From Niastella populi (lineage in GTDB: Bacteria > Bacteroidota > Bacteroidia > Chitinophagales > Chitinophagaceae), in assembly GCF_002078015.1 (NCBI RefSeq), contig NZ_LWBP01000067.1:142692-206691 (forward strand): a stretch of 64,000 nucleotides of DNA. The letters are read 5' to 3'. The notes beneath the pieces were generated by a model. The model made no database searches. It saw only the letters and a program-made list of their open reading frames with translations, and was not told the DNA's origin. Of this stretch, positions 1-64,000 are shown piece after piece (position 1 is the first letter of the stretch; the number at the start of each line of letters is the position of its first letter). Made by a program: the position numbers and the translations under genes.

Positions 1-48
1 GAGCGTTCAGCCTTCAGCCTTCAGCCTTTAGCCTTCAGCCTTCAGCCT
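1..48. repeat. 7-bp tandem array (TTCAGCC) next to a stop codon
   Basis: About six imperfect copies of the heptamer TTCAGCC (one copy reads TTTAGCC) run from the window edge up to the stop codon of the helicase gene at 49-51. The array may continue outside the window. It is one of several short arrays in this window that lie directly at gene 3' ends; the unit sequence here is unlike those at other loci. Confidence 0.8.
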
Positions 49-3000
49 TTAAAGCCAGGTGGGCTTATATCCTTTATTAGCTTTTTCTTTGATCAGTTTA
101 TCTTTTTCAAGCTGGGCCGTAGTTTCCTTCGCAAAGGTTTTTACATGCACCTGCCCTTTTGTTCCTACCCTGCCATACCGAACGATCAGTTTACAGCCAT
201 CGAGGGCAGCTTCCCAGAACCGGCCCGATTCACCTTCGTTATTGATAAGCCGGTGGAATGTTAAATGATCGTACGGCGTAGCCGCTGCAGGCGCTTCCGG
301 TTTAGCAATACCGGTAACTGGTTCAACCAGATCAGTGGCAGCCATTACCGGTTCGGCAGCCGCTTCCCCTTCTGGTACTTTTTCTTCTTCTTCCTGGCCG
401 GTTTCCTGGTGCAGGCGTTTTATTATTTGCTCCAGTACCCTGTCGGGCTGGCTTAACCAGTCTTTTGCAAATACGTTGATGGTACGCCAGTTGAATGTTT
501 GCAGAATGGCCGGGCGCTGATAATACTGCTCCAGCAGGTTCTCGTTCCTGTAATGCCGGTCATCATCGAGCAAAATACTCAGGCTATAGGTTGTATCGGT
601 TTGTTTTGCTTTTACCGCCAGCGAACATTTAAAGTCAGACTGACCTACCTGCTCGGCCACTTCATACCCTTTCTTTTCCAGCTGCTCTTTTATCTGCTGC
701 AGAATGATGCTATCGGCCTTTGATTTCGATCTTTCTTTTTTATGCAGCACCAGGCTGTCAAGAATGGTACGGGCCGATCTCATATCGCCACAGCTTACCA
801 GCTCAGCGTACTGTAAAAAGCGTTTAAAATAGTTGGCGCCTTCGTTATACTCATTGGTGATATGGTGGTGCCGTATGCTGCTTACAACCGCCATATGCTT
901 TTTGGCGCGGCTGAATATTACGTTCAACCGTTTTTCACCACCTTTTTTATTGATGGGACCAAAATTCATGATCATCTTTTTGCGCGAGTCGAAGCCGTAA
1001 CATACGCTCATGATGATAATGTCGCGCTCATCACCCTGTACATTCTCGAGGTTCTTGACAAATAAACCGGTGAACTGATCTTCTTCCGTACGGCTCCAGG
1101 CATCTTCAAGCGCCTGTTCAAAAGCCTTGTCTTTTGACGCCAGTTTTGTCAATGCATTTTCAATGGCTTCCTGCTGCTCCTGGCTAAAGGCAACGATGCC
1201 TATACTTTCTTTTATCTTCCGTTGCAGTAATGTTTTTACGAGGAAGGCGATATAATCCGCTTCATCGGTATTGATACGTTTTTCGTAAACACTGTTGGGC
1301 AGAAAATGGAAACTGATACTGCGGTCGAACAGGGCATCGGCGTGTGTGGCCGCATCCTGTGCACTGGCAACCTCTATCGATTTCTTTTCTGTGTGATGAA
1401 TGGTCTTATCGGGGATGGTAAGCAGGTTCGCTTCATAAAAAGCGTGGTTGCTGAAACTGATCAGCGTTTCGAAGCGGCTGCGGTAATGCCAGCCCAGCAT
1501 TACATTGTTCAGTTTGCGGGCGCCCTGTACCAACAGGCTGTCGGCATCATTGCTCAGCAGCTCATCATCGTCACCGTTACTATATACTTCAAGGTCATCG
1601 GGATCTTCTGTGCGAACGGTAAAGAAATTGGTTGGCGGCATTTGTTTATCATCGCCCACAATGATGGTTTGTTTGGCGCGGTACAAGGCCGGTATGCCCT
1701 CTTCCAGCGTGATCTGGCTGGCTTCATCGAAGATCACCACATCAAAGAAGCCGATATCGACCGGCAAGCTGTCACTCACACTCAGCGGGCTCATGAGCCA
1801 TACCGATTTCAGGTCTTTCAGCACCAGGCCGCTTTCCTTGGCCGACAGCTCCCGGATGCTTTTGAACCGAATGCTTTTATTGAATTCATTCTCCAGGATC
1901 TTCCGGCCTTCGGTATAATTCTTTTTGAACTCGCGTTGTTCGGGCGATAACTGGCTGCTGGCGATATTGCTTAACTCTACGTTATTGAGGAAGCGCTGGC
2001 GCACCGCCGCCCTGATAAAGTCGGCATTTACTTTCAGCAATTGTTTGTAACAATGCTGAATTTGCCTTACCGCTTTTTCAATAGCCTGCATATCGGTATT
2101 GGCAAAGCTTTTATTCTGCTGGTAAATATGCGACAGGGTTTTGCTGGCCATACCTGCTTCAGCCTGTAAAGGCGTAACCGGCACCTTTCTTAACACCTCT
2201 TTTACCGGTTCTGGCAACTCGGAATATTCGCGTAAAGCCGGTAACAGGTCGCGCAGGCTTTCAGCATTCATGCTGATGCTTTCCAGCTCGTCGTAAATAT
2301 CGCTTACCGGTTTGGTATCATACTCATTCAAACACTGCTGTAACTGGGCCTGCAGCTTTTGCATGTTCTGGTTCAACTTGCTCAGCTTCGTTACCAGTTC
2401 ATTTGCTTCGGCATGATGCAGTAAATAATCGATCTCCTTATCGCCCTTCCGCGCCCTGATGCGCTCGATGCTTAAATGAGTGAGGTCGACATTATCGACT
2501 TTATACTGTTGTTGCAGGTAGTGCCTTTCCATAGCCACCATATTGGCGGCGTCATATTCTTCTTTCAATTGTTGCAAAACGGTGCCATAACCGGGATGTA
2601 CGGCGTGCTGCGAGAAATCGTAGCTTTCATCGATCTTGTTCTTCAACCGGTTCCATTTGCTGTTCAGGAATTTAAAGAACGACTGCTCGTATTTGGCAGC
2701 CAGCGGAATGGCAGCCAGCATATCCTGTTCGCTCAGCCTGCTCTTCCAGTTCTTATTGCGCTCTTTTATTTGCTCATATAACTGTTGCTGCTGTTTGTAT
2801 AAATGAACCCCCTTATCGAATTTTCTGGCGGCTTCGTTGCCTTCATCTACCAGCGACAGGTTATCTGATTCGGCCAATGGGTTCAATACAATGGCTACCT
2901 GAACCAGGTTTTTGATCTGCTCTAACCGGTTGGTATGTTCGGGCGGAATATTGTTATCCCGTACTACAGAAGTTATATCGGTAAGCAAATTGCGGCTGTG

Positions 3001-5535
3001 CAACAGGAGGTTCTCCAGTACCGTTTGCGGATTCTCATTGCTGAAGATATGCTCGTTGATCTTACTGAAGGGGTGTTCGGCAAAAGTAGGTTCGGCGCCT
3101 GTTTCTTCCAGCGCATTGCTTAACTGCTGAATAACATTACCGAACTCAAGCCATTCTTTATAATGCGGTAATGCATCCGCATCCTTTACCGAGCGGGTTA
3201 CCAGGTGCTCTTTCAATTCCACTACCCTTTCGAGTAACTTTCTGAATTCGATACCGGCCTGTTCGGGTACAGCGGTATGGGTGGCATGAAATTGTTTCAA
3301 CAGTTCCAACTGGTCATTGGTTTGTTTCAACAATGCCTCGCGGCTCAACTGGATCCTTTCGAGATCCATTTTATTTTTGGTAAAATCTTCATAGGTCTCC
3401 TTCAGGTTCCTGATGAATTCTTTTTTATCACCCAGGCTGTCGTGAATATAACAGCACAATTCATCGAGCCCCTGTTGTTTCAGGCGATGATATACAACAT
3501 CGAGCGCCGCGCGTTTTTCACAAACGAACAGGATGCTGTGGCCCCGGGCCGCAAAATCGGCAATAAGGTTGGTGATCGTCTGGCTTTTGCCCGTTCCCGG
3601 CGGCCCCTGAATAATATAACTTTCTTTATCGCGGCTTTTAAGGATGGCCCTTGTTTGCGTTGGGTCGGCCGTGATCACGTGATACCAGTCATCGGTATTG
3701 TTCAGCTCCTGCGGAGTTGCGGCGGTTGGTTTTGGCTTGCTGCTGAACAACTGTTCAAACACTTCATTGGGCACCTGGTTGTCAATTACAAAATTGTAAT
3801 CACGCACCAGGCTCATCTTTTTATAGTTGAAATTGCCCAATACAATATTACACATATCAAAATCCCAGCTGTACGGATTGCCTTCGCTTTCAGAAAGCTC
3901 AAACAACGGTTTTCTTCTATCGGCGTTGCTTTCCGTTAACCGGGAAGGCATAATATGCGCATCTTCGTGTCCCAGCGTTTCGAGGAACCCGGTCCTGGGT
4001 TCTACCTTTTGCCTGAATATTTCAAGTCCCAGCGGTTTATATTGTTCCTGCTGATAACTATAACCCACATCTTTATAGCTATCAAGTTGTTTGCCGGTGC
4101 GCTGCAGGCGTTTTTTGAAATTGGTGACGGTTTGTTTGGCCACGTTATGCACCAGCCTGATGCGAGGCTTTTGAATATAGTTAAGCACGATCCCCTGGTT
4201 GGCGGCATCTATCTGGCTTTTCAGCAATTGATAGAACTGCTCGGGGGTCATTTCATCGAGATCAACGAAATCGGGCAGTTCGATACCATATAATTCTTTC
4301 AGATAACTGGCCAGCACCGGGTTTACTTCGGCCACGTTATCGGTAATCTTCAATATGAAATGGTCTTCCTTTAATTTTTTGTTCTTCTTAAGTTCAGCCG
4401 GCACCAGCAACAACGGGCTTTGGATCCTTTCATCAGGATCTTCTTTCAGGTTATGCCAGTTAAGATATACAATTACCAGTTTCAACTGGCTGAAACCATA
4501 TTCCTGAATATCGCGTTGCGCTTCGATGCGTATTTTATCGAGCGAGGACGGCAGGTACAAATGATCTTCGAACCGCAGGTATTTGTTCAGCACAATTTCC
4601 TTCATACCTATCACCCGTTCAGAAATATCCTTATTCCAGGTAAACAACAACTCGGGCCTGATGCTTTGATAATGCAGCACCATAGGCACGCTGCTTACCG
4701 TTAAATTCACAAACCGCATATTCGGTTTGTAATACAATAAGCGGTTGCGCCTGCTGGTATCGAACAACCGGTTACGCAGTTTATTTAAGATAAGCTGGTT
4801 TCGGTTCGTCAGTGATTTATTAATCCAGCCGGCTATGTTACTGAGATCGGTTTGTTTTTCGGGATCGTAATCGCGGTAATGCTGCAGGCGGTTCACGATA
4901 TCGTACAGATCCTGCACCCGCTTTTGCCGGCTCAGCTCGGTCATTTCAGCGATCAGTGAGCTGATGGTAGGATGTATGCGGTGATTGTATAAGATCGGGT
5001 TGCCGCGGTATTTTGCAAATAACGCAAGGTCTTTCTCTTCATTTAAATTCAGGCCCAGCGCCATACTGCCTAATACGCAGCCAAGACAAAATATATCGGT
5101 GAGCTCATCGTGGTGCCCGAGGTTCATTTCAAAACAACGGTAACCGGGAATATAGGCCGGCGAGGTAAGCGTTTCATTGCCATTCAGGTGAATTTGTATA
5201 TTCTCTACTGAAACGGCGCTGTCATCTATATCTATTTCGGATTTTGCACTACCTGTGAGATCAAAATGCCGGGCTTTATGCCGTTCGAACAGGGCCACTA
5301 CTTTGCCAATGGCATTCATTGGCTTATGCGCTGCCCGTTCATCCACATCGAGCCGGTTTTCGGTTATGAACAATGCATTTTCATTTTCAAACGGGGCAAC
5401 GAGCCCGGCTTCATGAAAGCCGATCACCTCTTTGCACAAAGGCAGCACAAATGCAATTACATCATCTGTGGCATAATCTCCGTTATCGAATGCTGTTTTC
5501 AAAAATTGCCTGAAGGATTGAACCTGTATTGACAT
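49..5535 (-). CDS. Pseudokinase-DUF4011-SF1 helicase-Vsr-like-WGR protein
   Basis: The protein has 1828 residues; the ATG at 5535 is preferred over an upstream TTG two codons earlier. Residues ~1-220 resemble a protein-kinase C-lobe: HEAGLV near 41-46 sits where HxxG...HRD is expected, but the HRD position reads APF while the following Asn (ENENALF) is kept. An APE-like SPAYIP near 125, a D-(I/V)-F-x-LG segment near 147-153 and a kinase-like helical tail follow. The N-lobe with its glycine loop and lysine is missing, so this is a pseudokinase. DUF4011 spans ~245-560. Walker A GPPGTGKS is near 645, DEAS Walker B near 1270, and VQGDERD and FSRAK motifs near 1500-1548, as in UPF1-like SF1 helicases. 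Residues ~1600-1700 resemble the Vsr/MTES_1575 fold but lack its catalytic Asp and Glu. A WGR domain (YGRVG) ends the protein. It lies 38 bp downstream of the peptidase gene. Related DUF4011-helicase-Vsr proteins are known in antiphage defence; the role here is inferred. Confidence 0.85.
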   Translation of the reverse strand: MSIQVQSFRQFLKTAFDNGDYATDDVIAFVLPLCKEVIGFHEAGLVAPFENENALFITENRLDVDERAAHKPMNAIGKVVALFERHKARHFDLTGSAKSEIDIDDSAVSVENIQIHLNGNETLTSPAYIPGYRCFEMNLGHHDELTDIFCLGCVLGSMALGLNLNEEKDLALFAKYRGNPILYNHRIHPTISSLIAEMTELSRQKRVQDLYDIVNRLQHYRDYDPEKQTDLSNIAGWINKSLTNRNQLILNKLRNRLFDTSRRNRLLYYKPNMRFVNLTVSSVPMVLHYQSIRPELLFTWNKDISERVIGMKEIVLNKYLRFEDHLYLPSSLDKIRIEAQRDIQEYGFSQLKLVIVYLNWHNLKEDPDERIQSPLLLVPAELKKNKKLKEDHFILKITDNVAEVNPVLASYLKELYGIELPDFVDLDEMTPEQFYQLLKSQIDAANQGIVLNYIQKPRIRLVHNVAKQTVTNFKKRLQRTGKQLDSYKDVGYSYQQEQYKPLGLEIFRQKVEPRTGFLETLGHEDAHIMPSRLTESNADRRKPLFELSESEGNPYSWDFDMCNIVLGNFNYKKMSLVRDYNFVIDNQVPNEVFEQLFSSKPKPTAATPQELNNTDDWYHVITADPTQTRAILKSRDKESYIIQGPPGTGKSQTITNLIADFAARGHSILFVCEKRAALDVVYHRLKQQGLDELCCYIHDSLGDKKEFIRNLKETYEDFTKNKMDLERIQLSREALLKQTNDQLELLKQFHATHTAVPEQAGIEFRKLLERVVELKEHLVTRSVKDADALPHYKEWLEFGNVIQQLSNALEETGAEPTFAEHPFSKINEHIFSNENPQTVLENLLLHSRNLLTDITSVVRDNNIPPEHTNRLEQIKNLVQVAIVLNPLAESDNLSLVDEGNEAARKFDKGVHLYKQQQQLYEQIKERNKNWKSRLSEQDMLAAIPLAAKYEQSFFKFLNSKWNRLKNKIDESYDFSQHAVHPGYGTVLQQLKEEYDAANMVAMERHYLQQQYKVDNVDLTHLSIERIRARKGDKEIDYLLHHAEANELVTKLSKLNQNMQKLQAQLQQCLNEYDTKPVSDIYDELESISMNAESLRDLLPALREYSELPEPVKEVLRKVPVTPLQAEAGMASKTLSHIYQQNKSFANTDMQAIEKAVRQIQHCYKQLLKVNADFIRAAVRQRFLNNVELSNIASSQLSPEQREFKKNYTEGRKILENEFNKSIRFKSIRELSAKESGLVLKDLKSVWLMSPLSVSDSLPVDIGFFDVVIFDEASQITLEEGIPALYRAKQTIIVGDDKQMPPTNFFTVRTEDPDDLEVYSNGDDDELLSNDADSLLVQGARKLNNVMLGWHYRSRFETLISFSNHAFYEANLLTIPDKTIHHTEKKSIEVASAQDAATHADALFDRSISFHFLPNSVYEKRINTDEADYIAFLVKTLLQRKIKESIGIVAFSQEQQEAIENALTKLASKDKAFEQALEDAWSRTEEDQFTGLFVKNLENVQGDERDIIIMSVCYGFDSRKKMIMNFGPINKKGGEKRLNVIFSRAKKHMAVVSSIRHHHITNEYNEGANYFKRFLQYAELVSCGDMRSARTILDSLVLHKKERSKSKADSIILQQIKEQLEKKGYEVAEQVGQSDFKCSLAVKAKQTDTTYSLSILLDDDRHYRNENLLEQYYQRPAILQTFNWRTINVFAKDWLSQPDRVLEQIIKRLHQETGQEEEEKVPEGEAAAEPVMAATDLVEPVTGIAKPEAPAAATPYDHLTFHRLINNEGESGRFWEAALDGCKLIVRYGRVGTKGQVHVKTFAKETTAQLEKDKLIKEKANKGYKPTWL

Positions 5536-5573
5536 AATCAATAGATTGAGATCAGTATAGTAATAATGCGATA

Positions 5574-6824
5574 TTAATTGCCGGTCGGTACGGCTGTAGT
5601 AAGTTTTTCATCTCCCTCGTAAATCTGCTCCTTCTCCCCTTCTTTTATTTTATACCAGGCAGACATTGTTTTTTGCTTGTGTTGCTGAAGCTTTTTGTCG
5701 CTCAGTTGCAGTTCCTTTTTCACGATAGCATCAAAAACATCTTTCAACTGAATGGCTTCGGAAAACTGGAAAGCCCAGCCAAAGGGTATTTGTTCCAGTT
5801 CGCCATCGACCAGTGCAAAATCGAGCATAATATACCCGAGATAATCTTTTATGCTGGTATGCGCTTCGCCGATCGTTTGGGTAAACGCTTCATCGGGCAT
5901 TACCGAATCATCATAGGAGAAATTAACAAAATATTGTTTGGCAAGGCTGGTCACCAGCGTACTGCGAAACCAGTTTGGTTTCAACAACAACTGCATGAAC
6001 TTCCGGGTGAGTTGCAACAGTTCCTCCTGTTTGAACACATCGAGCTGATCGAGGTCGGTCATTCCTTCTATCATCCTGATGATCTCAGGTTCTGCCGCTT
6101 CCTTTTTTTCGTGCCAAAGCTGAATGGCCCTTGCCCTGATAAAGTTTTCAGGGTGCGAAATGGTGGTGGCTTTTACGCCGCTGGCGGTTGAAAATATTTC
6201 ATCAGCCTGTTTGGTATAACTTTCCGCACTAACCTTATCCAACCCCGTTGCTATCTTGACCAGTGAAGTAATTACCGGTTTCGTATCTCCCACAACGGTA
6301 TAGGCGCCGCGATCGCAAAATATTTCGGTATATAACCTGTACAAACGTGCGGTTTCAGAATAGGCGGCGTCACTGTTATAATTACCCGCAATTGCCATAA
6401 TGATGCGCTCGGCAATCTCCAGTTCGCCCTGCAGCGAGCTATACAGTTTTATATGTGTAAGTTCATGCGCCAGTATGGCCTGCAGTTCATCTTCATCGAG
6501 CAGTTGGGTAATGCGGCCGCTGAAAACAATATGCGCTTCATTGTTAAGAAAAACGATGCTTGCGTTTATTTCATCGGTGTACTGTGCCTGGTAAACAGTA
6601 ACGGGTAATTGCTCCAGTCCCAGTTTTTCCTTTGCTTTATTGACTTTTTCATATATACCGGCATCCGCCTGCTCATCGAACTTGTAAGTATTTTTTAACA
6701 ATTCCGTTTTGTATTGAGCGAGCTGTTCCTCTTTTGTTTTTACTGCAGCAAAATAATTCCAGGTTTTCTCCTGCCGAACAAAATGATCCCGAACTTTCAG
6801 GTGATATGGAAGCGCTTGTAACAT
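5574..6824 (-). CDS. Soluble M48-like zinc metallopeptidase
   Basis: The protein has 416 residues. It carries the zinc-binding HExxH motif as HELTH at 120-124 and a downstream ExxxD (E167, D171 in EIFCDRGA), the third-ligand pattern of M48 peptidases. A later SHP at 223-225 followed by Arg also fits that family. I see no signal peptide and no membrane helices, whereas HtpX and Ste24 members are membrane proteins and BepA types are exported, so this one is probably cytosolic. The C-terminal ~180 residues are unassigned and acidic/helical. It is the first gene of a two-gene minus-strand unit with the pseudokinase-helicase. The short gap suggests co-expression. A processing or effector role under control of the helicase is a guess. 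Confidence 0.8.
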   Translation of the reverse strand: MLQALPYHLKVRDHFVRQEKTWNYFAAVKTKEEQLAQYKTELLKNTYKFDEQADAGIYEKVNKAKEKLGLEQLPVTVYQAQYTDEINASIVFLNNEAHIVFSGRITQLLDEDELQAILAHELTHIKLYSSLQGELEIAERIIMAIAGNYNSDAAYSETARLYRLYTEIFCDRGAYTVVGDTKPVITSLVKIATGLDKVSAESYTKQADEIFSTASGVKATTISHPENFIRARAIQLWHEKKEAAEPEIIRMIEGMTDLDQLDVFKQEELLQLTRKFMQLLLKPNWFRSTLVTSLAKQYFVNFSYDDSVMPDEAFTQTIGEAHTSIKDYLGYIMLDFALVDGELEQIPFGWAFQFSEAIQLKDVFDAIVKKELQLSDKKLQQHKQKTMSAWYKIKEGEKEQIYEGDEKLTTAVPTGN

Positions 6825-7203
6825 ATATTGATATATATAGTATAAAAGAATAAATATTTTGGGAATAAAACCGTCTTTTACGGCAAGGATATCAGAAAGG
6901 GAGATACAACAGCAATATTCTTACATTCCTACAGATGAACTTGTACTAATTTCAAATACTATGCCTTTTTTACGAAACGTGCTGTAATATGATTTATTTG
7001 CACAGTCCGATAAATTATGATTTCTTTTGGAAAAACGACAACCTGTTTGAATTAACCATGACTCAAACAGGTATAAACGTAATAGAAGGTTGTTGGAAGT
7101 AAAAGTTTAATGAGGCCGGATCCATTTCCCGGCTGAAGTCAAAAAGATGTGAATAATTATCCGGTTGGTAAAAACCCGGTATGCGTATGACCGAAATATT
7201 TTA
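6825..7203. other. Intergenic region upstream of the peptidase-helicase unit
   Basis: This 379-bp AT-rich stretch must contain the promoter of the minus-strand peptidase-helicase unit and the 3' end of the receiver gene that stops at 7204. I found no clean TAnnTTTG match for the operon. The one clear structure is the inverted repeat at 7041-7072, listed separately. No gene is supported here. Confidence 0.6.
7036..7072 (-). terminator. Hairpin, probable terminator of the receiver gene
   Basis: ACCTGTTTGA at 7041-7050 and TCAAACAGGT at 7063-7072 are perfect 10-bp inverted arms around a 12-nt loop. Read on the minus strand the hairpin is followed by TGTCGTTTTT, a modest U-tract, which suits a terminator about 130 nt after the receiver stop codon. 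It could equally be an operator for the peptidase-helicase promoter farther downstream. Confidence 0.5.
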
Positions 7204-7596
7204 TCAGTATCCACTGCCGGCAGGCAGCTGCATATCCTGCAAAACTTTTTGCAGTTCTGTTATGGAACTTAATTTCGAAACAAATGCGTGCGCACCTGCT
7301 TCAATGGCACGTTCTTCTTCTTTTTTATTATTGGTAATTGAAAAAGCGATGATCTTTATATCGGGCCATTTTTCTTTTAGGGCCGCAATGGTTTCATAAC
7401 CGTCCATCACCGGCATGTTCAGGTCGGTAATACATATATCAGGTACATTGCCGGCCGACAATTGTTTTAAAAGATCCTTTCCGTTTACCGCTCTCAGCAT
7501 TACATCGTAACCCCACAATGTAATGATCTCATAAATGCTGTTCCTGATAACTGATGAATCATCAACCAATGCTACCTTGATGCCATAATTGTTCAT
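7204..7596 (-). CDS. Receiver-only response regulator
   Basis: The ATG at 7596 gives 130 residues that are entirely a CheY-like receiver domain; the longer frame up to 7659 would add a non-homologous N-terminus. The acidic pocket is DD at 12-13, the phospho-acceptor is D58 in ITDLNMPVMDG, the switch Ser is in FSIT near 86, and the conserved Lys is K108. There is no output domain, so it should act by protein-protein contact or as a step in a phosphorelay. It is divergent from the PAS kinase gene starting at 8037, with which it may share an intergenic control region, and it carries its own good promoter match at 7766-7795. Confidence 0.9.
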   Translation of the reverse strand: MNNYGIKVALVDDSSVIRNSIYEIITLWGYDVMLRAVNGKDLLKQLSAGNVPDICITDLNMPVMDGYETIAALKEKWPDIKIIAFSITNNKKEEERAIEAGAHAFVSKLSSITELQKVLQDMQLPAGSGY

Positions 7597-7765
7597 AATA
7601 AATAAATTTGAGTTGCTTCTTTGTCGCTGAGCGGATCGGGATCCGGTCAATGGCAACAAGGAATAAAAAGTACGAATTACAATAAGGTTGACGTTTTTAC
7701 GGGTTTAACCAGATAATTTTGAAGGTGAGGTTATTGTCGGCTAAATGGTAAGAAACTTTCTGCTA

Positions 7766-7795
7766 CAAAGGTAACTTAGTTCACAAGCCATCAAA
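7766..7795 (-). promoter_or_regulatory. Bacteroidota-type promoter for the receiver gene
   Basis: On the minus strand TTTG (7792-7795) and TACCTTTG (7766-7773) are separated by 18 nt, matching the TTTG/TAnnTTTG consensus of the Bacteroidota housekeeping sigma factor. The predicted start lies near 7759, which leaves a leader of about 160 nt before the ATG at 7596. Confidence 0.6.
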
Positions 7796-7887
7796 AGAAA
7801 GCAGGTATCATAAACTAACGAACCAATGTTATCACTTTCGAAAAATACAGGTTTCTATTTATCAATGCGAGTAATGTCATTGCGACA

Positions 7888-7908
7888 CTTTTTTAATAAT
7901 TAAAAAAG
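7888..7908. promoter_or_regulatory. Perfect 21-bp palindrome in a divergent intergenic region
   Basis: CTTTTTTAAT and ATTAAAAAAG flank a single A, giving perfect 10-bp arms. It sits in the 440-bp gap 7597-8036 between the divergent receiver and kinase genes, ~130 bp before the kinase start. It could be a regulator-binding site or a bidirectional hairpin with U-tract. Apart from this and the promoter at 7766-7795, the gap shows nothing else clear. Confidence 0.45.
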
Positions 7909-8036
7909 CGCCAATAGTTACCCACAATTATACATTAAGTTATTGCTAATTAAAAAATATGAGGTAATCTTGCGATGAATCGTTTTCCTATGAAAAGTGT
8001 ACCTGAATTTGAGTGTATTTGCATTCCGTTATTCGC

Positions 8037-9884
8037 ATGGAAAACGAGATCCCGACCAAATCAACCATCGAGCTGCTTATACAGCATATCAATGAAGCTG
8101 CCGTATTCACCAATACCAGCTTCCTGATCGTTGCCTGCAATATTGCAGCGACTAACCTGTTCGGTTTCAGACTGAAAGATACCTCAGGCCTGAACATTTC
8201 CACACTGTCAATCAACGCCTCTTCTTCAAATAGCCAGTTCGCTTCCATTACAAACGGCGATTTTACCCAGGGAGTTATAGACTTTATAAACAATGACAAA
8301 CAAAAGTTAGCATTGCAAATTACCAGGCATGCCATTGCGCCTGATACATCTGCCGGCGGTTATCTGTTTATTTACAAACCACTTGATATAGATCATGTAA
8401 ATAAGGGAACCGGCACTGCAAAAAGTTTCAGCTCCCTAAATAATACAGCAGCATTCACATCAGGTAACGGAAATTATTTCCGGCTCCACGACCAGCACGG
8501 TGATGCCATGCTTATTTTCGACAATGAACTTACCTGCCTCGATGCCAATGCCGGCGCCTGCCGGTTAACAGGGTATAACAAAAAGGAATTGCTCACTATG
8601 TCCCTTGCCGATCTGATACATATAGATGAGGTACAACAACCAATGCCGGCAACCGCCCGGTTGAAGACGGGCGACAGCCTCATTTGGGAAAGAAAGATGC
8701 GCGCGAAGGATGGTGCTGCCTGGTACGCGGCATTCACCCTGCAACCGATGCCCGACGGCCGTATAATTTCATTTGTAAACGACATTACCAGGCAAAAAAG
8801 AACCGAACTGGCATTACAGCAAAGTGAAGAAAGACACCGGTTGCTTTTTCAGCAAAGTCCATTACCGATGTTTATAGTGGACCTTGAAACTTTTCATTTT
8901 CTCGATGTAAATGAAGCGGCGCTGATCTCATACGGCTATTCAAAAAAAGAGTTCCTTGCCTTACGCGCCCTCGATATCCGCCCGGCCGAAGAATTTGAAA
9001 AATTCTATTCCAAAGCACCTACTATAAGTTCAGGCTTTGTAAGCATGGGTTTATTCAGGCATATGAAAAAAGACGGTACCGTTATAGATGTGGAAGTGTA
9101 TTCGCACGATTTCCTTTACAATGAAAAGAAAGCCCGGCTGGTATTGGCCATCGATATTACCGATAAACTGGAAGCCACGAGGGAATTTCGCAAACATACG
9201 GCGCAACTGCGCGACCTGTCGGACCACCTTTTGAATATAAGAGAAACAGAACGTACCAATATTGCGCGGGAAATTCATGATGAACTGGGCCAGCAGTTGA
9301 CCATATTAAAAATGGATGTTTCGTGGCTGCATCAGAAACTGCAAAAGTACGATGACGTTCTCCTGCTGCAAAAATCGGGCGATACGCTGAAGATGCTGAA
9401 CGAAACCATTAAAACGGTACGCCGTATTGCAACGGAATTGCGCCCCAGTATGCTCGACGATCTGGGCCTTATTGAAGCTATTGAGTGGCAAAGCAAGGAG
9501 TTTGAAAAAAGATCGGGCATAAAGATCACCTTCGAGCACACGATCGCGCATCTACCTGTATCCAATGCCATAGCCACTTCTTTGTTCAGGATCTACCAGG
9601 AGGCGCTGACCAATATTGCGCGGCACGCCAATGCTAAAAATGTTTTTAGCAAACTGCAACTCGATAATAACGAGGTAATTCTAACAATACTCGACGATGG
9701 GATCGGTTTTGATCTGAATGCGCTTGGCAAAAAACAAACCCTTGGCCTGCTGGGCATGAAGGAACGCACCCTGATGATCGGCGGCCGGTTCAATATAAAC
9801 AGCCAACCCGGCGAAGGCACAACCATAGTGGTAACTACCGCGGTTCAACCCGAAGAGCCGCCAAAATTGCAACCCGATCAATAA
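8037..9884 (+). CDS. Cytosolic PAS sensor histidine kinase (HisKA_3/NarX class)
   Basis: The ATG at 8037 gives 615 residues; an in-frame GTG at 8013 is possible but adds nothing recognisable. There are three PAS-like segments, roughly 10-105, 145-255 and 265-385. The second ends in a typical PAC strand with NDITRQK and the third in IDITDK. A HisKA_3 dimerisation domain follows, with the phospho-acceptor H414 in REIHDELGQQL. The ATPase domain has an N-box around 520-530 (YQEALTNIARHA), a G1 box DDGIGF near 553 and a G2-like GLLGMKER. No membrane segment is visible, so the signal is sensed in the cytosol. The LuxR-type regulator at 9999, 114 bp downstream, is the likely partner because HisKA_3 kinases normally pair with NarL/FixJ regulators. 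Confidence 0.92.
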   Translation: MENEIPTKSTIELLIQHINEAAVFTNTSFLIVACNIAATNLFGFRLKDTSGLNISTLSINASSSNSQFASITNGDFTQGVIDFINNDKQKLALQITRHAIAPDTSAGGYLFIYKPLDIDHVNKGTGTAKSFSSLNNTAAFTSGNGNYFRLHDQHGDAMLIFDNELTCLDANAGACRLTGYNKKELLTMSLADLIHIDEVQQPMPATARLKTGDSLIWERKMRAKDGAAWYAAFTLQPMPDGRIISFVNDITRQKRTELALQQSEERHRLLFQQSPLPMFIVDLETFHFLDVNEAALISYGYSKKEFLALRALDIRPAEEFEKFYSKAPTISSGFVSMGLFRHMKKDGTVIDVEVYSHDFLYNEKKARLVLAIDITDKLEATREFRKHTAQLRDLSDHLLNIRETERTNIAREIHDELGQQLTILKMDVSWLHQKLQKYDDVLLLQKSGDTLKMLNETIKTVRRIATELRPSMLDDLGLIEAIEWQSKEFEKRSGIKITFEHTIAHLPVSNAIATSLFRIYQEALTNIARHANAKNVFSKLQLDNNEVILTILDDGIGFDLNALGKKQTLGLLGMKERTLMIGGRFNINSQPGEGTTIVVTTAVQPEEPPKLQPDQ

Positions 9885-9998
9885 ATGAACAGATAATCCG
9901 TTTATGATAACAGTAACCTATTAATCAACGAAATTTTAATTTTTAACCGCCCGCTAAAAAAACCAGGGGCATAAAAAGATTGAGAAATAACCCCAACC

Positions 9999-10628
9999 AT
10001 GAAAGTGCTCGTTGCCGATGATCATGCCATAGTTCGCAAGGGATTAAAACAGATCTTATTGGATGAATATCCGTTTGGCGAAATTGAAGAATGCGCCAGT
10101 GCGGAAGAATTGGTGCAGAAAGCCAATGATGGCAAATGGGATGTAATCATCAGTGATATTTCAATGCCCGGCCGTAGCGGGCTGGAAGCATTACACCAGA
10201 TCAGGATCACGCACCCCCGCCTGCCGGTACTTATTTTAAGCATGCATCCTGAAGAGCAATATGCTATTCGCGCATTGAAAGCCGGTGCAAGCGGTTACTG
10301 CAGTAAAGACCTGGCGCATGAAGAACTGGTGAATGCGGTAAGAAGGGTGTTAACCGGCAAGAAATATATCACTCCCTCACTGGCTGAAACCCTGGCCACA
10401 CAACTTGAAGATGAAAGCCAGCCTGAACCATATAAACGTCTTTCCGACAGGGAATTTGATGTATTCAGGTTACTTGCCAGGGGTAAATCGGTTTCGGAAA
10501 TAGCAGATACCCTATCATTGAGCACTACCACCATCAGTACTTACCGGGCGCGAATACTGGCTAAAATGAGCTTTAAAACAAATGCCGACCTCATAAGGTA
10601 TGCGCTGGAAAAAAAGCTCATCGAATAA
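9999..10628 (+). CDS. LuxR/NarL-family response regulator
   Basis: This 209-residue protein has a receiver domain (~1-120) with DD at 7-8, phospho-acceptor D53 in IISDISMPG and K103. A LuxR-type helix-turn-helix follows (~142-205), recognisable by LSDREFDVFRLLARGKS, EIADTLSLS and TYRARILAKM. It is therefore expected to be a DNA-binding transcription factor activated by phosphorylation. It follows the HisKA_3 kinase at 8037 in the same direction, and the pair forms a standard two-component system. A target promoter cannot be deduced from the sequence. Confidence 0.95.
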   Translation: MKVLVADDHAIVRKGLKQILLDEYPFGEIEECASAEELVQKANDGKWDVIISDISMPGRSGLEALHQIRITHPRLPVLILSMHPEEQYAIRALKAGASGYCSKDLAHEELVNAVRRVLTGKKYITPSLAETLATQLEDESQPEPYKRLSDREFDVFRLLARGKSVSEIADTLSLSTTTISTYRARILAKMSFKTNADLIRYALEKKLIE

Positions 10629-10811
10629 AACTACCGGTTGTTAGTGTTGCAATGGAATGATAATCAAAATAGATAAAAAATAAAACAGACGCTTATTGAA
10701 ATAAATGTTTACCTAACACGCTTACAATAAGTTCCATCGTTGCGGTCGTTGTCGACTTTATACTACAAGGCATCCTGATTAACGATTACAAAATAAACAT
10801 ATATACCACTA

Positions 10812-10843
10812 TTTATTAGAAGTATGCTAATATGTTAAATTTG
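10812..10843 (+). promoter_or_regulatory. Possible promoter of the second receiver/kinase pair
   Basis: TAAATTTG at 10836-10843 matches TAnnTTTG exactly, with TTTA (10812-10815) 20 nt upstream as a three-of-four match to the -33 TTTG. The predicted start would be about 10850, leaving only ~10 nt of leader before the ATG at 10861. Confidence 0.4.
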
Positions 10844-10860
10844 ATAGAAAGTTGCTGGCT

Positions 10861-11250
10861 ATGCCTGGAAGTAAATTAACTGTGCTGGTAGTTGACGATT
10901 CAGTCATGTTCAGACAACGGGTTATTTGCTTACTTAACGATCGTAACCTTAATCCTGTTTTACAAGCCTGCAATTACGAGGAAGCCGTTAACTGGCTTCT
11001 GCAAACAGAAGTACATTTAGCATTACTCGATATCAGTATGCCCGGCAAAAATGGTATCGAGTTATTGAAACTGATCCGATGCAGGTATCCCGGTACCAAA
11101 GTATGGATGATCAGTAATCACGCCGATGAATATTATAAACAGCTTTGCCTGTCGACCGGCGCCGATTACTTTTTTGATAAATCTCTTGATTTTGAAGAAA
11201 TCGAAAACAGGACGAGTATGATATGTAACGAAATACAAAATCAGAACTAA
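10861..11250 (+). CDS. Receiver-only response regulator
   Basis: The protein has 129 residues from the ATG at 10861; a TTG three codons upstream is less likely. The whole protein is a CheY-like receiver: DD at 12-13, phospho-acceptor D57 in LLDISMPG, switch Ser S85 in MISN, and K107. No output domain is present. It lies 50 bp upstream of a second HisKA_3 kinase gene and is probably co-transcribed with it. Since that kinase has no DNA-binding partner next to it, this receiver may feed into a phosphorelay or into the nearby LuxR-type regulator; that link is inference. Confidence 0.92.
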   Translation: MPGSKLTVLVVDDSVMFRQRVICLLNDRNLNPVLQACNYEEAVNWLLQTEVHLALLDISMPGKNGIELLKLIRCRYPGTKVWMISNHADEYYKQLCLSTGADYFFDKSLDFEEIENRTSMICNEIQNQN

Positions 11251-11300
11251 TCAAAAACCCTTCATTGGTTACAAGGTGAAAACTTAAACCCGTCGCCCGT

Positions 11301-13421
11301 ATGACTAAAGAAGACCAACCAGCAATTGTAGATTCTTTTGAAGACTGTTATTTTGCCGTTATCAACGAAAACGGTTTAATTCATTTTGCCAACGAACAGT
11401 TGGTGAACTGTCTTCATATTGAAAATGATTCCACCGCCAAAAACCTGTTCTTTAAATATATTTCGCCATTAGGCTCGGGGCAGTTAAAAGCCGCCTTGCA
11501 GAAAGCCGGGTTCGCAGCCAATCCATCGCGGCTCAATATGAACCTGCTGAACAGTTCAGTACACAAGGCAAACTGGCAAATTGCCAAACTGAAAACCAAC
11601 GGCGATATGCAGAACCTGTTCATCTGCATAGGACATGAAACGGGAAATGAAAAACCAGAAAGCGCCACAGTCACAGGCATTCTTGTAATGGATGGCGTAG
11701 GAAATGTAGTAGACGCTAACGAAAAGGCTGCCGCATTATTAAACACCGATCCCGAAAGTCTGCTGAACAACGCACAACTGGCCGACTTTTGCAGTCCCTT
11801 AAAAATATTTACAGATCCAATCTCATTTGAAAACACCCCACCTATGAAAACCCTGCTTTCAGGTAAGGCATATGAGCAGGTGATTGAAATGCAGGCAGGA
11901 TGCCCTGAAAGCAAATGGTTACACTTTATTTTTTATCCTCTCTTTGATGACACCCGTTCCGTACCCTTTTCTTTTGTTACGCTTATAAAAGAGCTGCCCT
12001 GGCAAAAAGTAACAGAAACACCGGACAACAACCTGTTCCGGAAAGAATTTCTGAACAACACGTCAGCCATGACCTGGCTGATAGATGACCAGGAGAATCT
12101 GATCTTCGCCAACCCGGCCTTTATGCGGTTCCTTGGGTTGAAAGAAAGCGACATCAACAAAAAAGCGGTGGAGGCAATACCGCCCTTCTTTACCGCCATA
12201 TTTGAGAAAGAGCACCGCAAGGTGCTTGAAACAGGCGTTGCGCATAAAAAGGTGCATAAACATGCACTGGCCGACGGCACCACGCTGTATTTCCTGGTGA
12301 ATATTTTTCCGGTTCCCAACAGCTCCAATAAACCATTGCTCGGTGGTGAAGCTACCGACATTACCCATGGCTATAATATACATGAGGAAATTGCCAATGC
12401 CAATGAACGCCTCATTCGCTTAACCCAGGTAAGCACCGAAGCCGTATGGGAATGGGACCTGCAAACCGATCAGTTCTTTCGCAGCAAAGCGCTGATAGAA
12501 CTTATTGGCAGCAACGAGAAAGAAACCAAAGGCTTTTCGTGGTGGCGTAACCGCATTCATCCCGACGACCGCGAGCGGGTAGAGTTACATGTAAATAACG
12601 TGATGCATAACAAACTCTCCAGCTGGCAGTGGGAATACCGGTTCAAATACATCAACGGTTCTTACCGCACCGTGCGCGACCGCGGTATTGTCGTTTACGA
12701 GAACGACAAACCGGTAAAGATCATCGGTTCCCTGCTCGATCTTACCGAAATAAAGGAACTGGAAAACCAGTTGATACAGGAAAAGATCAAACACCAGAAG
12801 GAGATCGCAAAGTCGATCATCGATACCCGGGAAAAAGAACGCACCCGGCTTGGACAGGAGCTGCACGACAATATAAACCAGCTGTTGCTGGTTGCCAAAC
12901 TGTATATGGGACTGTTGAAACCTTCCGAAGCAGGGAATAAAGTAATAGCGAAAAAAGTGGTTGATTCGCTCGACATGGCCATTGCAGATATTCAGGCCAT
13001 CTCACGCGAAATGGTGCTGCCGAAACTAAAAGAAAAAACACTGGCCGATAGCATCAGGCAAATGGTGAAAGACATAAAAATGACCTGTAAGTTCAAGGTT
13101 AAATTCCTGTACGATAAACAGGAATGCGAAGGTATTTCCGAAGGAAAAAAAATAGCCCTGTACAGGATCGCTCAGGAACAATTAAAGAATATCATTCAAT
13201 ACAGTAAGGCCACCAATGTTCTTATTCAGCTACAATACAATGCCGATACCGTTGAGCTTACCGTGCAGGACGACGGCGCCGGCTTCGACCCATTGAAGAG
13301 AACAAAAGGAATTGGTTTACGAAATATTTACGACAGAACATTACTGTACAATGGCAGGGTAGAATTAAATTCCGCGCCAGGTAACGGCTGCCAGTTAAAA
13401 ATAATCATTCCCAAATGTTGA
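11301..13421 (+). CDS. Multi-PAS histidine kinase (HisKA_3 class)
   Basis: This 706-residue protein has four PAS-like regions before the kinase core, roughly 12-110, 125-240, 245-360 and 370-495. The last is a PAS_3 type (WEWDLQTDQFF, then IHPDDRERV) closed by a DLTEIK tail. The dimerisation helix has H522 in LGQELHDNINQLL, and the ATPase domain has an N-box around 612-625 (YRIAQEQLKNIIQYS) and G1 box DDGAGF. There is no signal peptide or membrane helix, so it senses a cytosolic signal. It overlaps in architecture with the kinase at 8037 but is not a simple duplicate, since PAS number and sequence differ. It probably forms an operon with the receiver at 10861. Confidence 0.9.
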   Translation: MTKEDQPAIVDSFEDCYFAVINENGLIHFANEQLVNCLHIENDSTAKNLFFKYISPLGSGQLKAALQKAGFAANPSRLNMNLLNSSVHKANWQIAKLKTNGDMQNLFICIGHETGNEKPESATVTGILVMDGVGNVVDANEKAAALLNTDPESLLNNAQLADFCSPLKIFTDPISFENTPPMKTLLSGKAYEQVIEMQAGCPESKWLHFIFYPLFDDTRSVPFSFVTLIKELPWQKVTETPDNNLFRKEFLNNTSAMTWLIDDQENLIFANPAFMRFLGLKESDINKKAVEAIPPFFTAIFEKEHRKVLETGVAHKKVHKHALADGTTLYFLVNIFPVPNSSNKPLLGGEATDITHGYNIHEEIANANERLIRLTQVSTEAVWEWDLQTDQFFRSKALIELIGSNEKETKGFSWWRNRIHPDDRERVELHVNNVMHNKLSSWQWEYRFKYINGSYRTVRDRGIVVYENDKPVKIIGSLLDLTEIKELENQLIQEKIKHQKEIAKSIIDTREKERTRLGQELHDNINQLLLVAKLYMGLLKPSEAGNKVIAKKVVDSLDMAIADIQAISREMVLPKLKEKTLADSIRQMVKDIKMTCKFKVKFLYDKQECEGISEGKKIALYRIAQEQLKNIIQYSKATNVLIQLQYNADTVELTVQDDGAGFDPLKRTKGIGLRNIYDRTLLYNGRVELNSAPGNGCQLKIIIPKC

Positions 13422-13560
13422 TGTAAGCGCATTTTAATCCTCCCCTGTTTTATAGTTCAAGCTGCCTGATGGTGGCTTTTACTTTTTTATACCGGTTCAC
13501 TTAAAATAGTTAACTTAAGTTACCGGAAACAATGCACCCGCGACCATTAACTCTTTGCTT

Positions 13561-14310
13561 ATGCAATTACAGATCATTAAAACAACTTCAGCAGACATTA
13601 AAGACTTTCGCAAGTTGTTCCTGCATGAGAACAACTTTCAGTTCGTATTCGATAAATGTCATTATTATGGCTGGGCCGATGCCTATATCTTCATGGCCGA
13701 CGGCACAACTATCGGTTATGGAGCGGTGTGGGGAACCGATAAAAGAGAAGACCGCGATACCATTTTTGAGTTTTATCTATTACCGCCATACAGAAAACAC
13801 AACAGTTCCATCTTTCACCAGTTCATTACAGCTTCCGGACCAAAACTTATCGAATGCCAGAGTAACGACAAACAGCTGACCGGCATGTTGTATGAATTTG
13901 GAAAGAACATCTATGCCGAAGCCATTTTATTCGAAGAACATGTTAAAACCAGTTTGCATATACCCGGTGTACAGTTTGGTAAAAGGCCCCCGCAGGACGA
14001 CAACCCCGTTCATTTTGAAGGATACTACCTGATGCAAAACGGAGAATTGGTTGCCAATGGCGGTTTTCTTATCAATTATAATTTTCCATATGCAGATATT
14101 TATATGGATGTAAAAGAAGACTGCCGGCAGCAGGGGCTCGGCAGTTTAATGGTTCAGGAACTGAAAAAAGAGATCTACCGCATGGGGCGGGTGCCTGCAG
14201 CCCGCTGCGGCATCAATAACAACGCTTCAAAAGCCACTTTAATAAAAGCGGGGCTGCAACCCTGCGGCTTCCGGCTGAAAGGCGAAATAAAAAATAGCGG
14301 CGCCCTTTAA
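13561..14310 (+). CDS. GNAT-family N-acetyltransferase
   Basis: The protein has 249 residues from the ATG at 13561. The C-terminal half shows the acetyl-CoA binding pattern of the GNAT fold: a beta strand ADIYMDV followed by RQQGLGSLM near 190-198, matching the R/Q-x-x-G-x-G/A signature, and a later INNNASKATLIKAGL helix typical of motif B. The N-terminal half looks like a second, degenerate GNAT-like unit. The acceptor substrate is unknown. The stop codon overlaps the 3' end of the SRPBCC remnant on the other strand. Confidence 0.8.
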   Translation: MQLQIIKTTSADIKDFRKLFLHENNFQFVFDKCHYYGWADAYIFMADGTTIGYGAVWGTDKREDRDTIFEFYLLPPYRKHNSSIFHQFITASGPKLIECQSNDKQLTGMLYEFGKNIYAEAILFEEHVKTSLHIPGVQFGKRPPQDDNPVHFEGYYLMQNGELVANGGFLINYNFPYADIYMDVKEDCRQQGLGSLMVQELKKEIYRMGRVPAARCGINNNASKATLIKAGLQPCGFRLKGEIKNSGAL

Positions 14311-14529
14311 ACACTTACGTTTTCAGCATACTTCTTTAACGAAGTGCCAATGATGCTCGTAGAGCCCTGTTCGAAATTCTTTTTATCGAAGTCGGGATTA
14401 CTCATCGGGAAAGTTTCGAGGCCTTCGTGTGTTAACTTAAGCCGGGTGGTTACCATGGTTACATCCCGGTCATGTAACCAACTGGTTGAAAATATATACG
14501 TAACCTGCTGGTACTCAAAATTATTTTTG
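14307..14529 (-). pseudogene. C-terminal remnant of an SRPBCC/AHSA1-family protein
   Basis: Read on the minus strand, this stretch encodes about 70 residues ending in TAA at 14307-14309. It contains LKLTHEGLETFPMSNPDF and then IIGTSLKKYAENV, which is the characteristic C-terminal half of AHSA1-like SRPBCC proteins. The usual Gly-Trp before the last helix reads GS. The N-terminal ~80 residues of the family, including the start, are absent: past ~14530 the frame no longer resembles it, and the AraC gene begins at 14641. It is probably a decayed or truncated gene; the breakpoint is approximate. Confidence 0.6.
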
Positions 14530-14640
14530 AACTTTTCTCTGCCTCCGGTCTTTCCGCCGTTCCGGCGTGAAAAATGTGTACTTTGTTCCCGAACTTAAAA
14601 TGAACTGATTTGTAGATTTGTAACGAAAATCCGGGTCAAT

Positions 14641-15411
14641 ATGGAACAGTTCCTTCCCTCGCCTGTATTGCAGCCATATATAAAATGTTTCCGGTTCATT
14701 GAAAGTGAACACGGCATGGTCAACCGGATCCTGCCCGATACCTCCATTATAATAGCCTTCAGGCTGCGGGGAAATGTTTCTTATTCGGAAAATGGCCTTA
14801 CACGGGAGTTTCCGCAAACCACCATTTCGGGCATCAGGGATTGCAGCCGCATTGTAGATTATGAGCAGGGCGCAAGCAACCTGCTGGTTGTTTTTAATGA
14901 AGGCGGGGCGGCCGCTTTTTTCAGGGAACCGATGCATGAACTCGGCAGCATCAGCATTTCGCTCGATCATCTTATTGCCCGTTCTAAAGTGAACGCCATT
15001 GAAGAAGAACTGGCGGCAGCCGGCAATAACAACCAGCGCATATTCATCATAGAGCGTTTCCTGCTTTCGGAATTGAAAAGAAAAGAACCCGATCACCTGG
15101 TGCGGGAAGCTATTCAGCAGATAAAATTGTTGAAGGGAGATATTAAAATAAAAGAGTTGCTTACCAGTTTGCCAATCAGCCGCGATCCGTTTGAGAAACG
15201 CTTCAGAAAAATTACCGGCACTACACCAAAACATTTTGCCGCTATCGTTCGGTTGAAGAACATGATCGAAAATTACAGCGGCGCGGTGAGTTTAACTGAA
15301 GCTGCCTATTCGGCCGGCTATTACGATCAGGCACACTTTATAAAGGATTTCAGGTCGTTTACCGGACAAACGCCGCATGATTTTTTTAAAACGCCCCAAA
15401 TACCAATGTGA
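14641..15411 (+). CDS. AraC-family transcriptional regulator
   Basis: The protein has 256 residues. The N-terminal part (PSPVLQPYIKCFRFIE) resembles the DUF6597-type sensing domain common in Bacteroidota AraC proteins. The C-terminal ~100 residues are an HTH_18 domain with the second helix-turn-helix AAYSAGYYDQAHFIKDF and the terminal F-x-G-x-T-P motif (FTGQTPHDF). TAGATTTG at 14613-14620 matches the -7 element TAnnTTTG, but without a properly spaced -33 element. The ligand is unknown. The nearest candidate target was probably the now degenerate SRPBCC gene, since AHSA1/SRPBCC genes often sit beside small regulators. Confidence 0.88.
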   Translation: MEQFLPSPVLQPYIKCFRFIESEHGMVNRILPDTSIIIAFRLRGNVSYSENGLTREFPQTTISGIRDCSRIVDYEQGASNLLVVFNEGGAAAFFREPMHELGSISISLDHLIARSKVNAIEEELAAAGNNNQRIFIIERFLLSELKRKEPDHLVREAIQQIKLLKGDIKIKELLTSLPISRDPFEKRFRKITGTTPKHFAAIVRLKNMIENYSGAVSLTEAAYSAGYYDQAHFIKDFRSFTGQTPHDFFKTPQIPM

Positions 15412-15535
15412 TAATTCGATAATGTGATACTTTGATAATGGAATACCTCTCGAAATGTGTGAGGTTTAACAAATTGCGTGAGTCGGCCATTAAAGCATTA
15501 GCATATTAGCTAATTATCACATTATCACATTGAAT
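15409..15535. repeat. GATAAT-type array and its inverted copy after the AraC stop
   Basis: Beginning inside the AraC stop codon, units of GTGATAAT, CGATAAT and GTGATA run to about 15440. Near 15513-15533 TAATTATCACATTATCACA appears, an inverted copy of the same units. CAATGTGATAA and its complement could pair into a long hairpin that closes the gap between AraC and the next gene. No gene lies here. Confidence 0.6.
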
Positions 15536-15573
15536 TAAGCAACGTTACCAACCTATTTGGGGTCAATTGCCTT

Positions 15574-17598
15574 ATGCTTATGAGATTCCCTGGTTTGGCT
15601 TTACTTATCTTATTGTGTACCCGCCTTACGGCGCAAAACTGCACTACACTCGGTCAAACGCCTGGTACGGCTTTTCCTGTTTGTGGTTTGCAAACCTTCA
15701 CCCAGTCAAATGTACCCATTTGCCAGAGTCATATTCTTTCAGTTCCCGGCTGCGAAAATGATGGCGCTGCCTATGCCGATAAAAATCCATTCTGGTACCG
15801 CTTTACCTGTTACCAAACCGGCACCTTGGGTTTTCTGATAACGCCCAACGACATGGGCGACGATTACGACTGGATGTTATACGACATCACCGGTCGCAAT
15901 GCCGAAGAAGTTTTTACCAATAAATCACTTATCGTTACCGGTAACTGGGCGGGCACTTTTGGCGCAACCGGGGCCTCTGCATCGGGTGTAAATCACATCC
16001 AATGCGCTTCCGACCCGGCACAAAACCTCAACTCGTTCAGTGCCATGCCCACCATTCAGCAGGGACATCAATATCTGTTGCTGATAAGCCATTTCACCAA
16101 TTCACAAAGCGGTTACAAATTATCATTTGGCGGCGGTACCGGTGTTATTACCGATCCGTTGCAACCCGGTATAAAAAACGGCTGGGCCGGTTGCGGCGGC
16201 GTTACGGTAACGCTGGTGATGAACAAAAAAATAAAATGTAACAGTCTTGCCGGCAACGGCAGCGACTTTACTTTATCATCCACAGCGGCATCTATTGTTG
16301 CTGCTACCGGTGTTGGCTGCAGCAACAGTTTCGATATGGATACCATAGTGCTTACCATGAGCAATGCATTACCGCCGGGTGGTTATACAGTGAGTGTGAA
16401 GAACGGATCAGACGGGAATACGCTGCTCGATCATTGTAACAACAGCGTACCTGTTGGCAATAACTTTGCATTCGTTGTAACGCCGGTGCAGCCAACGCCC
16501 ATGGACAGCATTAAACCGGTTGGCTGTGCGCCCGATAAACTGGAACTTGTTTTCAGCAGGCCCATCAACTGTAATTCGATCGCCGCCAATGGCAGCGATT
16601 TCCGGGTAACCGGTTCTACCCCCATCACCGTAACCGGCGCCAGCGGCAATTGCGTAAATGGCGCAACTACTTCCATCGTGGTTCAGCTTTCGGCGCCTAT
16701 ACAATCGGCAGGTAATTACCAGATCGTTTTACAACCCGGCACTGATGGCAATACCATCATCGATGAATGCGGCCAGCAAACACCTGCCGGCGCTGCCCTG
16801 CCCTTTGCAACCGCCGATACCGTAAATGCCGGTTTCACTTATCAACTTCACTATGGCTGTAAAGCCGATACGCTTCACTTCGCTCACCCCGGCGCCAATA
16901 GCGTAAACCAGTGGAACTGGGATTTTGATGGCATTGGCAACAGCACCTTGCAGAACCCCACCTGGATCTTCACCAAATTTGGCCCGAAACTGATAAAACT
17001 CACCGTATCGAACGGGGTTTGTAAAGACAGTATTGCCACTACCGTTTTACTCGATAATGAACTGAAAGCAAACTTTAAATTTCCTGAGATCCTATGCCCG
17101 GAAGACAAAGCCGTATTCACTGATAGCAGTATAGGAAAAATAGTTTCGTGGAACTGGGACTTCGGCAACGGCAATTACAGTTCATTGCAGAACCCGTTGC
17201 CCGAAACCTATCCGATTGTTACATCCGGAAGGTCGAAAATGTATACCATCAGGCTCATCGTTCAAAACAATCTCAACTGCCACGATACGGTTGCCCATCA
17301 GATGAAAGTGGTGAACAGTTGTTTCATTGCGGTTCCTAATGGTTTTACGCCTAATGGCGATGGAAAGAATGACTTTTTGTACCCGCTTAATGCATGGAAG
17401 GCCATCAACCTCGAATTCTTCATTTATAACCGGTACGGACAAGTTGTATTTCGTACAACCGACTGGACGCGGCAATGGGATGGGCGCATAAACGGACAGC
17501 TTCAATCAACCGGCGTATATGTTTGGATGCTTAGGTACACATTGATCGATACGGGAGAAAAAGTGTTCAAAAGGGGAACAACCGTGCTTATCCGGTAG
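15574..17598 (+). CDS. T9SS type B cargo with PKD domains
   Basis: The protein has 674 residues. A signal peptide is clear (MLMRFPGLALLILLCTRLTA, cleavage likely before Gln-Asn). After an N-terminal ligand-binding-like region there are two Ig-like strands-rich repeats (~200-305 and ~308-415; both contain a C-NS-x-A-x-NGSDF motif) and two PKD modules (WNWDFDG near 448 and WNWDFGNG near 528). The C-terminus holds the gliding-motility/CHU_C type B sorting domain: NGFTPNGDGKNDF, then YNRYGQVVF, WDGR and STGVYVW. It should cross the outer membrane through the type IX system. No catalytic domain is seen, so an adhesive or surface role is likely. The ligand is unknown. Confidence 0.88.
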   Translation: MLMRFPGLALLILLCTRLTAQNCTTLGQTPGTAFPVCGLQTFTQSNVPICQSHILSVPGCENDGAAYADKNPFWYRFTCYQTGTLGFLITPNDMGDDYDWMLYDITGRNAEEVFTNKSLIVTGNWAGTFGATGASASGVNHIQCASDPAQNLNSFSAMPTIQQGHQYLLLISHFTNSQSGYKLSFGGGTGVITDPLQPGIKNGWAGCGGVTVTLVMNKKIKCNSLAGNGSDFTLSSTAASIVAATGVGCSNSFDMDTIVLTMSNALPPGGYTVSVKNGSDGNTLLDHCNNSVPVGNNFAFVVTPVQPTPMDSIKPVGCAPDKLELVFSRPINCNSIAANGSDFRVTGSTPITVTGASGNCVNGATTSIVVQLSAPIQSAGNYQIVLQPGTDGNTIIDECGQQTPAGAALPFATADTVNAGFTYQLHYGCKADTLHFAHPGANSVNQWNWDFDGIGNSTLQNPTWIFTKFGPKLIKLTVSNGVCKDSIATTVLLDNELKANFKFPEILCPEDKAVFTDSSIGKIVSWNWDFGNGNYSSLQNPLPETYPIVTSGRSKMYTIRLIVQNNLNCHDTVAHQMKVVNSCFIAVPNGFTPNGDGKNDFLYPLNAWKAINLEFFIYNRYGQVVFRTTDWTRQWDGRINGQLQSTGVYVWMLRYTLIDTGEKVFKRGTTVLIR

Positions 17599-17900
17599 CG
17601 GGGGGGTAAATATAAGTGTACAAAGGACAATCTTCGTATAAAGAAAGTTATTTTTATTTATTGTGTAAAACCCCGAAAAAAATTATTCACGCGGCATTTA
17701 TTTGCTGAATATCAAAGCCGGCGGCGCACCTGTGGGCTGAAATGCAAAAGGTTTTACTATTCCCTTGCACTGGTGATGCAAAGTTATTATCTTCCGCTTG
17801 CAAAATTTACCCTAAAAGTGCAATTACCTGCCCCTACCTGGCGTTATGGTAGATATCCATGTAATGGATTGAAGTGCAAGGTACCGTACAAACCACAAAC
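17599..17900. other. Intergenic region with helically phased TGCAA repeats
   Basis: No gene is supported in this ~300-bp gap. It contains TGCA(A) at 17743, 17766, 17777, 17799 and 17819, spaced 23, 11, 22 and 20 nt, with another at 17875. The near-whole-turn spacing suggests a cluster of binding sites for one regulator in front of the gene at 17901, but the motif is short. No TAnnTTTG promoter match was found. Confidence 0.35.
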
Positions 17901-18650
17901 ATGACAAAACTTAGATTCCTATTCCTAATTCCTATTGGTTTATCCGTGTCCGTACATGCCCAGAAAACTGACTCACTGGTTGGTAAATGGAAATATTACG
18001 ATGTTTACAACAAACAACGATACGATACTAACACCCTGAAGATAGCCAAAGAGTATTTTGGGGCTATGACCCTTTATTTCAAGCCCAACAATCATTACAA
18101 GGCTTTTGTGATGAACAATATCGATGAGGGCATCTGGAGCACCAATGATTCCTGCAGCAGGGTGAGGCTTACTTCTTACAAAGGGCACTCGAACGAATCC
18201 AGGATCATAGGCCTGAAACAGGATCAGCTCATTCTTAGTATGGGGGAAGGCGCTTTCATCATGACGCGCACCGACATCACTGAATCTGACGATATTGAGC
18301 AACCACTTCCAAACATAAAAACTGTAAAAGCTTCTAAAAGCCAGATAAGCAAAAAATGGTACCTGACCCGCCGGGTAGTTCCGGGCAGAAGTGAGGCCCA
18401 GCTTAAAATGGCCAGTAAACTCATCAAGGGCGCCTATGCCTATTTTAAAACGAATGGCGATTACGAGGCCCAGTCGATGAAGGTTACAGAAAACGGCAAA
18501 TGGGTTTTCGGTCCCGGTAATAAGTCCATTATCGTAACCATCGAAAATCAGCAACGGATCTGGAATATCAAAGCGATCAGTCCCACCAATCTTATTTTGA
18601 TAAGCGGGTATACCGAGGAAGAATGGAAGTTCTCAACCAAGTTATTATAA
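17901..18650 (+). CDS. Secreted protein with two lipocalin-like domains
   Basis: The ATG at 17901 gives 249 residues with a signal peptide (MTKLRFLFLIPIGLSVSVHA). An in-frame GTG at 17874 would push the signal peptide inward and is unlikely. The mature part has two related ~100-residue halves. Each begins with a K-W-Y/K-x element (LVGKWKYYDV near 28 and ISKKWYLTRR near 150), followed by a Y-F-K-x-N-x-x-Y strand and an I/V-W strand, the pattern of lipocalin-like beta barrels in Bacteroidota. Substrate and role are unknown. A strong terminator follows at 18682-18723. Confidence 0.7.
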   Translation: MTKLRFLFLIPIGLSVSVHAQKTDSLVGKWKYYDVYNKQRYDTNTLKIAKEYFGAMTLYFKPNNHYKAFVMNNIDEGIWSTNDSCSRVRLTSYKGHSNESRIIGLKQDQLILSMGEGAFIMTRTDITESDDIEQPLPNIKTVKASKSQISKKWYLTRRVVPGRSEAQLKMASKLIKGAYAYFKTNGDYEAQSMKVTENGKWVFGPGNKSIIVTIENQQRIWNIKAISPTNLILISGYTEEEWKFSTKLL

Positions 18651-18681
18651 GCACCCGGTAAACCGGTGAACATAATTAATC

Positions 18682-18723
18682 AGAAGAGCCATTCCGGTTT
18701 GCGGAATGGCTCTCTTCTTTTAT
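18682..18723 (+). terminator. Rho-independent terminator
   Basis: AGAGCCATTCC at 18685-18695 pairs perfectly with GGAATGGCTCT at 18703-18713 around a 7-nt loop, followed by CTTCTTTTATTT. It ends the transcript of the lipocalin-like gene. The convergent macroglobulin gene ends at 18897, so the hairpin may also stop transcription from that side, though its U-tract there is weaker. Confidence 0.85.
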
Positions 18724-18896
18724 TTATAGTCATTTTTATCTTATCAAGAGAACCATGTTTGATCTGTTGATAATTCCGCACCGGGTAACGGCTTTATCCT
18801 GTATGCATATCCGCCGGCAGGTTGTAATTCCCTTTTGAACCTGTCATTCCAGCAATCGCACCCTTGTTACAGAATTTAGCGTTCAACGTTCTGCAT

Positions 18897-21800
18897 TTAC
18901 CTTATTTCTACCTCTACCCCATCGTTCCAGTATTTGTATTCGGGCGTATAATACAGGTAGGCATTGCTGGCTTTTGCTTTGTAGGTACCCGCTATTTCCG
19001 CTTTAAGATCGAGCCGGATGGTTTTTGTTTCATCGGGCGCAAATCCCATCCAGTACAACACCAGGTAATTATCGAAAATTTCATAATAGGCCACCTGGTC
19101 TTTTTCCATCAGTTCTTTCAACTGCCAGGGTTGTACCGATAAACCCGCAGGTATGCCTATTTTGGCAATGGCCATTGGCTGCAACAGGTTTTTGGTGTTG
19201 GTGACCCCGATATCCATCCGCATGGTTTCACCCACTTTTGTTTGAGCAGCCGCCAGCCTGGTCGTAAGCTTAAGCTCCGCTTTTTCGCTGTTTGGCGGTG
19301 TAAACGTGTTGTACGCTACCTGCAGACTATAGGGCACAGCGGAAGCCTGTTCCTGGAATTGAATACCGAATACGTTCTTACCTTCATTAACAACCGCATT
19401 AAAAGTACTGTCGGTACCAACAGTGGTTTCGTTCATTGTAAATGTAATTTGCGGGTTCTCGCTTACTTTACTTATAAGCTTTGAATATTCAACGATCGCT
19501 TTTAACGCCAGCACCGTGGCCTGTGTTGATCCATAGCCATAATAAGATTTTTCGGTAAGTACCTTCGTTATCAGGTTGGCTATTATACCTATCTCTGCCG
19601 GGGGTTCACGCATCAATGCAAGCGCATAGAGCGCAGCGGTTTCGACCCGCAATGAGGCGTCGCGCGAATTCACCACACTGGTTTGCGAAGCAAGGCCATT
19701 CTTTTGATAAGCCGTTTGCAGCGCATCCATCAGCAGCCGGTAATCACCGGTTCTTTTCATATTCGAAGCGGCCAGTGCCATCATGGCCATCTTGTAACCA
19801 TCGCTACATTCCAATGCATGTTTAAAAGCCGCCTCGTATTCGGGTACGATCTCTTTGCCAATACCGGCCTGCGTCAATGCATATACAATGTAAATGTTGG
19901 CAATCTTGTCAGGCACAGAAGCAAAACGGTCGTACCCGCCTGATGATAATTTAAAGGAACCATTGCCATCGCGGCGCCTTAACAGAAATGCCTTTGTTCT
20001 TTCGAGCATCTTTTTATTTACATCGACAAACTCCTGCATATCGGTGAACTCGAGCAACCCATAAGCGGTTAGCGCTTCATGCGGCGGCGTTTTGCCAAAC
20101 CATTCAAAACCATCCATAGCCGTTTCAAAACCAATCAATCGCCGGTAGCCTTTCTCAATGTAATCAAGCGCTTTTTTTTCTACGGCGGGGTTTACTATTT
20201 TCGATTCACGCAGGTATTTCAGAATAAAAACATTCGGATAGGTGGAAGAAGATGTTTGCTCAAAACAACCATAAGGCTCCCGCAGCATAGACTCTATACC
20301 ATCGAGCAGTTGTCCTTCCAGTGTTTTAAACAACTTCAGTTCGGTGCGTATACTGCCGGCCATTGCATTATTGATTGTAAACTCATGCAGCCCCGTTCTG
20401 TTGCCCGACAGGGTTTCTATTACCGGAAATCCTTTTTCGGCAACCGTTACAGGCAGCTTTACCGTTTCTGTTCTTTGACCGGTTTCAACCACAAACTCAA
20501 TAATACCGGTATCGGCAGCCATTGCTTTTATGGGTATCAGCAATTGCTGCGAACTGTCGGCCGGTAACCGGATAGTACCGGGAAATGAGCCCGTTTTCAA
20601 CCCCGGAGGCAACGTTACAGTCACGCGAACGGTAGCGTCCTGTATACTGTTATTTTTTATGACCAGCGGTATCAGCGCATGATCGCCAACTGATAAATAA
20701 GGCGGAATTTTGGCATCTACCTGTAATGCGTTCTTTGTAATATAGGTATGTTCTGCCCGGCCGGCCTTTCCATTATAACCGATGCCTTCGGCAATGGCTC
20801 TGAAAGTAGTATTGGCATCCGAATTATAAAACTCCACCCGGGCTGTGCCCGTCTTATCAGTTTGTATAACCGGGTTCCAGTAAATGGTTTCTCTGAAATC
20901 GGTGCGCGCCTGCGGATAGATAGAAAGATATTTGGGTGCATAAAACCGCCGGGCAGCTTTAAATGCAGGCCCATCGGCTGTACGTACCACCTGTGAAGCA
21001 AAATATTCCGTTGCAGGCAGATCGATGCGGAACCCGCCATATTTTGTCTTTTTAGTAGATACGATAATAACGCCAAAAGCGGCGCGGCTTCCATATATAG
21101 CTGTGGCCGTAGCGTCTTTCAAAATTTCTATGTTGTCTATATCACCTGCTTCCAGCGCGGTGAGGCGATAATGTGCGGCCGGTACGCCGTCAATTATAAT
21201 AAGGGGTTCCTTGCCTGATGCTATTGAATTGACGCCACGGATCTTTACATTTTCGGCTGTTCCTGCAATTCCATTTACCGGGGTTATATTCAAACCAGCC
21301 ACCCGGCCCTGCAGCGCTGTTAAAACGTTGGGTGCAATACCGGCACCCTTAAATATGCCTATATTTCCTGTGCTCAGGCCTTTTGTTGAAGTTCCATAAG
21401 CGATAACAACAACCTCATCGAGCTTGCCAGGTTTTATATTATCAAACAAACCCGTCATTGGCTGTTTCTCTTTATCAGCCGCCTGCGGCGCCATTAATTG
21501 CCTTACCCGTGTAGTAGGCGATAGTGGCACAACGGCATCTCCATTGCCTTTTGTATACAGGAGTTGGCTGCCATCGCCTTTTTTGATGGGATTATAACCA
21601 ATGCCATTTTGCGTTATTTTGATATTTATTTTTTCTCTTTTATTGTATGATTGGGCAATTACATAATAATCACTTTTCGGGTAAAGCTGTGAAAAAAAGA
21701 ACACGCCGTCGTCGCCGGTCTTATACAGGATGGCCCTGCCGCCAGTGACATGATGCACGAGGAATACGGAAGCCTTAACCGGTTTTTGTTTAGTATTTAC

Positions 21801-23441
21801 GACAACCCCGCTTAGCACATGCGGCTGATCGGGTTGAAAAACCAGGTCGCCGTTTTCTTCCACCGCGGTAGTATAATCGAAATACCGGTAACCGTGCGTA
21901 AGCATAACGAGATCAAGCGCTGCAGCCGCAAGCGGCTCTTCTTTTTTGAAATAGAAATTCGGTTCTTCTATCTTCCCTTTCAATTCTGAGCTCATCAATA
22001 ACCAGGAAAGGATATTATCCTGCCGGTCATCGGCGAGGGTCCATAATTTGTCATCCAGCACGGCGAGTGATAAATTAGCCGGCACCGGGTTCCCCATTTC
22101 ATCAAACGTTTTCAATGTTAGGGTAACTTTTTCGCGGGGCAAATATTTGGGTTTATCCGTGCTAATGCCTACTTGCAGGTTCTTTTGACCGTTCAGAAAG
22201 ATCAGCCGCTCCGCTACCGGTAAATTATCATCGGTAAATAATGTGAACCGCGCAATTCCGGCCGGGAACTTATTATTATCGATGGCGATCGTATTTTCAC
22301 CAGCCTGCACGGTTATCTTCTCAGTATAACAAGGGGTATTCTTGGTTTGCGCTACCAGCAACACCTCTCTTATTTGGGTAGAAGCTATTTTAACCGTCAA
22401 CTCTTTACTATCGGCATTGGTAATCTTCATGACCATACCATGTGCCGATGCCGGCGGCAGGGGGAATGGTTGTTTAATATTCGCCGGCGTGGTAATAGCG
22501 GCGCTATAGATTTCGTTCTTTTGCGGCGTAAAAGTAAACTTTCCCATCCCAAAACGCAGGCTTTCAAAAGCGGCTACTTTATTACCCCGGCTGTCAAGTA
22601 CCGCCCCTTTTACATCAACCGGTTTTCCATGTTCGTTTACTGCCCTGAACGCCATATTACCGGTAATTCCCTGTACCAGGGTTCCGCCTTCGGGCATAAA
22701 CTGCAGATCGATCTTATTAAGCACAATGGGAATACTTCTTGAAACCGATTCGGTATAGGCATCGTAATGAACGGTGATGTTCAACAACCCATCGGTAGTG
22801 TTTAGTGTTTTTGGAAGTGAAAAACGCAGCAGGGCCTTTCCCCGGTCATCGGTTTGAAAAATATCTGATCGTACTACTTCACCACCAATTGATACCTTAA
22901 AGCTGGCCACTTGATTACGTATGGGCAGGTTATCGAGATTGCGCATGGAGAAATCGGCTTTTACCTCATCACCAGCGCCATAACCTTTTTCGGGAAAGTC
23001 GAGTTTCATCAATACCCGCGGCGCTATCACTTTCATCAACGTGATCTCCTTTACAAAAATGGTATTTTCATTTTCATTACGCATCCAGGTGGTATAGGCT
23101 TTAATTTTATACATACCGCCGGGCGCCTCTTCGCTAAAATCAAAAGAACCTTCGGCGTAACCGTTCTCTATTCCATAATTCATCTTCTGCACTACATTTC
23201 CCGAAGGACCCAGTATTTCTGTATAAACTACATTGCTAAGGAACGTTGGTCGCTGGCTGTTGGCATTAACCACATATATTTTGAAATACATGGTTTCGCC
23301 GGGGTTAAAAAAAACATGGCTGGTTTGCACATATACTTTTTCCTTCGTGTCGGCATACTGTATCTTTTGCGCCATACACAATACCGGATGTAAAGAGGCC
23401 ATGCTCAGTAACAGCAAACAAATATTTATCGTTTTTTTCAT
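18897..23441 (-). CDS. Alpha-2-macroglobulin-like protein with an internal TonB plug domain
   Basis: The protein has 1514 residues; the ATG at 23441 starts a signal peptide (MKKTINICLLLLSMASLHPV). An MG2-type macroglobulin domain comes first (VYVQTSHVFFNPGETMYFKI), with further MG domains to ~530 and a carboxypeptidase-regulatory-like domain at ~537-620. Residues ~672-800 are a SusC-type TonB plug: DEVVVIAYG, LQGRVAGLNI, IRGVNSI, IIIDGVP and IEILKDATATAIYGSRA. Then come the A2M domain, the thioester-bearing alpha-toroid with GCFEQ at 1058-1062, and a C-terminal receptor-like domain. There is no beta barrel after the plug. The start lies 4 nt after the stop of the upstream barrel gene, so the two are probably translationally coupled. 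The thioester suggests covalent capture of a protease or protein; how the plug acts is unknown. Confidence 0.88.
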   Translation of the reverse strand: MKKTINICLLLLSMASLHPVLCMAQKIQYADTKEKVYVQTSHVFFNPGETMYFKIYVVNANSQRPTFLSNVVYTEILGPSGNVVQKMNYGIENGYAEGSFDFSEEAPGGMYKIKAYTTWMRNENENTIFVKEITLMKVIAPRVLMKLDFPEKGYGAGDEVKADFSMRNLDNLPIRNQVASFKVSIGGEVVRSDIFQTDDRGKALLRFSLPKTLNTTDGLLNITVHYDAYTESVSRSIPIVLNKIDLQFMPEGGTLVQGITGNMAFRAVNEHGKPVDVKGAVLDSRGNKVAAFESLRFGMGKFTFTPQKNEIYSAAITTPANIKQPFPLPPASAHGMVMKITNADSKELTVKIASTQIREVLLVAQTKNTPCYTEKITVQAGENTIAIDNNKFPAGIARFTLFTDDNLPVAERLIFLNGQKNLQVGISTDKPKYLPREKVTLTLKTFDEMGNPVPANLSLAVLDDKLWTLADDRQDNILSWLLMSSELKGKIEEPNFYFKKEEPLAAAALDLVMLTHGYRYFDYTTAVEENGDLVFQPDQPHVLSGVVVNTKQKPVKASVFLVHHVTGGRAILYKTGDDGVFFFSQLYPKSDYYVIAQSYNKREKINIKITQNGIGYNPIKKGDGSQLLYTKGNGDAVVPLSPTTRVRQLMAPQAADKEKQPMTGLFDNIKPGKLDEVVVIAYGTSTKGLSTGNIGIFKGAGIAPNVLTALQGRVAGLNITPVNGIAGTAENVKIRGVNSIASGKEPLIIIDGVPAAHYRLTALEAGDIDNIEILKDATATAIYGSRAAFGVIIVSTKKTKYGGFRIDLPATEYFASQVVRTADGPAFKAARRFYAPKYLSIYPQARTDFRETIYWNPVIQTDKTGTARVEFYNSDANTTFRAIAEGIGYNGKAGRAEHTYITKNALQVDAKIPPYLSVGDHALIPLVIKNNSIQDATVRVTVTLPPGLKTGSFPGTIRLPADSSQQLLIPIKAMAADTGIIEFVVETGQRTETVKLPVTVAEKGFPVIETLSGNRTGLHEFTINNAMAGSIRTELKLFKTLEGQLLDGIESMLREPYGCFEQTSSSTYPNVFILKYLRESKIVNPAVEKKALDYIEKGYRRLIGFETAMDGFEWFGKTPPHEALTAYGLLEFTDMQEFVDVNKKMLERTKAFLLRRRDGNGSFKLSSGGYDRFASVPDKIANIYIVYALTQAGIGKEIVPEYEAAFKHALECSDGYKMAMMALAASNMKRTGDYRLLMDALQTAYQKNGLASQTSVVNSRDASLRVETAALYALALMREPPAEIGIIANLITKVLTEKSYYGYGSTQATVLALKAIVEYSKLISKVSENPQITFTMNETTVGTDSTFNAVVNEGKNVFGIQFQEQASAVPYSLQVAYNTFTPPNSEKAELKLTTRLAAAQTKVGETMRMDIGVTNTKNLLQPMAIAKIGIPAGLSVQPWQLKELMEKDQVAYYEIFDNYLVLYWMGFAPDETKTIRLDLKAEIAGTYKAKASNAYLYYTPEYKYWNDGVEVEIR

Positions 23442-23445
23442 AACG

Positions 23446-25974
23446 TTAGAATTGAATGGAGATGCTACAACCAAATGATTTTACAGAAGGAAGATTGAAA
23501 AAGTCGAGACCGGCGGCGCCCGGCAGATCATACAGCAGTTGATTGGGATCGGCGCCTTTGTAGGAAGAGTAAAGAACAAGGTTTTGTGCGTACAGGTTTA
23601 TTACCAGTTGCCGCTCATACTTTCCAAGCTTTAGTTTATAACCTACATTGATATTGTTCAACCGCAGCACATTGGCTTCCTGTATATATTCTTCCCCTAT
23701 GCCACTGTGACCGTAGCGCGTCCAGCGGCTTTGCTCAACCGGTTTGTTTACATCATAAAAACTTACCGGTTGGGTATTGGGTTGTTTATCCTGCAATACA
23801 CCGGCGAAAATATAACCTGTTGTATTTCTCGATTCGGCAGAAGAAGCCGAGCGGCCGTAATAGTCGAGCATGGCCTGCGTACCATTCCAGATCTGCCCCC
23901 CTTTACGCCACTCCCAGCAAAGACCGATCGAGAACATTTTCCAGGTGGCGTCATTAATCATCTTCATTACAAAATCAGGGATAGGGTTACCGATCACGGT
24001 AGGTGTATTGTTCACCAGCGGGAATCCGTCGTTGCCAATAAGGATATTATTATTTGCATCGCGTTGATAAGCGGTGCCAACGATACTGCCCAGTGCTGCG
24101 CCTTTTACAATAGCGGTATGTATATTGCTGAACCCGGCAAGGGGAGTATAGTCGTAGCCGGTATTTACAGCTGTTACTTTACTTCTATTAACGAAATAAG
24201 AGATGGTATTTTCCGTATTGAAGTACCGGTTGCTGGTCCTGCCGGTGAACCCCACCTCTACGCCGCTATTGCGGTGGGCGGCTATATTCCTGAGCACAAG
24301 TTGATTGTTTTCCATTACCGGAAAAACATCGTTGGCGGTTGTACGGCTAAATATATTCCCATACAGCACATGCCCTTTATATCCCAGCTCAACACGCCCA
24401 TTCCATTCATTGTGTTGTATCGCCTTCAACCCATCAAAGCCTTTTACTTCGGTTACAGGAAAGAACTGAAAAGCCTGTTGGATATTAAGTTGTAGTAAAC
24501 TGTTTGTCGAATAAGACCGCCCAACGGGAAGCTCGCTATTGAACCGGTTCCAGGAACCGCTTAATTTGAAGAAATAATAATCGCGGCCTGAATTATTCCC
24601 CCATCGTACAGCCCCGCTTACATGGGGAAGAAAATAATTATTGTTGCTGACGGTGTTGGAAACATACATTTTATTGGCAAGCTTCAGTACAAGGTCCCAA
24701 TTATATGGCTTGTACGAAATATCATAAAAAAGCGAAGCTTCCTGTGCAGAACGCTGGTAACGCCATGCAGCGGGCAGGCTGTACCTGATGACCGACCGGT
24801 TGTTTGCAAATTTATAATGCGTACCTGCCGTATTGATCAGTCTGTAATCATCGAAGTGAATATCGTAAGAGGCGGTGGCGTCAAGCAAATACGAAACGTC
24901 TTTTAGGTTACGGTCAACAGTAATACCGGTTGGAAAATATACGCTGCCCGGCTTATACCCTTCGCGGCTTAGTTGATACAGGTGTTCAACAGACTGGGTA
25001 AGCTTGAATTTGAACAGGTCGGTTTTCTTTTCCACTATCAAACTACCGGTTTGATGTGTTTGTACAAACCGGTTGCCGTTATTCAATAGCAGGTAAATAG
25101 CATTATCGGCAACCGGACTGTAAGTTTGCGGCACATTGGGTTGGCGGGCGTTGTGAACATTATCAAAACTTACCGGCGTCAGCATCGCATTCTGATAAAC
25201 GCGGTTCAAAAACCCGTTCCGGTTAGTATTAGATAATTCATCCCGCAAAAAACTATAACCTGCGGTAATACTCAGCTTTTTAAGGTTAGCATCCAACGTA
25301 GCCGATGCATTACGTGAAGTATTTTTATTGTATTTGATAAAGGTGTTTTCTGTGGAATGCCCCAGCCTGAATGTTGTACTGTACAAAACATTACCGGCAG
25401 ATCTTATTCGTGCGTTCAACCGTAATGATTGCAACAACATAGATGCCGTTCTGAAAACAGGGTTGTTATAATTATTAGCCGAACGGCCATTTCCCGTACC
25501 GGCCGCCACCAGTTTTCCGTTGGCATCGTAAGCATAATTGCCGCCATCGTATTCCAGGGACTGCGCTGCCGGCCCATAACTGAACGGTTCGCCTGTTTCA
25601 GCGCCACGCCATACAAGGGCGCCATTTTCTGACCTACCCTGTACGTATTGGTTTTGTACGGCCGGCAACCGGTTGATGCGTTTAACTTCAACCCGCGTAT
25701 TGAATTGTCCGGTCAGGTACAGCACCTTTTGATACTCAGGCTGAATGGTGAGCACGCCCTGTTTTATTCTGATGCGGCCTACCGTGAAGCCGTAATACGC
25801 TTTATTCAATAACAAATGCGCTTGCGAAAAATTATTCATGGTATCGGGCATGAACTTCATTACAGGCAAGGTATCTGCCTGTATCAGTTCCAGGTAATCT
25901 TTCGATAAAACGGGGGTCACTTCCTGCGAATAAGCGATCACAGGGAACAGGAGTACCAATAGCAGTCGTTTCAC
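23446..25974 (-). CDS. SusC-like outer-membrane beta barrel lacking the plug domain
   Basis: The protein has 842 residues, starts at an unusual GTG (25972-25974; an in-frame stop lies three codons upstream) and has a signal peptide (MKRLLLVLLFPVIAYS). After ~75 residues the sequence enters the region that follows the plug in SusC/RagA receptors (NRLPAVQNQYVQG, SYGPA, LEYDG). It runs through the barrel to a canonical end: ANVLRLNNINVGYKL, YAQNLVLYSSYKGADPN, and a C-terminal Phe. The plug segment with its DGVP and IEILKDA motifs is absent here but present in the next gene. The two genes are separated by 4 nt. As a plugless barrel it would be open unless plugged in trans. No SusD gene is nearby. 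Confidence 0.85.
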   Translation of the reverse strand: MKRLLLVLLFPVIAYSQEVTPVLSKDYLELIQADTLPVMKFMPDTMNNFSQAHLLLNKAYYGFTVGRIRIKQGVLTIQPEYQKVLYLTGQFNTRVEVKRINRLPAVQNQYVQGRSENGALVWRGAETGEPFSYGPAAQSLEYDGGNYAYDANGKLVAAGTGNGRSANNYNNPVFRTASMLLQSLRLNARIRSAGNVLYSTTFRLGHSTENTFIKYNKNTSRNASATLDANLKKLSITAGYSFLRDELSNTNRNGFLNRVYQNAMLTPVSFDNVHNARQPNVPQTYSPVADNAIYLLLNNGNRFVQTHQTGSLIVEKKTDLFKFKLTQSVEHLYQLSREGYKPGSVYFPTGITVDRNLKDVSYLLDATASYDIHFDDYRLINTAGTHYKFANNRSVIRYSLPAAWRYQRSAQEASLFYDISYKPYNWDLVLKLANKMYVSNTVSNNNYFLPHVSGAVRWGNNSGRDYYFFKLSGSWNRFNSELPVGRSYSTNSLLQLNIQQAFQFFPVTEVKGFDGLKAIQHNEWNGRVELGYKGHVLYGNIFSRTTANDVFPVMENNQLVLRNIAAHRNSGVEVGFTGRTSNRYFNTENTISYFVNRSKVTAVNTGYDYTPLAGFSNIHTAIVKGAALGSIVGTAYQRDANNNILIGNDGFPLVNNTPTVIGNPIPDFVMKMINDATWKMFSIGLCWEWRKGGQIWNGTQAMLDYYGRSASSAESRNTTGYIFAGVLQDKQPNTQPVSFYDVNKPVEQSRWTRYGHSGIGEEYIQEANVLRLNNINVGYKLKLGKYERQLVINLYAQNLVLYSSYKGADPNQLLYDLPGAAGLDFFNLPSVKSFGCSISIQF

Positions 25975-26118
25975 GTACAGTTATTTTATGGTCAATTATT
26001 CTGGCATTTCAATAACTGGATGCGACCGTTTCGGGGATTACATAAAATGGGAATAAAAAATTAATCAGAAGAGGTTTTTACCGGTGACCGGAGCTTAGCC
26101 ATTCAAGCCTTATAGCTT

Positions 26119-26151
26119 GTTAACCAGTCAACTCGTCAACTCGTCAACTGA
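26119..26151. repeat. GTTGACGA-type tandem array at the PorP gene 3' end
   Basis: TCAACTCG units (GTTGACGA read on the minus strand) are repeated about three times and run straight into the stop codon of the PorP-like gene at 26152. The same unit occurs at 47101-47170 and 58384-58421. It shows no spacers and is not a CRISPR array. Confidence 0.75.
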
Positions 26152-27186
26152 TCACCATATCTTCAAAGGGCACTCCACTTTCTCGAGGCTCTCTGCCAGT
26201 CTTTTCCATAAGCCTGTATAGGAGAGCGATAATTCAAAACCGCCCCTGAACTGTGATGCGGTAGTGAGTTTGCTGATATTGACATCATAACTAAGCCCGA
26301 TGCTCAACTGATGGGTGTACAACTTTATTATAGGAATAAACGCATCTTTCCAACGGAATGCACCGCCCACCGCAACAGATAAACTTCCTTCTTCACCATT
26401 CTCATCAAAACAATGGGTATACAGTCCCCCACCCTGCAACAGCTGGTTGCCGCCCTGGATGAACAGGTCGGTATAAAAAACGATCTTATCCATATTGTTG
26501 ATCCATGCAGACAGCCCGCCATTCAATCCCCATTTCCGGTTCAGCCGAACATCGTAGTCTTTTGTAAAGGCGATCTGCGGTTCCGTAATATGAAACAACC
26601 CGCCGCCTACATACATGCTTACATTATTGGTTACATTCGTTTTGAAACTTACGCCAACCGATGCATCCCAATAGGTAAAACCCGTACTGCCGAATTGCTG
26701 CCGGGTAGGGTTCGAAACACTGTAGGCGCCATTCACATACTGATCATCGAAGCGCAACTTCGAAACATCAAAATGTTCGTTGACGGCCCCGCCCATAAAT
26801 GCCAGCGAAAGAAAGGTAGTTTTATCGTCATTCAGTAATTTATGATAATTAACAACGGGAAATACCTGCGTGCGTTGCAGTTTTGAATCACCCGCCACGT
26901 CATTGGTTACCTGTAAACCGGTGGTTATAAAATCGCCTGTCGAAAACCCGCGCAGCATTTTACATTCTGCGCTCAAGCCCATTGTCCGGTATGGAACCGT
27001 TACGCTTTGCCATTGATTGCGGTAGGCGCCCGTAAACCGCATATTCCCATTAAAGATGCCTGCCAGCGCCGGGTTGCGCATCAACGGGAATTCATAGAAT
27101 TGCGAAAAGTGAATATCCTGGCCTTTCGCTACAGATACATGAAAGACCAGGTATATAAAAATACAACGGCGTAAATATGGGTACAT
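26152..27186 (-). CDS. PorP/SprF-family type IX secretion-associated membrane protein
   Basis: The protein has 344 residues with an N-terminal signal peptide (ends ...HVSVAKG). Directly after it comes QDIHFSQFYEFPLMRNPALAG, the hallmark beginning of PorP/SprF proteins, followed by GAYRNQW. The rest is rich in alternating aromatic strands, as expected for an outer-membrane beta barrel. SprF in Flavobacterium is needed for secretion of its neighbouring type B cargo, and genes of this family usually sit directly downstream of such a cargo. Here the gene is 82 bp downstream of the type B cargo at 27269-29275 on the same strand, so this protein is probably dedicated to that cargo. Confidence 0.9.
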   Translation of the reverse strand: MYPYLRRCIFIYLVFHVSVAKGQDIHFSQFYEFPLMRNPALAGIFNGNMRFTGAYRNQWQSVTVPYRTMGLSAECKMLRGFSTGDFITTGLQVTNDVAGDSKLQRTQVFPVVNYHKLLNDDKTTFLSLAFMGGAVNEHFDVSKLRFDDQYVNGAYSVSNPTRQQFGSTGFTYWDASVGVSFKTNVTNNVSMYVGGGLFHITEPQIAFTKDYDVRLNRKWGLNGGLSAWINNMDKIVFYTDLFIQGGNQLLQGGGLYTHCFDENGEEGSLSVAVGGAFRWKDAFIPIIKLYTHQLSIGLSYDVNISKLTTASQFRGGFELSLSYTGLWKRLAESLEKVECPLKIW

Positions 27187-27236
27187 ACAAATGAATTGTT
27201 CAGTTCATTGGTTTTTTCCGACTTGCCAGGCTGCAC

Positions 27237-27268
27237 TGCCTTCCGCGTTCCGCGTTGAGCGTTCCGCA
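27237..27268. repeat. GCGTTCCGC-type short array after the cargo stop codon
   Basis: TTCCGCGTTCCGCGTTGAGC and a further GCGTTCCGC copy lie immediately downstream of the minus-strand stop at 27269-27271. It is another stop-adjacent array, with a unit different from the others in the window. Confidence 0.55.
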
Positions 27269-29275
27269 TTATTTCAGCAGGGTAACATTTCCTTTATAGG
27301 TATTTATAAGATCATTCTCACAGATCACATCGGCTATATACACATATACTTCCGAAGGTCCTGTTTTACCGCGTACGCGCCCATCCCAGCCAAAGGCAGG
27401 ATCATTAGGCTGAAAGTTTTTCTTCTCAAACACCAGTTCGCCCCAGCGTGAAAATACCCTGAACGAACGAACCTGTGCAATGCCTTTACCGCGAACCATA
27501 AAAACATCATTCACGCCATCGGCATCGGGCGAAAAGGCATTCGGGATAAACACCTGCGTATTCAAACAAAAGGTCTTTATGTTCATGGAGTCGGCGCCCA
27601 CACACCCAAATTCATTGGTAACCGTAGCACGATACGTTGTGTTCCTTGTAACTGCAGCAACAGGCGTTGAACAATTGGTGCAGCTGAGATCATTTGATGG
27701 CGACCATTGCCATGTAACGATGGGCCCGTTCTGCGTGGAAGGCGCGAAATTATAGGTGCTGCCGGTTGCCATGGTTACATCAGGCCCTACATCAACCCGC
27801 GGTTTGGGATTTACCACCACTTTTATCAAAGCTGTATCTGTAAAACATGAATGCCCGTCGAACCCCACCACCTGGTAGGTAGTGGTTGTTTTCGGTGCTG
27901 CTACCGGGTTAGCAATATTGGCGCGGTTCAACCCCTGCGCCGGCGACCAGGTATATAGCCTCGCCGTTCCCCCCGCCTGCAGGTTCACAGTTTGTCCCTC
28001 ACACATACTTTGATCGGGTGAAACCGTTACATCTATCGGTTGAAAAACGGTGATGTTCATGGTGTCTTTGTCAATACACCCGCTTTCGATGCTGGTAACC
28101 GTAACCACATAGGTAGCTGGTTTGGGTGGCGTACCCACCGGCTGGGCCACCTGGGAGTCTGACAAAAAATCGGCGGGAAACCATTTGTAGGTAAAACCGC
28201 TGGCGGCAGGCGTGCCAATGGTTATGGGATGTTCAGGACAGATCACCGTATCGGGACCGGCATTGGCCAGCGGCAGAATGGGATAAATAAATGCCTGTAA
28301 GGTATCGCTGCAACCAAAACCGCTGTATGGGATAACGATCACATTTATAGTATTGATCTTTGGTGCGGGATCGAGCACCAGGTTTTCACCCGAGCCCAGC
28401 AACGTACTGAAATTGCCATCGTACCACCGGTATTCCTGGAAACCCGGCGGACCTGTAAAGCTGGCGATATTGGGATTACATTCATAATGCGCCATGGCCG
28501 TCACATCGCAGTCACCCACATCAACGTAGGCGTAGCCCCAATGCCCGCCCAGGGTACAATCGGCAGTCGTGAACTCCAGTTCCAGGGTTCTTCCGGCATA
28601 GGCCCCTACATTAATGAAAACCGATGACCAGCTCTTGTACTTAACCGAACCATCAACCGGAGATATCTTAAATCCCGGTAAGGCCGCGGTGGCAATATAT
28701 TCGTTGGAAGCGCAGGGAAGGTATTGACTGGTTTGCACATCTTTCATGCGGGCAATGAAGCGCGGTTGTTCATTCTTATTGTGGCCGGGATCCTGGAAAA
28801 CCACGGCGTACCGATACGTAAATGACGCATTTTTCGCATCGGCCGGTACGGTGAACTGATAGGTGATGCGTTCCGCTTCACCCCCTTTTACATTATTACC
28901 CAGCCGCATGGCAAAACCACTGCCATCGGGCGGGTTCACAGGGAATAAACCGTAAGGATCGACGTCGGTAGCGGCACCCTTTGCATATAGGGTATGCCTG
29001 CCTGTGACCGGGCTGGAAGGAGTTACAGTTATCGCATTATCGTTGTTCTCCACCGAAGTGGAACCAACATAACATTTCCAGTTATCCAATGCGCCGGCTT
29101 CAAAATCAATATTGGCGGGACAGGAGCCTGCGGCTTGTTTGTAGTTTGTGGTTTGTTGCTGATGGTTGGTGGTTCCCGTTTTGGAATTCACCATTGACCA
29201 TTGACCATTCACCGGTTGTGCCCAGGGATATGGCAATAGGAAGACTGATACGAATAAGGTAAAAATCCCTTTCAT
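27269..29275 (-). CDS. T9SS type B cargo with Ig/PKD-like repeats
   Basis: The protein has 668 residues with a signal peptide (MKGIFTLFVSVFLLPYPWA). Residues ~22-46 are a low-complexity insert (NGQWSMVNSKTGTTNHQQQ and more) encoded by short tandem repeats. A lectin-like beta domain follows (~50-255: CPANIDFEAGALDNWKC ... FTTADC), then three or four Ig-like modules with the CEGQTVNLQAGG and DLSCTNCSTPV signatures. The C-terminal type B sorting domain carries IPNAFSPDADGVNDVF, FSRWGELVFE and WDGR. The final modules are close relatives of those in the giant PKD protein at 51294. The PorP/SprF gene just downstream is its probable export partner. The ligand is unknown. Confidence 0.88.
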   Translation of the reverse strand: MKGIFTLFVSVFLLPYPWAQPVNGQWSMVNSKTGTTNHQQQTTNYKQAAGSCPANIDFEAGALDNWKCYVGSTSVENNDNAITVTPSSPVTGRHTLYAKGAATDVDPYGLFPVNPPDGSGFAMRLGNNVKGGEAERITYQFTVPADAKNASFTYRYAVVFQDPGHNKNEQPRFIARMKDVQTSQYLPCASNEYIATAALPGFKISPVDGSVKYKSWSSVFINVGAYAGRTLELEFTTADCTLGGHWGYAYVDVGDCDVTAMAHYECNPNIASFTGPPGFQEYRWYDGNFSTLLGSGENLVLDPAPKINTINVIVIPYSGFGCSDTLQAFIYPILPLANAGPDTVICPEHPITIGTPAASGFTYKWFPADFLSDSQVAQPVGTPPKPATYVVTVTSIESGCIDKDTMNITVFQPIDVTVSPDQSMCEGQTVNLQAGGTARLYTWSPAQGLNRANIANPVAAPKTTTTYQVVGFDGHSCFTDTALIKVVVNPKPRVDVGPDVTMATGSTYNFAPSTQNGPIVTWQWSPSNDLSCTNCSTPVAAVTRNTTYRATVTNEFGCVGADSMNIKTFCLNTQVFIPNAFSPDADGVNDVFMVRGKGIAQVRSFRVFSRWGELVFEKKNFQPNDPAFGWDGRVRGKTGPSEVYVYIADVICENDLINTYKGNVTLLK
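29130..29215 (-). repeat. Short tandem repeats inside a coding region
   Basis: Two microsatellite-like runs, GTTTGTGGTTTGTTG near 29136-29158 and CCATTGACCATTGACCATT near 29190-29210 (plus strand), lie in frame in the cargo gene, directly after its signal peptide. They resemble the short arrays found between genes and translate to a Gln/Thr/Asn-rich linker. Confidence 0.6.
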
Positions 29276-29582
29276 AGGCTAACGAATTTGCGGAAGACCA
29301 GGCTATCAGGCCGGCGGGAGGGGATTATTCGATACTGAATAAATGCGGAGAAGGGTATGCAGGTTAAGCAGTTTTAAAAGATTGTATAGTCCTGGTGTTC
29401 CTGGATGTGTTTTTCAAAAATATCTTATAAGTGACTGCTGAGTTTATATTTTACAAATACTGTGCAACAATTCTTTCTCACCGTTACCCTTTATTAACAT
29501 CTGTTTAATTTTTCATACATTCAAAAGATCAGAAAGGTTAATCCGTTACTTTTATCGCGACTTTTTAATATAATACCACATC
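29276..29582. other. Divergent intergenic region without recognisable elements
   Basis: This 307-bp AT-rich gap separates the minus-strand cargo gene from the phospholipase C gene and must hold both promoters. TACTTTTA at 29547-29554 is a near match to the -7 element for the phospholipase gene but has no -33 partner. I see no hairpin or gene. Confidence 0.5.
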
Positions 29583-32114
29583 ATGGATACACGTAGAGAA
29601 TTTCTCAAAAAAGCCACCGTGCTTTCGGGCGCCGCCGGTTTAATGCAGTTATTACCACCCGCTATTGCCAAAGCGCTGGCCATTGACCCCGATGCCGGAA
29701 CCACCTGGAAAGATGCTGAACATGTGGTATTCCTGATGCAGGAGAACCGGTCGTTCGATCATGCCTTTGGCGCCCTGCAGGGTGTGCGGGGTTTTAATGA
29801 TCCGCGGGCAATCCGCCAGCCCAACAACAACCTCGTTTGGCTGCAAACAAATAAAGAAGGCGAAACTTATGCGCCCTTCCGCCTCGATATTCACAATACA
29901 AAGGCTACCTGGATGAGCTCCCTCCCCCACTCCTGGGCCGACCAGGTTGACGCCCGCAACAACGGCCATTACGATAAATGGCTCGATGCCAAACATTCAG
30001 GGAATAAAGATTACCGCGCCATGCCGCTGACCCTCGGTTTTCATAACCGCGAAGACATCCCGTTTTATTATGCACTGGCCGACGCCTTTACCGTTTGCGA
30101 TCAGCACTTTTGTTCATCCCTTACCGGCACCACCCCCAACCGTTTGTACTTCTGGAGCGGTACCATTCGCGAAAAACCTGATGCAAACGTACAGGCCAAC
30201 GTTTGGAATAATGATGCGGATTATGATACCATGGTAAGCTGGGGTACCTTTCCCGAGCGGCTCGAAGAAGCCGGCGTTTCATGGAAGGTGTACCAGAACG
30301 AAATTAGCGTTGGCGTTGGGTTTGAAGGCGAAGAAGACAGCTGGCTGGCCAATTTCACCGATAACCCGCTGGAATTCTTTTCGCAATACAATGTAAAATT
30401 CCATCCCGCGTACCGGAACAATCTGCCGAAGGCCATAGCACAGCTTACCGAACAGATCAAAAAACAGGAACAGCTCACCGCTTCTACAAACGGTTCAACC
30501 GGCAGTGACAAACAGCAGAAAAGGCTTGAGCAAATGAAAGCGCACCTCGCCATGCTGGAGGCAGATCAAAAGAAATATACCGCGGAAAACTACGAACGCC
30601 TTTCCACGCGGGAAAAGAACCTGCACGAAAAAGCTTTCGAGACCAATAAGAACGATCCCCACTATCATGAGCTAACGACAATTACGTATAAAGACGGCGA
30701 TACCGAACGGCAAACAAAAGCGCCTAAAGGCGATGTGCTGCACCAGTTCAGGGATGATGTAAAAAATGGAAAGCTGCCCACCGTTTCGTATATCATAGCA
30801 CCCGAAAACTTTTCCGACCATCCGTCGTCTGCCTGGTTTGGTGTGTGGTACATCAGCGAGGTACTGGATATTCTCACCCAAAACCCCGAGGTATGGAAAA
30901 AAACCATCTTCGTTCTCACCTATGATGAAAACGACGGCTACTATGATCACGTGCCGCCGTTTGTTGCCCCGCATCCCGACAAAGCATCAACCGGCTTAAC
31001 TTCGGCCGGAATCGATACCGGTGTTGAATATGTTGCCAGGGACCAGCAATCGATAAAAGAACTGGCCCGCGAAAGTTCCATCGGCCTCGGCTACCGTGTA
31101 CCCATGGTGATAGCATCGCCCTGGAGCCGCGGCGGCTGGGTAAACTCAGAAGTGTTTGATCATACTTCCTCTCTGCGTTTCCTGGAAGCATTTCTGTCGC
31201 ATAAGACAGGAAAGAAAATAGAAGAACCCAACATCTCGAAATGGCGCCGTACCGTTTGTGGTGACCTTACCTCTGTATTCAGACCGTACAATGGAGAAAA
31301 GATTACACTGCCCCCATTCCTCGAAAGAGATGAGCTTATAGAAAGCATCCATAAAGCGCAGTTCAAACAGGTGCCATCGAACTATAAAAAGCTTACGGCA
31401 GAAGAAATTGCCGCCATCAATAAAGCGCCCTGGCAATCGCCACAAATGCCGCAGCAGGAAAAAGGCATTCGCAACGCCTGCGCCCTGCCTTATGAATTAT
31501 ATGCCGATGGCATGTTGTCGGCCAACGGCTCAACCATCAACATCACGCTAAAAGCAGGCAATAACGTATTTAAACAAAATGCAGCCGGTTCACCATTTCA
31601 TATTTACGCCCCGGGCAAATACCAGCAACAGGTGCATCAGAATTGGGCCTTTGCCGTTGAAGCCGGGCACGATGTGAAATCGGGCTGGCAACTGAGCGAT
31701 TTTGAAAACAGCCATTATCATTTGCAGGTGTATGGTCCTAATGGGTTCTTCAGGGAACTCACGGGTACAAAAGACGATGCGCCGGTAAACATCGATTGTG
31801 TTTATGAAACTGATGCCCTGCGCAAAGACCTGCTCACCGGTAATATTATCCTGCGGTTCACGAATGCAGGCACCCGGGCCGTTGTGCTTGAAATAACAGA
31901 CAATGCGTATAAAACACCCGCGCAAACCATAACCATTCCGGCAGGAAAAGCGAAAATAAGAAGGTCGATAAACGTCAATACCGCTAAAAGCTACGGCTGG
32001 TACGACTTTTCCGTCAAACTAAAAGGCAATCAGCATTTTGAGCGCAGGTATGCCGGCCGGGTGGAGACCGGCAAGGCAACAAAGACCGATCCTTTTATGG
32101 GAAGGGTGGTTTAA
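29583..32114 (+). CDS. Phosphocholine-specific phospholipase C, Tat-exported
   Basis: The protein has 843 residues. The N-terminus is a twin-arginine signal (RREFLKKATVLSGAAG), as in PlcH/PlcN and acidocalcisomal-type bacterial phospholipases. The phosphoesterase domain begins with VVFLMQENRSFDHAFG, whose Glu-Asn-Arg-Ser-Phe-Asp-His is the family's metal-binding/nucleophile region. It continues with SSLTGTTPNRLYFWSG, the ENFSDHPSS segment and the later TYDENDGYYDHVPPF motif. Two C-terminal beta domains of the DUF756 type follow (~655-735 and ~750-830). It should cleave phosphatidylcholine or sphingomyelin head groups outside the cytoplasm. The family normally runs 650-850 residues, so the gene is intact. 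Its exact lipid preference cannot be read from the sequence. Confidence 0.9.
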   Translation: MDTRREFLKKATVLSGAAGLMQLLPPAIAKALAIDPDAGTTWKDAEHVVFLMQENRSFDHAFGALQGVRGFNDPRAIRQPNNNLVWLQTNKEGETYAPFRLDIHNTKATWMSSLPHSWADQVDARNNGHYDKWLDAKHSGNKDYRAMPLTLGFHNREDIPFYYALADAFTVCDQHFCSSLTGTTPNRLYFWSGTIREKPDANVQANVWNNDADYDTMVSWGTFPERLEEAGVSWKVYQNEISVGVGFEGEEDSWLANFTDNPLEFFSQYNVKFHPAYRNNLPKAIAQLTEQIKKQEQLTASTNGSTGSDKQQKRLEQMKAHLAMLEADQKKYTAENYERLSTREKNLHEKAFETNKNDPHYHELTTITYKDGDTERQTKAPKGDVLHQFRDDVKNGKLPTVSYIIAPENFSDHPSSAWFGVWYISEVLDILTQNPEVWKKTIFVLTYDENDGYYDHVPPFVAPHPDKASTGLTSAGIDTGVEYVARDQQSIKELARESSIGLGYRVPMVIASPWSRGGWVNSEVFDHTSSLRFLEAFLSHKTGKKIEEPNISKWRRTVCGDLTSVFRPYNGEKITLPPFLERDELIESIHKAQFKQVPSNYKKLTAEEIAAINKAPWQSPQMPQQEKGIRNACALPYELYADGMLSANGSTINITLKAGNNVFKQNAAGSPFHIYAPGKYQQQVHQNWAFAVEAGHDVKSGWQLSDFENSHYHLQVYGPNGFFRELTGTKDDAPVNIDCVYETDALRKDLLTGNIILRFTNAGTRAVVLEITDNAYKTPAQTITIPAGKAKIRRSINVNTAKSYGWYDFSVKLKGNQHFERRYAGRVETGKATKTDPFMGRVV

Positions 32115-32143
32115 CGTTTGGCCAGTAAGCAGTAAAATACATT

Positions 32144-32179
32144 GTCTATAAACCTTAGTTTATTACTAACTTTATAGAC
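32144..32179. promoter_or_regulatory. Inverted repeat upstream of the GAF-like gene
   Basis: GTCTATAAA (32144-32152) and TTTATAGAC (32171-32179) are perfect 9-bp inverted arms around 18 nt, ending ~37 bp before the start codon at 32217. TAACTTTA within the right arm is a near match to the -7 element, so the arms would overlap a promoter, as an operator would. Confidence 0.4.
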
Positions 32180-32216
32180 CGCTCAATTTATTTTACTCAC
32201 ACGAAAATACTGCGCC

Positions 32217-34607
32217 ATGTCGGAAATGATAGCACCTGCCATTAGGCCCGCCAATAATTTGAAAATACTTGCCGCCAATATAAATAGTTCAGATAACTGT
32301 TTATCTATCGATAGCAAGATCTCGTTTCGTCCCTTTGTAAATTATTTAAAAGATAAAATACACGACAGCTCCGATTCACGGTCGGGCATCTATAATTACC
32401 TTATTGAAAAGTTTGAAGAATCGCCGGCTTTGCTGGAACCCGTAACAGATGAACATGTGCTGGAAGAAAACCACGACCTGCTTGAAATGCTGGGCACTAC
32501 CCTGTTCCCCGTAGTAAGTGAAGAAGGAAAAAATGTGTTCACCATGGGCGTGCCGTACGAGTTCTCGGTGTTCAATTATTCTACGCCATTTAAAAAACTG
32601 TTTATCGATGAAACCGGCGGGCATTTCCTGTTACCTGAAAATGTATCGCACGAACATCTTAAACAAGCCCAGTGCTCACTGATGTATGAGCATGTACTGG
32701 CGAAATTCTATAACATCAAACTGAATGAAGACCCCCACCTGGTTTACCCGGTAACGGATAAAGCCACCGGTATGAAGCGTTTTTACAAATTACGGTACGA
32801 CCGGCGTTTTATCGATATCACCCTGAAAGGCACCCTGCCCCAGATCCAGGATTGCGCCGTTTGCCTTAACTCCCTGCGAATTCTTGACCTCGATCAGCAA
32901 CTGGCAAAAATGCCGCTCGATCTTTTTGAGGTGGAAGGCTTTGGAGTTTGGATCGCTGAGGACTTCACCACCCAGGAATCGCTCGACTCCATAAAAAAAA
33001 TACTGCTGCAGCACCACGACTGCAACCTGAACGTAATTCAAAGCCTGAAGAACAGCATCCATGGCCTCATTGGGCTAAATGAAGTACAAGTGGGGCTTAC
33101 GCCATTCATGCAACTCAACGGCCGCTTTGTGATGGACGAGAACTGCACCAGGCATGGTATACTGGGCAAAAACTGGAAAGCCGCCAATCCTGAAGACGTA
33201 GCCAGCTACCAGATGTGTGTCGATTACTTCAGCGCACACCCCGAAGCCATGCCGCTTTCGGTGCTGGATGAAAAAATGCTGGAAGTAGCGCCGTTCACAA
33301 AGCCGTTATTAGACGAGGGACTAAAAAGTTATATAATTTACCCCATTCAGAACAACGATGGTTTACTGGGCGCGCTGGAACTGGGCTCGCCCATTCCCAG
33401 CCAGTTGAACCAGGATGTAATGAACCGCATAGAACCTGCCATGCCGCTGCTGTCGCTGGCTTTATTGAAGAACCGCGACACGTTCAATAACCGCATTGAA
33501 AAGATCATAAAGGAAAAATTCACGCCATTGCAACCGGCCGTTGAATGGAAATTTGCCGAAGTGGCCTGGGAATACATGCACAATGAAAATAACGAAGAGC
33601 CGAATGTTACAGGCAATGTAGTCTTTGATAATGTATACCCGTTGTACGGCGCTGTGGACATCCGGAATTCATCTGTTGAAAGAAGCCGCGCTATTCAAAA
33701 AGACCTGAAGGAACATATCAACCTGGTTGATGAGGTGCTCGATAAATTGCAAAGCCTCCTGAAGCTTCCGTTACTGGAAGGTTTGAAGTTTAAGAATTTC
33801 ACTTTCAGGCAGGCCATTGAAAACGGGCTGGCGACTGAAGATGAAGTACGCATCAACGAATTCTTCGAAAAAGAAGCCGATCCCGTGCTTTCACATTTGC
33901 AAACCAGCAACCCACAGGCGCAGCAGATCATCAGCAATTATTTCAATATGGTGAACGACGCGGAAGGTTACCTGTACCGCAACCGAAACGAATATGAACA
34001 CACGCTCACTACCATCAACAATACGGTATTGCAGAGCTTTGAAAAACAGGAAGAGATAATGCAGCAGTCTTATCCGCATTATTTTGAAAAATACAAAACC
34101 GATGGCGTTGAATATACTATTTACATCGGGCAATCCATTGCGCCAAACAGCCCGTTCAACATGCTTTACCTGAAGAATATCAGGTTATGGCAGTTAAGTT
34201 CTATGGCAGAGATCGCCCGTATCACCCACGCATTGATCCCCAACCTGGCGGTGCCGTTACAAACCACGCAGCTGATATTGATCCATAGCCAGCCTATAAG
34301 CATCAGCTTCCGGAAAGATGAACGGCGTTTTGATGTGGAAGGTTCTTACAACATCCGCTACGAGATCATGAAGAAACGGCTTGATAAAGTGAATATCCGC
34401 GGCACCAATGAGCGGCTCACCCAACCCGGCAAGATCGCCATGGTGTACAGTAATCCCAAAGAAGCACAGGAGTACCAGGAATACGTTATGTTCCTGCAAA
34501 GCAAGAACCTGTTGTTACCGGGCATGGAATACCTCGAGCTGGAAGAATTGCAGGGCGTGAGCGGATTGAAGGCCCTTCGCGTCAATATCAATTTGCAGGA
34601 AAACTGA
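32217..34607 (+). CDS. GAF-domain-like protein of unknown function
   Basis: The protein has 796 residues without signal peptide or membrane helix, so it is cytosolic. A central region (~210-415) resembles GAF domains: FGVWIAEDF, then YIIYPIQNNDGLLGALELG followed by an amphipathic helix, the usual end of such a domain. The first 200 and last 380 residues are not recognised; the latter is helix-rich with a possible coiled coil around 490-600. No kinase, cyclase or DNA-binding output is visible. Similar large GAF proteins of unknown role occur in Chitinophagaceae genomes, to my knowledge. It is followed by the repeat/hairpin at 34617-34675. Confidence 0.6.
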   Translation: MSEMIAPAIRPANNLKILAANINSSDNCLSIDSKISFRPFVNYLKDKIHDSSDSRSGIYNYLIEKFEESPALLEPVTDEHVLEENHDLLEMLGTTLFPVVSEEGKNVFTMGVPYEFSVFNYSTPFKKLFIDETGGHFLLPENVSHEHLKQAQCSLMYEHVLAKFYNIKLNEDPHLVYPVTDKATGMKRFYKLRYDRRFIDITLKGTLPQIQDCAVCLNSLRILDLDQQLAKMPLDLFEVEGFGVWIAEDFTTQESLDSIKKILLQHHDCNLNVIQSLKNSIHGLIGLNEVQVGLTPFMQLNGRFVMDENCTRHGILGKNWKAANPEDVASYQMCVDYFSAHPEAMPLSVLDEKMLEVAPFTKPLLDEGLKSYIIYPIQNNDGLLGALELGSPIPSQLNQDVMNRIEPAMPLLSLALLKNRDTFNNRIEKIIKEKFTPLQPAVEWKFAEVAWEYMHNENNEEPNVTGNVVFDNVYPLYGAVDIRNSSVERSRAIQKDLKEHINLVDEVLDKLQSLLKLPLLEGLKFKNFTFRQAIENGLATEDEVRINEFFEKEADPVLSHLQTSNPQAQQIISNYFNMVNDAEGYLYRNRNEYEHTLTTINNTVLQSFEKQEEIMQQSYPHYFEKYKTDGVEYTIYIGQSIAPNSPFNMLYLKNIRLWQLSSMAEIARITHALIPNLAVPLQTTQLILIHSQPISISFRKDERRFDVEGSYNIRYEIMKKRLDKVNIRGTNERLTQPGKIAMVYSNPKEAQEYQEYVMFLQSKNLLLPGMEYLELEELQGVSGLKALRVNINLQEN

Positions 34608-34616
34608 TTTGTAAAA

Positions 34617-34675
34617 GATGTGCCGCACCAGATGTGCCACACCAGATGTGCCGCACTTTCGAAGTGTGGCACATC
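34617..34675. terminator. Triple GATGTGCC repeat ending in a bidirectional hairpin
   Basis: GATGTGCC(G/A)CACCA is repeated at 34617, 34631 and 34645, and GTGTGGCACATC at 34664-34675 is its inverted copy, forming a hairpin with the third (one mismatch) or second (perfect) unit. It sits between the convergent GAF-like gene (stop 34607) and btuG-like gene (stop 34693), consistent with a terminator for both. A related hairpin lies at 40440-40468. Confidence 0.65.
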
Positions 34676-34692
34676 TTCATAACGACTGTTTC

Positions 34693-35760
34693 CTACTTCC
34701 TGATGAACGCAACCGTATTGGGATTCAAACCAGGTGTTACTTTAAAGCTGAATTTCTTTTTACCCCCTTTGTCGAAACAAAAAACTTCACCCGAAGAAAC
34801 ATAGTCTTTGGCATCTGTAACCCATATATCGCCAGAGGTATCGTCTACGTTAAGTCCGTATGCCATGGTGATCTGTGTTCCATCGGTTACAAAATTGGCG
34901 CCCATGGCAGAAAAATCTGCGGTATTCAATGCGCGGATGTAAGCAGAACCAAGGTAACCGCCGGTGGCATATAACTTTCCGTCGAAATAACGGATCTTAC
35001 CAACAGCCGTATCCGCAGATTTTACCACTGTATTTGTGAGGGTGTTTACTTTAACCAGTTTTGGCCCTACGGCGGCATAATCACCGGTGCAACCCACATA
35101 AACATTATTGGCGCTGTCGGCCGTTATGCAGTTAGGATTAAGGCCCACTGTTATTTTCCGCAACTCGGTCAATGTATTCAGGTCTACAACAGAAATGGTT
35201 GAATCATGACCGGGCGTTATACCACCTGAATTTGTTACAAACAATTTGTCGCCTGAAACTACCATTTGCTCGGGGTTGGCGCCCACGGCAATGTTCTTTT
35301 CTATTTCAAGCGTAGCGGTATCGATAACTGCTACCGAATTATCCCAGGCCGACACCAGTATTTTGTTTTTATACGCCACAACATACCTCGGCAGGCGTTT
35401 GGCGCCACCCGGTGTTTCAAATTTTATTTCTTTAATGCTCTTTGCGGTAACCGCATCCATTACCCGCACATTGCTGGAAGCATTCATAACAATATACATT
35501 TTACCGCCGTACAGCAGCAGATCGTTCCCGGTATCGCCAAGGCCGGCCCCATTCACATTGGCATAATAATCGGTAACAGCAGTACCCGTGCCCAGGTCAT
35601 AATAAGTGAGCGTGGTATTGTTGTTATTGAACAGGCCTTCGCTCAGCACATATACACCGGTTGTTACTACCGGAACTTCTTTTGCAACATCATCCTTGTT
35701 ACAGGAAGCCATACCAGCCATTATTGCTACAAGGGGTAAAAGGAACCGAAACTTTCTCAT
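34693..35760 (-). CDS. btuG: BtuG-like cobalamin-binding surface lipoprotein
   Basis: The protein has 355 residues with a lipoprotein signal (MAGMASC, lipid-modified C20). The mature part is a beta-propeller of the YncE/DUF5074 type. The first blade reads GVYVLSEGLFNNN...LTYYDL, and later GNDLLLYGGKMYIVMN, VMDAVTAKSIKEIKF, VAVIDTATLEIEKNIAVG and NPEQMVVSGDKLFVTN. This matches BtuG of Bacteroides, which captures vitamin B12 at the cell surface with very high affinity and hands it to BtuB. The gene starts 9 bp after the TonB receptor gene, both downstream of a cobalamin riboswitch, which strongly supports the assignment. B12 should repress it through the riboswitch. Confidence 0.85.
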   Translation of the reverse strand: MRKFRFLLPLVAIMAGMASCNKDDVAKEVPVVTTGVYVLSEGLFNNNNTTLTYYDLGTGTAVTDYYANVNGAGLGDTGNDLLLYGGKMYIVMNASSNVRVMDAVTAKSIKEIKFETPGGAKRLPRYVVAYKNKILVSAWDNSVAVIDTATLEIEKNIAVGANPEQMVVSGDKLFVTNSGGITPGHDSTISVVDLNTLTELRKITVGLNPNCITADSANNVYVGCTGDYAAVGPKLVKVNTLTNTVVKSADTAVGKIRYFDGKLYATGGYLGSAYIRALNTADFSAMGANFVTDGTQITMAYGLNVDDTSGDIWVTDAKDYVSSGEVFCFDKGGKKKFSFKVTPGLNPNTVAFIRK

Positions 35761-35769
35761 TTTAGTTGA

Positions 35770-37773
35770 TTATAGATTGTTAAGTTGTAAACTGATCTTA
35801 AATGAACGGCCTGGCATTGGAAAATACCGCACTACATCATACTGTTTATTCAACAGGTTATCTATCGATGCTTTGATCTGCATGCGGAAGGCTTTCATAT
35901 TTTTGGCCCACGACAAAAACGCATCCTGCGTACCCCAGCCATCGAGCATATTGAATGGATTATTCTCCCCGATGGTATACCGGGTTGAAGAGAACAACAG
36001 GCTGTAGCCCCCGCTCCACCGGCCGTATTGCAAACTGAACAAACCCGAACCCGAATGATCGGGTGTATAAGGAATGGTGTTCTTATAATATACGGAAGCG
36101 GGATTGGTGATATCGATGGCCCGTTGATACGTATAGGCGATACGCGAGAACCAGCTTACGGCGCCGGTTATTTGCCCGCTCAACTCGGCCGTAACATCCA
36201 TACCCTTTATATCAACCCTGCCAAGGTTGAGCATCGTCCACGAGAACAGGTTCTTATTGGGAACGGCTACGATCTTATCATTTACCAGGTTGTAATAACC
36301 ATCGATGCCAATGGTCAAATGTTTTAAGGCATCGCTAAACTGCTTCGAGAATACCAGGCCTGCATTATACTGGCGCGCATATTCAGGCCGTAAGGAAGTA
36401 TTGCCGATCATGTTATAATACAGATCGTTGAAGGTAGGCATGCGGAATACATGTTTATAGAACAGGCGCATCATGAACGGACTGCGCTCACCCAACCGCA
36501 GGTTGCCGGTTATGGATGGTGTTAATTTATTAATTGTGGCGGCGGCTGTGCCGGTTGTTGTTTTATCGTTTACAGTCGACAGCAGTAATGAACCGGTCAA
36601 TTGCCACAGGCGCCCATTGAATTGAAGTGACATATTGTTCCAGAAACTCCAGCGGGTGGGCTGTACAAAAGCAGGCATATTCGATGAAAGCCAGGCATAA
36701 GACACATCTGAAGAAGCAGCTATAGTGATGCGATCGTCTATTTTATGATCGATGGCCGTTGCTGCATAGGCTTCCCGTTGCGTATACCGGTTATCGAGCC
36801 CGCCCTGGTTGTTGAGATAATCGGGATCGGTATAGCGGGTATAGTTGTTACTATACCGCCCGGCCGTAAGAAAGCCGGTATGTTTACCCAGCGATCTGCG
36901 ATACCGGGTTTGAAAATACAGGTCCTTATTCCAGAGATGCTGAACGGAGCGGTCGTTATAAAATATAACCGTCCCGGGCAGTCCCCGGTTTGAATGGTAG
37001 CCAAATAATTTTACCTGCAGCACAGCGCTGTCATCAAATAATTTCGCCACGTTGATCTCGCCCTGCAATGAACGCATACCGGCATTTTGCCTCCTGCTCT
37101 TTTCCGAATCGGGACCGTTCTCTATAGTGAACGGGTAATCGCCTTTGGAGAAAACAGCTTCCGAACTGATGTTCACGCTCATATTCCTGGCCAGTGGTAA
37201 CTGAACGCCGCCATACGGCTGCCACAAACCGAAGGAACCCGCTTTAAGTCCGGCCCGCCATTGTTTCCCGGCAAACGTATTCACATACATTACAGGCGTA
37301 TTGATGGCCAGCACAGCGCCATAACTGTATGCCCTTGCAGGTTGCAACAACTGGCGCAGTTGCGCCTGTTGCAGATCAAGCGATTGAACAAACGTGGTGG
37401 AATACCTGCTGAGGTCTATCTGGCCGCTCTGCACATCCGATGCCGGAATACCATCGTACAATATTCCCGTATGCGCGGCGCCGAGGCTGCGCACGGATAC
37501 GGTTTTCAATCCCCCCACCCCGCCATAATCCTTTACCTGTACCCCACTGAAATAACGGGCGGCATCGCCAACGGAAGGCGCGTTCAACTGCTGCAGCGTT
37601 TCACTGTTCAGTGATTGCAGCGGTGTTGCCGCGGTGAAGTTGTTTTTCTTTTTCAGGGCCGACACGGTTACTTTATTCAACAGTTTCGTACTATCGCCCG
37701 TTTGCGCGGAAGCGCGGTAGTTGAACACTACAGCCAGGAACAGTAAATTATATATAAGAACGCCTCTGCGCAT
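35770..37773 (-). CDS. btuB: BtuB-like TonB-dependent cobalamin receptor
   Basis: The protein has 667 residues with a signal peptide ending ...YRASA before QTGDS. A TonB-box-like stretch (KVTVSALKK) leads into the plug (~45-150: GDAARYFSGVQVKDYGG, VSVRSLGAAHTGILYDGIP). The rest is a 22-strand-type barrel with the typical late motifs (LRPEYARQYNAGLVF, WFSRIAYTYQRA, NLLNKQYDV) and C-terminal NNL. The protein length is close to E. coli BtuB (~600). It is the first gene after the cobalamin riboswitch and is followed at once by the BtuG-like lipoprotein, so it probably imports vitamin B12 or related corrinoids. The substrate is assigned mainly from the riboswitch and partner. Confidence 0.87.
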   Translation of the reverse strand: MRRGVLIYNLLFLAVVFNYRASAQTGDSTKLLNKVTVSALKKKNNFTAATPLQSLNSETLQQLNAPSVGDAARYFSGVQVKDYGGVGGLKTVSVRSLGAAHTGILYDGIPASDVQSGQIDLSRYSTTFVQSLDLQQAQLRQLLQPARAYSYGAVLAINTPVMYVNTFAGKQWRAGLKAGSFGLWQPYGGVQLPLARNMSVNISSEAVFSKGDYPFTIENGPDSEKSRRQNAGMRSLQGEINVAKLFDDSAVLQVKLFGYHSNRGLPGTVIFYNDRSVQHLWNKDLYFQTRYRRSLGKHTGFLTAGRYSNNYTRYTDPDYLNNQGGLDNRYTQREAYAATAIDHKIDDRITIAASSDVSYAWLSSNMPAFVQPTRWSFWNNMSLQFNGRLWQLTGSLLLSTVNDKTTTGTAAATINKLTPSITGNLRLGERSPFMMRLFYKHVFRMPTFNDLYYNMIGNTSLRPEYARQYNAGLVFSKQFSDALKHLTIGIDGYYNLVNDKIVAVPNKNLFSWTMLNLGRVDIKGMDVTAELSGQITGAVSWFSRIAYTYQRAIDITNPASVYYKNTIPYTPDHSGSGLFSLQYGRWSGGYSLLFSSTRYTIGENNPFNMLDGWGTQDAFLSWAKNMKAFRMQIKASIDNLLNKQYDVVRYFPMPGRSFKISLQLNNL

Positions 37774-38048
37774 ATTTTAAAGCATTGATGGTAATTGGCC
37801 GTTGGCTGTTTATTACAGTATAGTGCAGGCAATGCCGGTACAACGGCATTGAAGCGCATGTACAATAAATCAATAGCAATATTTTTTCAGCCCCTGGTAA
37901 AAGGGAATGCAACAGGATAAAGGTTGAATGGTAATAGTTGCGTGTAAACGAATAGGAAAAAATGTAAAAACAAGAGGAGTGTTTGCGCCTGCAAAGAATC
38001 AATTGTTTTCACCAGCTTTTTTCCACGAAAGCCGCGAAATATATTGTT

Positions 38049-38245
38049 ATGGCAGGTCTTCTGGCTTAAGGCCCGGCTTGTTCACCTTCCCATTCTTCGC
38101 ATAATTTCCGGAAGAACAGTGGCATTGTAGTACAAGCCGTTTCACATACGTGAAGCCTTTTACAGCTGCGGGACAGCCCCGGATTTACACCGGGTTCCCT
38201 TTTAACCCCGGTAGGTAATACCGGGGACCGATAACGGGCGCAAGG
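38049..38245 (-). promoter_or_regulatory. Cobalamin riboswitch
   Basis: On the minus strand the core reads GGGAACCCGGTGTAAATCC, then GGGGCTGTCCCGCAGCTGTAA, and ends with the B12-box GCCAGAAGACCTGCC at about 38051-38067. A ligand-facing hairpin CCCCGGTA...TACCGGGG precedes the core. These are the diagnostic parts of the cobalamin aptamer. It lies ~275 nt upstream of the btuB-like start codon. The remaining leader (37774-38048) holds no recognisable gene; whether control is by terminator or by start-site occlusion is not clear. Confidence 0.95.
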
Positions 38246-38323
38246 TAGGGAATTTAAGATTATGCGCCATATGTGTTGATATTGGTCTAATAAATATATT
38301 GAGGATCCTATCCAAAGAAGCCT

Positions 38324-39361
38324 TTACAACGGACAATTCTCATGATAGTTCACCAGTTCGATAGGTGCCCTTTCCATTTCAAAACCATCGTAACGCTGCA
38401 GGATCTGATCGAGCACCGCATCGATGATCTCCGGTTCTGTTGAAGTAACCAGTTGTGTGCGGAAGTCTTTTATGCCGGGTAATCCTTTAAGATATTGAAA
38501 ATATTGCTTGCGCATGGAATATACACCGGCAACGGGGCCTTTCCATTGCAGCGATTTGCGCAACTGCTCTTTACATACCGCCACGCGTTCGGCAACGGTT
38601 GGCGCAGGCAACTGTTCGCCGGTGTTATAATAATGACGTATTTCGCGGAAGATCCAGGGATAACCGATGGCGGCACGGCCTACCATTATGCCATCAACGC
38701 CATACCGGTTTTTGTACTCCAGCGCCTTTTGCGCGCTGTTGATATCACCGTTACCGAAGATGGGAATATGTATACGCGGGTTGTTCTTTACTTTGGCAAT
38801 AAGGCTCCAGTCGGCCTCGCCTTTGTATAACTGGCAGCGGGTACGGCCATGAATGGTGAGCGCTTTGATGCCAACATCCTGCAGTCGTTCGGCCACTTCT
38901 TCAATATTCTTTGAATCATCGTCCCAACCCAACCGCGTTTTTACAGTTACCGGAAGATTGGTTGAACGTACACAGGCTTCCGTCAACCGCACCATCAATG
39001 AAATATCCCGCAACACACCCGAGCCGGCGCCCTGGGCAACAATGCCTTTAACCGGGCAGCCGAAATTAATGTCGAGCAGTTCCGGTTGCGTAACATCTAC
39101 TATTTTGGCTGCCAGCGCCAAACGGGCTTCATCACCGCCAAAAAGCTGAATGCCCGTAGGACGTTCTTCATCGAAGATATCGAGCTTTCTGCGGCACCGG
39201 ATGGCGTCGCGGATCAATCCTTCGCTTGAAATGAATTCTGTAAATACCAGGTCGGCTCCATTGGCTTTGCACACCACCCTGAAAGGCGGGTCGCTTACAT
39301 CCTCCATGGGCGCAAGCAGCAACGGAAAATCGGGGAGTTGTATGTTTCCTATCTGCACCAT
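38324..39361 (-). CDS. dusB: tRNA-dihydrouridine synthase, DusB type
   Basis: The protein has 345 residues from the ATG at 39361; an upstream TTG at 39382 would add seven residues before the conserved start. It opens with QLPDFPLLLAPMEDVSDPPF, the FMN-binding beginning of the Dus barrel, and carries INFGCPVKGIV with the catalytic Cys, VTVKTRLGWDD, LTIHGRTRCQLYKG and IFGNGDINSAQKA. GVDGIMVGRAAIGYPWIF follows. These are all hallmarks of the DusB/Nifr3 family. It reduces specific uridines in tRNA D-loops using NADPH. It stands alone between the B12 locus and the leucine-rich-repeat gene. The ordinary chromosomal context suggests a core housekeeping gene. Confidence 0.95.
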   Translation of the reverse strand: MVQIGNIQLPDFPLLLAPMEDVSDPPFRVVCKANGADLVFTEFISSEGLIRDAIRCRRKLDIFDEERPTGIQLFGGDEARLALAAKIVDVTQPELLDINFGCPVKGIVAQGAGSGVLRDISLMVRLTEACVRSTNLPVTVKTRLGWDDDSKNIEEVAERLQDVGIKALTIHGRTRCQLYKGEADWSLIAKVKNNPRIHIPIFGNGDINSAQKALEYKNRYGVDGIMVGRAAIGYPWIFREIRHYYNTGEQLPAPTVAERVAVCKEQLRKSLQWKGPVAGVYSMRKQYFQYLKGLPGIKDFRTQLVTSTEPEIIDAVLDQILQRYDGFEMERAPIELVNYHENCPL

Positions 39362-39513
39362 TCGGGTGCAAAATTGCGTCAAAAAAGGCGGGGAACAAAA
39401 CCTTCCTTTTCATTCCTCAAAAAAGGATCAAATTCAGTGTTTTAACCACCGGTTTATGATAACCGACCATGTAACCATCTCATTGAAACCCATTCACGCA
39501 CGCCTGAATGATC

Positions 39514-40428
39514 TCAGTCCTTATCAAAATACACCTGGCAACCGGGCAATGCATTCCTGATCCTTCTTTTCTCCCCGGCGCCTATGGGGTTGTTCAGGGC
39601 GATAAGCGTTTTCAGGTTTTTCAGCCTGCTAAGATCAGCGGGTAAATGACTGATATTATTTCCCGTAACGATCAGCAATTGTAAATTATGTAAATCACTC
39701 AGCGATTGGGGTAACGAATAGAGCCGGTTGCCGGTAACGATCAACGATTTCAGGTTCTTCAGTTTTCCAATTCCTTCCGGCAGCTGTTTTAAATAATTAA
39801 ACTCAACATGCAACTCCTGCAGTGAATCGAGCCCCTCCCAAACCGTATCGAATTCATTGAACTGGTTATACCCGATCTTCAATACCCGCAGCTTTTTCAG
39901 TTCACCAATAGCCGCGGGCAGCCGGCTCAACTGGTTATTTTGCAGTTCAAGCACTTCCAGTTGTTTACAATGGCCAATGGCCTCATCAACCGAAACCAGC
40001 ACATTGAGCGAGGCATGCAAATACCTGAGCGCGGTGAGTTTACCTATAGCTGCCGGGATCTTTGCAAAGGAATTCGCGGCCATATCGAGCGCTTCCAACC
40101 GGCGCCATTTCGCTATCTGGCCGGGCAGCTGTTTTAATTTATTCTCACGGATATTCAACCCTTTCAATTCCTTAAGCTGGAACAGGTCATCGTCCCATTG
40201 CTCGAGGTTATTGCGCATCAGGTTTACAAAACGCAGGTGGGTCAGCTGTTTTATACTGTCATTTACCGAAAACAGCTGCTGATCGCGCAGGTTCAATTGT
40301 GTAGCCTTTTTATCTTTTGCTATAGCCCCGCCAATACTGAAGTATACAACAGCATTAATGGGGTCTGCATGTTGTGCAAACCCCATTACGCTGTAAAAAA
40401 CGGATGTTATGATCAGGAAGTTTCTCAT
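39514..40428 (-). CDS. Secreted leucine-rich-repeat protein
   Basis: The ATG at 40428 gives 304 residues beginning with a signal peptide (MRNFLIITSVFYSVMGFAQ). Nearly the whole mature protein consists of about ten leucine-rich repeats of 22-23 residues with the pattern LxxLxxLxLxxNxLxxLPxxIG (for example LKNLKSLIVTGNRLYSLPQS). The end is a short capping segment (RRIRNALPGCQVYFDKD). There is no lipobox, T9SS sorting domain or catalytic domain, so it is probably periplasmic and binds a protein partner. It follows the PhoD-PhoX gene on the same strand, but the hairpin at 40440-40468 separates them. Confidence 0.8.
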   Translation of the reverse strand: MRNFLIITSVFYSVMGFAQHADPINAVVYFSIGGAIAKDKKATQLNLRDQQLFSVNDSIKQLTHLRFVNLMRNNLEQWDDDLFQLKELKGLNIRENKLKQLPGQIAKWRRLEALDMAANSFAKIPAAIGKLTALRYLHASLNVLVSVDEAIGHCKQLEVLELQNNQLSRLPAAIGELKKLRVLKIGYNQFNEFDTVWEGLDSLQELHVEFNYLKQLPEGIGKLKNLKSLIVTGNRLYSLPQSLSDLHNLQLLIVTGNNISHLPADLSRLKNLKTLIALNNPIGAGEKRRIRNALPGCQVYFDKD

Positions 40429-40439
40429 TATCAAAAGAC

Positions 40440-40468
40440 GTGTGCCACACTTTAAAAGCGTGGCACAC
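40440..40468 (-). terminator. Hairpin after the PhoD-PhoX gene
   Basis: GTGTGCCAC (40440-40448) and GTGGCACAC (40460-40468) are perfect 9-bp arms. Read on the minus strand the hairpin follows the stop codon at 40479 and is succeeded by GTCTTTTG, so it should terminate the PhoD-PhoX transcript. It shares TGTGCCACACTTT and AAAGNGTGGCACA with the hairpin at 34645-34675. Confidence 0.65.
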
Positions 40469-40478
40469 CTGAATTACA

Positions 40479-43400
40479 TTATCTGTTCAGGTATAATAAC
40501 CGGCGGCTCACAATACCATTTTCGGTTCTGAATACGATCGTGAACACCTGGCTGTTCTTCACATACGGACGGATGTTATAATCCATTTGTTGTAAAGTAC
40601 CGGTTGAAACCAGTTTATCGAGATTGGTGAGCTTTTTACCAATGGCATCATATAGCTCCAGTGTTATCTTTTTACCAACCGGCAGGCTGAATTCCACTTT
40701 TATCCAGCCGTCTGTTGGGTTTGGATACACTTTCAATTCTTTCGCCAGCGCTACATCCGGTACGGCCGTTACACTGTTTACGGTAATATATTGCGTTTTT
40801 ACCACTGTATCAGCGCCTGCGGCATTCGATACCACCAGTTCTACCTTATACTTACCGGCCTGGTTATAGGTTACGGTTTCCGTTGCCTTTGTTGAAGTGG
40901 CAGGAGTGCCGCCTTCAAACTTCCAGCTTCTTGTTGTAGGGTAATACTTACTGATGTCGGTAAACACTACTTTATTTCCGGAAGTTATAACCGTTGTATC
41001 GGCTTTAAAATTGGCCACCGGCTTTTGCGTGCCCAGGTTTTCATCGAGTGCGATCACGATGGTAGCCGAGCCATTGAAGGTTACATTATTTAAAGTAGCA
41101 TCCGGCTGGGCAACGTTATTGCCGCCCGGGTGTTGAACAGAAACAAAACCAAAACGGTAATCGGGCGAGAACGTCAAACCTGTTGGCTCTGAACCGGAAG
41201 GCATAGAACCGAACAATTCAACCCGCGGATTGCTTTGGGTATGATCGGGACGCACCACCCAGATGTAGTAGTTGCCACCATCCTGCAGCACCCACAAATT
41301 ACCTTTATCATCGAAGGTGAGGTTATCGTTACCACCGCCCCAGGCTTCTGTATAAACACCCTGTCTGGTATTCAACTGGTACGACATACCGCCAACAAAT
41401 GTTTCAAAGTTCTCTACAATACCACCCTTATCGGTAAAGCGGTATACCCGGTTCTTTCCTTTTGAGGTAAAGTATATTTTGCCATCGACCGGACTGATCT
41501 CGCAATCTTCCACCCCGTTGAAATTCGTTCCGCCCAGCGAAGCGGCGATGGAGCTCATATTGTTACGGTCATTCGGGGTTGCATTGGGCAACTGGATCCA
41601 GCGGGCCGTGTTGCCTGAAGGATCATCGTTTACTAACGGCTGATCGAGACTCAGCACATATACTTTACCGGCGCTCAGGTTACCGGCTACATCGGCTACG
41701 AATTTGTAAACACAATGTGTACCGCCATCCTCACCGTAATAAACTGTTTTGCGGTCCGCAGCTACTACTACGTTCTCGTGGTTCATGCGGCCCATGGCCC
41801 ATAATTTATCCTGTTTGCCATCACCGTCATAATCCATCACCTTGGCTGTAACGGGGTCAATTTCCACGTTCCAACCCACATCTTCATAGCCATCGCCATT
41901 CACATCACCGCCGTTCAACGATTCTTCGCTGGTAATAACCGTACCCCATGGCGTTATACCGCCCGAACAGTTACGCATAGTTGTTACCAACGCGTTGTTG
42001 TAAAAATCAACCGGTCTCGAGCTGTCGACATACCATAACCGGGTAGTGTCGTTGTAATGTATTTCCAGCATCGATACGCCGCCGGGTGAATTCTCGTGGT
42101 TCACCGATAAGTGACCGCGTACGCTGCTGCCATTCATTGGAACATAACCGGTGAAATCGTGGTTGCCGGGAACGGTTCCTGGTGCATTCTTATAAGCATC
42201 GCCCTGTTTAAAGATCATTTGGAAATCGTGTTCCGCGGGAATGATCATTTTGTTGGTTTGCGCCGTAGGCACAATGGATGTAAAACAGCCAATATGTTTA
42301 TCGGTACAGGCTACCGGCGGATTCAGTTTGGGTGCATCTTTTATGTAACAATCAAAACCAAGATCAGAACTGTTGGCGCTGCGGTTATGCACTTCAACCG
42401 CCAGTTGGTTCCTTCCCTGCCTGAAAATGGTCTTTGGCAATTTGAATGTATAATAAATGCTTTCTGCTGCGCCGTCGATGGTATTGGCAGAAACTGTTTG
42501 ATATGTTATAACGCCGGCGGGCATGTTATCCCTGATCACTTCAACACCATTTACATAGAAAATAAAACCATCATCCCTGCGCACGCCAAATTCAACCGAA
42601 TCGGGCAATGCAGCCGTATCGATGGTCATATCGCGGCGGAAATAAGAGGTTATATACTTATTGTTGGCATCTGGACCATAACCAATGGTGGTTGTCATAG
42701 GATCACCATAGCCAAGCGGTCCCTGTCCGGTTGCCCAGTCGCGATCGCTGTAGGTGGTATCCTTCCAGGCAACTGCATCGAGGTTTGAGCCGTTATCGAG
42801 ATAATGCCAGACGGCGCTTTTTGTTAACGGATAGGTAGCCGGTTTCAATGGCGGCGTTGTAAAGCCTACTTCCATATCAAAACTGAGGTCGGAACTGTTG
42901 GCCGCATTCTGGTGTAATTCCACGGCGATCACATTCAGACCATCCTGCAGCAGGTTGGCGGTTTTGGCGCGGAAGTACGTTGTTTCGTCGGTTCCGCCCA
43001 CTGCGGCAGATGCCAGGGTATTGTTGTTGACAGTTCCCGCAGGCATATTCATGCGGAAGGCCTCGGTTCCGTTCACATACACAATAGCGCCATCATCGCG
43101 CAACACATCGAATACCAGCGAATCGTATTTTGTACGGTCATCTACGGTGAAGGTATTGCGCAGGTAATAGGTAATGCGTTTGTTATTGGCATCGCTTCCA
43201 TAGTTAAGCGTGGTGGTTGCATTGCCATCGCCATAACCGAGGATCCCGTTACCGTAGGCCCAACTGCTGTCGTTGTAGTGTAGATCAGTCCAGTTGGTAT
43301 GGCTTAAATCGGTGCCGCTGTCGTTGTATTTCCACGATGCTTTTTTAGCAAGCGGGAACGTTCCGTTCTGGTACCTGTCGGGAACAGTATAGGTTACAAC

Positions 43401-46400
43401 CAGTTTGGCTGCGTTGGCGGCATTGTTTTCATAAGCCTGCGCTACACGTTTGCCGGTATTGGCGGTATAGCCGGGTATTTGGGCTGCTGCCGGATCTATA
43501 AGGGTGAACAATACTGCGTTGCCCGGTTTCCAGTTCGGCCTGTTAACGATAGATTGCAACAGCTTTGAAACATCTGGCGTGCGCTGGTCGGCGCCTGCAT
43601 CGCCTACTGCCGCAAACGGGCCGGGTTTCCAGATAAGCGTATCGCCATAGTTCATGATCCGATGGTAGATATCGAAATCGAATGTGGCCATGGCAAGCGG
43701 GTTATCGGTATTCTCTACCCCCACCAACAGGTTTACATCGCCGGTTGTATTTACTTCATCGACCGTAAACTGCAAATATGCATTGGTGATATCAGCGCCC
43801 TGCGGAATGGTTACCCCGGTAAAGCGTAATCCCAGCAGTTGATCGCTGGCGCCATCTTTGGTGAACTCCAGGTCAGAGCTGGTGAGATACATCGTTCCGG
43901 CAGTAATATCCTGTTCGGCATCATCGCTGCCGGTATTCACCTTAAAGGTTGAGGTGATCGAAAGGCCGGTTGTATCGGCCTGCCAGCCGAGGTGATAAAC
44001 ACCTTCTTCAAGGAATACGTTGGGGAAGGTGATATGCTGCCCGTCATAATTTCCCTGGCTTACGGTCACCAGTGAATCGGCTATTGCGGTTTGTTGTAAT
44101 AAATAAAATTTGCCGGCAATTTTGATTATTGAATCGGCCTTGGGCAATGCATCGGCCAGGCTAACTTTAATAGTGGCAAATGAATTGTTCAGCGGATCGA
44201 TCTGCCAGCCGCCTTTCAGATAATCGATGCCGCTGGTTTTTCCGGTTACCAGTGTGTTATCGTCATTTTTACCGGTAACGATATTGCTGTTATATACAGT
44301 AATGGCATCGGGGTAGCTCAATCCATTGTTGGTGGCGCCGGCACGGCTCCATTTACCGGTTACCCTGCTTTTATATTCGCTGGCTATGTCGGCTACAGGT
44401 GAGGTGGCCGATACCAGTTCGCCGCCTTTCAATGTAATTTCATAAGGCTGCGCCCCTTTACTGATAATGGAGGTATCGGTATGTTTTTCGAAAGTATAAT
44501 AATACTGCAAACCGGTTTCTGAACCGCTAAGCGGATAGTGCATCCGCTTGCGGATGCTGTCCTGGCTAAGCGCTACATTCCAGATGCGCAGTTCATCCAT
44601 TTCTGCCTGAACACCGCTGCCGCCATAATAAGTGCTATACCCTAAGGCCAGCCCGAATGTATTGGCTGCGTAACCGGCGAAGGCGGTCTCCCCTATTTTT
44701 TCGCCATTTACATAATATACCAGCATGCCGTTCTTTGTTGCAGAAACAGCCACATGGTTCCATTCGCCGATGTTCCAGGAACTGCCTTTATCGGAAATCG
44801 TGTTCCAACTGCCGGTATTGGTTCCACATACGATATTCAGTTTATTGTTATCGGGGAACTCAAAGGAAATACCGGTGGTGTTATTATTTACACGGCCGTT
44901 GCTGGCCAGTATTTTAAAATTGGTGCCGGGGTCGGCATTGAGCTTTCCCCAGAATTCTATAGTGAAGTTGCCGCCCAATGCGGTATTGACGGCGGCGCCG
45001 GGAATGAACATATTCGATGCGCCGGCCACTTTCAATACACCGCCCCTATGCGAGGTATAACCCGAAGTTTCGAGTATGCGGCTATCGGAGATCAGTTTTC
45101 CATAAACAGTTACATCATCGAGCAACCCTGTATAATGGTTGTTATTGAAGTCGCTGCCAATGATGAGGTCGGCCGAAGAAGATGCCGGTGCGGTTACATT
45201 GCTCCAGCTTTGTACCGGCCATCCATTGTAAAACAGCGATAACTGTTGTTTTACATTATCATACTTCCATACTATATAACCCCATTTATTAACTACCAGG
45301 TTGCGCGTAGCTGTGTAGGTTGTATTGTTTTTATGATCGGTATATTGCGGATAGCCGTCACTATTAAAACCCAGCGAAATACCTGCATTGGCCGATGCGT
45401 TCGACAGAACGACATTTGCGCCAGCCAGGAACTGTGCCGGATTGGCCCAGTAACCGATACTGAAAGCCCTGTCGCTAAGGTCAGGTGCCGGGTAGCTAAG
45501 CGCCGTACCGGAATTGAACCGGGCCGCCGCCAGCGCATTGCCTTTGCGATCGTTTTCATAGGTGATACTTCCCGATTTTACAAGCAGGTCGTAGGAAGAA
45601 GAGTCTTTCAACGAATTGGTGAACTGCAGCGATATTCTTCTGGCGCTTTCATCCACGCTTTTTAACATATCGGCGTGAATGATGCTTTGAAAATATGCTT
45701 GTCCGTCTAAACCTACGTAAGCTATTTTCATTCTTCTGTCGCCGGCATTGCCATAAACGTTTACGCGTACGTAAGTTTGTTTAACCCCGCGCAGCATACG
45801 CTCGTTGTTGTAATTCACAGAAAACTGGCCGTTGCCTACGTCTGAGTTAAGGTTACCGGAAATGATATCGAAGAACGGGTATTTTCCATCGGCATAACGG
45901 CCGTAAAATTCCTGTTCATGTATATCGGCGCTGAACGCCAGAACGCCATCTATATTGTTTGTTTTAATGAACTGCATAAGGTCATCGGCCTGTGCCGTAA
46001 CGGAAAAATTCCTTCCGCCCCAATGTTTGGCAAATACAGGCGTTCCTGAGATCAGCACTTTGAATGCAGCGGTTGAATTCAGTAAGCCCTGTTTCAGCCA
46101 ATCCAGTTGTTCGGGTCCCAGCTGTTGTTGAATGCCATCGCGGTAACTGCGGTTATCCAGCAGAAAGAATTCAACATCCTGGTATTTATAAGAAGAGAAA
46201 AGTCCCTGTCCCGCGCTGGTGCTTTTGTATTCAGGATTGGGCCACCAGTCCATAAAGATCTCTTTCATGGCGCCAAGCGTAGGCATGGTTTTGTCAAATT
46301 CATTCGGACCGGTATCGTGGTTATCGGTGATTGCCAGTTGCGGCATGGCCCTCGTTAACGAATCGTGAAACTGGCGGTAAAATATATAACGGGCAAAGGC

Positions 46401-47012
46401 CATATCTTTATTGGCCCAGTCGTCGACCCCGTTCGGACATTGTCCCATGGCGTGTTGCAAACCTAACAGGTAGGTAGCATCGCCCAGCCAGATCATGAGG
46501 TCGCTGCCTTCGGCAGCCATTTTATTGAAGATAGCGGGATCGCCGTTCTTGTGTGTTTGTGATTCAGGGCGGTCGATACAGCGGGTGGTATCGTAAATAC
46601 GTCCGCAGCCGCCGGTAAGGAATTCAAAATCGCCTATGGTATTTGCGGCATTCTTAAGGGTTGAAGTACGAACTGCTACCCCATTTCTTTTCAGTACAGC
46701 GCTATAGGTTTCACCAGCCACCAGGCTGGCATATACGAACGAGCGCAACCTGTACCCCAGGCGGTCATCGGTATTGTGCACTACGCCGGGTATGGGCGTA
46801 CCGGGCGCATTGCCGGCCGTAACCTCGAGGGAAAGCGCATCGCCCGAACCTGTATTTGTTTTGGTAAGCACCCATACCCGCACAGAGTCATTGTAAACCG
46901 GACTGAACATGGGTCCGAATACAATGGAGTCGCCGGGTAATGATTGAGCGCGTGTAGTTGTTATCAAAGCAATAAGAGCTGTAAGCAGTAACCATAGCCT
47001 TTGTTTGGTCAT
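40479..47012 (-). CDS. T9SS type A cargo fusing PhoD-like and PhoX-like phosphatases
   Basis: The protein has 2177 residues and a signal peptide (MTKQRLWLLLTALIALITTT). Residues ~130-450 are PhoD-like: GDATYLL near 175, ITDNHDTGPNEFD near 229 and a late SADIHEQEFYG near 360, corresponding to the family's GDxxY, DDHD and SGDxH sites. Two LamG/concanavalin-like domains follow (~485-850). Next is a DNRLRE-type domain and two tandem copies of a galactose-binding-like unit (~1225-1545; both contain RDDGxxxYVNG and NxxAVELHQN/EVHNRSANSSDL). Residues ~1560-1974 are a PhoX/DUF839 domain (VNHENSPGG, EESLNGGD, MNHENVVV, EDGGTHCVYKF). A PKD domain and a type A sorting domain (VYPNPTDGW) end it. It is expected to be a secreted alkaline phosphatase or phosphodiesterase. 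Confidence 0.88.
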   Translation of the reverse strand: MTKQRLWLLLTALIALITTTRAQSLPGDSIVFGPMFSPVYNDSVRVWVLTKTNTGSGDALSLEVTAGNAPGTPIPGVVHNTDDRLGYRLRSFVYASLVAGETYSAVLKRNGVAVRTSTLKNAANTIGDFEFLTGGCGRIYDTTRCIDRPESQTHKNGDPAIFNKMAAEGSDLMIWLGDATYLLGLQHAMGQCPNGVDDWANKDMAFARYIFYRQFHDSLTRAMPQLAITDNHDTGPNEFDKTMPTLGAMKEIFMDWWPNPEYKSTSAGQGLFSSYKYQDVEFFLLDNRSYRDGIQQQLGPEQLDWLKQGLLNSTAAFKVLISGTPVFAKHWGGRNFSVTAQADDLMQFIKTNNIDGVLAFSADIHEQEFYGRYADGKYPFFDIISGNLNSDVGNGQFSVNYNNERMLRGVKQTYVRVNVYGNAGDRRMKIAYVGLDGQAYFQSIIHADMLKSVDESARRISLQFTNSLKDSSSYDLLVKSGSITYENDRKGNALAAARFNSGTALSYPAPDLSDRAFSIGYWANPAQFLAGANVVLSNASANAGISLGFNSDGYPQYTDHKNNTTYTATRNLVVNKWGYIVWKYDNVKQQLSLFYNGWPVQSWSNVTAPASSSADLIIGSDFNNNHYTGLLDDVTVYGKLISDSRILETSGYTSHRGGVLKVAGASNMFIPGAAVNTALGGNFTIEFWGKLNADPGTNFKILASNGRVNNNTTGISFEFPDNNKLNIVCGTNTGSWNTISDKGSSWNIGEWNHVAVSATKNGMLVYYVNGEKIGETAFAGYAANTFGLALGYSTYYGGSGVQAEMDELRIWNVALSQDSIRKRMHYPLSGSETGLQYYYTFEKHTDTSIISKGAQPYEITLKGGELVSATSPVADIASEYKSRVTGKWSRAGATNNGLSYPDAITVYNSNIVTGKNDDNTLVTGKTSGIDYLKGGWQIDPLNNSFATIKVSLADALPKADSIIKIAGKFYLLQQTAIADSLVTVSQGNYDGQHITFPNVFLEEGVYHLGWQADTTGLSITSTFKVNTGSDDAEQDITAGTMYLTSSDLEFTKDGASDQLLGLRFTGVTIPQGADITNAYLQFTVDEVNTTGDVNLLVGVENTDNPLAMATFDFDIYHRIMNYGDTLIWKPGPFAAVGDAGADQRTPDVSKLLQSIVNRPNWKPGNAVLFTLIDPAAAQIPGYTANTGKRVAQAYENNAANAAKLVVTYTVPDRYQNGTFPLAKKASWKYNDSGTDLSHTNWTDLHYNDSSWAYGNGILGYGDGNATTTLNYGSDANNKRITYYLRNTFTVDDRTKYDSLVFDVLRDDGAIVYVNGTEAFRMNMPAGTVNNNTLASAAVGGTDETTYFRAKTANLLQDGLNVIAVELHQNAANSSDLSFDMEVGFTTPPLKPATYPLTKSAVWHYLDNGSNLDAVAWKDTTYSDRDWATGQGPLGYGDPMTTTIGYGPDANNKYITSYFRRDMTIDTAALPDSVEFGVRRDDGFIFYVNGVEVIRDNMPAGVITYQTVSANTIDGAAESIYYTFKLPKTIFRQGRNQLAVEVHNRSANSSDLGFDCYIKDAPKLNPPVACTDKHIGCFTSIVPTAQTNKMIIPAEHDFQMIFKQGDAYKNAPGTVPGNHDFTGYVPMNGSSVRGHLSVNHENSPGGVSMLEIHYNDTTRLWYVDSSRPVDFYNNALVTTMRNCSGGITPWGTVITSEESLNGGDVNGDGYEDVGWNVEIDPVTAKVMDYDGDGKQDKLWAMGRMNHENVVVAADRKTVYYGEDGGTHCVYKFVADVAGNLSAGKVYVLSLDQPLVNDDPSGNTARWIQLPNATPNDRNNMSSIAASLGGTNFNGVEDCEISPVDGKIYFTSKGKNRVYRFTDKGGIVENFETFVGGMSYQLNTRQGVYTEAWGGGNDNLTFDDKGNLWVLQDGGNYYIWVVRPDHTQSNPRVELFGSMPSGSEPTGLTFSPDYRFGFVSVQHPGGNNVAQPDATLNNVTFNGSATIVIALDENLGTQKPVANFKADTTVITSGNKVVFTDISKYYPTTRSWKFEGGTPATSTKATETVTYNQAGKYKVELVVSNAAGADTVVKTQYITVNSVTAVPDVALAKELKVYPNPTDGWIKVEFSLPVGKKITLELYDAIGKKLTNLDKLVSTGTLQQMDYNIRPYVKNSQVFTIVFRTENGIVSRRLLYLNR

Positions 47013-47100
47013 ATCCGTAGGGTTATAATTTACGGCAGCAAAAGTGGACTTTAAAAAACCTTTTAGCGTCTTTTAATCATTATGATATCTTTAAGGAATA

Positions 47101-47170
47101 GTTAACGAGTTGCCTTGTTGACGAGTTGACGAGTTGACTTGTTGACGAGTTGACGAGGGGTTGACAAGTC
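47101..47170. repeat. GTTGACGA tandem array
   Basis: About eight copies of GTTGACGA, with variants, fill the gap between the PhoD-PhoX gene and the peroxidase gene ending at 47219. It is the longest example in the window; the same unit also occurs at 26119 and 58384. No inverted arm or spacer structure is seen. Confidence 0.85.
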
Positions 47171-47218
47171 GATAAGATGATAGTTGATAAAGGTAATACC
47201 AGTACTGGCCCTTATTTT

Positions 47219-49198
47219 TTAGTTTTTGGGGGTTGCCGTTTCACGATTGCCGATTTGTGGCCCGAACTTTCTAATGACCGAAGAGTCACTTAGTGATCGC
47301 AAAAACGCAACAATAGCTTTCTTCTCATACTTCGACAAATGCAGCGAATCAGCCGATAAAGTTTGATTGGGTAATTCATTGGCAAGTCCCACACCGGCGG
47401 CGCCGCCATGGTCATAAAAATCGACCACCTGCTCCAGCGTATTGTATGCCCCATTATGAAAATAAGGACCGGTCAACGCCACGTTACGCACAGTAACAGT
47501 TTTAAATGCATGTTCATAGATCGAAAGATCTTCCTGAAACACTTTGTTGGCCGCCCTGCCCCTGTCGTTATCCACAATTTTCTGCAACGGTTTGGCCAAT
47601 ACGCCGATCACTTCGGTTTCACTCTCTCTGTAAAAAGGCGGTACCAGTCCGCTGAACAGGGGTGCATAGTGACAGGTTCCGCAATTCGCTTTTCCCATAA
47701 ACAAATTGAAGCCGTCTTTTACTACGGGTGAAATGGTTTTCTTTTCACCGCGTACATACCGATCGAACGAACTGTTGAACGACCGCAATGAAATAAGATA
47801 GGAAGTAAGCGCCGATGCAAACTGACTGCGGCTTACCGGTTTTGTTTTATTATTGTAAACGCGGTCAAACGCATTCGTATACGTTGTATCGGAATTGATC
47901 TTATTCAGGATGGCAGGAAAATCGGTATCAAACTCGAGGTGATTTTTGATCACCTGGCCGGCCTGGTCTTCGAGATCGAACGAGCGCAGGTCATAAAAAT
48001 AACGGTCGGCATATACCGCATTGATCAGCGTGGGGGCATTACGCTGCACGGTATTGTTCCCCTCCCCTGTCAACGATTTGGGCATGCCATCGCTAAACGC
48101 TTTTTCGGGTTGATGGCAACTGCCGCAACTCAACGTGCCGGAGCGGCTTAAGCGTTTGTCGTAAAACAATTTTTTTCCAAGTTGTTGCAGGCGTTCGCTA
48201 TCCTGGCCTTCCTTCAACAGGCTGTAATAATATGGGTTCAGAAAATCGGCGGCAAACAAATTGGTGCTGAAATAATTGACGGGCGCCGGTTTGCCGGTAA
48301 GTTTTTCCGAAGTGGTCAACTGCCGTTGCTGGTGAACCTGCAGTAATACCTTATACAATGGATTGATATATTGTTTAAGAAAGGTAAGCCGGTCGAAAGT
48401 TGAAAAATCTTTTGCATGTAAAAGAAAGGTATTGGCGGTTGAAAATAACCGTGTCACGGGCTGAACGCGCGACGCGGTCACAAGCGGTTTGGTTACCTGC
48501 TGTATTGCCTGTAAAGCAGCGCGCGCTTCTTCCAGCGCATTTTGCGAACCCGGCGTATCGAAACCGGTAATACCGAGTGTAAAGATCCTGATAAGCTCCT
48601 GCCGGCTGGCCTCCATGATCTCGAACGGCTGAAAGAACTTTCTTTTCACCAGCGCCTGCATTACAATGGCCCATTTCGTTTTCAATTCGCCGGTAAGTTG
48701 CAGCGCCTGTTGGGTATCTGCCTCACCGGAAAACAACAATTCATCGAGCACCTGCAACCCACGGGGCGCTATCACTTTGGGCGAATCGAGATAATGGTCT
48801 TTTTCGAGATAATCGAGCGGCGCACTGTTCACATATTCTGCAGCGGGCATGGAATAATAAGCGTCTTGTTTATATGGGTACGGATCGGCATGATACAACG
48901 GCGGACCGTTCAGATGCTCCTTGGTATGTTCGGGGTAATAATATTCAACAATGTATTCTACGCCTTTGTAACTGTTCCTTGTTTTTAACAGTTGCCGCCT
49001 GAGCGCGGCCGGTTTTATTTTTCCCGCAGCCCAGGCTTGCGCAGCGATATTCAATGAATCTACCTGAAGAGAAAATTGTTCTGCCTGCGTTATGATTATC
49101 GAACGCAGGTCCGGTTCTGCCCCATTATTGCGAAACGAAAGTTGAAACAACAGGGATAACAATAAAAAAGGAAGAATGATGAATCTTTTTTTGTCCAT
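47219..49198 (-). CDS. Di-haem cytochrome c peroxidase with imelysin-like N-terminus
   Basis: The protein has 659 residues from the ATG at 49198 (an upstream TTG adds four). A signal-anchor/peptide (FIILPFLLLSLLFQLSF) precedes an alpha-helical, imelysin-like region (~30-300: GVEYIVEYYYPEHTKEHLNG, GLQVLDELLF, GITGFDTPGS). The second half is a MauG/CcpA-type peroxidase with two haem motifs, CGSCH near 358 and CGTCH near 505, and the TGPYFHNGAYNTLEQVVDFY segment conserved in that family. It should act in the periplasm. Imelysin domains are linked to iron handling and cytochrome peroxidases to peroxide removal or oxidative modification, but the substrate is unknown. The gene is 85 bp downstream of a paralogue. 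Confidence 0.88.
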   Translation of the reverse strand: MDKKRFIILPFLLLSLLFQLSFRNNGAEPDLRSIIITQAEQFSLQVDSLNIAAQAWAAGKIKPAALRRQLLKTRNSYKGVEYIVEYYYPEHTKEHLNGPPLYHADPYPYKQDAYYSMPAAEYVNSAPLDYLEKDHYLDSPKVIAPRGLQVLDELLFSGEADTQQALQLTGELKTKWAIVMQALVKRKFFQPFEIMEASRQELIRIFTLGITGFDTPGSQNALEEARAALQAIQQVTKPLVTASRVQPVTRLFSTANTFLLHAKDFSTFDRLTFLKQYINPLYKVLLQVHQQRQLTTSEKLTGKPAPVNYFSTNLFAADFLNPYYYSLLKEGQDSERLQQLGKKLFYDKRLSRSGTLSCGSCHQPEKAFSDGMPKSLTGEGNNTVQRNAPTLINAVYADRYFYDLRSFDLEDQAGQVIKNHLEFDTDFPAILNKINSDTTYTNAFDRVYNNKTKPVSRSQFASALTSYLISLRSFNSSFDRYVRGEKKTISPVVKDGFNLFMGKANCGTCHYAPLFSGLVPPFYRESETEVIGVLAKPLQKIVDNDRGRAANKVFQEDLSIYEHAFKTVTVRNVALTGPYFHNGAYNTLEQVVDFYDHGGAAGVGLANELPNQTLSADSLHLSKYEKKAIVAFLRSLSDSSVIRKFGPQIGNRETATPKN

Positions 49199-49235
49199 GT
49201 GTTTTATCAATTCCTTGTTGCTCGAACCTGATAAC

Positions 49236-49291
49236 AGAACAACTCAATAACTGAACAACTGAATAACTCAATAACTGAATAACTCAATAAC
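49236..49291. repeat. CAATAACTGAATAA-type array overlapping a stop codon
   Basis: Units of AACTCAATAACTGAA/TAACTGAATAACTC are repeated about four times between the two peroxidase genes. The last copy contains the stop codon (49284-49286) and the final Tyr codon of the upstream peroxidase, so the array abuts and slightly enters the coding region. Confidence 0.75.
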
Positions 49292-51137
49292 CTGTGATTT
49301 CACCGGTATCGTTAAGCGATTGAATAAAAGCGACCAATGATCTCTTTTCACCATCGGTCAAATGCAGCGAATCTGCACCCAGCGTTTGATTTTTTATTTC
49401 CAATCCCATTCCAACGCCACCGCCGCTATCATAAAAATCAACCACCTCGTCAAGCGTTTTATAACTTCCGTTATGAAAATAAGGCGCTGTGAGCCCGGCA
49501 TTGCGTACAGTAACCGTTTTGAACGATCGCTCAAAGATCCAGGCCTGTTCACTATATATTTTATTGCCCAGGCGGCCGCTATCGGCATCTGCTTTTTTTA
49601 CCGGGGCGTCAGGATCTTCCGGAACGCCCAGCACTTCGCTTTCATTTTCTGTATATAAGGGCGGTACCAGTCCCGAGAACGTGGGGGCAAAATGACAGGT
49701 ACCGCATTGGGCTTTTCCCATAAACAAATTAAACCCCTGCTGCACTTCCGCATCGATGGTCTTTATTTCATTCCGCGCATATTTATCGAACGTACTATTC
49801 AATGCCCTTAGCGAAAGCACGTAGGAAGCCAGTGCTTTGGAGAACTGATCGCGGTTTATATGGCTGCCGCCAAAACTCTTTTTAAAAAGGCCGCGGTATT
49901 GTTCATTGCTATTCAACTTCTGCAGAATGGCGGCGTATGCCGTGTTAAATTCCATCTGGTTGAAAATAACATGTTCGGCCTGCTGCTCGAGGGTAAACGC
50001 CCGCATGTCGTAAAAATAACGCCGGGCATATGCGGCATTCAACAGTGTGGGTGCATTTCGCTGTACCGTTTGCCCCTGTACATTGCTCGATGATTTGGTT
50101 CGGCCATCGGCAAACGCTTTTGCCGGATCGTGACAGGTGGCGCAACTGATCTGGTTATTGCTGCTTAATAAAGGATCATAGAACAGTTTCTTCCCCAGCG
50201 AACGCAGGGCGTCGTTATCTTCCTGTTCCTTCAATCCGCTGTAGAAATACGGGTTCAGAAAATCGGCAGCAAAAATATTACGGCTTGCTTTATTCCAGGC
50301 ATCTGCTGCGATTACCGTTTTGGACGACAACAGCAAGAGTTCGGCATACAGCGGATTGATATATTGTTTCAGGAATGTCAGCCGGTCAAGATCATCGAAC
50401 GATCCGGCTTGTTGCAGAAAGGCAATGGCATCGTTCAATAACCGGATAAGCTTATTCCCACCTTTCTCTTTGTTCATTTCTTTCAGCAAAACGGCCGATA
50501 TTGTTTTAAGTGCCGTCAATGAGCTCACCGCTTCCGGCAGGGCATTCAATGAGCCGGGCGTATCGAATCCGGTAATGCCTTTTGAAAAAATACGAATGAG
50601 CTGCAATCGCATGGCATCGATCCATTCGTTTTCTTTTACTGGCTGCTGTTTAAATCCGGCCAGCAGGGTGTGGCAATGTGTTTTCAGCAGTTGGGCCAGC
50701 GACGCAATTTTCACTTTCCCGGCATCGGCGTCGCCGGTTACCAGTTCATCGAGCACCTGTAAACCTTCAGGTTCCTTTACAATGGCGCGACTGTCATTAC
50801 GTTCTATATGAAGCACCGGGGCGCCGTTTATATGTTCTTCAATATATTCAGGATAATAATAAGCCAGCACGCATTCCGCTTTTTTGTATGCCAGCCTGGT
50901 TGAAAGCACCGCGGTTTGCAGTTCTTTCAACCCGGCCTTGTTGAATTTAAATGCACTGGCAATTGTTTCCAGCTCAATAGCGGCTTTTTCAAACTCATCG
51001 GCGTAAGCCATGGCTATGGCGCGGGTATCATTAAAAGGCGGGTTAAAGGAGAAATGGATACAACAGGCCGTTGCCGCTACCAAAATACCTGTAATATAAC
51101 GGGTTGCTGAACCCACGCCTGTTTTCTTACCGATCAT
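49284..51137 (-). CDS. Di-haem cytochrome c peroxidase with imelysin-like N-terminus (paralogue)
   Basis: The protein has 617 residues and a short signal/anchor segment (YITGILVAATACCIHF). Its architecture matches the next gene: an imelysin-like helical domain (KAECVLAYYYPEYIEEHING, GLQVLDELV, GITGFDTPGS) followed by a MauG/CcpA-type peroxidase with CATCH near 330 and CGTCH near 475. GLTAPYFHNGSYKTLDEVVDF follows near the end. Length and motifs are intact, so both copies are probably active and the pair is a tandem duplication that has diverged. The promoter should lie in 51138-51290. The peroxide or iron link is from family knowledge only. Confidence 0.88.
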   Translation of the reverse strand: MIGKKTGVGSATRYITGILVAATACCIHFSFNPPFNDTRAIAMAYADEFEKAAIELETIASAFKFNKAGLKELQTAVLSTRLAYKKAECVLAYYYPEYIEEHINGAPVLHIERNDSRAIVKEPEGLQVLDELVTGDADAGKVKIASLAQLLKTHCHTLLAGFKQQPVKENEWIDAMRLQLIRIFSKGITGFDTPGSLNALPEAVSSLTALKTISAVLLKEMNKEKGGNKLIRLLNDAIAFLQQAGSFDDLDRLTFLKQYINPLYAELLLLSSKTVIAADAWNKASRNIFAADFLNPYFYSGLKEQEDNDALRSLGKKLFYDPLLSSNNQISCATCHDPAKAFADGRTKSSSNVQGQTVQRNAPTLLNAAYARRYFYDMRAFTLEQQAEHVIFNQMEFNTAYAAILQKLNSNEQYRGLFKKSFGGSHINRDQFSKALASYVLSLRALNSTFDKYARNEIKTIDAEVQQGFNLFMGKAQCGTCHFAPTFSGLVPPLYTENESEVLGVPEDPDAPVKKADADSGRLGNKIYSEQAWIFERSFKTVTVRNAGLTAPYFHNGSYKTLDEVVDFYDSGGGVGMGLEIKNQTLGADSLHLTDGEKRSLVAFIQSLNDTGEITGY

Positions 51138-51239
51138 TTGTATGCACCAATATTAAACCGGCGAAATTACCGCCATTAACGCCAGACCACCGCAGGTGGT
51201 ATGTTACGATATTGTTAGGTGTTCATTGAGCCGCCACCT

Positions 51240-51273
51240 GAAAAAAAATGCCCCGACGGCACCGTCGGGGCAC
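51240..51273 (-). terminator. Strong Rho-independent terminator
   Basis: TGCCCCGACGG (51249-51259) and CCGTCGGGGCA (51262-51272) are perfect 11-bp arms. On the minus strand they are followed by eight T (51241-51248). It ends the transcript of the PKD-repeat gene that stops at 51294. Confidence 0.92.
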
Positions 51274-51293
51274 AGTTATATGTTTCAGCAGCA

Positions 51294-54200
51294 TTAACGT
51301 ACCAGCGTCATGGTGCCTTTTTTAGAGAAAGTTCCTTCCGGACATTCAAGCTCTACAAAATATACGTAGGAACCCGCTTCGGCCGGGTAACCATTGAAGG
51401 TACCATTCCAGCACAATGACCGGTCGCCGGCAATAAAATTGCTGCGATCGTATACTTTTTGTCCCCAGCGGTTAAAGATCACCAGGTGTTTGATAATGCC
51501 AATACCCTTAATGATAAACTCATCATTCCGGCCATCGCCATTCGGGGTAAAACCATTCGGGATCCGCACCCTGTTCTCATCGCACAACAATTTCACTACC
51601 ACAGTATCGGTAGCGGCACAGCCATATTGGTTCTTTACGGTAATGGCATATGATTTTGTGCTGAGCGGTGTACAAACCGGGTTGGCACAATCAGTGCAAC
51701 TGAGATAATCAGCAGGTGTCCATTTGTAGTTGATAACATCACTGCTGCCGGTAGCCTGCAACGGTACAGGTTCACCGGGCCATGACTGAGCATCCTGCCC
51801 GGCACTTACCGCAGGCAGGGGTCTTACTTCAATCCTGATGCCGGCCGTATCGGAAAAACAACTATGGGCATCTGAACCCGCAACGGAATAGGTGATTGTA
51901 CCACCCGGTGTTGCCGTTGGATCGGGAATATTGATATCACTCAGGCCATCGATATCATTCACCCATTTGTATATGGCCGCCCCGCCTGCTTTCAGGTTAA
52001 CCGTTTCGCCCTGGCAGATCTCATTATCACCGCTTACAACAACCTGAACCGGTTGTACCACTTCCACGGTAACACTACTCGTATTCTTACAACCGATATC
52101 ATCTGTAACTTTTACCGTATAAGAACTTGTTTGCAATGGTGACGCCACCGGGTTCGCAATTGCCGTATTGCTCAGATCGGCGGCCGGCAGCCATTCGTAG
52201 GTAACGCCGCCGCTTGCCTGTAACGGAATGGAGGCGCCTTTGCAAATGAGCGGTTGCGCCGGTGAAATAGTAACCACGGGATTGGGCCGCACATTGATCT
52301 TATCGGGCAGTGGCACAGAACCGGTACACCCGGTTGCTGCCTGTTCCATGATCAGGGTTGGTGAGTATAAGCCCGATGTAGAATATTGATGGGTTGCAAA
52401 CGTATCCGTTGTCGAAACCACACTACCATCGCCAAAATCCCAAACATATGCACCGGTATTTTTGGCAACGGCGTTCAAGGTGATACTGCTTCCCTTACAT
52501 ATATCCAGCGCACTGCTTTGCATAACCGCCTCGGGCTGCAGGATGGTAACGGAATCGTAAAAAGTACCATTTACTCCGTTGGCGCCATATACCTGTAACG
52601 TAATATAGTACTTACCCGCCTGCTCATAAAAATGGCTGGGGTTAGCCACATTCTCAATAACAGTGCCATCGCCGAAATTCCATACCAGGCGGTTATAGTT
52701 TTGCGATTTATTGGTATAACGCACCAGTACCGGCGGACAACTATTGGGTGTTATGGCAGCCGTGATCATATCGAACGCGGCATTGAAGTTTTTAACGGTT
52801 ATAACCTGTGAAGCAGTTGAAGAACAGCTCCCCGAATTGCCGGTAGCTATCAGTGTGATGGTATATGTGCCCGCCTGGTTGAATGTATAGGAAGGGCTAA
52901 AATCAGTTGAAAACTCAACGCCGTCGATCTGCCACCGGTAGGTGGTGCCGAAGGCGTTATTGTTATTGGTATTATTGAAAAAATTAACGGTACCGGCCAG
53001 TGCTATTGTTGTAGCTGATGTTGAGAAAGCGGCTTTGGGGCCTGTAATCTCTACTGGTGAATAGTAACTTGAAGTGGCTCCCTGACAACCTGAATTATCC
53101 GTTACTTTCAGGCTTACCCAATAATCACCGGGTGTATTATATGTATGCGACACGGTGCCGCCTTGTGTATTGACATTTGTCTGGCCGTCGCCGAAGCTCC
53201 ACTCCCACTTTTGTATAGTTCCGCCCACGCTTATGGAAGTATCCTGAAAAGCAGCCGGTGTGTTAAAACATACATTGTTGTTGGTGATCTTATACCCGAC
53301 AATGGGACCTTTTACTAAAAACGGCACCACGTTGGTAGTATCATAACATGTTAAGTGATAATATGACCCCGAATAATTTCTGATAACCACTTTCAGATCT
53401 TTCTTCCCTGGTATAAGATTATTATAGGAGAGGTAGCCATTAAAAACCGTTTCGAAATCATTGCCGCCCCAACTGCCGGCATAGCTGTCATCGCCGTAAA
53501 GCGCTTTTTCAATCCAGTAAAATCTTCCAAACGGATTTCGTTCAACATTTGAAACATTTATTGGTATTGGATCATTCTTACATACGGAAGCAGGAACGGA
53601 AGAAAGTATTGGATACTGTTTCTTCAATACATATGCCGTAACAGAATCCCTTACCGAACACGCCCCATTCGTGGCTGTAAGAACCACTTTATAGGTTCCG
53701 GTATTGGCATAACCATGTTTAACAGAAGGCTCATCTGTTGTAAGTGTGGAAGTGGCGCCGTCACCAAAATCCCAGGTCCAGGTTTGTCCTTTAACAGTGC
53801 TTTGTTTAAAAGTAACTGTATCCCTCATGCCGTCACAAGTGTTTTCCCAGGCGGTTATTTTGGGTATCGGCGGCAGCACCTTAACTACACCGGGCATTGT
53901 CATTGTATCAGGACAATAACCATTAATACCGCCATAGATCAACGTAACCGTATACGTATCGTCTTTAAAATACTGATGACTTACTGTGTTGGCATATTGA
54001 TATCCGCCACTGCTGGTTCCATCCCCAAAATTCCAGTAATAGTATTGTCCCCCCAAAGTTGAATTCGTAACGGTTGCGGTAAAATTAACTGGTTGGTTTC
54101 CGCAAACGGTATTGGTTGAAGCGACAATGTTCGTTATTTTGGATTCCTGGGCAATGGGTACATCATAGAACATATGAGCAACCCTGGTACAACCTTTCTT

Positions 54201-55742
54201 AGTAGTATAAGTGAGGGTTACGTGATAAGTAGCCGGTGTTGTATAAACATGCACCGGATTTTCAAGAGCGGAGGTGCCTCCGTCGCCAAAATTCCAGTTA
54301 TAAGAAACGATCTCTTCATTAGTATAGGCACGGAACCCGATAGGGTTATTGGTGCAGTACCGGGGATTTTTCGATGGATCGTTGGGATTGACATAACCAA
54401 TAGTTACCTGCGGTCCAATAACATTAACGTTCTGAAAGACGCTGCTAACGCAGCCGTCTGTATTGGTCATAGTCAGCTTTACCAGCCAATTGCTTTCCCC
54501 GGTAAAACGGTGTACCGGGTTTTTTACATAAGATTCTACATTTATTCCATTATAATAATCAAAATCCCACTCCCATTTTGCTGCATTGGGAGTGGTATCA
54601 TTAAACTCAACATCTACAGGAGCGCCGCAAACACCTTTAATATTAGCCACAAACCCATTTAAAACTGACGTTTGTTTTACACTCACCTGCTTCTCTGCAG
54701 AATCTTTACAGGTGCCAAATGTGTTTACCAGCTTTATAGTATAGGTTCCGGATGAATACAGGTAATGATAAAGAGAAGTGTTATTATAGTAAGTGTTTTG
54801 GTTATTTACATACCATGAATAAGTACTGGCTGCAGGTGTACTGGTATTTGTATACATGTTGCCAACCCCGGTGCAAACAGGTACAGGCACAGAGAAATCC
54901 GACCTATAAGTTTCTACGTTCAGGTTATTCAATGTTTTGGTTGCAGCGCAGCCTTCAGAACTATTCACCGTTAGGGAAACAGAATAAACACCTTTTGTAT
55001 TGTAAACGTGCTGAGGGTTCTGTTGGGTGGAGGTATTGCCATTGCTAAAGTTCCATGCGTAACTGAGTGTTCCGGGGCCGGTACTGGTATTAGTGAATTG
55101 CACAGGGTCCCCGGCGCGGCAAACCATATTTTTATCGGCAGTAAAATTAGCCGTCAATGCCGGCAGAATGGTTATATAGTCTTTCTTTGAAACGGTACTA
55201 TAACAACCAAAATTATTAGTGGCTGTTAAAATTACCGATGCTTTTTGCACCTGTGTATAGTTATGTGAAATGGAGGGCGAAGCGGATTGCCGGGTGCTGC
55301 CATCGCCCAAATCCCAATGGTAACTGGTAATACCGCCACTGCCTGGCTGAACGGTGGTGGTAAACGTCGTATTTACAGGATTGCAGCCTTTTACTACGGG
55401 AGCGGAAAAATCAACTACCGGTTTTGGATGTACCGTAACGGTTGCCGTTCTGCTGGCGGTTTGACTACCATCCCGCACTGTAAGCGTAACGGTGTATGAC
55501 TTTTCATCGATATAAATACCAGACGGACTGGCAAGCGCCGATGTGTTGCCATTTCCAAGGTCCCAACTGTAAACGGCATTGGCGGAAGCGCCGGTTGTTT
55601 TATTCGTAAACGAAACGGTAAGCGGCGAACATCCTGAGGTTTTATCTACGGTAAAGTTAACGTTTAGCTGGGCCTTAACTGAAACACCTGTAAGCAGGAT
55701 CAGGGCTAACAGGTATATTCCGGCCGGGGATGGTGCGTTCAT
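51294..55742 (-). CDS. Giant PKD-repeat T9SS type B cargo
   Basis: The protein has 1482 residues with a signal peptide (MNAPSPAGIYLLALILLTGV). It is made almost entirely of about twelve PKD modules, each with a W-x-(F/L)-G-(D/N)-G motif (WDLGDGS near 144, WNFGDGG near 500, WTWDFGDG near 663, WNFGDGTV near 1010) and an H-x-Y tail. Three Ig-like modules follow (CKGASIPLQASGG, CEGQTVNLKAGG-like, LSCTDCANPVC). The C-terminal type B sorting domain reads IPNGFTPNGDGRNDEF, then FNRWGQKVY, CWNG and AGSYVYFVE. No catalytic domain is present, so it is likely a surface or extracellular adhesin/structural protein. The last modules match those of the cargo at 27269. It ends at a strong terminator. Confidence 0.9.
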   Translation of the reverse strand: MNAPSPAGIYLLALILLTGVSVKAQLNVNFTVDKTSGCSPLTVSFTNKTTGASANAVYSWDLGNGNTSALASPSGIYIDEKSYTVTLTVRDGSQTASRTATVTVHPKPVVDFSAPVVKGCNPVNTTFTTTVQPGSGGITSYHWDLGDGSTRQSASPSISHNYTQVQKASVILTATNNFGCYSTVSKKDYITILPALTANFTADKNMVCRAGDPVQFTNTSTGPGTLSYAWNFSNGNTSTQQNPQHVYNTKGVYSVSLTVNSSEGCAATKTLNNLNVETYRSDFSVPVPVCTGVGNMYTNTSTPAASTYSWYVNNQNTYYNNTSLYHYLYSSGTYTIKLVNTFGTCKDSAEKQVSVKQTSVLNGFVANIKGVCGAPVDVEFNDTTPNAAKWEWDFDYYNGINVESYVKNPVHRFTGESNWLVKLTMTNTDGCVSSVFQNVNVIGPQVTIGYVNPNDPSKNPRYCTNNPIGFRAYTNEEIVSYNWNFGDGGTSALENPVHVYTTPATYHVTLTYTTKKGCTRVAHMFYDVPIAQESKITNIVASTNTVCGNQPVNFTATVTNSTLGGQYYYWNFGDGTSSGGYQYANTVSHQYFKDDTYTVTLIYGGINGYCPDTMTMPGVVKVLPPIPKITAWENTCDGMRDTVTFKQSTVKGQTWTWDFGDGATSTLTTDEPSVKHGYANTGTYKVVLTATNGACSVRDSVTAYVLKKQYPILSSVPASVCKNDPIPINVSNVERNPFGRFYWIEKALYGDDSYAGSWGGNDFETVFNGYLSYNNLIPGKKDLKVVIRNYSGSYYHLTCYDTTNVVPFLVKGPIVGYKITNNNVCFNTPAAFQDTSISVGGTIQKWEWSFGDGQTNVNTQGGTVSHTYNTPGDYWVSLKVTDNSGCQGATSSYYSPVEITGPKAAFSTSATTIALAGTVNFFNNTNNNNAFGTTYRWQIDGVEFSTDFSPSYTFNQAGTYTITLIATGNSGSCSSTASQVITVKNFNAAFDMITAAITPNSCPPVLVRYTNKSQNYNRLVWNFGDGTVIENVANPSHFYEQAGKYYITLQVYGANGVNGTFYDSVTILQPEAVMQSSALDICKGSSITLNAVAKNTGAYVWDFGDGSVVSTTDTFATHQYSTSGLYSPTLIMEQAATGCTGSVPLPDKINVRPNPVVTISPAQPLICKGASIPLQASGGVTYEWLPAADLSNTAIANPVASPLQTSSYTVKVTDDIGCKNTSSVTVEVVQPVQVVVSGDNEICQGETVNLKAGGAAIYKWVNDIDGLSDINIPDPTATPGGTITYSVAGSDAHSCFSDTAGIRIEVRPLPAVSAGQDAQSWPGEPVPLQATGSSDVINYKWTPADYLSCTDCANPVCTPLSTKSYAITVKNQYGCAATDTVVVKLLCDENRVRIPNGFTPNGDGRNDEFIIKGIGIIKHLVIFNRWGQKVYDRSNFIAGDRSLCWNGTFNGYPAEAGSYVYFVELECPEGTFSKKGTMTLVR

Positions 55743-56044
55743 GCGGTTTAGGGATTATCAATGGTGGCTATACTGGGTTAAAGTTTTGGCAGCGGAAAGT
55801 TACTTGTTGAATTTCGTTTAAACAAGAGGCAGCGGGCGTGCCGGTATGGGGCAACCGGTCAAAATTCAATGTTTTACACGCCTATTGGCAAAATTGCGCA
55901 GTTATCGGCCAAAACAACACAGTTATCAGGCAATTGGAGAGGCCGGCAATTAAATTTTTTTTTGGTAAAACTTAAAAATTCATCCTCTTCGAGCGATAAT
56001 GGGTCTTTTTTAAAGGCGGTTCATTCCGGCGTCATTCCACTGCT
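55743..56044. promoter_or_regulatory. Intergenic region with phased direct repeats upstream of the PKD gene
   Basis: No gene is seen in this 302-bp gap. It contains TATTGGCAAA (55883), TATCGGCCAA (55903) and TATCAGGCAA (55924), direct repeats spaced 20-21 bp, about 140-180 bp upstream of the PKD-gene start. Such phasing resembles tandem AraC-type half-sites. The longer CAGTTATC copies are exactly 21 bp apart. Confidence 0.4.
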
Positions 56045-56968
56045 TTAATACGGACGGGCAAAATCAACGGTAGGTTTTATTGCGCCCACCACCGTGTTGT
56101 AGATGGGGCCGCCCAAACCTGCCGGTAGACCATCCGTATAGCGGGTAGCGGTTATTGGGTTAAAGCTGCCGGTGATGAAACGGCCTATGCAGCTACAATC
56201 GAAATGCAATCCCACTTCAGGGGTTGGCACTGATGCAAACGTTGTAATGGGGCCGGGATACGCATAGGCAGGTCCGTTCAAACCTGTTACTTTATTCACA
56301 AAAACGATGGTACCATTGATGCCGCTGGTATGCATAACGTATAACATACCGTTGCAGTTGAAGGTCAACCCACGCGCATTTAAACCTACGGGCAGCGGGT
56401 TCGGCAAACAATTTACAGTTACCATACCGGGCAATCCCAGTTTAACGATGCGGTTATTGGGCGCTACCGTACCGCGGTTGATGGCGAAATAAGCGCCGGT
56501 GGTATGGTCTCTTTCCACATCGCTTAAATCAAGCGCAATGCCACAGCTGTTTACGGCAGGTGTTATACTCACCAGGTTAGGATCGGTGAATTTGAAAATG
56601 GCATTCGGTATCGGTGACCCCGAGATACCGGTTGTGCCATAAAAGATCCCGGTTGCGGGATCGTAGGCCAAACCACTGGCGCGCAATATGGGATTGCCGC
56701 TGAGATCTTTCAGCTGATTGTTGCCGCTTACGTTATATGGAGAAACGGAAATAGGGCCGGCGCCGGGCGAACCTGCCACTTTAAAAATATAGGAAGCGCC
56801 CGATACAGAGTCAACCGCCAGGTTGTACATAGTGGGCTGGCATTCTTCTACCGCATTGACGGTTTCGGAACCGGCAACAGGAGATCCTTTATCATTTGTA
56901 ACGCTCTTTTTACAGGAAGCGATCGTTAGTAACACGAGAACGATTGTTGTAAGGTTTAATCGGTTCAT
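56045..56968 (-). CDS. Surface lipoprotein of unknown function
   Basis: The protein has 307 residues with a lipoprotein signal (LLTIASC, lipid-modified C19). The mature part has repeated strand motifs of the beta-propeller kind: TMYNLAVDSVSGASYIFKVAG, LRASGLAYDPATGIFYG, AIFKFTDPNLVSITP and LNARGLTFNCNGMLYVMH. These suggest a propeller with six or seven blades, but I recognise no specific family. Two cysteines near the C-terminus (FDCSCIG) could form a disulphide. It is divergent from the AraC gene at 57389, which might control it. The binding partner is unknown. Confidence 0.7.
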   Translation of the reverse strand: MNRLNLTTIVLVLLTIASCKKSVTNDKGSPVAGSETVNAVEECQPTMYNLAVDSVSGASYIFKVAGSPGAGPISVSPYNVSGNNQLKDLSGNPILRASGLAYDPATGIFYGTTGISGSPIPNAIFKFTDPNLVSITPAVNSCGIALDLSDVERDHTTGAYFAINRGTVAPNNRIVKLGLPGMVTVNCLPNPLPVGLNARGLTFNCNGMLYVMHTSGINGTIVFVNKVTGLNGPAYAYPGPITTFASVPTPEVGLHFDCSCIGRFITGSFNPITATRYTDGLPAGLGGPIYNTVVGAIKPTVDFARPY

Positions 56969-57388
56969 AAAATAGATTTGAGATGAATGAAAACGATATA
57001 GTAAAAATGAAAATGGAGCCGGATTAAAAGAGATGGAATGATTCCGGAATGAAGTGTACGCCTTTTCTTAAAGTTATCGAATTTATCTGATATGGATACA
57101 CGCGGTTTTTTATTAATAACGGTTACCCGCATTACATACAACCATGGGTGGGGGCGTTGTGATACGGCCGTTTGCCCCGGCACCGAATTGCTGCAGGCGC
57201 TGCAGTTACCCCAAAACTCACGGCCATTGGCATCGGTAGTGGCGGCCCGGCGCTTGCATTTATCGGTTACGTGTAATTTACATAGCTCCTTTTTTTCGGT
57301 TTCCGGTCAGGGAATTCGGACAGGAAGGAAAATAACCATAATATTGACCAGCGATGTTTATAAAGTCATTCCGACCAACAAGATTCAT
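56969..57388. other. Divergent intergenic region
   Basis: This 420-bp region separates the lipoprotein and AraC genes. The forward frame stays open from 57092, but that stretch lacks resemblance to AraC N-termini and has unusual composition, so I do not count it as coding. TAATATTG at about 57342 is a near match to a -7 element for the AraC gene. Nothing else is clear. Confidence 0.45.
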
Positions 57389-58258
57389 ATGCAGAAAAAA
57401 TTCAACCTCAAGTCTTTTAACCTGTACGAGTACCTCAAACACCAGAATGCCCATAGCTTTAACCTGCCATTTTTTCTAGCCGATAGCCAAACCTATCAAA
57501 GCGCACACGTAAATTTTCCTTTCAGAACATTCGCTTATGGATTGGGAATTACCTATACAGGTAAAGGAGAGATCTTCAAGATCGGCAGTACCGATTATAC
57601 GCTACGATCTCACAGCCTCACTACGGTTGGCCCCGGAATGGTTTGCCAATGGACTGGCAATTATACGGCAGAACACGATACGGTATACTTTACGGAAGAA
57701 TTATTTGAGGGCATGCACGCCAAGTCTTTTTTGAATTCCCTGTCGTTCTTTTTTCATGGTGGTAATCATGTTATACAGTTGACGGAAGAACAGGTAAAAA
57801 AGATGAGATCGTTGTTTGATTTACTAAAAGTGCTGAAAGACGACAAAGAAACCATCCCCGGAATCGTTTATTCGCTGCTCTCATTAGTCAATACATTTCA
57901 TTCCATTCATAAAGACAGGCCAAGGAACGCGGTTGTTTCGAGGCGGGAAGAAATTACGCAGGAATTCAGGAAACTGGTGGGCGAACACTTCATCCGGAAT
58001 AAGGAAGTGTCTTTCTACGCCGGCAAATTAAATATCACCCCTAAATACCTGAGCGAGGTTTTACAGGTTGAATTAGGGAAGTCGGCCAAAAACTTCATCG
58101 ACGAATTTGTAATGATGGAAGCCAAAAGCCTGCTCAGGCAAACTACTATGACAATTCAGGAAATATGCCATTGTTTAGGTTTTGAAGATGCCTCCCATTT
58201 TACGAAGTCATTTAAAAAGCATACGCAAAATACACCCGCCCAATACCGCAAAGGATAA
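57389..58258 (+). CDS. AraC-family transcriptional regulator
   Basis: The ATG at 57389 gives 289 residues starting MQKKFNLKSFNLYEYL. The open frame extends upstream to 57092, but the added ~99 residues look unlike this family. The N-terminal ~175 residues are a cupin-like sensing domain (GLGITYTGKGEIFKIG). The C-terminal HTH_18 domain has the helices VSFYAGKLNITPKYLSEVLQ and IQEICHCLGFEDASHFTKS, and ends with NTPAQYRKG, as in Bacteroidota AraC proteins. It reads toward the epoxide-hydrolase gene 200 bp downstream and away from the lipoprotein gene, both plausible targets. The ligand is unknown. Confidence 0.88.
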   Translation: MQKKFNLKSFNLYEYLKHQNAHSFNLPFFLADSQTYQSAHVNFPFRTFAYGLGITYTGKGEIFKIGSTDYTLRSHSLTTVGPGMVCQWTGNYTAEHDTVYFTEELFEGMHAKSFLNSLSFFFHGGNHVIQLTEEQVKKMRSLFDLLKVLKDDKETIPGIVYSLLSLVNTFHSIHKDRPRNAVVSRREEITQEFRKLVGEHFIRNKEVSFYAGKLNITPKYLSEVLQVELGKSAKNFIDEFVMMEAKSLLRQTTMTIQEICHCLGFEDASHFTKSFKKHTQNTPAQYRKG

Positions 58259-58383
58259 ACGGAACATTGCTGATCAGGAGCATAAGAAACCGAAGTTTAT
58301 ACCATTTATTCCGAAATGTTGACAAGCCGGATGGCTTGCCGAAAGCATAGCTTTGTTGCCTCAACCAATAAGTACAGACCTTG

Positions 58384-58421
58384 TTAACCCGTTAACTCGT
58401 CAACTAGTTAACTCGTCAACT
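58384..58421. repeat. TCAACTCG-type array upstream of the epoxide-hydrolase gene
   Basis: Short repeats of GTTAACTCGTCAACTAGTTA type, the same family as at 26119 and 47101, lie ~38 bp before the start at 58459. This is the one clear example located before a gene rather than after one. Confidence 0.7.
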
Positions 58422-58458
58422 TATTTTTCGCTTATTCTCAACCAAAAAAATATCAGCA

Positions 58459-59577
58459 ATGAAGAATGTAACGGAATTCAGGATAACGGTTTCCCAACAG
58501 GTATTGGATGATCTGAAACATCGTTTGCAAAATACACGGTGGCCGGGCGAAGCCGATGGATCGGGCTGGGCTTTTGGCACCAGTGAAGCATACCTGAAAA
58601 ACCTGGTTCATTACTGGCAAACATCGTACGACTGGCGCAAACACGAGTCACTGCTCAACAAATATCCCCAGTACATCGCCGATGTGAATGGCATAAAAGT
58701 ACATTTTCAATATATAAAGGGGAAAAGTAACAATGCCAAACCCCTGATATTGACCCATGGCTGGCCCGACAGTTATTACCGCTTTCACAAAATGATCCCC
58801 CTGCTCACCGAAGGCAATCAAAGTTTTGACCTGGTTATTCCATCCATTCCCGGCTTTGGTTTTTCTGAAAAAACAGCCCTCTCCAGTGAAGCGGTTGCCG
58901 ACTTATGGAAAGTACTGATGACCGGGAACCTCGGCTATGAAAAATTCTATGCGGCCGGTGGCGATATAAGCATGAACGTTACCAAAGCATTGGCCTCAAA
59001 ATATGCCGAAGTAGTGGCCGGTGTACATTTTACCGATGTGGGTTATCCTATGGGGCAGGAAGATCCGGCTACCATGACAGAAGCCGAAAAGCAATTCGCC
59101 GGGTTTGTACAACAGTGGTGGTATGCCGAAGGAGCTTATGCCATGGTACATGCCACCAAACCGCAGTCGCTGGCCTATGGCCTCAACGATTCGCCCGTTG
59201 GGCTTGCCGGCTGGATCCTTAGTTTTATCAATGCCGGTGCACCGGCTGAAATAATAGAGGAGGCTTTCGGCGGCAGGGACGCGTTGTTGACCAACATTAT
59301 GATCTATTGGGTAACGCAATCCGTTAGCACTTCCATGAGAATGTACAAAGCGGATGCCATTGCCCAGTGGTCGGGCGCGCAGCCTTTGAAGAAGACCAAT
59401 GTACCAGCCGGCGTGGCGTTATTTCCAAGAGAAGCACAATTTCCAAAAGAGTGGGCCGAACGATCTGTAAATGTAGTGAGCTTCAACAAAATGAAAGAAG
59501 GCGGACATTTCGCTGCGCTTGAAGTACCGGGCGTTTTTGCAGATGAGCTTCGGAACTTCTTTTATAGTATTAAATAA
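58459..59577 (+). CDS. Epoxide-hydrolase-like alpha/beta hydrolase
   Basis: The protein has 372 residues. The N-terminal EHN domain (FRITVSQQVLDDLKHRLQNT, RWPGEADGSGWAFG) is typical of microsomal-type epoxide hydrolases. The hydrolase fold carries the oxyanion motif LTHGWPDSY near 99, the nucleophile in AAGGDISMNV near 168 (Asp in GGD) and the catalytic His in GGHFAALEVPG near 353. A tyrosine-containing lid (QQWWYAEGAYAM) is present. No signal peptide is visible. The usual GGDWG nucleophile elbow reads GGDIS, a modest deviation that leaves the Asp. It should open epoxides to diols; the natural substrate is unknown. It may be controlled by the AraC gene upstream. Confidence 0.85.
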   Translation: MKNVTEFRITVSQQVLDDLKHRLQNTRWPGEADGSGWAFGTSEAYLKNLVHYWQTSYDWRKHESLLNKYPQYIADVNGIKVHFQYIKGKSNNAKPLILTHGWPDSYYRFHKMIPLLTEGNQSFDLVIPSIPGFGFSEKTALSSEAVADLWKVLMTGNLGYEKFYAAGGDISMNVTKALASKYAEVVAGVHFTDVGYPMGQEDPATMTEAEKQFAGFVQQWWYAEGAYAMVHATKPQSLAYGLNDSPVGLAGWILSFINAGAPAEIIEEAFGGRDALLTNIMIYWVTQSVSTSMRMYKADAIAQWSGAQPLKKTNVPAGVALFPREAQFPKEWAERSVNVVSFNKMKEGGHFAALEVPGVFADELRNFFYSIK

Positions 59578-59589
59578 TCTCTATATAAC

Positions 59590-59663
59590 AACCTGCCCCG
59601 CGACATTGCCGGGCAGGTTAGTTGCTAAAATAGGTTAGGCAGGTAAATGGGCCGATGGCCCAT
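59590..59663. terminator. Two hairpins between convergent genes
   Basis: AACCTGCCC (59590-59598) pairs with GGGCAGGTT (59611-59619), and ATGGGCC (59647-59653) with GGCCCAT (59657-59663). They fill the 87-bp gap between the epoxide-hydrolase gene and the convergent gene ending at 59665. The U-tracts are weak, so termination efficiency is uncertain. Confidence 0.5.
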
Positions 59664-59664
59664 C

Positions 59665-60477
59665 TTATAGTTGTCGCTTTGCTTTTGCCTTTACACGCAC
59701 TATTTGTTCCTGTACTTTTTTTGTGGCCGCCTTTTCGGCCTTTGCGCTCTCCTCTTCCTCTTTTTTAGCCAGCAATGCCAGATCTTTTTTATCGGAAGTC
59801 CATGCAGACATGATCATCATTCCTTCTGCACGGAAAGTAGGAACCGGTTCTTCGTTGATACCTAGTTGTTGTTTTAAACATACAAGCCAGTGCACCGTAC
59901 CGGCCGGCCGGGTAAACCCGAAATCGAAATCAGGAAGGCCATCCTTCAGGGAGATCCATTCACTGAACTGGCGTGCATGAAAAGAAGCCCCATTACCTTT
60001 TTTCCAGCATAATAAGGACACTTCATATGTATAACAATCGGCTTTGTATCTGCCAACATACCTGGAAGGATGAAAAAGAATGTGCAGATTCACGGTTATT
60101 GTCTTTGCGGTAGTAAGTACGGTTACCCTGGCATCACCCAGTTTATTGAGTGCATATTTTGGATTTACTTCCATGCCTTCCAGTTGTTTCAGCAACAGGA
60201 ACCGGTTATTCACCGGTTCTTTGCGGAAATGCTGTTGAAGCACCTGGTAAAAATTAGTAGGCTTTAACGGACCGGCGTAAGCGCCGATCACTTTGTTCAA
60301 ATCACCGGCGAGGGTATTCAGGAAGCCGGTGCGGTTATATTGTTCCTTAAGGGCCGGTTCATTTTTTTTGGTACCTTTTTTGGGCGCTTTACGAATGTGG
60401 CGTCCGTATTTGTTATTTACAAACACTTCATCATCGAATTTTCCATTTATTTTAATGACAGCATCCCGCTTCGCCAT
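59665..60477 (-). CDS. Unrecognised cytosolic protein
   Basis: The ATG at 60477 gives 270 residues; an upstream start would add 18 residues unlike the rest. It begins with a basic segment (RHIRKAPKKGTKKNEP, ~26-41), has a central alpha/beta region (~50-235), and ends in an Ala/Lys/Glu-rich helical tail (KKEEEESAKAEKAATKK) that is probably a coiled coil or nucleic-acid-binding tail. No signal peptide, membrane segment or known motif is seen. The basic ends suggest contact with nucleic acid or ribosomes, which is only a guess. Its close neighbours (epoxide hydrolase, repeat region, tRNA-Ser) give no functional hint. Confidence 0.65.
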   Translation of the reverse strand: MAKRDAVIKINGKFDDEVFVNNKYGRHIRKAPKKGTKKNEPALKEQYNRTGFLNTLAGDLNKVIGAYAGPLKPTNFYQVLQQHFRKEPVNNRFLLLKQLEGMEVNPKYALNKLGDARVTVLTTAKTITVNLHILFHPSRYVGRYKADCYTYEVSLLCWKKGNGASFHARQFSEWISLKDGLPDFDFGFTRPAGTVHWLVCLKQQLGINEEPVPTFRAEGMMIMSAWTSDKKDLALLAKKEEEESAKAEKAATKKVQEQIVRVKAKAKRQL

Positions 60478-60577
60478 AAGATAAATTTTAGTATATTGTA
60501 ATGAGTTATACAATCTACAAATTATACTCATACTACGATCAGCCCTTCCTTCTTCTTGATCAGGATCATTGCCTGAC

Positions 60578-60668
60578 TTTCACGAGACCTTAACGAGACC
60601 CTCACGAGACTTTCACAAGACCTTAACGAGACATTTACGGGACATTTACAAGACTTTTACAGGATGTT
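60578..60668. repeat. Degenerate ~11-12 bp tandem repeat (ACGAGACNTTT)
   Basis: About eight imperfect units of the type CACGAGACCTT, AACGAGACCCT, CACAAGACCTT, AACGAGACATT, ACGGGACATT and ACAAGACTTT run head to tail. Units vary in sequence and length (11-12 bp) and have no unique spacers, so it is not CRISPR. It lies in the otherwise empty 430-bp gap (60478-60907) between the unknown gene and tRNA-Ser; further on, GTAGGGGTTT occurs twice (near 60784 and 60817). Confidence 0.75.
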
Positions 60669-60866
60669 TATCCATGGATAAGCTACAGATATCCTATGGT
60701 TAATGGTAGGTTATTGTATATGACCAGGCCTGAACCCCTCTAAAACGTCTACAGAACCTCTCAAGGACCTTACATGTAAAAAGTAGGGGTTTTGTGGGAG
60801 CCGCAGGCTATTCCTGTAGGGGTTTGATGCTATTTACCATATGATTGTAGTGCTAAAAGCCAGTCT

Positions 60867-60897
60867 TTTGCCGATTTACAGGAATCAATTAAATTAC
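60867..60897 (+). promoter_or_regulatory. Promoter of tRNA-Ser
   Basis: TTTG (60867-60870) and TAAATTAC (60890-60897, five of six fixed positions weaker than consensus) are 19 nt apart, and the expected start near 60904 lies just before the mature tRNA at 60908. Confidence 0.5.
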
Positions 60898-60907
60898 ACC
60901 CCGTTAC

Positions 60908-60995
60908 GGAAAGATGCCAGAGTGGTTGAATGGGACGGTCTCGAAAACCGTTTACCGGCTTGTTCGGTACGAGGGTTCGAATCCCTCTCTTTCCG
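60908..60995 (+). tRNA. tRNA-Ser (anticodon CGA)
   Basis: The cloverleaf is complete: acceptor GGAAAGA/TCTTTCC with discriminator G, anticodon stem ACGGT/ACCGT with loop CTCGAAA giving anticodon CGA (reads UCG), a long variable arm (ACCGGCTTGTTCGGT), and T-arm GAGGG-TTCGAAT-CCCTC. The long variable arm is diagnostic of serine tRNA. No CCA is encoded. A tyrosine integrase gene follows, so the 3' end may serve as an attachment site. Confidence 0.96.
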
Positions 60996-61030
60996 CGGTG
61001 AGCAATTAACTGAGATAAGCTTCTAACAAG

Positions 61031-61065
61031 AAAGCCTTCAAAATCAAGCATTTGCAGGCTTTTTG
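61031..61065 (+). terminator. Terminator after tRNA-Ser
   Basis: AAAGCCT (61031-61037) pairs with AGGCTTT (61056-61062) around an 18-nt loop, followed by TTTGC. This is the usual Bacteroidota terminator style. It lies 35 nt after the tRNA. Confidence 0.6.
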
Positions 61066-61257
61066 CATTTTAAACATACCTGCTTTTACTGCACTTTATG
61101 GATATAGTTACCGGAGTAATCCGCGGAGTCTTACCTAAACTTATAAAGACTCCAGAAACTTAACACAACGCGCTATTTATTAACACTTTGTAAGAACTGA
61201 ACTCGATTAATCAACTATGCCTTTGGCGTAATTTTCAAACCATTAAATGAGCAGAAA

Positions 61258-62063
61258 ATGGAAAAGAGTTTCGGTTTATTTTTTCACCTTAAAACCACCA
61301 GGAATAAGAAGGCAACTGAATTGCCTATTTACTTATGCATAACCGTTAATCGAGCAAGTCGTGAAGTAAGTACCAAAATGAAATGCGACCCGTTAAAATG
61401 GAATGCCACTGCAGGGAGAGTTGAGGGTAAAACCCAGTACGCCAAATCTGTTAACGATTATCTTGATATAATTGAGAGAAAAGTGTATGAGATAAGGAAG
61501 CAATTGCTAGACAATGATCAGCCCGTTACCGCGGAAAACATTAAGACAAAATTACACGGTGATGAAATTAAGAAAGAAGTTTATATGCTATTGAAGATAT
61601 TTCAGCGGCATAATGAGCAAATGGCTGAACTTGTCGGTCGTGAATTTTCGAAAGGCACATTTACACGTTACAAGACTGTTTACTCTTTCACGGTTTCATT
61701 TCTACAGTGGAAGTACAAGGTCACTGATATAGATATTAATCAATTGGATTATGAGTTTATTTCGGAGTTTGAATTTTGGCTGAAAAGTGTGCGTAAATGC
61801 AATCATAACACAACAATGCAATATCTAAGGAATTTTAATAAAATAGTCAATCATTGTTTACGCAGTGGCAGGTTATCAAAAAATCCCTTCATTCAATTCA
61901 AGATGAGGGATCGAGAGGTAGAAAGAACTGCATTATCCGAAAAAGAATTACAAAACATGATGGACCAACAGTTTTTGATTGAAAGGCTTACCGTTGTAAA
62001 AGATATCTTTCTCTTCAGTTGCTTCACCGGTCTTTCGAATCCAGTTGACCCGACTAAATTGGA
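61258..62063 (+). pseudogene. Tyrosine-recombinase integrase, truncated before its catalytic core
   Basis: The frame starts at 61258. Residues ~1-85 are an Arm-DNA-bind_5 domain (FGLFFHLKTTRNKKATELP), and ~110-215 the SAM-like core-binding domain (FTRYKTVYSFTVSFLQW, TTMQYLRNFNKIVNHCL). The catalytic domain begins (LSEKELQNM, FLFSCFTGLS near 257) but stops there: the Arg-His-Arg-Tyr residues and ~140 residues of the usual ~400 are absent. The frame then reads 25 unrelated bases and runs into the IS left end at 62064, ending within it at 62139. It lies 260 bp from tRNA-Ser, the typical place for an island integrase. It cannot be active. Confidence 0.85.
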
Positions 62064-63885
62064 CGAGGGCGTCTCAAAAATAAGAGGCGCCCTTTTTTTG
62101 TTTTATGGCGATGTATGGAGTGTAATAGAATCGAAGTAAAATTTCTTGAGAAAGATGATTTTCGGAAGATGATTTTTAAAGGGCGGAGATTTGCACTGGC
62201 TTTTTTTAAGCCGCTTTCTTTCTTAAGTTGTGTGCGAGTGCCAGTAAACCGGTTTCAACTGCTACTTTTTCTTTGCCTCGTAGTATAAAGCGCTTAAAAT
62301 TATGATTATATTTAATATTTGCAAACACGGGTTCTGTGTCGAAGCAACGCTGTTTACGTTTTTGGATACCTCGTTTACTCTTTAATCGTTTTTCTGCTTG
62401 TTCTTTGAGGCGTTGGTTATTTAGGCTAACCTCTATTATGCGATCACCTTTCTGCTGATGGCAGGTTCCATATAAAAAACAGCCTTCGCAGTTTGAAGCC
62501 TTGTACTTATCTATCACTCGTGGATACCCTGCTTTTGTTTCTTCTATCGTCCAACCAATATGTTTCATTGGTTCGCCTATCGGGCAAATGTATTGGTTGT
62601 TGTGTTCATCATAGGTAAGCTTATCTACAGTAAATGGATTTTTGTTACGTATGGTTTCATTCTGCATCCGGTCGAACTGGTTATACTTGACATAAGCCGT
62701 TATACGCTTTTTTTCCAACCATTGATAATTTTCTTCACTTCCATAACCTGCATCGGCAGTAACATTATTGGGCTTTTGTTTGAAGTTGTTTATGTGTTGG
62801 CTAAGGTGATCAATCAGCGTGTTGGTATCGGTCGTATTTTGATGTATACTATAAGAGGCTATGTATTGATTATTAGTACTGATCTGGACGTTATAGGCTG
62901 GTTTTAACTGACCATTTTTCATATGGTCTTCCTTCATGCGCATGAAAGTGGCATCCTTATCTGTTTTGCTATAGCTGTTTCTTTGTTCGCCCATAATTTT
63001 TTCCTGCTCTTCATATTTATCCAGGTTGGCCGGCCAGTTCTTTTTTGCATAGTTTAATTTTTGCTTTACGCCCTTAGCTACTTTCTTGTCTTTGAGCGCA
63101 GCATTAATCGCATCTATGGTCTGAGTAACTTTCTGTGAATCGATCTTATCAAAACCAGACGGATCAGTATCATCTAACTCTGAGGCCGCAACGGACTTGG
63201 CGTACTGCCACAATTCATTTAACTGCTCCTTTATTTTTTCCCTGTTGTGTTTGATTGCATTGCCCCATACAAACGTATAACGGTTGGCATTGGCTTCTAT
63301 CTTGGTGCCATCTGTATATAAATCTTTGATACTCAATAATCCTTCTTCGCATAACAGTAAGACTACCTGAGTAAATATGGGTTGTAATGTTTTCTGAAGA
63401 CGTTGTCCCCGGAAGCGGTTGATGGTATTGTGATCAGGGGTGCTCATCCCAGCCAACCACATGAAGTTTATATTCTGTGATACCGCTTCTTCAATTTTAC
63501 GGCTACTTTAATATTATTGATATATCCGTATACCAGCACTTTGAGCAGCATGCGGGGATGATAGCTGCTGGTACCACCTGGTTTGTATAGTTTGATCAGT
63601 TCACTTATATCTACCTTCTCCAACACTTCGTTTACAACCCTAACTGGATGATTAGGAGATATAAGTTCATTTATGTCAGGCGGAAGTAACATCGCCTGGT
63701 TTTGGAAGTTGCTTTTAAATACAACCGATAATGTTTTGCCTCTTGCCATACCCTTAAAAACAACACGACCAGTGCTTATTACTAAACCAGAAATACCTTT
63801 AGTTATACAGCGCTTTTGTGGATAAACCCACCCTAAAAAATGAAAATAAAAAAAGGTGCCCCAAATTACTATTGAGACACCCTCG
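62064..63885. mobile_element. IS1182-family insertion sequence
   Basis: The ends are inverted repeats: CGAGGGCGTCTCAA from 62064, and the complement of 63885 inward reading CGAGGGTGTCTCAA. Similarity continues for ~40 bp into a shared poly-T (CCTTTTTTTNTTTT). Each end can fold into a hairpin (GGGCGTCTC/GAGGCGCCC on the left) followed by T-runs, so the element brings terminators at both edges. The length is ~1.8 kb, normal for the family. I see no clear target duplication. The only gene inside is the frameshifted transposase on the minus strand. Confidence 0.85.
62206..63749 (-). pseudogene. IS1182-family transposase with a frameshift
   Basis: Two frames make up one transposase of ~500 residues. 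The first (63749 to 63468) carries LLPPDINELISPNHPVRVVN and GGTSSYHPRMLLKVLVYGYI, then leaves the family sequence after YGYINNI. The second, from about 63508, resumes as SRKIEEAVSQNINFMWLAGM and continues to the end at 62206. A one-base loss near 63508 explains it. The DDE residues are otherwise present: D in YTDGTKIEANAN, D in TADAGYGS, E in AVETGLLALAHNLRK. IS1182 transposases are normally one frame, so this copy is probably inactive. A -1 slip at ATTAAAG is an unlikely alternative. Confidence 0.85.
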
Positions 63886-64000
63886 TTTTTCTTTATCCCC
63901 GCCTGTAATGCAGTTCAGTTGCGCAATTGGCTCAAACAGCGAATTTACTTTGGAGGTTAGAAATGCTCTTTTTTCGCGATTATAGGTCACTCCTTCGGGA
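63886..64000. other. Sequence beyond the IS right end
   Basis: About 115 bp lie between the IS and the window edge. They do not continue the integrase in any frame I can read. A minus-strand frame (TYNREKRAFLTSKVNSLF) runs through this stretch and could be part of a gene that begins outside the window, but nothing in it is recognisable. Confidence 0.3.

Follow-up and report, generated by a model that had tools for sequence, protein, structure and literature searches.

A plugless SusC-type barrel and a macroglobulin carrying a SusC-type plug form a conserved gene pair in Bacteroidota

The window, by which we mean the whole 64,000-nucleotide stretch of Niastella populi DNA analysed here, holds two adjacent genes on its minus strand. 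The first (25974 to 23446) starts with GTG and encodes an 842-residue protein ending in ...SISIQF, and the second runs from an ATG at 23441 to 18897 and encodes an alpha-2-macroglobulin (A2M) of 1514 residues. As the initial annotation had noted, only 4 nt separate them, the TAA stop of the first gene being followed by CGTT and then by the ATG of the second. The 1525-residue open reading frame listed for the macroglobulin begins at an upstream TTG within the barrel gene. The pair has the following features:

23446 to 25974, minus strand: gene for a plugless SusC-type outer-membrane barrel, 842 residues, GTG start; matches profile TIGR04056 over positions 214-981 only, and no Pfam domain
25729 to 25926, minus strand: residues 17-82 of the barrel protein, its N-terminal part, largely of low model confidence
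23449 to 25728, minus strand: residues 83-842, which form the barrel itself with about 22 long strands
23442 to 23445, minus strand: CGTT gap between barrel stop and A2M start, 4 nt
18897 to 23441, minus strand: gene for a plug-bearing thioester A2M, 1514 residues (Pfam, NCBIfam)
23367 to 23441, minus strand: A2M signal peptide, residues 1-25, of cleavable type and without lipobox (by inspection, pattern-based)
21822 to 23366, minus strand: N-terminal macroglobulin domains, residues 26-540 (Pfam MG2)
21582 to 21821, minus strand: CarboxypepD_reg-like domain opening the bait-site insert, residues 541-620 (weak Pfam match, stronger in relatives)
21405 to 21422, minus strand: TonB box LDEVVV, residues 674-679 (matches VDEVVV of Bt1763)
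20997 to 21389, minus strand: SusC-type plug domain, residues 685-815 (Pfam Plug, TIGR04056, TIGR04057)
20322 to 20894, minus strand: post-bait macroglobulin region starting FRETIYW, residues 850-1040 (Pfam A2M)
19452 to 20321, minus strand: thioester domain, residues 1041-1330 (Pfam TED_complement, 3.9e-27)
20256 to 20270, minus strand: thioester motif GCFEQ, residues 1058-1062 (from the sequence; GCxEQ in relatives)
18900 to 19451, minus strand: C-terminal macroglobulin domains, residues 1331-1514 (sub-threshold A2M_recep/bMG10 matches; fold match in a model of residues 425-1514)

Upstream of the pair, at 26152-29275 of the window, lie a PorP/SprF gene and a gene for a CHU_C (T9SS signal) protein; among the part of the loci that was scanned, a PorP/SprF gene is also found upstream of the pair in Niastella caeni.

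Our analysis bears out the claim that the barrel protein enters the SusC fold behind the plug and lacks the plug itself. Its residues 90-842 correspond to positions 214-981 of the 981-position NCBIfam profile for SusC/RagA proteins (TIGR04056), at 81.5 bits and thus below the curated cut-off of 368.25, and no Pfam domain matches it at E <= 1. No plug was detected in it by Pfam, NCBIfam or a plug HMM of our own, which matches none of 121 barrel proteins and all of 121 macroglobulins (the window's proteins plus the 120 listed of each). An AlphaFold model of the protein is of SusC type, with 22-23 long strands by count, and its alignments with known SusC structures begin only past the plugs of these (BT1763 over 210-1016, BT2264 over 170-984 and RagA over 233-1017). 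A CarboxypepD_reg domain occurs near the N-terminal stretch of the barrel in three of four orthologues scanned from other families, and none of eight barrel proteins scanned has an STN domain.

In the macroglobulin, Pfam places an MG2 domain (residues 35-126), a weak CarboxypepD_reg match (543-600, E 0.022), a Plug domain (704-791, 1.3e-13), an A2M domain (852-942) and a thioester domain (1047-1319) that includes the CXEQ motif in the form GCFEQ; GCxEQ is present in all 120 listed homologues. The MG2, A2M and thioester matches exceed their Pfam cut-offs. A SusC-type plug inside a thioester macroglobulin had indeed been proposed for this gene, although the extent given for it (about 672-800) was off, the TonB box and plug together spanning about 674-815 with the motifs LDEVVVIAYG at 674-683 and YGSRA at 783-787. 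The bait region of other macroglobulins precedes the post-bait A2M domain. At this position the window protein has the CarboxypepD_reg domain, a linker and the plug, which comes before FRETIYW (849-855), where the Pfam post-bait domain opens; A2M_BRD gives a weak match (E 0.15). The plug therefore appears to occupy the bait-region site, judging from domain order and general knowledge of the family. A model of residues 425-1514 (pLDDT 68, pTM 0.44) matches the folds of A2ML1, ECAM and complement C5, including entries 5a42 and 4u48, with the plug at low confidence (about 50-70) and the linker before it (622-693) predicted to be disordered (pLDDT about 23-37).

Placed on the TIGR04056 profile, the two proteins are complementary, with macroglobulin residues 673-815 covering positions 77-222 and the barrel protein 214-981, an overlap of about nine positions. 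The same division is seen in a genome from a distant family (G929), where macroglobulin residues 667-822 correspond to positions 75-224 and barrel residues 202-951 to 213-981; for the barrels of two other genomes (G446 and G462), the best NCBIfam stretch is confined to the end of the profile (592-981 and 634-980, between a third and two fifths of its length). The earlier suggestion that the genes encode halves of one transporter is supported by these complementary stretches, and the pair taken as one has both a TonB box and a plug, each carried by the macroglobulin. By one pattern, a TonB-box-like hexamer stands at the start of the plug in 50 of 57 macroglobulins versus 14 of 20 own-genome SusCs; a narrower pattern finds it in 83 of 120 macroglobulins. 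In TonB-dependent transporters, the TonB box is located just ahead of the plug and both plug ends are periplasmic. Plug and barrel form one chain in every such transporter known to us, and separately made plug and barrel of FhuA can reportedly reconstitute transport in E. coli. According to the available text of PMC7782687, loss or mutation of the VDEVVV box of Bt1763 causes a levan growth defect resembling that of a SusD deletion, and plug density is missing from closed-state BT1763 barrels in vitro, which its authors read as plug displacement. A frameshifted or broken SusC in the window is ruled out both by the two intact frames, each with its own start and signal-like N-terminus, and by the presence of the same arrangement in distant genomes.

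The pair arrangement is not a product of chance. At all 14 loci showing both genes, the barrel gene comes before the macroglobulin gene and 3-5 nt lie between them (4 nt at 11 loci); the two genes stay together as a unit, and those flanking the pair vary between loci. Two conditions that would have refuted the initial annotation, a plug found in the barrel protein by profile search and a neighbourhood that is not conserved, did not occur. Searching 244 genomes of the family returned the barrel in 11 (E <= 1e-40) and close relatives of the macroglobulin (E < 1e-220) in the same 11, the two being adjacent in 10 and on separate contigs in G148. Two further family genomes have distant macroglobulins only (E about 1e-16 to 1e-18); one such distant protein is also encoded in G162, beside its close macroglobulin. 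Three more pairs, from two other families, were found among 395 genomes of the phylum (G446, G462 and G262), where four other barrel matches are ordinary SusC-length frames of 1046-1065 residues. The pair of G929 comes from one further family, which brings the total to four, and G370 has a close macroglobulin with neither plug nor barrel. Contig sizes tell the same story as the shared 11 of 244 genomes: 45 of 120 listed barrels lie on a contig of exactly the same size as that of one of 120 listed macroglobulins, compared with a mean of 0.3 and a maximum of 3 for shifted sizes. Plugless barrels thus co-occur with plug-bearing macroglobulins far beyond expectation, as had been envisaged. Named holders of the pair include Niastella and Ferruginibacter among the matches listed. 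The barrel frame of N. caeni (L028:8001-10531, plus strand; L029 is counted as the same genome) is divided into two overlapping frames, reflecting either an error or a real frameshift. Among the literature matches listed (for two of the searches the best 15 of 104 and the best 15 of 701, most subscription papers lying outside their scope), we found no account of such a pair.

A broader view of the macroglobulin subfamily shows how far plug and barrel travel together. A class-wide search returned the subfamily (E <= 1e-40) in 65 of 395 genomes, and 64 were scored after exclusion of a 300-residue fragment in G666: three have a plug and a plugless barrel, one (G935) has a plug without a neighbouring barrel, and 60 have neither by our own HMM. 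When all searches are pooled, the corresponding figures for 76 macroglobulins are 14, 1 and 61. The agreement between plug and barrel, perfect at the outset, was broken by G935 and then by Pfam scans of 12 of the 61 macroglobulins scored as having neither, in which L124 proved to have a divergent plug (7.7e-10) and L088 one that only just clears the cut-off (24.2 versus 23.9 bits). Seven of the 62 loci without a barrel show less than 3 kb upstream, including L124 with 1.1 kb, and may have a barrel beyond this range. In G935, no barrel is present on the entire 7.2-kb contig of the plug-bearing macroglobulin (L164/L170), nor is a plugless barrel found in seven further stretches of that genome with weak barrel matches, which proved to be SusC pieces with plugs, an uninformative 3' barrel fragment, or stretches with no match. 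The open reading frame upstream of this macroglobulin resembles an MlaE-type permease by eye. On the macroglobulin tree, plug and barrel each require just 2 changes, so their agreement reflects a few events kept over long divergence rather than many independent gains.

Other modules of the TonB system are found at the same site. Of 12 plugless macroglobulins scanned, 11 have CarboxypepD_reg at the bait site, and 4 of 76 have TonB_C there (with an HMM built from those four), suggesting that the bait site has gained TonB-system modules repeatedly. The four TonB_C (PF03544) matches fall at residues 846-922 of the L095 frame, 907-981 of L121, 852-925 of L124 and 764-839 of L147; none of these loci has a barrel in view, and L124 also has the Pfam plug. 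Shorter MG2 proteins of 796-825 residues, akin to the first half of the macroglobulin, are encoded in the window's own genome (G000, C13:122.7-125.0k, C226:3.5-5.8k and C67:40.5-42.8k), with no TIGR04056 match, no thioester-domain match and no plugless barrel adjoining.

The macroglobulin plugs are conserved much as SusC plugs are. Compared with 17 SusC plugs of the window's own genome, conservation profiles correlate with a Spearman coefficient of 0.68 over 138 columns, falling to 0.39 at a shift of 1 column and to 0.08 at 8, and the majority residue is retained at 18 of 20 positions that are near-invariant in SusC plugs. SusCs have a T-T motif where the plug joins the barrel; its first residue is retained in 6 of 57 macroglobulins and its second in 27, as expected with the joint gone. 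The plug is also the fastest of the macroglobulin domains compared, with non-synonymous differences 1.2 to 3.8 times those of other domains in four pairs, and sequence identity falls over the entire bait-site insert. A set of 57 pairs, which leaves out L028 with its divided barrel and P0003 (a 98% twin of the window) and includes the partial N. caeni record P0042, gave no sign of plug-barrel co-evolution by a crude test (partial Mantel -0.10 given the other macroglobulin domains), and barrel distances in this set track the macroglobulin body (0.95 with the N-terminal MG domains).

With regard to its origin, the window plug is 52% identical to a SusC plug of its own genome and 53% to the closest macroglobulin plugs, and it groups in a tree with two own-genome SusC plugs (SH-aLRT 86). 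The plugs of G114 and G185 are reciprocal best matches (47%), the orthologous plug being barely ahead of a SusC in one direction (1.1e-28 versus 4.7e-28). Given these orthologous best matches, we do not regard a swap of the macroglobulin plug for a resident SusC plug as established. SusCs, too, start with CarboxypepD_reg; with this domain opening both SusCs and the macroglobulin insert, recombination could have carried a plug from a SusC into a macroglobulin.

A related barrel also occurs fused to its plug behind a different large module. G929 encodes a 1623-residue chain (L183:3408-8279, minus strand) with the order CarboxypepD_reg, VIT, VWA, TonB box, plug and barrel. Its barrel reaches 373 bits when scored with the plugless-barrel HMM, as against at most 124 among 20 SusCs of the window's own genome, and the protein is 28% identical to the window barrel (E 1e-78). 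A protein identical to it is recorded from Dysgonomonas sp. 511, and many relatives have the same domain set. VIT-VWA-SusC relatives are found in Dysgonomonas, Bacteroides and others, as are shorter VIT-VWA-plug and VIT-VWA-TonB_C proteins, and with a VIT-VWA-plug protein as query, 11 of 295 genomes showed matches. The single chain, in which a large inhibitor-like module precedes plug and barrel, supports the same layout in two chains here, and its module would be periplasmic if the plug fills the barrel as usual.

Where the macroglobulin resides has been judged from its N-terminus and its plug. In 13 of 14 plug-bearing macroglobulins, 12-22 residues separate the hydrophobic N-terminal segment from the first MG domain, the spacing of the fourteenth being taken from an over-long frame, whereas 38 of 40 plugless relatives have a hydrophobic segment followed by a charged-rich linker of 29-56 residues (exceptions L125 and L126). 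The latter N-termini look like inner-membrane anchors with a linker, and the former appear typical of cleaved signal peptides, the typing being pattern-based and L122 intermediate. Neither an inner-membrane anchor nor a PBP1C neighbour is seen for the window macroglobulin, which by pattern has a short signal peptide and whose neighbours are the barrel gene and a 258-residue frame without a Pfam family. No lipobox was flagged by pattern in the plug-bearing macroglobulins (L033 and L077 were judged by eye), and Pfam finds no T9SS tail in the window protein. The lone plug-bearing macroglobulin of G935 has an anchor-like N-terminus by eye, which fits a periplasmic location for the barrel-paired ones. 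Because of plug topology, the signal peptides and the fused VIT-VWA-plug-barrel relative, the likeliest arrangement is a periplasmic macroglobulin held to the outer membrane by its plug. The surface machine of the initial annotation is thus disfavoured, given periplasmic plug ends, an ordinary signal peptide without a lipobox, the missing T9SS tail and the fused relative.

The two genes encode complementary SusC halves, and we suspect that a periplasmic macroglobulin inserts its plug into the barrel from the inner side of the outer membrane, a reading that we hold to be slightly better than an even bet; our confidence in its pore-gating half was lowered by a hair on account of the plugs in L124 and L088. 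The pair is best read as a predicted TonB-dependent transporter made of two polypeptides, with its plug incorporated into a covalent trap in the periplasm. According to this model, the macroglobulin's plug would close the barrel from the periplasmic side, and pulling by TonB on the macroglobulin's TonB box would cause the plug to leave or rearrange so that the pore opens. Alternatively, a protease may cut the plug or the preceding linker (622-693) and so free the plug. Less surely, proteins or proteases coming through the pore might then be captured covalently on the periplasmic side. Known A2Ms are triggered by cleavage or release of the bait region (PMC4498604 and PMC9352918, in the text available from each). 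Since the plug takes the place of the region whose release triggers other macroglobulins, its movement or cleavage may, with less assurance, be coupled to exposure of the thioester. A TonB-powered covalent trap is a tentative and rather unlikely extension of this model; in it, opening of the pore and firing of the thioester would both follow from action on the plug, whether by TonB force or by a protease.

Several alternatives must be weighed against this reading. The plug could be a free TonB-contact module working outside this barrel, the barrel being an open pore or plugged from elsewhere, as the TonB_C domains at the bait site, the plugs without a known barrel in G935, L124 and L088, the result of the partial co-evolution test, and the plug-like proteins without barrels encoded ahead of the pair in G446 and G462 might suggest. 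At all 12 loci fetched where the contig continued, however, the plugless barrel is never apart from a plug-bearing macroglobulin, the plug is under constraint equal to that of canonical SusCs, and an open plugless barrel of such size would be expected to leak; we consider this alternative unlikely. A barrel that exports or anchors the macroglobulin for work on the cell surface seems to us very improbable. In Myxococcus, protease secretion depends on Oar, a TonB-dependent transporter (available text of PMC6434023), but plug ends are periplasmic in known transporters, no lipobox or sorting tail was recognised, and the pre-plug module of the fused relative could lie outside only if the plug did not fill its barrel in the normal manner.

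A further alternative, which we rate as improbable, is that the pair is an outer-membrane sensor of a protein or protease that signals through an anti-sigma factor, with trapping or import not its main task. ECF sigma genes do lie within about three genes of the pair at 4 of 13 non-window loci (L034, together with FecR, L077, L079 and, divergently, L078), and sigma-controlled SusCs are known (PMC7782687, available text). Against such a role, those neighbours that were scanned at the window and the remaining loci include no sigma gene, and the barrels scanned have no STN domain. Two other genes near the pair deserve mention. Between the ECF sigma gene and the barrel at L079 (4891-7206, plus strand) lies a gene for a 771-residue protein with a plug, a VWA and a T9SS sorting domain, and at L077 (4623-5093, plus strand) the corresponding interval encodes a secreted-looking protein of 156 residues with two plug-like end motifs.

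If the TonB-powered trap is real, pore and trap would form one machine that catches proteins on entry to the cell envelope. A natural two-chain transporter would allow plug exit, TonB pulling and pore opening, a long-argued question, to be examined with separable parts. For bacterial macroglobulins, whose role is mostly inferred, it would also define where they act and what triggers them. Taken together, the pairs, the macroglobulins with TonB_C or a plug only and the VIT-VWA fusions suggest a wider habit in Bacteroidota of placing protease-inhibitor-like modules on the TonB system.

The pair differs from the SusC/RagA transporters BT1763, BT2264 and RagA in that its TonB box and plug lie on a separate polypeptide. 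Among the neighbours scanned, no SusD family member was found. The VIT-VWA SusC proteins share with it a related barrel and a large module before the TonB box and plug, but they are single chains and their module is VIT-VWA rather than a macroglobulin. The T9SS translocon is built on a different barrel, SprA. An analogy, and no more, can nevertheless be drawn, as a separately encoded plug helps to close its pore, which is open in a delta-porV delta-plug background (available text of PMC12611786). Type I bacterial A2Ms, such as E. coli ECAM and Salmonella Sa-A2M, likewise have MG domains, a thioester domain with CXEQ and the same fold, but the window protein has CarboxypepD_reg and a plug at the bait site and a signal peptide of cleavable type. 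The partner of Type I A2Ms is PBP1C (available text of PMC4498604 and PMC5764988), and that of the window macroglobulin is the barrel. MagD of P. aeruginosa, a type II A2M, differs from the window protein in lacking the thioester and in being tied to the inner membrane through MagB, but, in a manner similar to that proposed here, it is a periplasmic macroglobulin held to a membrane by its operon partner (available text of PMC5764988).
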